Part shown: piece by piece, positions 1 to 46,637 of the stretch
Numbering within the stretch: the first letter of the stretch is position 1
Layout: each line of letters begins with the position of its first letter
Assembly: GCA_031275175.1 (NCBI GenBank)
Contig: JAISPD010000011.1
Span: forward strand, 1 to 46,637
DNA from: Mycoplasmataceae bacterium
GTDB taxonomy: Bacteria; Bacillota_I; Bacilli_A; Mycoplasmatales; Mycoplasmoidaceae
DNA: 46,637 nucleotides
Direction of reading: 5' to 3'
The notes under the pieces: model-generated
What the model saw: the letters and a program-made list of their open reading frames with translations, nothing else
What the model was told of the DNA's origin: nothing
Databases searched by the model: none
Program-made: the position numbers and the translations under genes

Positions 1-66
1 TATTAATATGTATTTGTATTCTTCCTTGGTCATTATTTGTCCTTCTCGTTAATTAAACGTTATTTT

Positions 67-110
67 GGGACAAAGTCGCTGATCCTTTACTCGGGACATT
101 TTCGCTGATC
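67..110. repeat. Tandem 18-bp repeats resembling IS21-type ends
   Basis: Two copies of an 18-bp unit lie 26 bp apart: GGGACAAAGTCGCTGATC at 67-84 and GGGACATTTTCGCTGATC at 93-110, differing only in the central three bases. Short tandem repeats containing a GGGACA...TCGCTGA-type core are typical of IS21-family ends. No transposase gene is visible, so this could be the end of an element lying upstream of the window or a remnant. The family link is from memory of the motif, not from a search. Confidence 0.35.
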
Positions 111-213
111 TTTTAGAAAAAAGTTTTTAAACAAATCTAAAGTTAAAGCAATATCTAACGCGAAATTAATACGTAATAATGTTGCTGATAATTTAATTTT
201 TATTGGCAAGCAT

Positions 214-1164
214 ATGAAAAATAGTGTTGATGTCGTTTTAAAAGACGAAAATATTTGATTATCGCAAAAGATGATGTCTCAGCTTTACGATGTTGGACGC
301 TCTACTATTACTGAACATATATCAAATGTTTTTAAATCTAACGAATTAAGTGTTAGTTCAGTTAGTCGGAGATTCCGACATACTGCTAAAGACGGGAAAC
401 AATATGATACTGTTTTTTATAACCTTGAACTTATCATAGCCATTGGCTACCGTGTCAATAGCGAAAGAGCAATAGAATTTAGAAGATGAGCAACTCGCGT
501 ATTAAAAGATTTTACTATCAGAGGATATGTATTAGATAAAAAACGTTTAATCACAGGCAACGAACCTTTTGATATTGAATACTTTAATCATACACTTGAA
601 GAAATTAGAGAAATTAGAATAAGTGAAAGACAATGATATCAAAAAGTTACTGATATTTATATTACTTCATATGATTATGATAAAAATAGCCCTTTAACTA
701 TTGATTTTTTTAAAAATGTGCAAAACAAAATGCATTATGCAGTCCATGGTAATACTGCTGCTGAATTAATCTATAACCGGGTAAATGCTAAAAAAGAACA
801 TATGGGCTTAACTTCATGAGAAAATGCACCAGCAGGTAAAATTGTTAAATCCGATGTATCGATTGCTAAAAACTATTTAACGCATAAAGAATTGCAACTA
901 TTGCAAAGAATCGTATCAATGTATTTGGATTATGCTGAAATACAAGTGTTAGACCTTAAGCCAATGTCTATGATTGATTGGAAGCAGAAGTTAGACGAAT
1001 TCTTAAAGTTTAATGGTAGAGATGTATTAAAAGACGCTGGTAAAATTTCTCATGAATTAGCAAAGAAACGTGCCGAATCTGAATTTGATAAATACCGTTC
1101 AATTCAAGATAAAGAATATGTTAATGATTTAGATATGATGATAAAGAAATTGGAGGAGAAGTAG
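214..1164 (+). CDS. RhuM-family protein
   Basis: A RhuM (virulence RhuM) family protein of about 316 residues from the first ATG. The N-terminal part has the family's DNA-binding-like region: WLSQK, then RSTITEHISNVF, a tyrosine-rich YNLELIIAIGYRVNS stretch and FRRWATRVL followed by IRGYVLDKKR. The C-terminal half is helical and charged. Codons TGA at about 256, 487 and 634 read as Trp at conserved positions. The match to the family (a DNLIFIG...VDVVLKDENIWL stretch) continues in frame upstream of the ATG at 214 to about 187, where no ATG/GTG/TTG is available, so the natural start may have been lost or may be unusual. RhuM genes are often found inside restriction-modification loci, as here. 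Molecular function is not established. It lies 2 nt before the next gene, so they are probably cotranscribed. Confidence 0.8.
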
Positions 1165-1166
1165 AT

Positions 1167-2135
1167 ATGCCAACATGATTACAAATAATTCTTGGCATAA
1201 TCGGTGGAATCGGATCCATTGTTGCTATTTGTGCTACAGTTATAGGCATAAAAAATAGAAATATATATAAAATTTTAAAAAAGCAAATTACCATAAATCA
1301 AAATAATATCAATCAAACCGATGACTCCAATATTAATATTTCTGCAATTGATAAAACAATCATCAACCATGGAATTTATCCTAATCAACTCTCCGAAATT
1401 CTTAAAAAAAATAATGAAAATTTGATTAGTCTTTTAGAAAGTCAACAAAACTCCAATATTAGAGAAATCTTTAATATAGCAATTAGTTCTTTAGGATTAA
1501 ATATAGAAAATATTAAAAACATTGATTCAGATTGGCTAACATATTTTATAGATTGTTCAAAAAACCATTCATCTAACCAAATGAAAAATTTGTGAGCAAA
1601 AATAATTGCCAGAAAAGAAAAAGATAAAAATTCGTTTTCACTCAAAACAATTGACTTTTTAAGAACTTTAGATACGAATATTGCATTATCTTTTCAAGAA
1701 GTATTAAAGTTTGCTTTTAATAAAACATTATTTTTTTCTAACGACAAAACCAACAAAGCCTTGAATATGTCTTCTGTTATACAACTTTCTGAATCTGGTT
1801 TAATAAATATTACTCCGTTTTTATCATGAAATAATAAAGTTAAGCCAAACGAAAGCACCCAACTTATATGTGGTAAAAAAATAGCTATTTTTAAAAATAC
1901 TACTCTATTTGATCAAGATTTAAATATATCTATATACAAATTAACAAATATTGGAGAAGAAATAGCAAAAATAATTGATGTGGAATACGATGAAAAAAAA
2001 TTCATTAAAAATATTAAAAGTTTATTCCAACAAAATAAGATTTTTGAAATTCATATTTTTCAAATTAATCACTATTTAGGCAATGAAGTAAGCTATTCAA
2101 CAACAATTGATTTTTTTAAAAGTGAGGAGATATAA
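1167..2135 (+). CDS. Membrane-anchored DUF2806-like protein
   Basis: 322 residues, with a strong ribosome binding site (GGAGG at about 1151-1155) before the ATG. One N-terminal membrane segment (about residues 5-27, rich in Gly/Ile/Val) is followed by a basic, coiled-coil-prone stretch and a globular domain. The middle contains LWAKIIARKEK followed by SFSLKTIDFLRTL, which looks like the W-A-K-I-L-A...S-L-R-T-L pattern I associate with DUF2806 proteins; this assignment is from pattern memory only. The C-terminal third contains a possible winged-helix-like region (LSESGLIN, LTNIGEEIAKII). The gene sits between the RhuM gene and hsdS, spaced 2 nt and 1 nt, so it belongs to the same operon. A role in defence is inferred from position; nothing in the sequence shows a catalytic site. 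Confidence 0.55.
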
Positions 2136-2136
2136 A

Positions 2137-3345
2137 ATGATTAAAACAACGAAATTAATACTTACAAATTTAATAAACCAAAAAAATTATTACTTAAGAC
2201 ATTTGTTTCCTGAAGTCGAAAATTTAACACCAAGTTTAAGATTTAAAGGTTATTCAAATAAGTGAATGTTCAAAAAGATATCATTTATATATAAAGATAC
2301 AGAGATCATTGGCGGAGGAACACCATCTACTAGAGTGAGAGAATATTACGATAACGGTCAAGTAAATTGGTTTAATGTCGTTGATTTAAAGCAAAAATAT
2401 GTATATTCTACAATCAATAAAATTACGGAACTAGGAGTACAAAAGTCTGCGGCAAAGATTTTCCCAAAAAATAGTGTGGTTCTCGGTTGTTCTGCCACCA
2501 TTGGTGATTGCTGTATATCTAAAAGCAAATCATCATGTAAACAAGGTCTATTTGCATTTATTCCAAATGACAAAATTTATCACGAATATCTATATTATGT
2601 ATTTGTCATAAATAAATTGTCGCTGAAAAAACTTGCTTCCGGTGCAGGTTCTACATTTCCAAACATAAACAAATCTATGTTAAAAGAATTTGAAATTCCA
2701 ATTCCACCTACACTAGAAGAACAACAAGCCATTGCTAATTTTCTTTCTAAAATAGATGATGCTATAGAGAGAGAGATCTTAAGAATTATGTCTACCCAAA
2801 AGCAATATTATCTCAACAATATGTTTCCTAAATCTAATCAAAATATACCAATGATCAGATTTAGAGGGTTTAGTGATGAATGAAAAAATGTTTCGCTATC
2901 TCATATTACTAATTATACTCAACCATCTATTCATTATTATCAAGCATCAAAATCTACAAGCTTAAAAAATGAGAATAATGGAAATTTAGTTCCAGTTTAT
3001 ACAGCTGGTAAAACTTATTTAATGGGCTATATAGAAAAACAAACTAATCTTAAAACTTTCAATAGAGTGCCATGTATTTTATTTGATGATTTTACAACAG
3101 AGGCGAAAATTATTAGTGTGCCTTTCTACACAAGCAGTTCGGCATCTAAAATTATTACATTGACAAAAGAATATGAATTTCTACCATATGAAATTTTATT
3201 GAATTTAATCAGTTCCCTTAATATTGAAAAAATATCACATGGCCGTCATTGAATTAGTCAATATCAAAATAGTGATGTAAAACTTCCAATTAATATTGAC
3301 GAAATTAAGTTAATTGGCAAAACATTAGAAAGGATAAACCATTAA
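2137..3345 (+). CDS. hsdS: Type I restriction specificity subunit HsdS, apparently permuted
   Basis: 402 residues; ATG preceded by a GAGGAG ribosome binding site. HsdS gives the type I enzyme its DNA target using two target-recognition domains (TRDs) separated by conserved helices. Here TRD1 covers about residues 45-195 (GGGTPSTR, KQGLFAFIP, SGAGSTFPNINKSML motifs), the central helix region about 196-250 (LEEQQAIANFLSKIDDAI), and TRD2 about 250-395. TRD2 stops at about GKTLERINH without the usual long C-terminal helix. Residues 10-44 instead carry a copy of the central linker: QKNYYLRHLFP...LRFKGYSNKW compared with QKQYYLNNMFP...IRFRGFSDEW. The order is therefore helix-TRD1-helix-TRD2, a circular permutation of the common TRD1-helix-TRD2-helix order. 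The similar stretches could also support recombination between hsdS copies. Confidence 0.88.
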
Positions 3346-3346
3346 T

Positions 3347-3637
3347 ATGAAAACGAATAAAATAAAAAATTACAAATTAAAAAAACAATCAGAAAAACTA
3401 TCTAATAAAATAGTGGGTTTTTCTGCTTTAAAAGAACATAAGTCATTCGCAAATGTGATCGATGAACAGCAATACATTAAAAATATTATTAAGATTGCCT
3501 CTGTTTTCTTTATTAATGCATACACATTAAATAAATATGCAGAGCATGCCTATTTGAATGAATTCATTAACTTTTACAAAAAACAATTATTACAAATAGG
3601 TATCACTGAATCTATGTATATGAAAGAGGACAAATAA
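3347..3637 (+). CDS. Hypothetical 96-residue protein inside the type I restriction operon
   Basis: A small gene squeezed between hsdS (1 nt away) and hsdR (its stop codon overlaps the hsdR ATG in a TAATG arrangement). It has an AAGGA-type ribosome binding site. The protein is basic at the N terminus (KTNKIKNYKLKKQ) and then helical, with a tail FINFYKKQLLQIG. No TGA codon, membrane segment or signal peptide. I do not recognise the family; it is too short for HsdM and lacks the NPPF methylase motif. The tight coupling on both sides says it is translated with the restriction subunits and may modulate them, which is inference. Confidence 0.7.
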   Translation: MKTNKIKNYKLKKQSEKLSNKIVGFSALKEHKSFANVIDEQQYIKNIIKIASVFFINAYTLNKYAEHAYLNEFINFYKKQLLQIGITESMYMKEDK

Positions 3638-6600
3638 TGCCTTCATTTAAAGAAAACATTCAAGAAAAGAAAATCATACAATTATTAAAAACTCAAGAAT
3701 GACGCTCTTGACACCCCAAAAGTGTACTTCCACATGATATAGATACTAACAACGAAGATGCTTTATTTAAACACTTTGTGGAATGCATAGAAAAAAATAA
3801 TCATGTAAAGTTTGACAAATTACAGCAAAAATATTTAAAACAGAAAATAGAAGCGATTAGAGATGACGGACAAACTTTTAATGTACATAAAGTATTTGAT
3901 TTTTTGTTTAATTCACAAACAATTAAAGGTGATGAAAAAGAAGACATTATTACCATTATTGATTGAAGAGATGTTAATAATAATATTTTTGAAGTATCTG
4001 ATCAACTATGATTTCATAAGGATTTTGATGGTGAATTTAAATATAGAAAAGATTTATTTCTATTAATAAACGGTATCCCAATAGTTTCTATTGAAGAAAA
4101 GAAATTTGATAAATCATTGAAAAACGCTTTTGTTCAAACGATAAAATATAGAAACTCTTGGGTGTCAGAACATACCATATTAAATTTGTGCATATTGCAT
4201 GTCATTACTAATGAAGAAGTTTCAATGTTATTTGGTGCAACTGATAATTTAAATTATTCAACCTGAAATGATAATAGTGATGATCAAAAAAATAATAAAG
4301 CTTTATTTCATTGGGCTGATTCATCAAACAATAGAATAAACAAAATTTATGAATTAATCAAAACGTTTTTCATTCCTAGTCATTTATTAAAATACCTTAG
4401 TGAATATGCCAAACCTGATAAGAAAAACAATACAGTTTTTTATGCAAAACCACATCAATTCCATGCAAACGAAATTATTTTAGAACACTTCGCTAATAAT
4501 TGAAAAAGTCCAGGGTATGTGTGACATGCGACTGCTTCTGGAAAAACTTTCACAATGTATATGGCATGAAATAATTTTAGTGAAAAACTAATAGCCGATT
4601 ATTCTATTTTACTAGTCGATCGTGTTGATTTAGATACCCAGACCACTAAAAAGTTTAAAGTATGAGAACAAGGGGTTAAGTCTACAGGAACTGATATTGC
4701 CATTCGTAGCAAGAATAAACTTATAAATGCCATTAAAAAATGTGAGAAAAAAATCGTAGTAACTATTGATATTTTTAATAACTTAATTAGTGATAAATAT
4801 GACACTTATGACCCTATTGAGAGTCAAATACCATGGTTTAAAAATTCAAAAGTAGCGATCATGTTTGACGAATGTCATCGCTCGTTGTTTGGCAAAAAAT
4901 TCAAAAACATTAAACAATACTTTTCTAATGCCGCTTTATTAGGGTTCACTGGCACGCCAATTTTTAAAGACAATAGTCTAGATTTTAATAATATTACTCC
5001 TGAACTGTTCCCAACACAATTACATAAATATGGATTAGGGCAAGCATTAAATGATGGTATTGTACTACCTGTTGATTATGAAAATGTAGATCTTAAAAGA
5101 ATAATTGATATAAATGAAAATGATACTAAAACCTTAGAACTTGATGATAAAGAGAAAAAACAAATTTGAAAAACTAAAAAATATTATGAACATCTCGTTG
5201 ATGATGTCGTATCAAAATTACAAAGTAAGACTTTAAATTTTTTTTATGCAATGCTAGCCGTTAGCTCTATAGATGCTGCTAATTTAGTTTATGAAATATT
5301 TAAAGGTGTCCAAAATTCTGAAACCAAAGAAATAAAACCTGGTAAATATCCTAATGTCAATGTAGTTGCTGATTTTTCTACAAATGAAAATGAGTTAATT
5401 GAAGAAACTAACGATGATGTGTTTGTTAAAAAGTGTGATAAAAAAGCATTTAAAAGACGGGTTATTGCTGACTTTAATGACATTACTGGTGAAATGATTG
5501 ATGGGAACGACGAAGCCCAATTTTCAAGAAGTTTAATAGATAACTTAGAAAATAATCCTGCATATTCTAAAAATTTAAAAGGGCCAATACAAATAGTTAT
5601 AGTGGTAGACAAAATGTTAACGGGTTTTAATAGTGACTATGTCAATTGTTTATTTTTAGATAAATCTATTACTTCATATCGCTTAATTCAAGCCACAAGT
5701 CGAACTACACGAGTCTCCACTGAAGAAAAGAAAAAGGTAGGTTTTTTAATTGCATATCGCATTAGTGAGAAAGAAATTGAAGAATCATTTAGTGAATATT
5801 CAGGTGATAAAAAAATTAAATTGACTGAATTGGTCAACAATTACGTTAACAGAATTAATGAAATTAAAGAATGTGTAAATATCATTAAAGCAATCGTTCC
5901 GTTACCAATAGATATGGATAAACCAGAGTTTTATGAAAACGAAAATAAATTAAGTGAATTCATTAAACACTTTAGAATCCTAAAAACACTAATTGATATT
6001 TTTCAACGCTATGACGAATATAAATGAAATGATATTAACATTACTATAGAGGAGTATGGTGAATATTTAAGCAAGTATATCAACCTTCCAAAAAATACTA
6101 ATAAACAAGAAGAACAAGGTCAAGATAAAACGTTTGATTTTAAATTAGAAATTGTGTTCAGCGGACATATTGACTCTAAAAAAATATGAGAATTAATTAA
6201 AAAAGTTAAAACTAAAGATAATTGATACAAAGAAAGCCGACCAAATATTATCAATATCATTTCTGATAGTGTCTTATCACATTTTAAATATGAGCTATTG
6301 AAATTTCTCGATAATGATGTATCAAGTAATAATTACAACATCTTAGACATTAGAGGATTTAAAATTAGGTTTAAATCGTTTTTAGAAACTTTATCAGACA
6401 TTTTTTATCAATTAGCAAACAAAATTAAAAAAGAATATAAAATTGATTTAAATAATGACCAAATTAAAAATATCTATACTCAATATAAATTTAAACCAAA
6501 AGACTCAGATTGAATTGAAACATTAATAAGTACCACGGGCCTTGAAAATGCTAACAAACTTTATGATTTTTTCTTCTTAACTTTTAAAACATTTTTAGAT

Positions 6601-6651
6601 AAAAGCAATCAGATAAAGAAAATAGTAGACCAAGTTGCTCATGAAATTTAA
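3637..6651 (+). CDS. hsdR: Type I restriction enzyme HsdR (endonuclease/translocase)
   Basis: 1004 residues, start fixed by the TAATG overlap and a GAGGA ribosome binding site. HsdR translocates and cuts unmodified DNA after HsdS/HsdM binding. The nuclease region has D139 in RKDLFLLINGIP and E153-x-K155 in IVSIEEKK, a PD-(D/E)xK arrangement. The motor part has Walker A HATASGKT at about 297-304 (the usual form is H-T-T-G-S-G-K-T), motif II DECH at about 411-414, motif III LLGFTGTP, and the motif VI region LIQATSRTTR. The C-terminal 250 residues are helical, as expected for the HsdM-docking end. At least ten in-frame TGA codons read as Trp. The length is normal, so the gene seems intact, but its methylase partner is absent from the window. 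Confidence 0.93.
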
Positions 6652-6712
6652 AATTGTAATCTATTCATTTATTGGTTAAATTAATCATGTTTATTAATTT
6701 CATCAATAGGAT

Positions 6713-7015
6713 AAGGAGCTGATCCCACTGCATTTTCGCAGTGGTACCTTGTTACGACTTGACTCCAATCATCACTCCTACCCTAGATGTTTACCTCTTT
6801 GCAGTTGACAAAATGATTTTAGGTATTAGCGCCTATCACAGTTTGACGAGCGTGCGCACAAGACCAGAGAACATATCTACCGTGACATGACTTATTCTTG
6901 ATTACCAGTGATTCCAACTTCACGATGGTTAATTGCAGCCCTCGATCCGAACTGAGATCGGCTTTTTCTGATTAGCTCCCTCTTGCGAATTGGCAATAGT
7001 TTGTAACAATCATTT
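6713..7015 (-). pseudogene. Degenerate 3' fragment of 16S rRNA
   Basis: Read on the - strand, this roughly 300-nt stretch follows the last part of 16S rRNA (about E. coli 1240-1542). Matching landmarks, in order: GATCTCAGTTCGGATC, GAAGTTGGAATCACTGGTAATC, AAGTCGTAACAAGGTA, a helix-45-like hairpin CACTGCGAAAATGCAGTG, and GGATCAGCTCCTT in place of the anti-Shine-Dalgarno tail GGATCACCTCCTT. The nearly invariant ACACACCGCCCGTC region reads CGCACGCTCGTC, with substitutions and a deletion, and the rest of the gene is missing. It is therefore a decayed partial copy, not a working rRNA. It abuts hsdR on one side and the ATPase gene on the other, which suggests an old rearrangement breakpoint. Confidence 0.85.
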
Positions 7016-7031
7016 ATAATTTAAAGCAGCA

Positions 7032-8216
7032 CTACTTATCACTCAATAACCAATCTACGATATTAATCATTTGAATACCGTTTTCAAATTTATTAAAATA
7101 ATCTTTGCTAATAAATAATTTTCTACCATCATTTATTTTTAATAAATTACCAATTTCATTAGTTTGATTATTTCCATTTAAATTTTCACATACTTGAATG
7201 TATATGTATTCATTATTTTTTTTAGCCACAAAATCAATTTCAGGTATAAACCTATCTTGACCAACATTGACTTCATATCCATTTCTTAATAATTCAATAT
7301 ACACTAAGTTTTCTAAAAGTTTACCTCGATTGAAACTAAACGAAGATACAAATGAGTTCCTAATTCCTACATCGTAAGCATATATCTTATAGTTAGTTTC
7401 AAGGATACTTTTACCTTTAATATTAATTTTATTAATCTTAGAGCATAAGAAACACTTACATAGATACTCAATGTAATTAGAAATAGTGTTGTTGGAAATA
7501 ACAGATTTGTTTCTTTGTCTAATAGTGTTACCGATTTTATTAATGGATAACTCTGTTCCAATATTTTCCATTAAAAAATAAAAGATATTGTGGAATTCTT
7601 TTATATTCAAAATCTTGTAACGATTAATAATGTCGTTATTAACGACATCTGAAAAAAGCATTCTAAGATATTCTTGTTTTTCCGACTTCTTTTCGGTTAA
7701 ACAGCATTTAGGCATCGAACCAAATTCTAGATATTCTTGAAATATTTTTTCCTTTTCATTTGAATTTCTAAAATCATGATATTCTTTAAAACTTAATGGA
7801 TAGATATAAATTTTGGTATTTTTACCAGTTAACAATGTTGATATTTCTGATGATAATAATTTAGAATTTGATCCAGTAATATAGATATCAACATTTTTTA
7901 ATAAAGATATGCTATTAATAACTTTTTCTCAACCAGTAATTTCTTGTATTTCATCAAAAAATAAATAGTTCATTTTATCTTTTTGAAGTTTATTAAGGAT
8001 GTCTTGATTGAAGAAATCAAGATTTTTATATTTATTTTGATTTTCATAGACATTGAAATCATAAATGTGCACAACTTCGTTTTTTAAATATAAATTAGCG
8101 AATTGCTTCAAGATGGTAGTTTTACCAACCTTTCTTATTCCTATTAAAATCTTAATAAGATTATTATTTTTCTTATTAGCTAATGATTCAAGATATTTAT
8201 TTCTTATAATTTCCAC
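7032..8216 (-). CDS. AAA ATPase of the DUF4143 type
   Basis: 394 residues, GTG start. Walker A GIRKVGKTT lies at about residues 26-34 and Walker B YLFFDEIQEI at about 86-95, followed by a sensor-like IYITGSNSKLL. The second half matches the DUF4143 pattern: helical TELSINKIGNTI, a winged-helix-like part NTISNYIEYL, YKIYAYDVGIRNSF, RGKLLENLVYIEL, and a nuclease-fold-like end with EIDFVAKKNN and YIQVCENL. Proteins of this type are common in gut and host-associated bacteria and archaea; their function is not settled. TGA between DEIQEITG and EKVINS reads as Trp, so this is one gene. A TATAAT box ends 7 nt before the GTG, which suggests a leaderless transcript. It is monocistronic. Confidence 0.88.
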
Positions 8217-8223
8217 GAATTAC

Positions 8224-8229
8224 ATTATA
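8224..8229 (-). promoter_or_regulatory. -10 box 7 nt before the GTG of the ATPase gene
   Basis: On the - strand the hexamer is a perfect TATAAT, separated from the GTG start at 8216 by GTAATTC only. Transcription would begin at or within a base or two of the start codon. No Shine-Dalgarno sequence fits in this space. Confidence 0.6.
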
Positions 8230-8314
8230 TGTTAAAAATTATGATTAGATGTTAAATTTTATACAAAAATGTATTTTTTTATAAATGTATATCTAATTTT
8301 AACAAATGATAAGA

Positions 8315-8419
8315 AATGTGAACTTTACCCCCTTACTTAGGGTATTAAAGTGTAATCTAGAAGTAGCCACTTTGATGGTCGCTTCTATTCAAAAAAAATA
8401 TGTTCATTCAGTTCACATT
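8315..8419. repeat. Nested inverted-repeat structure
   Basis: An outer perfect 10-bp inverted repeat (AATGTGAACT at 8315-8324, AGTTCACATT at 8410-8419) encloses two smaller hairpins: TACCC/GGGTA at 8326-8344, and AGAAG..CCA/TGG..CTTCT at 8359-8386. Together they could fold as a closed stem with two side arms of about 105 nt. No T-run follows on either strand, so it is not an ordinary terminator. It lies in the 520-bp space between the ATPase gene start and grpE. It could be a structured RNA, a small mobile-element relic, or chance in AT-rich DNA. Confidence 0.4.
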
Positions 8420-8445
8420 CGGTGCATTTAGTATGTAATATTTTT

Positions 8446-8705
8446 ATGGTTAAATTAATAATTACACTGCTTAAAGAAAATAAAGAGTTCTATAAAAAAT
8501 CCTTGAAGATTTTTATGGATATAGTCATTATGATCATTTACAAAAAATTGATGTAATCCCAGATTTATCTAAGAAGGAAAACCTGTGATTATATGTAGAA
8601 AAAGATTTAAGTGTTCATCAGACTGAAAATGCTTCACCTTTAAATGATGGAACATGAATTAGTGGTTCATATTATTTTGATAATTTAACCATTAAAATTG
8701 ATTAG
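8446..8705 (+). pseudogene. Broken ORF, unknown family
   Basis: An ATG at 8446 opens MVKLIITLLKENKEFYKKSL and soon stops. After a shift of frame near 8495-8510 a second reading runs EDFYGYSHYDHLQKIDVIPD...WLYVEKDLSV...GTWISGSYYFDNLTIKID to a TAG at 8703-8705. The second part uses TGA as Trp twice and has gene-like composition, so the two parts look like one gene split by a frameshift. I do not recognise the family. There is no clear ribosome binding site. It points toward the 3' end of grpE. Moderate to low confidence. Confidence 0.4.
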
Positions 8706-8742
8706 GACCTATATATATCTTTAGAAAAAATAACCAAAAAAA

Positions 8743-9432
8743 TTAATTAGCTTTGCGTACTACATTAACCATCGCTGGTTTGATTAATCGATCATGTAAT
8801 TTATAACCGCGTGAAATAATCTTAACTACTTTATTGTTATCGAAATCATTGGAATGAACGAATTCAATGCATTCCATCGTTTCTGAATCAAATTCATCAC
8901 CGATTTTTATTGGTATTTCATTAATATTTAAATCTGATAGTAAATTTTGAAACATCGTTAAAAACATTTGAAAACCAGATTGATATTTAGCAATATTAGG
9001 ATCTGTTGGCTTATATGAAAGTGCTATGGCAAATTGATTAATAATATCAATTAAATTACCGGCTTGTTTTTCCAATGCGTATTTTTCATGAATAGCTAAT
9101 TCAGCTTGCATTTTTTTAGTTAGTTCATCTAATTTAGTTTTCAGTTGTATATTCGCATCGCTAGCTTTTTCCATAACTTTTTTTACATAATCTTCATTAA
9201 TTGTCTTAATCTCTGATTCAAGTTTATTAATATGTTCATTTTTACTAGTAATAATCTCTTTTAATTCTTGAATATTTAATTGTAATTGTTCAATAATTAA
9301 TTGATCTGCAGTTTTTTCAGATTTAGCAGTTTTAGTTTCTTCAGTTTTTTCTTTTTCAACTGATTTATCTTCTTGGTTATGCTTTAATTCTTTTTCAGTT
9401 GATTTATCTTCTTTATTGCGATTTTTTGACAT
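8743..9432 (-). CDS. grpE: Nucleotide exchange factor GrpE
   Basis: 229 residues. GrpE releases ADP from DnaK in the Hsp70 cycle. The first 60 residues are a charged Lys/Glu/Thr-rich tail common in mollicute GrpE; residues about 60-125 are the long coiled coil; then come the GrpE landmarks MFQNLLSDLNINEIP, GDEFDSETMECIE, KVVKIISRGYKLHDRLIKPAMVNV. An AAGGAGT ribosome binding site precedes the ATG and overlaps the end of dnaJ, with only 1 nt between the genes, so it is the second gene of the CIRCE-controlled operon. The order dnaJ-grpE, with no dnaK or hrcA in the window, is worth noting. Confidence 0.95.
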   Translation of the reverse strand: MSKNRNKEDKSTEKELKHNQEDKSVEKEKTEETKTAKSEKTADQLIIEQLQLNIQELKEIITSKNEHINKLESEIKTINEDYVKKVMEKASDANIQLKTKLDELTKKMQAELAIHEKYALEKQAGNLIDIINQFAIALSYKPTDPNIAKYQSGFQMFLTMFQNLLSDLNINEIPIKIGDEFDSETMECIEFVHSNDFDNNKVVKIISRGYKLHDRLIKPAMVNVVRKAN

Positions 9433-9433
9433 A

Positions 9434-10618
9434 TTAACTTAACTCCTTACTTACAATTTTTTCAAATTCCTCAACATCTGGATTTCTTGTGGTATTGATA
9501 ACTTTTAATTTTTCAATTTCACTTTTTGAATATTTTTTTGGTCGAGCATAAACTATGGTTACTACCAAATCTCCATTGGTGGATCCACTAAATATTTTAT
9601 GTTTAATATTTTTGATTCCAAAACCACTCACATTAATTTCTTCACCATTAGCAGTATTGGGTTTCATCTCAATCTCTTTAACACCATATGGTGTAGGGAT
9701 TTTAATTCTTGCACCTGTAATTGCATCAATTGGATCAACCAAAACATTTGCATAAATTGTTTGGTCTTTACGTTTAAATATTTTTGATGGTTGAATATAG
9801 ATAGTTAAATTTAAATCTCCACTAGCATTCCCCCAAGAATTCCCTTTATTAGAAAATTGTAAAATAGAGCCATTAGTTACACCAGCTTTAATTTCTAATT
9901 CGATCAAATCATCACGTTCAATATATTTGCGACCATGACATTGCGAACATACTTTGGATATTATCTTGCCAGTACCTTTACAATCAGGACAATATTCCTG
10001 AGATTCCATAATTCCTAAAATTGTACGCTGTCTTGTGGTGATAACACCAGTTCCGTGACACCGTGGACATGTCTTAATATCGTTAAGTGTTTCAGCACCG
10101 CTTCCATGACAATGTGGACATTGATGTTTGGTAGTAATTTTGACTTTACGTTTTACTCCTAAGATGCCTTCTAAAAATGTAATAGTTAGATTCCCATCAA
10201 TATTTAAATCATAGATTTGTTGACTTTGACGACGGCCACTTTTACGCCTATTACCACCACCAAACATTTCTTCAAAAACACTATTAAACCCACCACCATT
10301 GCCACCAAACGAAAATTTAACTCCTCCTGATGATCCACCAAACATTTCATTGAAAATGTCAAAAGGGTTACTACCACCGGTTCATCCTTGTTGATTTAAT
10401 CCTTCATGGCCAAATTGATCATAAGTTCGACGACGATTTTCATCGCTTAATACTTCATATGCCTCATTGATTTCTTTAAATTTCTGTTCTGCATCTGGTG
10501 CTTTATTTTTATCAGGATGATATTGCATCGCTAAACGACGAAATGCACGTTTAATTTCATCAGTCGTAGAATTTTTACTAATTCCTAAAATTTGATAATA
10601 ATCTCTTTTGGTTGCCAT
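9434..10618 (-). CDS. dnaJ: Chaperone protein DnaJ
   Basis: 394 residues; one TGA (Trp in QQGWTGGSNPF) lies in the Gly/Phe region. DnaJ delivers unfolded clients to DnaK and stimulates its ATPase. Domains in order: J domain 1-70 with HPD at 34-36; Gly/Phe-rich region about 75-125; four zinc motifs [24 protein letters not shown] and CSQCHGRK; then the client-binding C-terminal domains with [13 protein letters not shown] and IPTPYG. The fourth zinc motif ends GRK instead of GxG, a usual variation. First gene of the operon, with a CIRCE operator and a TATAAT box just upstream. Confidence 0.97.
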
Positions 10619-10630
10619 AAGTAACTCAAC

Positions 10631-10636
10631 ATTATA
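10631..10636 (-). promoter_or_regulatory. -10 box of the dnaJ-grpE operon
   Basis: Perfect TATAAT on the - strand, 12 nt before the dnaJ ATG, so the leader would be about 5 nt. The position where a -35 box would lie falls inside the CIRCE element, so bound repressor would block RNA polymerase. Confidence 0.65.
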
Positions 10637-10645
10637 TAAAAGAAA

Positions 10646-10672
10646 TTAGCAATCTAATTAAGAAAGTGCTAA
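10646..10672 (-). promoter_or_regulatory. CIRCE operator (HrcA binding site)
   Basis: On the + strand the arms are TTAGCAATC (10646-10654) and AAGTGCTAA (10664-10672) separated by 9 nt. This is the CIRCE consensus TTAGCACTC-N9-GAGTGCTAA with one mismatch in each arm. CIRCE is bound by the heat-shock repressor HrcA. It sits 27 bp upstream of the dnaJ start and covers the -35 region, the expected place for heat-inducible control of dnaJ-grpE. Confidence 0.92.
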
Positions 10673-10728
10673 TTTAATTTAAAAATTTAAGAAATGATAA
10701 GAAAACTTAATCTCAATATCGTTCGACA

Positions 10729-12585
10729 TTAATTAGAAATTTTTCAAAAATCAGACAAACCTTTTGGTTGTGCTAGTTTTAAAAAGGTAGAAGCAGTTAC
10801 CCCTTTAACTATGCAATCGTTGCCCGCATTATGAGCAATCTGACCACAACCATCAAAAGCATTGGAACCGATGGAAAATCCTGATGGAAGAACAGAAAAA
10901 GATTGTATATCTATTTTTTTAAGGTTACCACACCCTTGAAAGGCACAATTACCTATAGAAGTAGTTGAAAAATCAAAAATTATCTCGCTTAAAGCTGCGC
11001 AACCATCGAAAGCATTATTACCAATGGAAAATCCAGATCAATTTTGGTTTGATAAATCGCAATCTCCAGTAATTAAACATCCTTTAATGGTTAAATTATC
11101 ATCAGATTTAAAAGCAATTCCGTTTGATCCGTTAATAATTTTGGTAGTTTTGTTCCCTTCAACAGAAGTAATAGCATTTAGACCGTCAAAAGTCAAGGAT
11201 GAGCAGTTGTAAAAGGCATATTCACCAATAGAAGTAATTACTATTGAATTTGCAGATGCTTGGAAACCACTTAATTTAGTGCAATTATAGAAAGCTTCTG
11301 AGCCAACGGAAAAACTGGCTGGGCTATCTTTGAATGTAATAGATTCCAAAGAAACACAATTTTTGAAAGCTTTAGTCCCGATGGAAGTTATTTGTTCTGA
11401 TAACTTTATTGTTTTTAAAGATCCACAATTATAAAACGCTTCAGTACCAAGGGAAAATCCAGATCATTCTGCATCTGATAAATCAAAATCTCCAGCAATT
11501 AAGCATCCTTGAATAGTTAAACCGTCGCTAGATCTAAAAGCAATTCCGGATGATTCATTGGTAATTTTTTTGATACTAGCAGTGGAAACAATTGTATTTA
11601 AGTCATCAAAAGTCAAAGAAGTGCAGCCGCTAAAAGCTGCAGATCCAATGGAAGATAACGTAATTGAATCTGCATTTCCCTTAAAACCATTTAATTTCGT
11701 ACAATCACGAAAAGCTTCAGAACCAATAGAAATGGATGAACCTTCTGGAATGGTAATTGTTGTTAAAGAAGTACAATCTGCAAAAGTAGATCCACCGATA
11801 GAATCTATAGTTCTTCCTGAAGAATCAATATTTATAAAATTTGTGCATCCAGAAAAAGTATTATTACCAATGGAAATGCCAGTACTCTCATAAGCAACAA
11901 AATTTAAATTAACAATCTTGGTGAAACAATCATTTACATGACTAGAAATATTCAAATTGCCAGAAATACTATTAAAAGTGTCAGGAATTAATAATGTATC
12001 GTAAGTATCGTAGTCTGAATCAGCTTCTAAAGCATCAAAATCAATGGCTTTTAACACATTTTCGCTACCACCATGTAGGTTTTGGCTTTCATTGTATGCT
12101 CGTTCTGAAATTAAGTATTCATCAGGAATATATTTAAGAGAATCAGTTGCTGCTAAAGCTTCAATATTTAAATCAATTCGGTTCTGTTCGTTAGTAGGAT
12201 CAATAATTTCTAATGCAATTGTAAAGCCTCCCACAGAAGTCAGCGAACCTTCTTGAAGTTCAATTTTTCAAGTTCCAATTTCATCTAATTTTGTCAAATA
12301 AATATAGTCGTGCGTTTTTGGATTTTGAAGTGCATCTCGTTTGTCTAATTTTAAAACATTGGAAGCATTATTATCCAAAGTTAGAATAACTATTGTAGAC
12401 CTCTGACCATCAACATCTCGTAATTGAACAGGTTGACCTTCTTTATAGTGATAGCTTAATTTTTTAGAATCATTATTTTTCTTACCACAACTAGTTGAAA
12501 CTAAAGCAGTTGAACTTACTACTCCTCCAAGGACGCACAATCCTGCACACAGCATTAAACATTTTTTTAATTTTATAATTTTCAC
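10729..12585 (-). CDS. BspA-like leucine-rich-repeat lipoprotein
   Basis: 618 residues from a GTG start. A signal peptide with lipobox STSC (Cys about 33) predicts a lipid-anchored surface protein. After a non-repetitive region of about 160 residues, containing KAIDFDALEAD and YDTLLIP, come about eleven BspA/TpLRR-type repeats of the form S-I-G-x-x-A-F-x-x-C-x-x-L, for example SIGSEAFRDCTKL and SIGTKAFKNCVSL. Two copies of a linker (GIAF..D.LTI.GCLI.GD.DLS...WSGFS) lie exactly 426 nt (142 codons) apart, showing an internal tandem duplication. The C terminus has CIVKG...GLSDFW, like the end of the second BspA-like gene of this window. BspA-type LRRs are known for binding host proteins and cells. 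Six or more TGA codons read as Trp. Confidence 0.88.
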
Positions 12586-12635
12586 AATATCTCTCTTTCT
12601 TTCTTTTTCAATAAATTTTTTTAAAAAAAATTAAA

Positions 12636-12664
12636 GTAACCACCTGATTTCATCCGTTGGTTAC
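12636..12664 (-). terminator. Hairpin with T-rich tail between the ABC operon and the LRR lipoprotein gene
   Basis: Arms GTAACCA and TGGTTAC (7 bp, 15-nt loop) are followed on the - strand by TTTAATTTTTTTT. It is placed to end transcription coming from the ABC transporter operon before the lipoprotein gene. A (TTTC)3-like run follows at about 12590-12606 (GAAA repeats on the coding strand) just upstream of the lipoprotein start. Confidence 0.55.
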
Positions 12665-12697
12665 GTATTTCTAATGATAGTTAAAATTAATCTTATT

Positions 12698-12868
12698 TTA
12701 CTGATTCTGAGAAAATAATTGGTTTTTGCTATCATCATGTAGTGGTAACATAAAATATCATTTTAAACGTAGCAATGAATAAAACCCGTCATATTCTAGA
12801 TTTCCATTACTAATTTTAATGACAAATGTAAAATCTACAAAATCTATTAGAGCGTTCGAGCTTGGCAA
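12698..12868 (-). pseudogene. Possible gene remnant without ATG
   Basis: A reading frame of about 56 codons between TAG (12872-12874) and TAA (12698-12700) reads LPSSNALIDFVDFTFVIKIS, then NGNLEYDGFYSLLRLKWYFM, with one TGA as Trp and a plausible protein composition. It begins only with TTG and has no ribosome binding site. It lies in the 318-bp space between the ABC ATPase gene and the LRR lipoprotein gene. It may be the tail of a decayed gene. Family unknown. Confidence 0.25.
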
Positions 12869-12903
12869 AAACTATATATTTATTATGAGTATAAAAATAA
12901 TTT

Positions 12904-14250
12904 TTATATTTTCCCTCAGTTCAATTGTTGGACATTTTTAGGATGTTTATTTTTAATAATTTTATCAATTTTGCCATTAGCGACTTTGATTACCATAGTA
13001 GCTAGATCTGCTAATATAGGGTTGTGAGTCACAATAATAATTGTGGTTTTATACTTTTCATTAATATTAACGAACTGTTGCATTATTTGTTTAGACATTT
13101 CTTCATCAATTGCACCAGTTGGTTCATCTCCAAAAATAATTAATGGGTTTTTAGCCATACTACGAGCAATTGATACACGTTGTTGTTGCCCGCCAGATAA
13201 TTCACGCGGATATTTATTACGTTGTTCATAAATACCAAACATTTTTAATAATTCATCTATGTCTAATCTTTTAGCAACATTTTTTTGCAAACTACTACCA
13301 ATTTCAACATTTTCGCGAACAGTTAAATTAGATAACAAACCATATTGTTGAAAGATATAACCGATATTGTCGCGACGAAATTTTGTTAGTTTAGTTGAAT
13401 TGTAATTAATTAGATTATGGTTAGCCACAATAGTTTTACCATAACTTGCTGTATCCATCCCTGAAAGAATATTTAATAATGTAGTCTTACCACTACCTGA
13501 TGGTCCTAGAATAACTACAAATTCTCCATATTTAATGCGCAATTGAATATTCTTTAATACTTTGGTAACTAGTGAACCATTGTTATAATATTTGATAACA
13601 TCTTGAAAATCAATTAAATATTTACTACTAATCTTAGCTTTGCTTTGTTTGCTCTTTTTTTCCAATTGTCTTACTAATTGAAAAATGTATCGATCAACAA
13701 ATGTCTGTTTAAGACCCTTAATATAATCTGCGTAATACTCAATGCGTTTTTTGAGTTGATAAAGACGAATCTTCAAATATCGTTTCTTTGCATGTTTAGC
13801 TTTTGGTAAGACAATGTTTAATAAATATGCATAACGAATTTTCATTAAATACAAATGTCTTATAGCTGTTTTAATTTTATTAATGGTATGAACCTTGAAT
13901 GGAAATAATTCTTTTTGACTTAAATCTTCAATGTATTCTATGTATTTAGCCAGTTGTGGCAAAGTCAATGTTCTATGATTCTCATTGGTAGATAATTCCA
14001 TTCTTTTGATCATGTATTGAGCATTAGTATCTTTTGCTAATAGCTCATTATTTTGATTAACTAATTTTATTAATGAATGAATAAACTTTCGTAATTCTTT
14101 AAACTGTTGATGATTTTTAGGAATGTATATCGCTAATCGTTTTTCAATTTCTGCAATTTGAGTGATATTTTTCTTAATTTGTAAATTACGAAGATTTTGA
14201 CGTTTTCGTAAATTGGTAATTAATTCTTGTTTATTGTCTATCATAAGCAT
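12904..14250 (-). CDS. ABC transporter ATP-binding protein with long N-terminal extension (MG467-like)
   Basis: 448 residues. The ATPase domain is in the second half: Walker A GPSGSGKTT at about 247-255, Q-loop IFQQYGLLSNLTVREN, signature LSGGQQQRVSIARSM, Walker B LIIFGDEPTGAID, and H-loop IIIVTHNP. This is the LolD/MacB-type sequence that partners FtsX-like permeases. The first 200 residues are a Lys/Leu-rich helical, coiled-coil-like extension not found in ordinary LolD-type ATPases. The stop codon of the permease gene directly abuts this ATG (TAAATG), so the two are translationally coupled. The last residues (NWGKI) follow a TGA read as Trp. Confidence 0.9.
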
Positions 14251-17200
14251 TTACTCTTTTATCATATCTATCAAACGATCACGTTTTAAAAAACTATACC
14301 CTCAAAGACCACTAATAAGGAAAATTAAGAGAATTCCTCCCATACCCACTAAAAATGATCATCATTTAACATTCGCCAGTAATAAAATTCCTCCACCTGT
14401 AAAAATAATCGCTTGAAAAGCATAAATTAAGGCAAAACTTAAAGGAATGGATAATAGTAATCCTAGAAGGATCACTGGAACATAAATTGATAAAAATGAA
14501 GCAGCATTTTCTTTATCATAATATCCTAGAGATTTAAGAATCGCTGCTAATTTTTTAGAATCACCGATTAACATCACAGTAATTAACATAACAATAATCA
14601 TTACCATTAATGATACAATGATCAAAATAACATTTTCAATTTGTGAAATGGTATTAGATAGATTATTAAATATTAAATGAGTGGAGCTTTTATCGTTTGC
14701 TCATTGTACTAATAAAGTTACCGAAGTATTCCCATACATCTGTGTCAACCAATTAGTGAAAGCATTTACATTGTCATCAGAAATAAATGCATTATAGGTA
14801 GCTTCTTGATTTGCGCCAACACTAACAGCCTCCTGTCATGTTAAATATTGATTAGTAACAGCCTTCCCTGCTTCGGTTTGTCAATATCCCGTAATAATGT
14901 TAGCGAATTCTAAATTAGCACTTTGCTTTAATATATTTTTAACAACATCAGAATTTAATGAATCGTTCCCAGGATAAATTCCTGATGGAGAATATAAACT
15001 GTTCCCTCCATTCAATAAACTACTGCCATTAGTTTTTTGCGTAAATACACCATTAAATCCGTAAGGAATAATATTGCCATAAGGTTCATTGTTATTTACA
15101 TAATTCCAACTTGGATTAATTCAAGTATCGTGAGGATCATTTACTGTCGTAAATTGTGACAAATCCATTAAATCATTAGCTTTCTGAGTGCCATCTCTTT
15201 GTGTTGAATCTACCTGTGCAATGTTAAATGGTACTTGATATCAATGCTCTAAATTTAAAAGTTCAAGTATAGAATCTTGCTTTTCATTGTTAATGTAGTA
15301 ATTATGCAGATTACAAGTTTTTGGTAATTCAGGAATCTGTTCGGTTAATCGACTACGCAATCCTAGAATGTAATTAGCTAATTCTTGATTTGTAAAGTAT
15401 TCTTCACCCTGATAAGTGGTGTTTACACCAACTATTTTAAAAGGAACTGTTAAGTCTTCATTCATTCCGTTGATTTCATTAGTGAAACGATTAGCTTTAT
15501 TATTAACTTTAAATTGAATAGTATCATTGACATTTAAATGATACTTATGTTGTGCGTAAGCATTAATAATAATAGGGAAATAACCTGCTTTAATGCCCTT
15601 TATGGTATTCTCATCATTAATTAAATCGTTAATCCTCTTATTATTATCACTACTTGTTAAATTGACATATTGACTATTAGATTTCAAACCGATAATTTTT
15701 GTTGTATCATTTGAACCTACTTTATTGGTAGAAAGATAAGTATATGTTTCATCACCTTTTTCATCACTGCTAGGTTGTTTGAGACTAACTTTGTTGTAAA
15801 TTATTTGATAATCGTTGTCTGAAGCTGTATCATACTTTTGGTTAATAATTTCAAAGTTATTATTAGTATAAACATAATTCAAAAAACTCATAAAATCTGG
15901 TTCTAGATTACCAATCGAGATATCGAAAATTTTTGGAATACAATTGTCTTTATTTAATGAATAATTGTATGGACAATTAGGGTCAATTCGCTGATTTGGA
16001 TCTGTTGTTTCTAACTGAACAAAATATTTGTTCCATTGTTTTTGATTATGAAATAATTCATAATATTTACCATATAAATTATTTGGGTCCGGGTTATTCG
16101 GATTAGTTTTATCTTCTCAAGAAGTGGCTTCACCTAAAGCTTGAATCATTTGAACGGTTCTGGCATCAGCCATATTTTTACTATTTTCAGGCATTAAAGA
16201 TACTGCAATTGACCAAGGGTTTGATGTCATGCCGAAGGCTCCAACAGTAAAGTCTAAACCCGTTTTGAACATCGAGTGATTTTTTAAATACATTAAATCA
16301 TTGGTTTCGCCAATGGCATCGCTCATCATTGGATAAAGAATGGATGCATGGGTTGTTTTACCATCTTCACTAACAAAACTTTCTTCAATTTTGCCTGTGC
16401 TAAGAGTTGCAGCATCATAAATATCATAGGTTTCATTGTAATAAACTTTAGGAATACCAAAAAATTCATCATTTTTTGTTTCAGGTGATGCTTCGCCAAA
16501 AACGTTTTTATAAGAAAGGTCTCCTGCAGTTTGTGAATGAGAATCAAAATAAATGCTAGGAATCCATGAAGTATTATCATTTGATTGTACAAACCCTGTC
16601 TCACCTGAAATATCTGCATTAACGGGAATATATTGGCCTCCCTGATCTGTAGGTGAATATAAATCAATGGCATAACTATAATTACGACTTGCAAATGTTT
16701 TTTGTTCGGCATCACTAAATTTACCATATGTATTAATACCAAAAACTAGTGCAGAAATGGATAGAGAGACCATAACCGAAAGAATGATTAATTTCCAAAT
16801 AGAATTAAAAGCAACGGTAATCCTAAATTTAGTCATTATGCCAAAACTACGAAATGGGGCTTTGATGTGACGCGCAACGAAACTACCTCTAAATTCACTA
16901 CCATTTTTCATTAAATCAACAGTCTTTTCACGAAGCACAACAAAAGTTGTAATAATGGAAACCGATATAAATACCAAAAATGGCAACAAAACAGAAATCA
17001 ACAAAACTCAAACATTAAATGAAGCTATCGGAGTTGGCAGCATTCAATAATTTGAAAATAAATTTATTGCTGGATTTTGCAAGAAAAAACCAATTAAATA
17101 TCCACCAATACCTCCCACAATTGCTGGTAATAATGCAAAGGGAATCAAAGACACAGCAATTCTACGTTTATTAATCCCGTTGGCTTGCATAACCCCAATT

Positions 17201-19038
17201 TGTGTGCGACTATTACTAATGTACCTTTGGACTACTATGGCACAAATAAGTAAACTCAAAATTACCACAAAAAAGATTAAAGAATTATTAATAATTTGAA
17301 TTTTATTTACAAGTAAGGGAATAAAAGCCACTCTAAAGGCGGAAGCATTGAGTACATCATTAGTATCATTTACAAAATAACAAGCTTGAATCCCTTGAGG
17401 CCAGCTCATCAATTCTTTAGCTGTTGCATTCATGGAATCTAAAGTAGCTGTTCTATCAACATTACCATTAAAAACACCTACTAAATAATTTTCAGTTTGA
17501 TTGCCTCGATAAGAATCAAAGATTCTTTTATAAACATTCGTGTTGCCAAAAATAATACATTCTTTATTAGGATTTGGGGTTGCATGTTGAATATCAAAGA
17601 TAGGATAAATAAAATCAGCAGTAATACCACTACCAATAACTACGATTGGTAAATTAGCACTATCAGTGGAATTAAGAATTACATTCTTAGCATGGTCTTT
17701 AATGAAATTTGCAAATTGTGTTTGTGTGTAATTTTGCGTTAAATTGTTAGCATAACCAGCATTTAAATCATTAATAAATTGGTCACGGTTTGTAATTTGA
17801 AAAGGTGATATATTGTTATGTTGTAAATATTCTGGGGAAACAACAGCGTAATGTGCAGTCCAATCTTGTAATACTCATGATTGTGGTGTTATGGTGTTCC
17901 AATTGATTGAATAACGATACCCTTTGTTTTGTAAAAAGAATTTAGTTTTATAGTTATTTAAATAATTTATGTAATCACTATTATTCCATAAATTAGGATT
18001 GGATAAATTTTTTATATCATTGTATAAAATTAAATCAGTCCCCTGTAATTGCGAAACATCATCCCCACGTGAAAGTAATGCAAAAAACGCTTGTGCTTTC
18101 AGATCAGCTTTAAATTCTTCAAAAGCATTAGGTAATTCATTATTGTAAGATAAACAAATACCTATGGGGTCGTCAGTATCTGGAAAAAGCGTTTTTAAAT
18201 CAATGCCACTACCTTGCATTGGATTAAAATTAGTAATAGAAAAATTATTTTGTTGCTTATCACCAAACAAGACTACCTTATCTATCTTATCCTCTGGGTT
18301 AGATTGAACGATTTTATAAAGTTTACCATCGGGTGAATTATTAATATCTAACGATTTAAAATTTCTTCATGATACCTTATCAGTCATTTCTGGAGAATTT
18401 AAATAAGTTTGCATTGGTGTATCTGTTTGTGTAACAACATTAATTAAATCAATTTCTAATTGATTTTCTTGCAATAGTAATAATCTTAGATCACCTGAAT
18501 CTCCTAATTCTTCATCAATTTGACTTTTAGTTTTAGTAGATATATGATCTGGGGTACTATTTAAATAGCTTAAACTTGGATAAGCATCATTTTCAATTTG
18601 AATCAATGGGTGCAATAATGTGTTGTAATATGGATCAGTCGTTTCATTATGCTTTTGGTAAAAATCTCAAAGTAATGTACCTTTTTGATCATTAACATTC
18701 AAACTAATTTGATATGTACGGAATGTTTCACCTTCTGATGTAGTTTGTACAGGCCAAGGAACTCTCTGGTCATCACTTGATAATCCCATATAAGCAGAAT
18801 CTTCGGGGTTATTATCAAAATCATACTTAGGGTTACCATTATTGTAATTTTCAGCAACCGTAAAATCATGCAAATTGCCAGAAGTTGATATATCGGAATA
18901 TTCATTACTAATATTAGTGGAAACACTATTTAAAACGGTAAATATACCCACTGATAAAAATATTAAAAAAGTCAATCCAATCACTGAAATTTTATTACGG
19001 CTTAATGAGCGAAAAACGTTCTTAATAAGATTTCACAT
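14251..19038 (-). CDS. Very large FtsX-type ABC permease (MG468-like)
   Basis: 1595 residues, a single open frame when TGA is Trp. It begins MWNLIKNVFRSLSRNKISVI, the usual start of FtsX/MacB-like permeases, with a first membrane segment at about 18-40. A large extracytoplasmic part (about 45-555) leads to an FtsX membrane block (about 555-690, including ISNSRTQIGVMQANG and a Gly-rich helix). A further helix at about 735-760 precedes a second extracytoplasmic part (about 765-1465), and a last FtsX block ends the protein (about 1465-1595). This two-half layout matches mycoplasma MG468 proteins, thought to act with the MG467-type ATPase; the substrate is unknown. A TATATT box ends 9 nt before the ATG. 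Confidence 0.9.
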
Positions 19039-19236
19039 TATTTCACTAATATATCAAAATTAAATTATAAATTAAAAAGAGTATAATGTCAGTTGTTTAT
19101 GGAATCCATCAACCTAATAAAGCGCTGATTAAAAAATTCCTTAACGATTTTTGTTGTCTCATTCATTTTTTCTGACAAACTACCTATTTGTGCTAATCGC
19201 CATCCAATAAAATACAAGTCACCCCTGTAATTTTTT

Positions 19237-22200
19237 ATGAATACCACTAGTAGTTTATTAAGAAAAAAACAAAGTGCTGATCGAACATCAAAAATTATTT
19301 CACTATCATTATCATGACTATTTTCATTGATTTTTTTCTTATTAATTATCTTCATTGTAATTAAATCAATTAATGGATTTGAAAAATACGGATGGAGTAT
19401 CTTAGGCGGCACTTTTAATCTAGATGATCAAGTTAATAAAGCTTCTGTTTGACTACCTTTATGCATTACGATAATGATCTCAATTTTAGCAATTGCGATT
19501 GCAGCACCTGTTGGCATCAAAACTGCCATGTTTATAAAATACCGATTACCGGTAAAATACCAAAAGTCAGTTAGAATTGCCGTTGAATTATTAGCCGACA
19601 TTCCTTCGGTTATTTTTGGTTTATTTGCATGCGAGATGCTGGGAATGGTTTTGAAATACATCTTTCATATGCCTACTTCATACAACTTGATTACTACAGG
19701 TTTTATGCTCACCTTCATGATTTTACCAACGATTGTGTCTTTATCACTTAATGCTTTAGATGGCGTTGATAAAACTTTGATTTCTGCTTCAATGGTTTTA
19801 GGCAACACGAAAACACGTTCCATTTATAAAGTGTGTAAAAAAGACGCACGCAATGGAATCGCTGTTGGTACGATTATCGCATTTGCTAGAGCGATTGGAG
19901 AAACAATGGCGGTTTCCATGATTTTACAATCACAAGGTTATAACCCAATATTTAATGGTGGATTTTTAGATGTGGCTACTAGTGGTTTAAGATCATTAGG
20001 TAGTTTAATTGCAGCCAATATGTTCGCTGAAGGCGGAGGACCAGCACTACAATCTCTTTTATTTGCTTTTGGGTTATTTATGTTTATTTTTGTGATGATT
20101 TTAAATGGGATAGCAATGTATGCTACTAAAAAACGTAATAAAAGCAGATGAGAATGGTGAAATAAATTTGAAAAATACTTGGGTAGATTTATCATTTTTG
20201 TGCCTACACAAATTAAAATTTTCTTGGAAAAAATAACTTATCGTGGCAATGTTGATAAACGAAAGAATTTATCAAAATATGTCACACAACGTATTCAAAA
20301 AAATAAATTTATTAAAATTTATACTTTTTATAAAATTTTTTGAGAAATTTTTTCAATTACCTTAACGATTGGTTTTCTTGCGTGAATTACATTAGATATT
20401 GTCGGATTTGGTGGGGTAGCACTATCACAATCAACCAATACTATCTTTTCATTTGCTAACAATACTACAGGTCAAGCATTTATTAATACATTGCTAATAA
20501 TTATCATTGCTATTGGTATCAGTTTGCCGTTTTCTTTGTTAATTGCGATTTACCTTAATGAATTCGCTAAAGAAGGACGAATGAAAAAGACTTTATTGTT
20601 CTTTATTGATTCACTTGGTGCCACTCCTTCTATTTTATTTGGAATGTTTGGATTAATATTTTTCATTCAAACACTTGGTATGTCAGATGGTGGGGTAGCT
20701 GGTAAATCACTCTTAGCAGGAGCTTTAACTATTTTAATAGTTATCTTACCTGTTTTTATTCGCACCGTTCAACAAGCATTGCAAACCATTCCTAAAGAAT
20801 TACGTACTAACTCTTATGCATTAGGTGCAGGTAAATGAGAAACAATTAAGAAAATTGTCTTACCAGCTGCTCGCCAAGGTATTACTACAGCCATCGTACT
20901 TTCTGTCGGACGTATATTAGCTGAAACTGCGCCGTTATACTTGACTAGTGGTTTAACATCATCAAGTTCCATTTCGTTAATGAATCCTGGACAAACACTC
21001 ACAACTAGAATTTATGCACAAATTTATACAGGAAGTATCCATGATGGTACAAATATCATGTATGAATGTGCCTTTGTCACCATGTTTTTAGTACTACTTA
21101 TCATTTTGGTTGTCCATGTTGTTATTCCAGCTTATTACAATTACAAACAAACAAAATTGCAAACTCAAAGTAAGAACACTCGTAAAATTCAAGAATTATT
21201 TGAATTAGGTCATTTACATTTTCAAAAAATTTTTAATAAACAAGATTTGCTTATAAGAACCAAGAACTCCAAAATTAATGATAAAAAAATATCGCTGAAT
21301 TCACATCGCGGCCCTAGTCATACATCAAAACGTTGGTTGAAAAGAATGTCCATTATTTTCTTGTGTTTAATTCCTATTGGTACAATTACTGCTTTTGCCA
21401 TTGAATGATCAAATAAAATGCCAATTTCTTGTATAGGTTCTAGCGGGGTAAAACCATTTATTGAAAACTTATCGCAAGACTACATGAAATCTAATAAAAA
21501 TGTAGATATTACTATAGATGCTGGTGGCAGTGGGTTTGGCATTGAACAGATTGCTAATGGCTTTGCCAACATTGGTAATGCTTCCAAAGATCCTTATAAT
21601 GTTGTTCAAAAAGAAAGTAACGGCTTCAGAGATAAATGAACCAATAATAATATTAAAACTGTTACTATAGGGTGAGAAGGCATCTGTATGGTTTATATCC
21701 CACCTAAAGGTTTAAATTTATCACCAGATCAATTAGATAAATTACTGGTAATTAATCAGAGTAATATTCAATATTTCATGCGTGTATTTAGCGGAATTGA
21801 TGATCATGATCCTAATAAACTTCCTACTAAATACCAATTTTTAGGGGGATACATTAATGACCAAAGTGGTATTACATTAACCGATCAGCAAAAAACATTA
21901 TTAGATCATACATCTATCATTCCTTATGTAAGAGCTGGTGGGTCTTTAACATCAGGAACTGCCGCTTCCTTTATCGGTAATAGTAATCTTGGTTTTAATG
22001 AAAAAACAGACTTATCATCACAACAACAAGCAGCGTTTGATAATGGTAATTATGGTACTGCCCATGGATTAGTACAAACAGATGAAGCTAATAGTAGAGC
22101 TTGAGACATTTTTGCTAAATCTAATCACCCTGGAGAAATTGTGTATTTATCCTCAGGATTTATTGCACAAAACTTAGAATTAATTAGAAATAATGGTTAT

Positions 22201-22548
22201 GGAATTATGGCATATGGTGATAAAGGTATTCCTTTTAATGTAGATGAAATTGACACAATAGGTGGATACAATTGATTTAGACCTTTGAACACCATGTTAA
22301 ATGTAAGTAATACTCAATCTAATGAAGTTAAATTTGTCCAAGCATTAATATCTGATCAATATCAAAATAAATTGGAAAAAATTGGTGCTAAAAAATTACA
22401 AACTGATGAAAGAGATTGGATGTTGGTAAATATAGATAATAATAATTTTGCTTCAGATGTAGCCTTAGCAAAACATTACCTTCCAGGTTGAAATTGGGAT
22501 GAAAATTGACATTTTTCAACACTTCCAGTGCTTTCCCATGAGCAATAA
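19237..22548 (+). CDS. Fused phosphate ABC transporter PstC-PstA-PstS
   Basis: One uninterrupted frame of 1103 residues. Residues about 20-305 are a PstC-type permease (membrane segment near 25-45, [13 protein letters not shown], permease loop [12 protein letters not shown]). Residues about 365-630 are a PstA-type permease ([14 protein letters not shown], loop [33 protein letters not shown]). After a charged linker and a membrane helix at about 700-722, residues about 725-1103 are a PstS-type phosphate-binding domain with [21 protein letters not shown] and [10 protein letters not shown], followed by [12 protein letters not shown] and [13 protein letters not shown] read every codon across the three parts and found only TGA (Trp), no TAA or TAG, until 22546-22548. 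Mycoplasmas often fuse PstC and PstA; adding PstS is unusual. pstB and phoU are not in the window. Confidence 0.9.
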
Positions 22549-22610
22549 TTAATATTGTTTTCAAATCATATAAATTTGTCTCTTAATTAATTTAGAATAT
22601 GAAAAATTAT

Positions 22611-23249
22611 TTAACCTATTTTCCCTTGATACATATCTAAATAGATTAGTGAAATCGTGTGAGCCATTTCAGCATTAGTAGCTACATTCTTGAAATGATC
22701 TAACCTTTTGCTGATACTAGGAATAGTTTTATTAACGGTTTTACGATATTGTTTAGAAGAAGTGATGCGGTCATCTACAATATTTGGATGTTCTTGAGCA
22801 AGTTGATCAATAATTTTAGATAAGTATTGTTGGTGCTCTTGAAAATTCTTTAAATCTAATTCTGAATTAATACCTAATGCTTTTAGTTGCTGTTTTTCTC
22901 GTTTTTGTTTACTATATGATTTATATCATTCAATCTCAGTCATATGCTGTTTTTTCGCTTGATGAAGATTACTTAATTTAACAATAAGTATATAAATGGC
23001 TAATATCATACTTAAGCTTTCGGCGATGGCAATACCGATTACTTCAATGATGGGTGTTTTTTCAAAAATTAATAAGATGGCATAAGTAATCCATGCGATA
23101 CTACAAATTGGGTAGAGAATGTACATTCACTTGGAAATGCTGATAGTATTTCTCGTATGCAGTATTTGTCACACTCCTGGTACTAACAAAATAAATGTTA
23201 ACAAAACTGCTAACCACATAAAAATTTGAATTAATACAATATACAACAT
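22611..23249 (-). CDS. PQ-loop/SemiSWEET-like membrane protein with cytosolic tail
   Basis: 212 residues. Three predicted membrane segments: about 3-24, 41-62 and 67-92. Between the first two is VPGVWQILHTRNTISIS, close to the PQ-loop pattern P-Q-x-x-x-x-x-x-T-K-S-x-x-x-I-S, and the second segment reads ICSIAWITYAILL, like the W-x-x-Y-G pattern of SWEET/SemiSWEET sugar carriers. A three-helix unit of this kind works as a dimer in SemiSWEETs. The extra 115-residue C terminus is charged and helical (KQKREKQQLK, QEHQQYLSKIIDQL) and is not part of known SemiSWEETs. A GAGG ribosome binding site precedes the ATG. It is divergent from the PAP2 gene. Family call is tentative. Confidence 0.6.
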
Positions 23250-23302
23250 GTTTTACCTCTGTGAAAAATATAAAATTACTTAATTGTATAAGTAATTATA
23301 GA

Positions 23303-23331
23303 TTGACAAAAAATGAATAATCTTTTCTAAT
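23303..23331 (+). promoter_or_regulatory. Promoter of the PAP2-PHP gene pair
   Basis: Perfect -35 TTGACA (23303-23308), a 17-nt spacer and -10 TCTAAT (23326-23331). The expected start of transcription, about 7 nt after the -10, is within 2-3 nt of the ATG at 23341, so the mRNA would be leaderless or nearly so. This is the best complete promoter in the window. Confidence 0.75.
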
Positions 23332-23340
23332 TAAGCAGTT

Positions 23341-24249
23341 ATGGATAAATTTTTAATTTTCCCTAAATGATATCAATGAATTTGTAAAAGAATATTTTTA
23401 GCATTATTACCAACTGTCATTTTGTTCGCTTTACAGCATTGAATCTGATTCATTGCAGGTGCAATCGTGAAACAATATCCAGCTAGTGTTTTTACTGAAC
23501 CATTAACTCCTTTAGATAAATTTCATATAACCGATGGTAATTCTTGGTTTCTAATTTTTTATGGTTTATCCTATGTGTATTGATTAGTCATGCCAATTGT
23601 TATTTATAGTATATATGGACCTAAACTTTATTACCGGTTTGTATGAACATTAGTTTTTATGTACTTGTTTGGTGGCATTATTTTTATTGCGTTCCCAACG
23701 AGTTCTAAAATTTTATATACTGATAGTGATTTCAGTGTGACTGGTACTGACATTTTTTCAAAATTCATTGAAAATATGCGCGTTCACAATTCTGGGGTGT
23801 GTGCTTTACCATCGTTCCATGTGATTGGCACATATTCGATTTTTTTGATTCAAAGATCTTCTTTATCTAAGAAATACTCAAAGAACATCAGTAAAAAAAC
23901 AAATATCAGTCTGCTAATTTTTAGTTCCATATTCAATGTGATGGTTGGTATGTCAACTTTTATGACTCATCAACACTTTATTTTAGACTTTCCTAGTGCC
24001 ATTTTATGTTGTGAAATCGTTTATTTCATAATGCTAAAGTTAGAAAAAAAACCGAACATAACTCAAAGATTATTTACCAATTTAAATGTGGCCTTAGCTT
24101 TTGAAAATGCCCAAAACACGACATGGGGGGGGAATTTGTGTACTAAAATAATGAATTTAAAGCACCGAACCTTTTGATATGTACTAATAATAATTCTATA
24201 TCTTGTAGTTAATTTAGGTCTGCTCTATAGTTTCTCTATTGGTTTATAA
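23341..24249 (+). CDS. PAP2-superfamily membrane enzyme (first copy)
   Basis: 302 residues with about six membrane segments. PAP2 enzymes remove or transfer phosphate groups on lipids at the membrane. The second and third motifs are recognisable: LPSFHVIGTYSIF (P-S-x-H core) and MTHQHFILDFPSA (H-x-x-x-D core). The N-terminal motif K-x6-R-P is not clear. The layout and the motif spacing resemble both PAP2 phosphatases and AUR1-like phosphotransferases, so the exact reaction is open. A leaderless promoter precedes it, and the PHP-phosphatase gene follows after 3 nt, so the two form an operon. Eight or so TGA codons read as Trp. Confidence 0.8.
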
Positions 24250-24252
24250 ATT

Positions 24253-25038
24253 ATGAAATATGTTTATCACATTCATGATCAATGTTGTCGCCATGCCACT
24301 AATACTTTAGAAGATATCGTTAATTTAGCACTAAAAGAAAAATATCAAGAATTATTTTTTACTGAACATTGCCCACTTGACAATAATAAATACTTAGTCA
24401 GACCGTCACGTCAAGAAATTACCAAGCTCCGTGAACAAATTACAAAGATAAACCAACGCTATGAAAATAAATTAATCATTCATTTTGGTTTTGAAGCAGA
24501 ATATTCTAAATCAAATAAAACATACTTTGATCAATTTGTTCATGATCCTTTGTGTGATTATTTAATTTTTGGCAACCATTATCTCCACGATCTTTGACAA
24601 CCTAATCCAAGATTAGTTATGGAAGCAGCACATAGTGCTAAAGATTTAAAGCAATATTATAAAAATTCTGTACTCGCAGCTAAAAGTCGCATATTTTCAC
24701 TCTATGCTCATCCTGATATTTGATTACAAGCCTATCGTAAGTGAAATAAAAATGCTAAATGATTAACTAAACAAATTATTAATCTTAGCATTAAATACCA
24801 ATTACCATTAGGGTTCAATGCTAATGGTTTACACCAAATTCGTGATGGTTTTCATTATCCAGTTAAACTTTTTTGAAATGAAGTTGCCAAATCCAAAGCT
24901 CAAGTATTAATTGAAGCAGATGCCCATGATATTAATACATTGAGCAAGTCGTGGTTACAAAAAGCTAAAGCTGTGGCAATCCAGTATGGATTAAATAAAA
25001 ATTTAGTTGATCAGATAAAAATTAGATATTTCCACTAA
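24253..25038 (+). CDS. PHP-domain phosphatase, histidinol-phosphatase-like
   Basis: 261 residues. The PHP metal-binding motifs are present in order: H-I-H-D near the start (YHIHDQCCRHA), TEH in LFFTEHCPL, E in FGFEAEY, GNH in LIFGNHYLHDL, AHPD in LYAHPDIW and DAH in EADAHD. These match HisK-type histidinol-phosphate phosphatases. Mollicutes lack histidine synthesis, so the real substrate is more likely another phosphorylated small molecule, as suggested for mycoplasma homologues; that is inference. Downstream of the first PAP2 gene by 3 nt, so probably cotranscribed. Confidence 0.85.
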
Positions 25039-25091
25039 TTTTGTTATGAGAAGAATGTAGACATGGTGCAAAATTCATTTAAATACTGTGC

Positions 25092-25097
25092 TATACT
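25092..25097 (+). promoter_or_regulatory. -10 box 8 nt before the GTG of the second PAP2 gene
   Basis: TATACT preceded by TGC gives an extended -10 (TGCTATACT). It ends 8 nt before the GTG start at 25106 and so supports that start and a leaderless transcript. No convincing -35 is seen. Confidence 0.5.
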
Positions 25098-25105
25098 CGT
25101 GAATT

Positions 25106-26134
25106 GTGTTAAACAAAACTTCCGGTTATAAAAACATTTTTAAGAAAACTAACAAGCAATATATTTCCTTTTGAAAACATTGGATTTTAGAATGTTTAAC
25201 AATAGCACTGCTTCATTACATTATAGGTGAGGCAATATATATCATTTCGCGGGCTATCACAAGTCATATATATGGAGTTTATGACCCCACTCATCCTAAC
25301 AATCCAAATTTTTTAATATTGGAAACGTCGTTTGATAGATGAATGCCATTTGTAAAATACTTTATCGTTCCTTATACAACTGCTTACGCTTATTGAGTAA
25401 TTGGACCATTTTTGATTTATGGATTTATGGGGCGAAAAAAATTTTATCAATTTATTCTGAGTTCAATTGTGGTAAACATTTTATCAGTAGTAATATTTAT
25501 CACAATTCCCAATGGTATAGCTGCTAACTTTAGACCGGTTATAACTGAGCAAGATGCTAATAAAGATTTCTTTTTGCATATGTGTAATTGAACATTTACA
25601 ACTGATTCGTTTGATCAGACTTTCCCTAGTGGGCATATATGTTTATCCGTTTTGATTGTTATTACCTTTCGTGGTACATATTTTAAAAATGGTGTGAAGA
25701 GACTGACACGAACAGTAGCGTGATGTTCATTGATATATGCATTGTTAATTTGCACATCAACTTTGTTTGTAAAACAACATTATATTTTTGATGTATATGT
25801 TTCAATTTTTCTTTGTGAAATATTTATGCTGCTATTCTTAAAATGAAATTTCCTTACTGATAAATTGGAAAATTTTATGCATTGATTTAACTCTAGGCTT
25901 GGTTTAATTAATGATGAGAAAAATAAACCATTTACTAAATATTCTCAAAAGGCTGTTTTGGTTTGAATTGTTTGATTACTATGAATAGCTTTTACATTTT
26001 GAGCATTTTGAGAAACACAATGATTTATTGAAGAATTTTTGTTGAATATTGGGACGATGTTAGTTTGAGTAGTTATCACATTTTTTTACTATTTCTTCAG
26101 AATGATGAAGCATGAAAATCAAAAAATTAATTAA
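25106..26134 (+). CDS. PAP2-superfamily membrane enzyme (second copy)
   Basis: 342 residues from a GTG chosen because a TATACT box lies 8 nt upstream and no ATG is available in frame before the conserved part. Six or more membrane helices. Motifs: FPSGHICLSVLIV (P-S-G-H, motif 2) and FVKQHYIFDVYVS (H-x-x-x-D, motif 3). The region before motif 2 contains AANFRP. The C-terminal tail has an extra pair of Trp-rich helices, with many TGA codons (for example WLLWIAFTFWAFW). It resembles the first PAP2 gene in layout but the sequences are clearly different. Substrate unknown. Confidence 0.8.
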
Positions 26135-26176
26135 AATATTGCTAAGATTTTAATTTTATAATTGTTAGTGGTTCGT

Positions 26177-26182
26177 TATAAT
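26177..26182 (+). promoter_or_regulatory. -10 box 8 nt before the proS ATG
   Basis: TATAAT at 26177-26182, with TTCAAACC between it and the ATG at 26191. There is no Shine-Dalgarno sequence, which implies a leaderless mRNA. Confidence 0.6.
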
Positions 26183-26190
26183 TCAAACCA

Positions 26191-27606
26191 ATGAAGTTAG
26201 ATAAAATCGTTACCCGTGAAGAAAATTTTGCCGATTGATACACAAGTGTAATTCAAGCGGCACAATTAGTAGATTACACAACAATTAAAGGTATGATGAT
26301 TTTTCAACCTAATGGTTGAAAAATATGACAAAATATCGTTACGGAATTAGATCGTCGATTAGCTAGTAAAGATGTAAAAAATGTACAATTACCCCTTTTT
26401 ATCAAACAATCAGATTTCTTAAAAGAAAAAGAACATGTGAAAGGTTTTGCCCCAGAAATATTTTTGGTTACTCAACAAGGAGAGAAACAATTAGAAGAAC
26501 CCTATATTATAAGACCAACAAGTGAAATTGCTTTTTGTACTTATTTTAAAAAAATTGTTAATTCCTACAATAACTTACCAATTAAATATAACCAATGATG
26601 TAGCGTCTATCGTGTAGAAAAAACTACCCGTCCATTTTTACGAAACTCTGAATTCTTTTGGCAAGAAATGCATTCAGTTCACACCGACCAAAATGATGCA
26701 ATGAAAACCACAACTGAATTAATTCAATTATATCAAGATTTTGTCAAATACTTTTTATGTATGCCTGTATTAATGGGCGAAAAAACCGAAGGTGAAAGAT
26801 TTGCAGGGGCAATTAACACATTCACGATTGAAGCACTGATGCAAGATGGCCAAGCTTTACAATGTGCTACTTCACATTATTTAGGACAAAATTTTTCGAA
26901 AACTTTTGATATTAAATTCCAAGATGAAAATAATCAATATAAATTGGTTCACCAAACTTCAGCAGGAATGTCCACAAGGATTATTGGTGCCATCATTATG
27001 ATTCATGCTGATAATAAAGGTTTGGTTTTACCAGTTGGTGTTGCCCCAATTCAAATAGCGTTATTACCAATTTTTATGGATAAAGACCCACGCATTAAAA
27101 CCATAATTGATACAATTTTTCATAAATTACATAATAAGTATCGCGTTATTATTGATGATTCATCGAATGGGATGGGTTTTAAAATCGCAAATCAAGAAGT
27201 ACAAGGCACACCCATTATTTTAGTAATGGGACCAAAAGATGTGGAAAGTGATAGTTTAATACTTATCCGTCGTGATAATGGTACTAAAATCAGTTACCCA
27301 ATTAATAATATTGAAACTATCATTACCGAACAATTACACCAATACCAAATCAATATTTATAAACGTGCTGAACAAAAATTAAATGAATCGATTGTTCAAA
27401 TCAAAAATATTGAAGAGTTTAAAGAGACTATTGCAAATAAAAAAATTGCCCAAGCAGCTTGAGGCGGTGATGTATCTGATGAAAAGTTATTAAAAGAACA
27501 AACTGGTGCTTCACCTCGTTGCATTATGTCTTTAGCACAAAATCAAGCATGTTTTTTTACCAAAAAACCAGCCAAATATATTGTATACTTTGCGAGGGCT
27601 TATTAG
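26191..27606 (+). CDS. proS: Prolyl-tRNA synthetase
   Basis: 471 residues, class II synthetase charging tRNA-Pro. Seen: MKLDKIVTREENFADWY at the start, GMMIFQPNGWKIW, motif 2 region RPTSEIAFCTYF followed by WCSVYRVEKTTRPFLRNSEFFWQE, TEGERFAGA, the motif 3 area HQTSAGMSTRIIGA, and the anticodon-binding part with LPVGVAPIQIALLP. It is the short archaeal/eukaryote-like form without the inserted editing domain, as in other mycoplasmas. The stop codon overlaps the GTG start of the next gene by one base (TAGTG). Confidence 0.96.
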
Positions 27607-28091
27607 TGAAAACAAGAATAAAAAATTGATTCAATAAAAAAGTCATAGCTGCGCAATGAATTCATAGAGATAAACAGTCTCGTATTAAATTCAAGTGAAT
27701 TTATTCTAGTATTTTATGTCTTTTCTTTTTAATGTTTGTATCTTCAGTAATTCTTTTTTATTACTATGGACTTAGATTTGATTCAAAGAAACCACTACCT
27801 TATGATAACGGTAATAAAAATGCATTTTTAGTGTCTGGACTTGCTTTATTTTTTCTTGCAACCATTTGCACCGTTTTTATTGGAGGTTTATATTTTCCGT
27901 TAGTGTTTAAAAATTCTAAAGCTTTATACATGCAAACTGACGAATATAAACAACAAGTTAGTAAATATAGTGAAATAGATTTATCAAAAAAAGACAAAAA
28001 AGAAATTAAATGATTAAAAAAATTAGAATGAATTAGCAAAAATCAATACCAACAAGCAATTACTAAACTTAAAAACCAAACAACTGGGTAA
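27606..28091 (+). CDS. Small membrane protein, unknown
   Basis: 161 residues from a GTG overlapping the proS stop. Basic N terminus (KTRIKNWFNKK), membrane helix at about 36-56 (CLFFLMFVSSVILFYYYGL), second helix at about 75-100 (VSGLALFFLATICTVFIGG), and a charged C-terminal coil (SKKDKKEIKWLKKLEW). No family recognised. The overlap with proS and the close dCMP deaminase gene (10 nt) suggest a three-gene transcript. Confidence 0.7.
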
Positions 28092-28101
28092 CAATAATAA
28101 C

Positions 28102-28581
28102 ATGAAAAGGAAAGATTACATTAATTGAGATGAATATTTTATGGGGGTTGCAAAACTATCTGCTTTGCGTTCAAAAGATCCAGATACGCAAGTAGGTTGT
28201 TGCATTGCTACTAGTGATAATCGCATAGCATCATTAGGTTATAACGGATTACCACGTGGGTGTAGTGATGATCAGTTTCCTTGGAATCGTGAGGGAACAC
28301 CGATTGAAACCAAATATTTATATGTGGTGCATTCTGAATTGAATGCCATTTTAAATTTTGCTGGCAATGATTTAACAGGTTGCAAAATTTATGTTACTTT
28401 ATTCCCGTGTAATGAATGTGCTAAAGCCATTATTCAAAGTGGGATTAAAGAAATTGTCTATGCAGAAGACCGCTATGCCGATACTGATGCAGTAAAAGCA
28501 TCCAAGAAAATGTTAACGGCTGCTAAAGTCATTTATCGTAAATACACCCCAAGCCATCGAAAAATTCAAATTGAGATTTAA
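28102..28581 (+). CDS. Deoxycytidylate deaminase (dCMP deaminase)
   Basis: 159 residues. It converts dCMP to dUMP for thymidylate supply. The zinc site is visible as HSE in YVVHSELNAI (most relatives have HAE) and PCNECAK about 28 residues later. Other matches are DPDTQVGCCIA, YNGLPRGC and VYAEDRYADTDAV, as in ComEB-type dCMP deaminases. One TGA is Trp (YINWDEYF). A terminator follows. Confidence 0.93.
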
Positions 28582-28583
28582 AT

Positions 28584-28615
28584 AAAAAAGTGAATGGTTA
28601 CGCATCCACTTTTTT
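28584..28615. terminator. Bidirectional terminator between the dCMP deaminase and HU genes
   Basis: Arms AAAAAAGTGAATG and CATCCACTTTTTT with a GTTACG loop pair over 13 positions with a single A-C mismatch. It has A-runs on one side and T-runs on the other, so it can stop transcripts from both converging genes. Confidence 0.75.
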
Positions 28616-28636
28616 TATCAACAATAATAGTTAGTA

Positions 28637-28924
28637 TTATCTCTTAGCTAAAGATTTGATATTTTTAGCAACACGGAATTTGACAACAGTTTTTGCAGGA
28701 ATTTTAATTTCTGTACCTGTTGCTGGATTACGTCCAATTCTAGCCTTAGTTTTTCTTACAACTAATTTACCGAGGTCAATTACACGAAATTGACCATCAG
28801 CAACTACACGTTTTTCAGCAAGCATTTGTAATGTATCTAGTACATTAGCAACATCTTTCTTACTTAAATTAGTCTTTGAAGCAACTTCAGCAGTGATTTG
28901 AGTTTTTGTTAGCGGTTTGCCCAT
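28637..28924 (-). CDS. hup: DNA-binding protein HU
   Basis: 95 residues. HU bends and compacts DNA. The family features are clear: LTKTQITAEVASKTNLSKKD, an arm region IDLGKLVVRKTKARIGRNP, then ATGTEIKIPAKTVVKFR. AGGAGA ribosome binding site at 28930-28935 and a TATAAT box at 28951-28956 (- strand). Single gene. Confidence 0.96.
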   Translation of the reverse strand: MGKPLTKTQITAEVASKTNLSKKDVANVLDTLQMLAEKRVVADGQFRVIDLGKLVVRKTKARIGRNPATGTEIKIPAKTVVKFRVAKNIKSLAKR

Positions 28925-28929
28925 GACAG

Positions 28930-28956
28930 TCTCCTATTAAATATGGTAGCATTATA
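28930..28956 (-). promoter_or_regulatory. HU gene -10 box and ribosome binding site
   Basis: On the - strand TATAAT (28956-28951) is followed by AGGAGA (28935-28930), 5 nt before the ATG. This is a normal leader with a Shine-Dalgarno sequence, unlike the leaderless starts of several other genes here. Confidence 0.7.
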
Positions 28957-29044
28957 TACAAATGTGAAAAAAATAACAAAATTAATCATTATTATCAATT
29001 AAATTTTAAATTTCATCTCGAGTTTAAATTCTAATAGTAAAAAT

Positions 29045-29506
29045 TTAGATTCGTAGAATTTTAAAAGCATATTTTAGTTGATTACCACTAGCTAAATCCA
29101 ATTCTAAATTCACTAACATTTCGGTTCCTGGATTTTTTGGTTCAGGATCAATATAACGAATTTCAAAATCACTGTGGGATTTAGTTATTCTTGCAAACGG
29201 TTGATAATCAGTTTTGATTTGATCAGGATTTAATTGACAAGTATACGAAATCTGTTCATATACATTATTCCCTAAATTATCAAAAACTTTAAATGACGCT
29301 ACATAATCATAAATTAAAGCGGTTGTCACTTCCACATTCCCATCATTATTCCAGCGACAATTTCAAATGCTTCCTTGCTTGATAGATATACTAGTAGGTT
29401 CTGTTGGATGATCACATCCTGTCAACATCATTAATGTAGACACTCCACCAACCATTATTTGACTAGCAAATAAAAACTTTAATTTTAATATTTTCTTGAA
29501 ATGCAC
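29045..29506 (-). CDS. Small lipoprotein, unknown
   Basis: 153 residues from a GTG start with an AGGA ribosome binding site. The signal peptide MHFKKILKLKFLFASQIMVG is followed by lipobox LTGC (Cys about 31), so it is lipid-anchored at the surface. The mature part is a single beta-rich domain (YVASFKVFDNLGNNVYEQIS, YRYIDPEPK-like segment RYIDPEPKN, MLVNLELDLASG). No family recognised. It lies alone between two terminators. Confidence 0.75.
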
Positions 29507-29581
29507 AACTTAAACATCCTATACATTATGATTAAACAATATTCTGTTTAATCTAATATCAATTTTGAATATAAGAAAACA

Positions 29582-29632
29582 AAAAATATTATTTGTAGTG
29601 GATACAACATGCCAAACACAAATAATATTTTT
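29582..29632. terminator. Long perfect hairpin after xylB
   Basis: A perfect 15-bp inverted repeat, AAAAATATTATTTGT (29582-29596) and ACAAATAATATTTTT (29618-29632), with a 21-nt loop. It ends the PTS-xylA-xylB transcript 22 nt after the xylB stop and also separates it from the lipoprotein gene. Confidence 0.75.
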
Positions 29633-29653
29633 AATGTTATGTTTGAATTTTAA

Positions 29654-31102
29654 TTATTGATATAAAGTCAAATATAACTTTTTTCACGCTCTAAATTTTT
29701 GTAAGTATTTTTGGTGAAGAGCTGCATTAGGTTTAAATATTTTTGTATTTTTAATAATTACTTTACAGGCAGTCGAAACATTTTTGAAACGACCACACCC
29801 TACCATAGCTAAAATGATTGCACCCAATGCTCCTCCTTCAGTTGTGTTAATGGTATTAATATTAAGATTCAATATATCTGCCAGAATTTGCAATCATGTA
29901 TCAAAATTAGCACCACCACCAATTACTCTAGCACTTTTAGATTTAATCCCTAATTGTTGAATTGAATTTAAACAATCTAATAAACCAAAGTTAATTCCTT
30001 CAATAATGGCTTTAGAAATATCTGCTTGCGTATGCAACAAAGATAGTTTATGTAATTCAGCACGAGCAAAGGGATTATTGATTGGACTACGCTCACCTGA
30101 TAAATATGGTAAAAATAAAATATCATTCCACTTTTGATAATCAATCGTGTTATTAATAAGTTTAAAATTTTTTGTCTTTAAAACATCTTTTACTCATCAA
30201 TCAAATGCACCTGCTGCTGATAACATTACTCCCATAATATGATATTGACCAGTAGCATGGCAAAAACTATGCATCGCTCCACTAGATACTTTTTTAAAGT
30301 CTTTGCTAGCAGCAAATATCACTCCACTAGTTCCTAAAGAGATACTTAATTGATTATTCTCTACTGTCCCCGTACCAACTGCTCCTACAGCTTGATCGCC
30401 ACCACCAATAATTACTTTGGTATTTGTAGACATTCCCGTAAGCTTGGCAAATTTTTTAGATACATTACCCACAACTTGATAACTTTCAAATAATTTTGGC
30501 AATTGATTTTGATTAATCTTTAATATTTTTAACATTGGTTTTGATCATTGTTTGTTTTTAACATCTAAATATAATGTACCACTTGCATCACTAAAATCTG
30601 TGGCAAATACTTCTGACATTTTATATGCAGCATAATCCTTGGGTAACATGATTTTATTAATACATTTAAACAAGGCTGGTTCATGTTTAGCAACTCATAA
30701 AAGTTTTGGTGCAGTAAAACCAGTAAAAGCAATATTGTTGGTATATTCAATTAATCGTTTTTTACCAATTACATTATTAAGATATGCACATTCAGCGACT
30801 GTACGGTTATCATTTCATAAAATAGCAGGTCTAATTACATGATCATTTTTATCTAACAATACTAATCCATGCATTTGGCCACAAAATGAAACACCTTGAA
30901 TTTTTGATAAATCAAAACGATTACCTAATTGTTTAATTGCTTTTATTTCAGCATGATACCAATCGTCTGGGTTTTGTTCGGTTCATCCATCGTGTGGTAA
31001 ACTTATTGCATAATTAACTGATGCTGTTTCAATAATTTTCCCGTTAGTATCACTTAAAACTGCTTTTAAAGAGCTCGTACCAACATCTATTCCTAAATAC
31101 AT
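29654..31102 (-). CDS. xylB: Xylulokinase
   Basis: 482 residues, FGGY-family sugar kinase phosphorylating D-xylulose to xylulose 5-phosphate. Seen: YLGIDVGTSSLKAVL at the start, GVSFCGQMHGLVLLD, RPAILWNDNRT, KDYAAYKMS...TDFSDASGT, and VIIGGGDQAVGAVGTGTV in the second half, followed by LSISLGTSGVIF. TGA codons are Trp. It starts 3 nt after the xylA stop, so the genes are cotranscribed. Confidence 0.93.
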
Positions 31103-31105
31103 ATG

Positions 31106-32422
31106 CTAGTTAAATAAAATATCGTTTAAAACTTGTTCCAAATATTCTTGACGACCACTTGGTAACGAAATATTATTAATAGAAATTTGTTTAGCATACT
31201 GATATAAATCTAATAAGTTAGTCTTACCACTATTAATTTTTTTACCGATTGCAGTGGTTTTAAAAGTTTTATATTTTTCTTCAACATATTTATCAAGACG
31301 TCCATCTTGGATAATAGCTGCTGCTTTACGTAATCCAAGCGCAAATGCATCCATTCCCGCAATATATGCATACAAAATATCTAGTAATGTGTTGGAAGCA
31401 CGTCGCGTTTTGGCATCAAAATTAAGACCGCCATTTGTAAATCCACCAGCTTTTAATACTTCATACATACACATAGTTGTATCATAAACATTAGTTGGAA
31501 ATTGATCTGTGTCCCAACCTAATAATGTATCACCTTGATTGGCGTCTATTGAACCAAAAATACCATTAACTGCTGCCATACGTAGTTCATGTTGAAAAGT
31601 ATGACCAGCAAGAGTAGCATGATTAGCTTCAACATTCATTTTAAAATCTTTAATTAAATTAAATTCTCTTAAAAAATTAGCACATGTGCAAACATCAAAA
31701 TCGTATTGGTGTTTAGTCGGTTCTTTAGGTTTTGGTTCAATATAGAAATCACCCTTAAACCCTTGTTTGCGACCATAATCACGTGCCATTTGTAAAAATT
31801 TTCCCAGATGTTGTAATTCGCTTTTCACATCGGTATTTAATAAGGTGTCATATCCTTCTCTGCCACCTCAAAACACATAGCCTTTACCACCTAATTTAAT
31901 TGTCGCATCTAGTGCCATTTTTACTTTACCGGCTGCAATCGCATACACATCTGCACTACATCCCGTCGCTGCACCTGTCATAAAAATTTTATGACTAAAC
32001 ATATTCGCTGTGCCTCATAGTAATTTAATACCATACTTTTTTTGTAACTTCAATAAATGATCAGTCATGTGTATTAAATATTTTTCACTTTCAGCTAATG
32101 TGTCACCTTCAGGGGCAATATCTACATCATGAAAACAATAATATTTAATTCCGAGCTTATCCATTAAAGCAAAAGCGAAGTCCGCTTTTGCTTCATACAT
32201 TTTTATCCCCGTTAGTCCCAAGCTTTTATCCATGGTGTTACCACCAAACATATCAGTTCCACTAGCATTAATTGTGTGTCATCAACTCATTGCAAATTTT
32301 AAATGCTCCGCCATCGTTTTACCCATCAATTTTTCATTAGCGTTATAGTAATGAAAACTTAGGGGATTTTTTGAATTTTTTCCTTCATATTTTATTTGTG
32401 CTATTTTGTCTAACCCTGTCAT
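31106..32422 (-). CDS. xylA: Xylose isomerase
   Basis: 438 residues, the usual length of class II xylose isomerases. It interconverts free D-xylose and D-xylulose using two divalent metals. Active-site stretches: [68 protein letters not shown], and GSIDANQGD...GWDTDQFP. It has its own promoter-like TATAAT at 32460-32465 and a GAGGAG ribosome binding site at 32435-32440, so it can be expressed apart from the PTS genes upstream. Confidence 0.96.
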
Positions 32423-32434
32423 ATTTAAAATGAA

Positions 32435-32465
32435 CTCCTCAAATGATCTACTCATCACTATTATA
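32435..32465 (-). promoter_or_regulatory. xylA -10 box and ribosome binding site
   Basis: In the 134-bp space after the PTS gene the - strand shows TATAAT (32465-32460), then GAGGAG (32440-32435), then the xylA ATG 12 nt further on. No operator palindrome or repressor gene is evident here. Confidence 0.6.
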
Positions 32466-32556
32466 TGGTTTTGTATCTCTAACTACATGTTAACTTCAGA
32501 CTTTGCTTAAAAATCAAATGATAGAACTAGAATTAAATTCTTTTACACAAAATAAT

Positions 32557-34539
32557 CTATTGTTTATTTTTAAGAAATTCCGTTATTTTTTCTGAAATTT
32601 CTTTTTGATTTAATAAATTATCTAAGACAATTTTATTCTTAAAATTAATTGAAGTAGCAAGATCTTTCCCAACGATAATAGCATCAACACTATTATCATT
32701 AGGGTCAAATGAATTAAGATTGGTGTGTGTGACATCGGCATTTATGTTAAGAAAGTTGAGTGTTTTTTTCACATTTAATTCTACAATCATGGAACTACCC
32801 AATCCTTGCCCGCATACCGCAACAAATTTATATTTTTTTGTATTAACTGTTCCAGTTAATACATTTATCGGGGTATTTTGTTTTATTTCTTGTTGTTCGC
32901 CGCTTAATATTTTTTCATATTTTTCATTAATTAAATCTCGCTTTTTATATAAATCATCCTTGACCGTTTTATCTTTAGTTTGCTTTATAGTTTGTTTATT
33001 TGCTTTGAGTTCAATCCGACGTTGATTCAATTGTTGTTTTAGTAATTTATATTGATTTTTAGTTACTTCTTTTGTTTTAAGATAATTCGTTCTGAACGAA
33101 CTATCTTTTTTTCACTTAATGGCGAATTTAATTAAAGATACAAACGGGATTAAAACTCATAAAGTAATAATTAAAACATATACACTTCATTTGCCAATAT
33201 ATGTCAACATTAATCCAGGAGCAACCCCAACGATAAAATCAGCGTCTCCTCAAATAACATTACCTGCTCATTGATGATATCCTAAACCAACAAAAATATA
33301 GGGAACCAAAGTAATTATTATTCCGTTTACGAACGCCCCCAATATTGCTCCTAAAATACCACCTTTAACATTACCAAATACACCAGCTGTTGCTCCAGTA
33401 AAAAAATGAGGAATAATACTGGGTAAGATGATGGCTGATCATGTTAATGTCGGTGATAAAGTACTAGACACCGCAACGTTAATACCTAACATCATAAAAC
33501 CCGCAGCCATTGAACTTAAAAAACCTATAGTAACTGCATTAGGTGCAAAAGTAAAGGTAATTGGACAATCAACTGAAGGTGTTGATCCTGGGATTAGTCT
33601 TTCACTAATTCCTTTAAATGCAGGCATTAGTTCACTCAAAAATGTTCTAACACCAATTAATATCACTTCAACACCTGCAGCAAATGTAAATGCTTGTAGG
33701 ATTCCTTGAACTATGGGCGAATCAGTGTCCGCTAATATTCCCGCGTTAACCATAGCATCAAAACCTCTAACACCTCAACATGTAAAATAAATAACCATAA
33801 ATAAAATTAACATCGTTAAACTTATAGAAACATTAGTGTTTCTTAAAAAATTTAATCCTTTAGGAAATCTTATAGATTCAGTCGATCTAACATTACCTCT
33901 TTTAATTTTATTAACTAACTCACCAACAAATCCTGCAGTAACATAACCAATACTGCCAGTGTGTGCAATAGCTAAATTTTGACCGTTAGTGATGATGTTC
34001 ATGTGCCTTTTGGTTAAATATGGTGAAACTGTTAACCAAATTGAAACTAACAATGAACCTAAAATAATGATTTCTCACATCTGAGGTTCGTTATTAAATC
34101 CAGTAATTTGAAACACTGACGCTATCATAACTGAAAAATATCAAGCAGAATGACCAGTCAAATATACATATTTTAAATTTGATATTTTCACTAATAACAA
34201 ATTCAAAATCATCCCCACAATTAAAATAATTGAACCAGTTGTGGCAATCCAAGCTAATGATCCATTAGATAACAATAATCCAGGAATATTATCATTACTT
34301 GCTATTCAACCTGAACGATTGAACAACAATTCAAAAGTAGTTGAGAATTTACCGATTGCTCCAGCAACCAAAGTAGCTCCACCTGCAATAATTAGAAATC
34401 CAATTATGGTTTTCACAACCGATGTGATGGTTTTCGCCACAGATTTATGTTGAATGATACAACCAACTAAACAAAATATACCAATTAGGATTGCGGGTGT
34501 TCCAAAAAAACCCGTTAAAAAATTAATAAACTGTTGCAT
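32557..34539 (-). CDS. PTS EIICB, ascorbate (Ula) family
   Basis: 660 residues. Residues 1 to about 460 are a UlaA-type membrane domain with about ten helices (MQQFINFLTGFFGTPAILIG, HMNIITNGQNLAIAHTGSIG, GATAGVFGNVKGGILGA). A charged coiled linker of about 80 residues (Lys/Glu/Gln-rich) leads to a UlaB-like EIIB domain with phosphorylation Cys about 576 in VAVCGQGLGSSMIVELN. UlaA-family systems transport ascorbate or related pentitols such as arabitol and xylitol; the substrate here cannot be read from the sequence. Its ATG overlaps the EIIA stop (TAATG). xylA follows 134 bp downstream. Confidence 0.88.
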
Positions 34540-34967
34540 TATTTATACCTTTCATACAATGAATTAAATTCATTGTATGTTTTGACATTATCTAATGCTT
34601 TTAGAAAATCGGGATTACCAAACGCATTAGCGAATTCTTGTAAAAGTTCCATGTGATTTTTACCATCTACTGCTGTTAAAACTGCTACATATTTAACTGG
34701 CTTATCTCCAAAATTAACCAAATTTTCTAAAATATTTATAGACAGACTCGTTTGTTTTATTATGGGACCCGGGGATATATGTACCAATGCAACAAATGGA
34801 GCAATAATATAGTAGAAACCTAATCTATTAGTTTCTTTTATAACTATTTTGGGATATTCAACTGATACAATGTTTAATTTTATAAGTTTTTCGCTTACAT
34901 AATTCACAACATCTTCTCATTTATCATATTTACTCGTTATGTATTCAAATAATTCTTTTGATATCAT
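34539..34967 (-). CDS. PTS EIIA, UlaC/mannitol-fructose type
   Basis: 142 residues. The phosphate-accepting His is at about residue 63 in FVALVHISPGP, matching the A-L-P-H-A-R-P pattern of UlaC-like EIIA. Other matches: LGFYYIIAPFV and KPVKYVAVLTAVDGKNHMELLQE. It passes phosphate to the EIIB domain of the next gene, to which it is translationally coupled. The TATAAT box 6 nt before the ATG implies a leaderless transcript and marks this as the first gene of the sugar operon. Confidence 0.88.
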
Positions 34968-34973
34968 GCGATG

Positions 34974-34979
34974 ATTATA
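34974..34979 (-). promoter_or_regulatory. -10 box of the PTS-xyl operon
   Basis: Perfect TATAAT on the - strand, 6 nt before the EIIA ATG. It is divergent from pgk; a plus-strand TATACT at about 35040 may serve pgk. Confidence 0.6.
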
Positions 34980-35103
34980 AAATACCTACAAGTTATTAAC
35001 ACAAATTAAATAATCACTTATTTTTACATTTTTATTGGTTATACTTCAAGTAGGTCATTAGCACTTACGCATAATAAATAAAATTCATTTGAAGGAATAA
35101 AAT

Positions 35104-36339
35104 ATGCAAAATATTCTTAATAAAAAAACATTAAATGACATTGATTGTGAAAACGCTCGAGTATTAGTACGCGTAGATTTCAATGTTCCCATTAAAGATG
35201 GCGTAGTAACTGATCGTAAACGTATTGAGGCTGCATTACCAACAATTCAATATTTATTAGATAAAAAATGTAAGATTATCCTCTTGAGTCATTTATCTAG
35301 AATTAAATCACTTGATGATATTCAATCTGGCAAAAAATCATTATTACCAGCAGCATCGGTATTACAAGAATTATTACCAGATGTTCCGATAGAATTCTTA
35401 AATGTGAACCGAGGACCTCTATTAATTAACGCTGTGGAACAACTCAATTCAGGACAAATTTTGCTCATAGAAAACACACGTTATTGCGACATTGATGTCA
35501 ATGGTAAAATTGTAAAATTGGAATCTAAATGTGATGATGAACTAAGTAGAGAATGAGCATCATTAGCTAGTATTTTTGTAAACGATGCTTTTGGCACGGC
35601 TCACCGTAAACATGCATCTAATGTCGGTATTACTAAATACATTCCGATTTCTTGCATCGGATTTTTGATTCAAAAAGAAATTCAAAATTTATCAAAAATT
35701 GCATACAACCCAAGTAAACCAGTAATCGCTATTTTAGGTGGAGCTAAAGTCAGTGATAAATTAAAAATCATTAATAATCTATTAAATATTGCAGATAAAG
35801 TACTTATTTGTGGTGGGATGGCATACACATTTTTAAAAGTTCAAGGAATAGATATCGGTAATTCATTGTTAGAAGAAGAAATGTTAACGGAAGCAAAAAA
35901 TATTTTAAATAAAGGTAAAAATAAAATATTATTGTCACAAGATTTTCGTTGCGCCACAACATTTGCAGATGCACATCCAATTGAACGTACTGTAAGCGAA
36001 GGTTTAAATGGTTTAATGGGTTTAGATATTGGTAACAAAACTATTGAAACTTTTACTAATGAATTAAAACAGGCAAAAACAATTTTTTGAAACGGCCCTG
36101 CTGGTGTTTTTGAATTTAAAAATTTTCAAAACGGTACCAAAGCTATTTGTGAAGTATTAAAAACATTAACTCAACAAGGAGTATTCACTTTAATCGGTGG
36201 TGGAGATTCAGCTGCCGCTGCCACAGCTTTAGGATTTAAAGAAACTGATTTTAGTTTCGTTTCTACAGGTGGAGGTGCCACCTTAGAATTTATTGAAGGT
36301 TCACCACTTCCTGGTATTGAAGCCATCCAAGTAAAATAA
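35104..36339 (+). CDS. pgk: Phosphoglycerate kinase
   Basis: 411 residues. It makes ATP from 1,3-bisphosphoglycerate in glycolysis. Seen: [26 protein letters not shown] (the mollicute form of S-H-x-x-R-P), [31 protein letters not shown], and near the end [12 protein letters not shown] and [10 protein letters not shown], then [12 protein letters not shown] good AAGGA ribosome binding site lies before the ATG. Followed after 25 bp by a PTS gene. Confidence 0.97.
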
Positions 36340-36364
36340 ATTAAATTAGGTTTTACAGTCTATT

Positions 36365-38263
36365 ATGTCAAAAGTCTATTTTGGTGAAGTTAATCAACAT
36401 ATAACCAAACCTAAGGGAAATGTTAGGGAAGCAATTGCCAAATTATCTCGTGGTTTAATGCTTCCGATAGCCATGCTCCCTATTGCTGGGCTATTTTTAG
36501 GTATTGGAGCAACTATTATCAATCTAACCAGTTCACATTCTTCAGCACTATACATATTTGGCAATATATTAAATACTACTGGTAGTGCAATATTTTCAGC
36601 ACTGCCATGTTTGTTTGCAATTGCGATTGCAATTTCATTTACCAAAGATTCAGGTACAGCAGGATTATCAGCTTTTGTCGGTTGATTAATATTTAATGGT
36701 ATTCAATTATCTTTAATCATTCGTGTAGGAAATCCAGATGCTGAAAAAATTACTTCCGCAGATGGATATCATTTTTTATGGTATTCCTATATGGGCGAAA
36801 GTGGTCTTGCTCAATTTAATAGTATTTTCATTTCTAATGTAGGAATCATGTCGCTCTCCACTAGTGTCTTTGGCGGAATTATGGTTGGATTTTTAGTAGC
36901 ATATCTATATAACAAATTTAAGAGTATTCAATTGCCATCAATCATTGGTTTTTTTAGTGGCGTTCGTTTTATTCCAATTGTAACTTTTACCGCTAGCCTC
37001 GTTTTAGGGATGTTTATTTCCATGGTTTGACCAATAATTGGATTAGGGTTGTACATGTTTGGAAATGAACTTAGTGTTGCTCCGATTGGTATTCAAAGTT
37101 TCTTTTTTGGATTAATTGAAAGATCTTTGGTTCCTTTTGGATTGCATCATGCTTTCTATGCACCATTATGGTATACATCAGCAGGTGGATCATTTGATTT
37201 ATCTTCCCATGTATTTGTTTCGGGGGTAGATACAGGAATAACTTGAAAAAACGCCATTTGACAAACATCACCACCAGACACATTACCACCAACTGCAGGA
37301 GATCAAAACTTATGAATGTTTATTGCTGACTATCTGTGTAAATCATACCATTTTTTAGGAACCGATGGGCACCAATATGATTTTGTCATCACTTTAAGTA
37401 ATTGAAATAAATTTTATAACCCATCTCTTGATGCAGGTAATCCGGGACAATATCTTCAAGGAAAATATCCTTTCATGGTATTTGGCTTACCAGCTGCAGC
37501 AGTGGCAATGATTATGGTAGTTCCTAAGGGTAGCGAAAATCGCAAGCAAGCGTTTTCCATTATCGGCTCAGCTGCTTTAACTTCATTTTTGACAGGAATT
37601 ACTGAACCATTAGAATTTACTTTTCTATTTTTGGCACCTTGATTGTTTTGAGGCATTCATGCTCCAATTGCTGGAATTTCTTTTTGATTGACAAATTTAT
37701 TAGGGGCACATGTAGGCGTAACTTTTTCTGGCGGAAGTTTAGATTTTATAATTTATGGGATTCTGCCTGATGCTGAAGGACATGCTACTAATTGTTTTTG
37801 AATAGTAATTGTTGGATTAGTTCTGATGCCCACATATTTCTTTTTATTTAGAACATTAATTTTGAAATTTGATATCAAAACACCAGGAAGAGGTGTTGCA
37901 GTAAAAATGTTTACTAAATCAGATTTCAGGGAAAAGCGGACTGGAAATTTATCAACAACAATTCAAACAGCAACCGACATAAACATTAAGGCAATTAAGC
38001 AACATCATGGTAAATATGAAGAATTAGCCAAACATGTAATTGATGCCTATGGTGGTGCAAGCAATATTAAAAACGTTGATGCATGTATTACCAAATTAAG
38101 AGTGCAAGTAGTAGATCCAAATAATGTTGATAAAGATAAACTTATGCAACTAGGCGCACGAGGCATCATTAAACCATCGCCACAATCTGTTTATGCTGTT
38201 TTTGGTAATGAGGCTGACATCATTAAAAATAAAATGAACGAAATTTTATTTCCAGGAGAATAA
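36365..38263 (+). CDS. ptsG: PTS EIICB, glucose/glucosamine family
   Basis: 632 residues, one frame with TGA as Trp. Residues about 20-510 are the EIIC membrane domain ([46 protein letters not shown]). Residues about 550-632 are EIIB with the phosphorylated Cys about 574 in [10 protein letters not shown] and the end [12 protein letters not shown]. No EIIA domain is fused, so a separate EIIA (Crr-like) and HPr must exist elsewhere. Its position after pgk fits glucose uptake feeding glycolysis. The exact sugar (glucose, maltose or N-acetylglucosamine) is not certain. Confidence 0.9.
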
Positions 38264-38267
38264 ATAA

Positions 38268-38708
38268 ATGAAAATAATTGCAAAAATTAAATTTTTTTTA
38301 AAACAACAACTCTTTCTTCTAATTTGTTTTTTATGTAGCATCCCTTTATTAAGCTTGGGTATATATTCCATTGTTATTTATCAACCATCGTCACGTTGAC
38401 AAATTGAAAATATTTCTTGAATTAGACCTATAGGTTTAATATTTTTTATTATTATCGTAGAGTTTATTATTGTTGTTATACCTACACTCATGATTAGATT
38501 AAAAAATAAAAATAATAATACTATAGATATATTTAATAAGCGAAATTTAAAAAAAGAATATGTTTTCAATTTAACTAGTTTTAAAATTGCTTTATCGCAA
38601 GCTAAAGTTAATAAGAATTACTCGGAAATCAAAAATTTACGCAAACAATTCCACCAATACAAAGATGAATATCATCGCAAATTAAAGGCATTTAGAATTC
38701 AAAAATAA
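38268..38708 (+). CDS. Small two-helix membrane protein, unknown
   Basis: 146 residues, 4 nt after the PTS gene and behind an AGGAG-type site (CCAGGAGAATAAATAAATG). Basic start, membrane helix at about 14-39 (LFLLICFLCSIPLLSLGIYS), second at about 56-77 (IGLIFFIIIVEFIIVVIP), then a Lys/Asn-rich cytosolic tail with IKNLRKQFHQYKDEYHRKLK. No family recognised. Probably in the pgk-ptsG transcript. Confidence 0.7.
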
Positions 38709-38914
38709 ACATCTCCCATATTGCTATTAAAACTTTATTCATTCCACTACATTTTTGTTCATATTAATCAATTGTTAACTTATTTCTGACTTAGATTAAA
38801 AAAAGTTTTATTCTCTTAATGGAATAATGTTTTGTTTTATTTGTTTTCATTTATTTTCAAAATTTTATTCATTCAATTAAGTACACACACGAAAATTAAA
38901 ATTAAGGAAAAAAT
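38709..38914 (+). other. 206-bp AT-rich leader space before the surface-protein genes
   Basis: This gap carries no open frame. It is very T-rich (TTTTGTTTTATTTGTTTTCA-like stretches near 38830-38870) and ends with a clear ribosome binding site, TTAAGGAAAAAAT, before the ATG at 38915. A GGAATAATG at about 38820 is a possible -10. No repeat tract or clear operator is seen. Confidence 0.4.
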
Positions 38915-41212
38915 ATGAAAAAAATAAAATTTGTTAGACACACATTAATTGCACTCATGGGGTTAACACCATTTGCTATCATCCCTGCAATAACAACTAG
39001 TTGTACCCCTACAGAAATAGGCAATTTCGATTTATCAAAAATTTTGGATAGTGAAATTCCTACAGAACACATTCAAATTTTTGCTGTTGATCCTACACAT
39101 GTTACCATCAATGAAGAACAGGCAATTGAAGTTGATCACACATTACGTAGCGATATTCAAGCATTAATTGCCAAACACCTCCCTAATGTGACACCTAAAG
39201 ATTACACCATTAATTCTTTGCCTGTTCCAAGTGAAGATATGACAAAAGAAGTGCCGATTGAAATGTCAATTATCGCTACGAGAACCGGAGCATTGAGCGG
39301 AGCAAAATATTTCACAGTATATGTGAAAGCAGATAATACAGCACGTTTCAATATCGGTGCTTGTCAAGGGGATATTCCTCAACAAACTGTTTATGTTACA
39401 TATAAAAAAGATCCATCTAAAGTTCCTAGTAGTGTCATAAAAAATGTCATTGACCATCATAATGGAATTAAAAATTTAATTATTGATTCCATTAGTAAAA
39501 TATCTGGCAAAAAAACTATTACTGATAAAGATTTCACATTTAGTGTACAAGTACCAGATATTGGCGATTACACTAAACATCCAGTTTATCCAATTGAAGT
39601 AACAGCCATTGACAAAAATCCATCTGGTCTAACAGGTAATTTTACAATTGATTGTATCATAGCAATTTATGCTGAAGATGCCAAGGATTTATCTTCTTAT
39701 GAAATAAATCCTACAGATTTTATAATGCATTCTTTAACACCACATACTGTCACTGGTGCAGATTTTGATAGTTTCATAAATTACTATAAAACTCTTGCCT
39801 ATGAATCAATTTCAGAAAAATCTGGAATCAGCATTGAAGACCTTAAAAAGGATAACTTGCAATTTTCTGATGGGCACATAGATGGCGGTAATTATTCTAG
39901 TCCTTTGAAGGTAATAATTAATGTAAAAGCTTGAGCTTTTTCAGAATATTTTGTCAATGGCTTTTCTTTTATTGTTAATTTATCTTGTGACTATACCACA
40001 GTATCGATCAATAACATTCAATTAAAATATCCCAATGATATTATCATCAACAATCCAAGCCCTAATGATCCATTATCTGACGCCCAGGCTGATACCATTA
40101 ATCATAACTCCGCTTTATTAGATGCCATTACCAATGTCATTAAACCAATTTCTCCTGATATATATCACGCAGACTTTGATGTTAAAAATAATGCAGCAGG
40201 AAAAACCGCAAATACCGGTATTGATGTAACCATTACAGTTGAAGCTAAAAAAGATCAAACAAAAATTTCAGGTAGTTTTTCCTTTAACGCTAAGGTAAAA
40301 TCTTTAGATGAAAGAAAAAACATTGAAAATGCCAATATCGGTACTAATAATCCAGTTACCATTTATACTTTTAATCCTGCAATTTTAACGCAAACAGATG
40401 TTGAATCTAAATTATTTACCGATAAAACATTGCATGACAAAATTTTAAACGAAATGCAGAAAATTGATAGCCGTATTACTGTTAATGACTATACACTATC
40501 CACTGATACTCATTTCCCTGCTTCTTATAGTGCACCAATTTCCACAAATATTACCATTACAGCTAAACCTGATAGTAAATATATCGTTGGTACAGTTACA
40601 ACTGCAAATGCTGTTACTCTAACAATTGAACAAAATACTGGAAATAAGAAAGTTACCATGTCATGTGTCGCCACTCCAGAAAACACCGTTCCTTGGCCAG
40701 TTTCAAATAACGAATGAGCTTGTCATGGATTGAGACTTGAACACGGATTAGAAATAACTAGTTTTAATTTCACTATTTCATTAAATACAGATACATTAAA
40801 TAAAATTGAGTGAGATGCTACGCAAATTAGTCATGATAACATTCATACTTTAGCCTTAAACGGTAAAATAACTGGAGTCTTTAATTTAGGTGGCACTAGT
40901 TATCATCGATTACACGGTCCAATGATTAGTAATAAAAATGTTAATATTTCTGGAGGTGATTGAGATATTGCTAAAAATGAAGGGCCAACAAATACTATTA
41001 CTTATGCGGCGGCACATCATAAAGAAACATATGATATCAAAAATTTTACTCCGTCATTTTTCCTAAAATACATTGATTCCAATCATTTTGAAATTGTACA
41101 AAAAAATGGTGTGAATCCAGAATGACGAATGGATATCCACGATAATGTGAAAACTAAAATCAATAATATCAAAACCATAGATAACTATCTTTATGCGTTC
41201 ACTCCACTTTAA
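38915..41212 (+). CDS. Large multidomain surface lipoprotein
   Basis: 765 residues. The signal peptide MKKIKFVRHTLIALMGLTPF leads to lipobox TTSC (Cys about 30), so it is lipid-anchored outside. Behind it, about five divergent domains of about 95-105 residues each follow one pattern: a short strand with Val/Ile and Pro, an amphipathic helix (IQALIAKHLP, VIKNVIDHHNGIKNLIID, ILNEMQKID), a segment I-T-x-x-D-Y/F, then two strands ending V-T-I-T/V. This repeated layout resembles the domain repeats of other mycoplasma lipoproteins. The last 160 residues (EWACHGLRLEHGLEITSF, GGTSYHRLHGPMIS) form a different domain. The gene overlaps the next one by 20 bp. Function unknown; adhesion is a reasonable guess only. 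Confidence 0.8.
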
Positions 41213-42389
41213 GAAAAAAATAAATATTCTTTTTCCACTCTTCGGGCTATGTACTATTGGATCGTTGTCCACATTAAGTTTTGCTTGTGCACAGACTAAT
41301 AGTAACGAAGAAATTGAATTCAAATCTCAATCATGAATCAGCTACAGAATAAATGAAGTCGCATCTGTTCTAATTACTGCTAAACACAAAATTCAATTAA
41401 ATCAAACTAAGATTTGGATAACTGTAAATGAAAGTGCTTTTGAAAATGCCTTAGAATTAAATTCTTTCACACAACACACACAAAATTCAATTGGTTTTAA
41501 AATAAAAGTTATTAATGATGATGCAACTATGAAAAATAATTTTGTTGATTTTATCATAAATGTGCAAATTAATGCATCACCAATTTTTCAAGAAAAAATG
41601 TATCTAACCCAACAACCTAAATTGAAAATTCAAAAGAAATCTGGGAACGATGGTCCATTAGACAAAGGTAAATCTGTTACCTATGGTGCTAGTATCACTT
41701 ATCCATGAGGTGGATATTTAGCTTGAAATTGAGATTTATCACTCCAACCAGCGTGAGTTAATTTATTTCCTAATTATTTTGATAAAACAATCACCATCAG
41801 CAATAACAACACAGATCTTTTGGACTTTTCCGATTTTGTTTTAAATTTAAGTGCTAAATATGCTAGTGCAACAGACAATGTTGAAATAAGTCTAATAAAC
41901 AACAATGGTTTTAATAAAATTCCCTTCTCATACATTAATATTGATAAAGATGGTAAAGTCATAGATTTCAATAGTGCTGCTGCGTCACTAACCACTTACA
42001 ATTTATTAGCCATTCCCAAAAATGTCACATCAATTAATGCTAGTATTTTTGAAAAAAAATTAAATGATTGCAGTGATGTTAGTGTTATTTTTAATTCAAA
42101 TTCGTTATGTGAAGTAATTGATGCTTCAGCTTTTGCTGGTAATACACATGTCAAAAAAGTTACCTTCGCCAATCATTTAAAAGAAATTCATCAAAATGCT
42201 TTTGCTGATTGTTCAGAACTATCAGAACTACATTTTAAAACATTGAATCCGCCACAATTTGCAACCACACCTTTTTTAAATTGTTCAAGTATTAAAAAAG
42301 TTTATATCCCTGTTGGAACTAAGGATGCTTATTTACCTTTTAAACAGATTTTTAATATTCAAAATGATGGCGACATTGTTGAAGAGTAA
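41193..42389 (+). CDS. Lipoprotein with short BspA-like LRR tail
   Basis: 398 residues, start inside the 3' end of the preceding gene (20-bp overlap, different frame). Signal peptide with lipobox LSFAC (Cys about 31). The first 200 residues are non-repetitive; the middle contains YPWGGYLAWNWDLSLQP. The last 120 residues hold a small LRR set of BspA type: EVIDASAFAGNTHVKKVTF, EIHQNAFADCSELSELHF, then KKVYIPVGTKDAYLPF, the usual capping strand of such proteins. Four nt separate it from the next gene. Probably a surface protein working with its neighbours. Confidence 0.78.
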
Positions 42390-42393
42390 AATT

Positions 42394-43920
42394 ATGTTAG
42401 CTCGTGCAAAACAAATTTTCATTTTATTTATAAGTGTAATTTTTTCTTGTTTAGTTTTCACTGCCAAAAATAATACCAATCAAATTAATCAACATTTGTC
42501 AAGTTTGCATTCAACAACTATAGAAAAAACTTTTAGTTTTGACCAAACGCAATTAAAAAATTGAAATATAACCAATGGTACAATTAATTTCTTGATAACT
42601 AAAGAACCTACCAACGATAGCTTTGGAGAAGTTACTTTAAATTCTATAAATGATGCTTTTAGTTTTGTTGCTAAAGATTTGGTTATCCCAGATTATGTAA
42701 TTTATCAAGGTGAAAATTATTTAATCACTAATATGGCTAATTTTATTTTTGCTGATTGCAAGAGTATTAATGGTAGTCTATCATTAGGGCAAAATCTCAC
42801 ACACATTTCTAAAGGAGCATTTGGTGGCACAAATATAAGTGGTGTAATAACCATCCCACCTAATGTCAAATCCATCGACTCTTTAGCGTTTAATGCATTA
42901 AATATGGTAGCAGAATATCATCTAACACCAATAAACCCAATAGAATTTCCTAAATCATCATTTTTACCATTCGGTACAAAATTTTCCGACATATATGTAC
43001 CTAAAAAATTAGTAGACATTTATAAGCAAAACATTAATTTAATGGACTACGCCATTTTACCATTTACTGAAATTGAATCTAACAATTTTTTTATTACCCG
43101 TGACCAAAAACTTGAAAACGGTATTGTTTACATCAATTCTTCAACAAAATCTACTGATCTCAAAAACATTTATCATTTTAAAAATAATGGTAAAAATAAT
43201 CTTGCCCTTAACATTCAATGCATACCACAAAATGCATCTAAATTACAAACCCGTTGACTTTCTATTACTCAAGCTAATAATGATGGTATCATTGATTTTA
43301 ATGTTAATCCATATTACTATACTTTATACCCTGAGACATATGTTTTTATTATTAAATTTTCTTTGATTGATAATCCACATGTTTATATCACGGATGCTAT
43401 TACTTTTTCATTTTTAGATCAAGAAATTCAAAAACAAATTTTACCATACAAAATAAATGTATATGTGGATGATTCACAATGAAAATCTACTAAACAAAAC
43501 CAAATGCAATTAAATATATTAAAAAATGAACCTACAATTATCCATTTCACAGCAATTGCTACGCAATTCGGTGAACTAAATTGGCCTGCACAAAATAATT
43601 TTTTAGATTTTAAAATCGATAGTAAATTAATTTCTAAAATTACCATTAATAATGACATTAGATGTTGAATCATAGATAATTCTGTTAAAAATGGTAGTTA
43701 TAATAATTCATTATTAATTAAGTGAAATAACCAATTAACTGAGCAATATTTATTTACAATTAAAGTTACACATATAAGTAATGCTATCCCTTGAAATATT
43801 ATCATTCCCGCAATCATTGCCCCAGCTTTTTTAATTTTGACATTGACTCTTACTTTTTTATTTTTTAGAAAAAATAAATATCACCTGGTTAAAAAAGAAA
43901 TCAAACATATCACAAAATAA
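42394..43920 (+). CDS. Surface protein with LRR region and C-terminal membrane anchor
   Basis: 508 residues. An N-terminal hydrophobic segment (IFILFISVIFSCLVF, about 8-22) is a signal or anchor and has a Cys in FSCL. A BspA-like region (FADCKSINGSLSLGQNLTHI, SKGAFGGTNISGVITIPPNV, DIYVPKKLVDIYKQN) spans about 110-215. A beta-rich part follows. Residues about 465-488 form a membrane helix (IIIPAIIAPAFLILTLTLTF), ending in a basic tail KNKYHLVKKEIKH, so the C terminus is in the cytoplasm. Six or more TGA codons read as Trp. It closes the three-gene surface set; gltX starts 16 nt later. Confidence 0.78.
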
Positions 43921-43927
43921 TCAATAA

Positions 43928-45388
<1,461 letters not shown>

Positions 45389-45391
45389 AAA

Positions 45392-45408
45392 TAAATCAAA
45401 GTGATTTA
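45392..45408. terminator. Weak hairpin between converging genes
   Basis: TAAATCA and TGATTTA pair perfectly over 7 bp with a 3-nt loop, 4 nt after the gltX stop. There is no T-run, so this is a poor terminator; it is the only candidate in this 54-bp gap. Confidence 0.25.
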
Positions 45409-45442
45409 AATGTTTCCATCCACCATTAAATGAATTAACAAC

Positions 45443-46637
45443 TTAAATTGAGGTTTGTGTCGTTTGTCAAAAATTTGGTAAACCGCCATTTGATACAGCA
45501 GATGTTTTAAAATTTCCTGCTGCATTACCAATAATAGTACATGTCCCTCCACGTTGATCAACATCATTACCACAATTATAAAAAGCTCTATAATTTATGG
45601 TGAATGGAATTTCACTATTTGTAAATTCCAAATTAATGTTTTGCAAATTTACACAGCCTAAAAAAGCCGATGGACCAATTGAACTTAACGAACTATTCAA
45701 AGGAATCGTAAATTGAGCCAATCCTGAGCAATTGTAGAATGCTCCTGAAGATATACCAGTGATATTTGGGGTTAATTCTATTTGTTCCAAAGATATGCAA
45801 TCTTCAAACGCATCCACTCCAATGTTAATTGTGTCTGAAGCAAAATTTATCGCAGTTAAAGATGCACAACCACTAAAAGCAGCTTGAGTTCTAACAGAAA
45901 ATAGAGATCAATCATTTTCTGTTAAATCAATTACACCAGCAATTAAGCATCCTTTAGTGTACAGTGGAGAATTATCATCGGGTTTAAAAGCTATACCGAC
46001 ATTACCATTTGTAATTATTTTGTTTGTTCCTTTAATAAGTTCAATAGCGTTTAGACCGTCCACAGTTAAAGAAGCACAGCCGAGGAAGGCATCAGAGCCG
46101 ATGGAAGTGATTGTGATTGAATTTGTAGGAGCATCAAAACCTGTTAATTTGACACAGCCGCTGAAGGCATAAGAGTCGATGGAAAAATTTTGTGGATTTG
46201 CAGTTGTGGCATCAGGAATTGAAAAAGTTTGTAAATTTTCACAGCCGAAGAAGGTTTGAGAGCCGATGGAAATGGTTACGCCTACTACAGTTGTTTTAAG
46301 TGAAACAGTGTCTAAATACACACAGCCGAAGAAGGCTTGAGAACCGATGAAGGTGATAGTTCGTTTTGAAGCATCAACACTTGTAAAATTTGCACAGCCG
46401 CGGAAGGCTTGAGAGCCGATGTAAAATGGTGTTTGATCATAACCTACAAAGTTTAAATTAACAATATTAGTAAAACATTCACCTTCACCAAGATGGTTAT
46501 AAATACCTAAATCACCCAAAATACTATTAAAAGTGCTAGGAATTAATAATGTATCGTAAATATTATAGTCTGGATCAGCTTCTAAAGCATCAAAATCAAT
46601 GGCTTTTAGCACATTTTCATCGCCACCTGTCATACCT
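45443..46637 (-). CDS. BspA-like LRR surface protein, 5' end outside the window
   Basis: About 398 residues visible; the N terminus lies beyond 46637. The Met near 46633 is inside the protein, because the neighbouring lipoprotein at 10729-12585 has the same context (GG.ENVLKAIDFDALEAD, YDTLLIP.TFNSI.G) about 165 residues from its start. BspA repeats follow: YIGSQAFRGCANF, FIGSQAFFGCVYL, SIGSQTFFGCENL, SIGSDAFLGCASL, GISSGAFYNCSGL and others. One copy of the GIAF...GCLIAG.IDL linker is present. It ends with TCTIIGNAAGNF...GLPNFWQTTQTSI. A signal peptide and lipobox are expected upstream, by analogy. Confidence 0.85.

Follow-up and report, generated by a model that had tools for sequence, protein, structure and literature searches.

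Phosphate uptake by Pst follows the scheme of type I importers, in which PstB binds the PstC and PstA domains and the receptor, docked at the outer face, delivers its phosphate to the pore. Receptors can also be built into the transporter. In OpuA (OpuABC), a hydrophobic transmembrane anchor and an 11-residue linker restrict the receptor's movement (PMC11065425), and in GlnPQ a covalent link joins the receptor and the membrane domain (PMC8025302).

The locus described here lies in a stretch of 46,637 nucleotides (the window), which is contig 7 of a single metagenome-assembled genome (MAG) of an uncultured Mycoplasmataceae bacterium (an 833-kb assembly of 33 contigs with 86% completeness). Our verdict is a triple fusion of Pst that is specific to this lineage and in which the genes have been permuted and relocated.

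One open frame with PstC, PstA and PstS domains

Translated with code 4, the fused gene was observed as a single frame in which 14 TGA codons are decoded as Trp and the sole stop is the terminal one (Table 1). Homology to the separate Pst genes of relatives spans every part of this frame; its 1103 codons are therefore not a chance opening. An earlier note on this DNA, made from the letters alone, had proposed such a PstC-PstA-PstS frame, and translation, NCBIfam, Pfam and Foldseek all bore it out.

The domain search that this note had suggested for the code 4 translation placed both permeases above their NCBIfam cut-offs, with TIGR02138 (PstC) at residues 16-300 (294.7 bits versus 196) and TIGR00974 (PstA) at residues 366-630 (301.9 bits versus 193). 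Pfam found two BPD_transp_1 domains and one PBP_like_2 domain (PF12849); the latter scored above its cut-off here as well as in all 18 aligned PstS sequences. The NCBIfam PstS family, TIGR02136, matched residues 729-819 with an E value of 4e-14, under its cut-off, as it is in every genome of the order and not just in the fused frame.

For residues 640-1103, a structure model based on the alignment with the relatives' PstS proteins (pLDDT 84) shows one long helix followed by a mixed alpha/beta domain, and its best Foldseek matches are the PstS crystal structures 1pc3, 4gd5 and 1twy (E values of 1e-12 to 1e-14). The helix occupies positions 58-82 of the 464-residue part that was modeled, close to the interval of about 700-722 given in the earlier note; hydropathy places it at 703-725. 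A full-length model made from 17 sequences was poor (pLDDT 58) and carries no information on how the domains assemble.

Table 1 Features of the fused pst gene (positions in the window)
Feature	Position	Strand	Basis
pstCA-pstS fused CDS, 1103 codons	19237..22548	+	code 4 translation; full-length homology
PstC permease part, residues 1-300	19237..20136	+	TIGR02138
PstA permease part, residues 366-630	20332..21126	+	TIGR00974
Basic PstCA C-terminal tail, residues 640-696, now a predicted cytoplasmic linker	21154..21324	+	PstCA tail alignment
TCA (Ser697) at the position of the relatives' pstS start codon	21325..21327	+	alignment
Membrane helix, residues 697-721	21325..21399	+	model, hydropathy, alignment
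Possible internal starts, TTG (Leu701) at 21337 and ATG (Met704) at 21346	21337..21348	+	
PstS phosphate-binding domain, residues ~726-1103	21412..22545	+	PF12849, Foldseek, conservation test

The join and the membrane anchor

The two genes are fused end to end. The PstCA tail, which is variable among relatives, runs to approximately the point where their frames stop, and the KRW start of PstS follows. The relatives' ATG-AAA-CGT-TGA corresponds to TCA-AAA-CGT-TGG in the fused frame, so that the pstS start codon is gone and the frame stays open. A stop or a frameshift between the PstA and PstS parts had been named in advance as the observation that would speak against the fusion, and the assembled sequence contains neither at the join. 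Third-position G+C is low and mostly unbroken across this region. Comparison of the linker with the PstCA tails of relatives, which are dissimilar among themselves too, gave p 0.11, and no significant similarity to the leaders of the relatives' pstS genes was detected (p 0.20). Retention of a pstS leader as the linker was rejected on the latter value. Neither leader nor tail homology pinpoints the exact breakpoint.

The separate PstS of genus relatives starts (MKRWIKN..LCLIPIG) with a helix that looks like an uncleaved anchor and is homologous to that of the fused protein; the anchor thus predates the fusion. A strict lipobox expression found no signal-type site in 18 PstS homologues. Its single match, at position 36 of L056, falls inside the ISCVGSS ligand-site motif, and the cysteine of the helix is missing or displaced in several homologues. 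A lipoprotein as the ancestral state of PstS was rejected for the genus, given the lack of a conserved lipobox in these 18 sequences. The suggestion that the tether replaced a lipoprotein and removed the need for lipoprotein processing does not survive this comparison. Judging from the alignments, what the fusion adds is a covalent link to the permease, not the anchor. Since PstS in this genus is already held by a helix rather than by a lipid, the fusion, if real, shows how small a change can make such a receptor part of the permease.

It should be considered that most PstS could still be made separately, by internal initiation at one of the two candidate start codons, with the fused product being minor or cleaved. 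Either start would retain the signal-anchor helix, the product from the TTG would resemble the relatives' N terminus, and weak or absent Shine-Dalgarno sequences are common to several genes of the window, the fused pst gene included. However, Shine-Dalgarno pairing is poor at both codons (duplex energies of -0.9 kcal/mol at TTG 21337 and -3.6 kcal/mol at ATG 21346), the native ATG of pstS is gone, and ribosomes completing pstCA continue into pstS. We regard a predominantly separate PstS as unlikely and prefer translation into one chain.

Gene order in relatives, relocation and conservation

The relatives with GTDB names comprise Mycoplasmataceae MAGs as well as Candidatus Hennigella equi. Of the other genomes in the genus, 25 carry the genes, and in each of these pstS is separate and lies directly upstream of the fused pstCA in the same orientation (one has it spread over two contigs). 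Most mapped relatives then have pstB after pstCA, followed by one or two small PQ-loop-like genes, phoU and often a gene that we take, from a reading of its sequence, to be purM-like. Ten genus genomes gave no PstCA-PstS match at all (G002, G004, G007, G008, G011, G012, G013, G017, G043 and G044); as some of these are more than 90% complete, parts of the genus may have lost Pst altogether.

The positions of PstA and PstS were also paired in the 123 genomes of the order for which both matches were listed. PstS was upstream of PstA in 119, on another contig in 3 and downstream in 1, the latter being the genome with the fused frame. Among the matches listed for the order, frames that join PstC and PstA and are about 600-730 residues long turn up repeatedly, so the joining of these two permeases is not new; it had been called known in mycoplasmas, and it proves widespread in this order. 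The new part is the PstS join. Among the matches listed for 392 sampled genomes of the phylum, none besides this frame continues from PstA into PstS, no second genome with the triple fusion was found in the genus or, by position, among the 123 genomes of the order, and no report of a PstS-permease fusion was found in open-licence papers. Homologues that are always split at this point had been put forward as evidence against the fusion. They are indeed split, with pstS upstream, in 25 of 25 genus relatives, which makes the fusion unique to this assembly and does not abolish it. The triple fusion appears to be genuine, a single event in a familiar transporter.

The earlier note had proposed looking for pstB and phoU elsewhere, and both are present on another contig, C1. 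The pstB gene (C1:17436-18410) matches TIGR00972 above its cut-off at C1:17439-18188. Near it, phoU (C1:15936-16631) has a match at C1:15990-16610, with PF01895 above and TIGR02135 under their cut-offs. No pstCA or pstS was found next to pstB and phoU on this contig, and the gene that now precedes pstB is divergently oriented. Two small PQ-loop/SemiSWEET-like proteins of 113 and 148 aa are encoded between pstB and phoU (L039 8643-9432; G000 C1:16642-17431), and one or two such genes occupy this place in most mapped genus relatives. The gene adjoining the fused pst gene (22611-23249, 212 aa) encodes a distant relative of these proteins.

The fused module itself sits at a synteny breakpoint, where the neighbors on the two sides differ in relatives. 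To its left is a two-gene ABC exporter block and to its right a block that is collinear in the relative G023. Since G023 has a similar phosphatase block without pst, the neighborhood of the fused gene is new. The left block (12904-19038) is a large exporter pair, made of an ABC ATPase and a 1595-aa FtsX-like permease that is kept in 14 of the 15 genus genomes tested. The right block (22611-26134) includes two PAP2-family phosphatases (23341-24249 and 25088-26134) and a PHP-type phosphoesterase (24253-25038). The intergenic segment 19040-19236 has no convincing relatives among the compared loci. A 22-nt inverted repeat (86%; 19033-19054 and 22641-22662) flanks the fused gene and may be due to chance in such AT-rich DNA. 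Farther away, 3637-6651 encodes an HsdR-like R subunit of a type I restriction enzyme.

A synteny breakpoint is also a place where misjoins are more likely, and an assembly artefact, with a chimeric contig fusing pstCA to pstS, has to be weighed. The fusion is known from one MAG, its join is absent from every relative, and the relatives' neighbors differ on each side of the site. Yet only a few codons separate the join from either gene end, strand and frame agree across it, the start codon is altered and no stop intervenes; chance misassembly would seldom produce a junction with all these properties. Because pstCA and pstS are single-copy in the genome, no repeat is known at the join, which in addition lies at least 21 kb from both contig ends. 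An artefact therefore appears distinctly improbable, and we continue to treat the fusion as probably genuine.

Conservation was assessed by aligning the fused frame with its relatives. The fused frame retains every one of the 72 columns invariant in PstS and 189 of the 191 invariant in PstCA, where both changes are I to V. In a leave-one-out control, intact relatives lose 0-2 PstS and 0-4 PstCA invariant columns. For both halves, pairwise identity to relatives is close to the values among relatives, and a sensitive profile finds no PstS in this genome other than the fused copy. Taken together, the conserved residues, the relative-like identities and the sole PstS point to purifying selection on both halves. 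These facts bear on whether the open frame is instead the leftover of a decaying gene pair, in which a rearrangement broke the transporter. Such decay would fit a pst module standing apart from pstB and the old operon and the lost start codon of pstS. It is very hard to reconcile with 1103 codons free of in-frame stops, with intact PstS invariants and a PstCA altered at just two invariant positions, both I to V, and with the retention of pstB and phoU in the genome; we give it hardly any weight. With nearly all invariant residues kept and no other PstS found in the genome, the fused importer is probably functional.

Proposed importer and comparison with known systems

The best explanation of the data as a whole is a working single-chain Pst importer (PstC-PstA-PstS) that originated by relocation and circular permutation, to which we assign a probability of roughly 0.6. 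The single MAG, the synteny breakpoint and the possible internal starts keep our confidence in a working single-chain importer from being higher. The fuller version, a single chain with exactly one tethered receptor, derived from a permuted and relocated pst segment and served by an ATPase encoded elsewhere, is likewise rather probable. From the sequences we infer one polypeptide in the cell, as well as its transport mechanism, stoichiometry and route of origin, as follows. The chain would comprise PstC, PstA and a basic linker, cytoplasmic and about 55 residues long, mostly derived from the old PstCA tail. The old N-terminal anchor of PstS would then serve as an extra membrane helix, so that the phosphate-binding domain faces outward. 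The ATPase that binds to it would be PstB, supplied from the other contig, with PhoU, whose gene is near pstB, as the regulator. The tethered PstS domain would capture phosphate and pass it to the pore that PstC and PstA form within the same chain, giving one receptor per transporter. As to its origin, the pstS-pstCA segment left the pst operon in this lineage, probably with a circular permutation, in which the end of pstCA was joined in frame to the start of pstS. This might have occurred through an excised circle or through a tandem duplication followed by deletions; the data fit either route.

If real, the fusion offers a natural test of a Pst importer at a fixed 1:1 ratio of receptor to transporter and a clean case of gene fusion through operon permutation in a reduced genome. 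Its interest is evolutionary and mechanistic; it adds neither a mechanism, a family nor a system.

The closest system is Pst itself (PstSCAB, with a fused PstC-PstA in Mycoplasmatales). The fused frame has the same PstC and PstA families in the same C-then-A order and a receptor of the PstS family, and its genome also encodes PstB and PhoU. It differs in that the pstS of relatives is separate, upstream of pstCA and usually near pstB, whereas here it is fused downstream and lies outside the operon. In architecture, the frame resembles OpuA, whose receptor is attached to the C terminus of the permease by an extra membrane helix and a short linker. OpuA, however, has another substrate, belongs to another family and contains two permease-receptor chains, hence two receptors, whereas the gene sequence of the fused Pst places both permeases and one receptor in one chain. 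GlnPQ shares with the fused Pst the covalent link between receptor and membrane domain; it differs in having two tandem receptor domains per chain, amino-acid substrates and another family. The receptor and the permease of the fused Pst belong to the same polypeptide at the level of the frame, that is, in its predicted product, which upholds the analogy with OpuA and GlnPQ that had been drawn for this locus. By sequence it is a member of neither the OpuA nor the GlnP family, as its best NCBIfam and Pfam matches are Pst families. The fused Pst is thus best read, by analogy, as an importer that would work like OpuA and GlnPQ without belonging to them.
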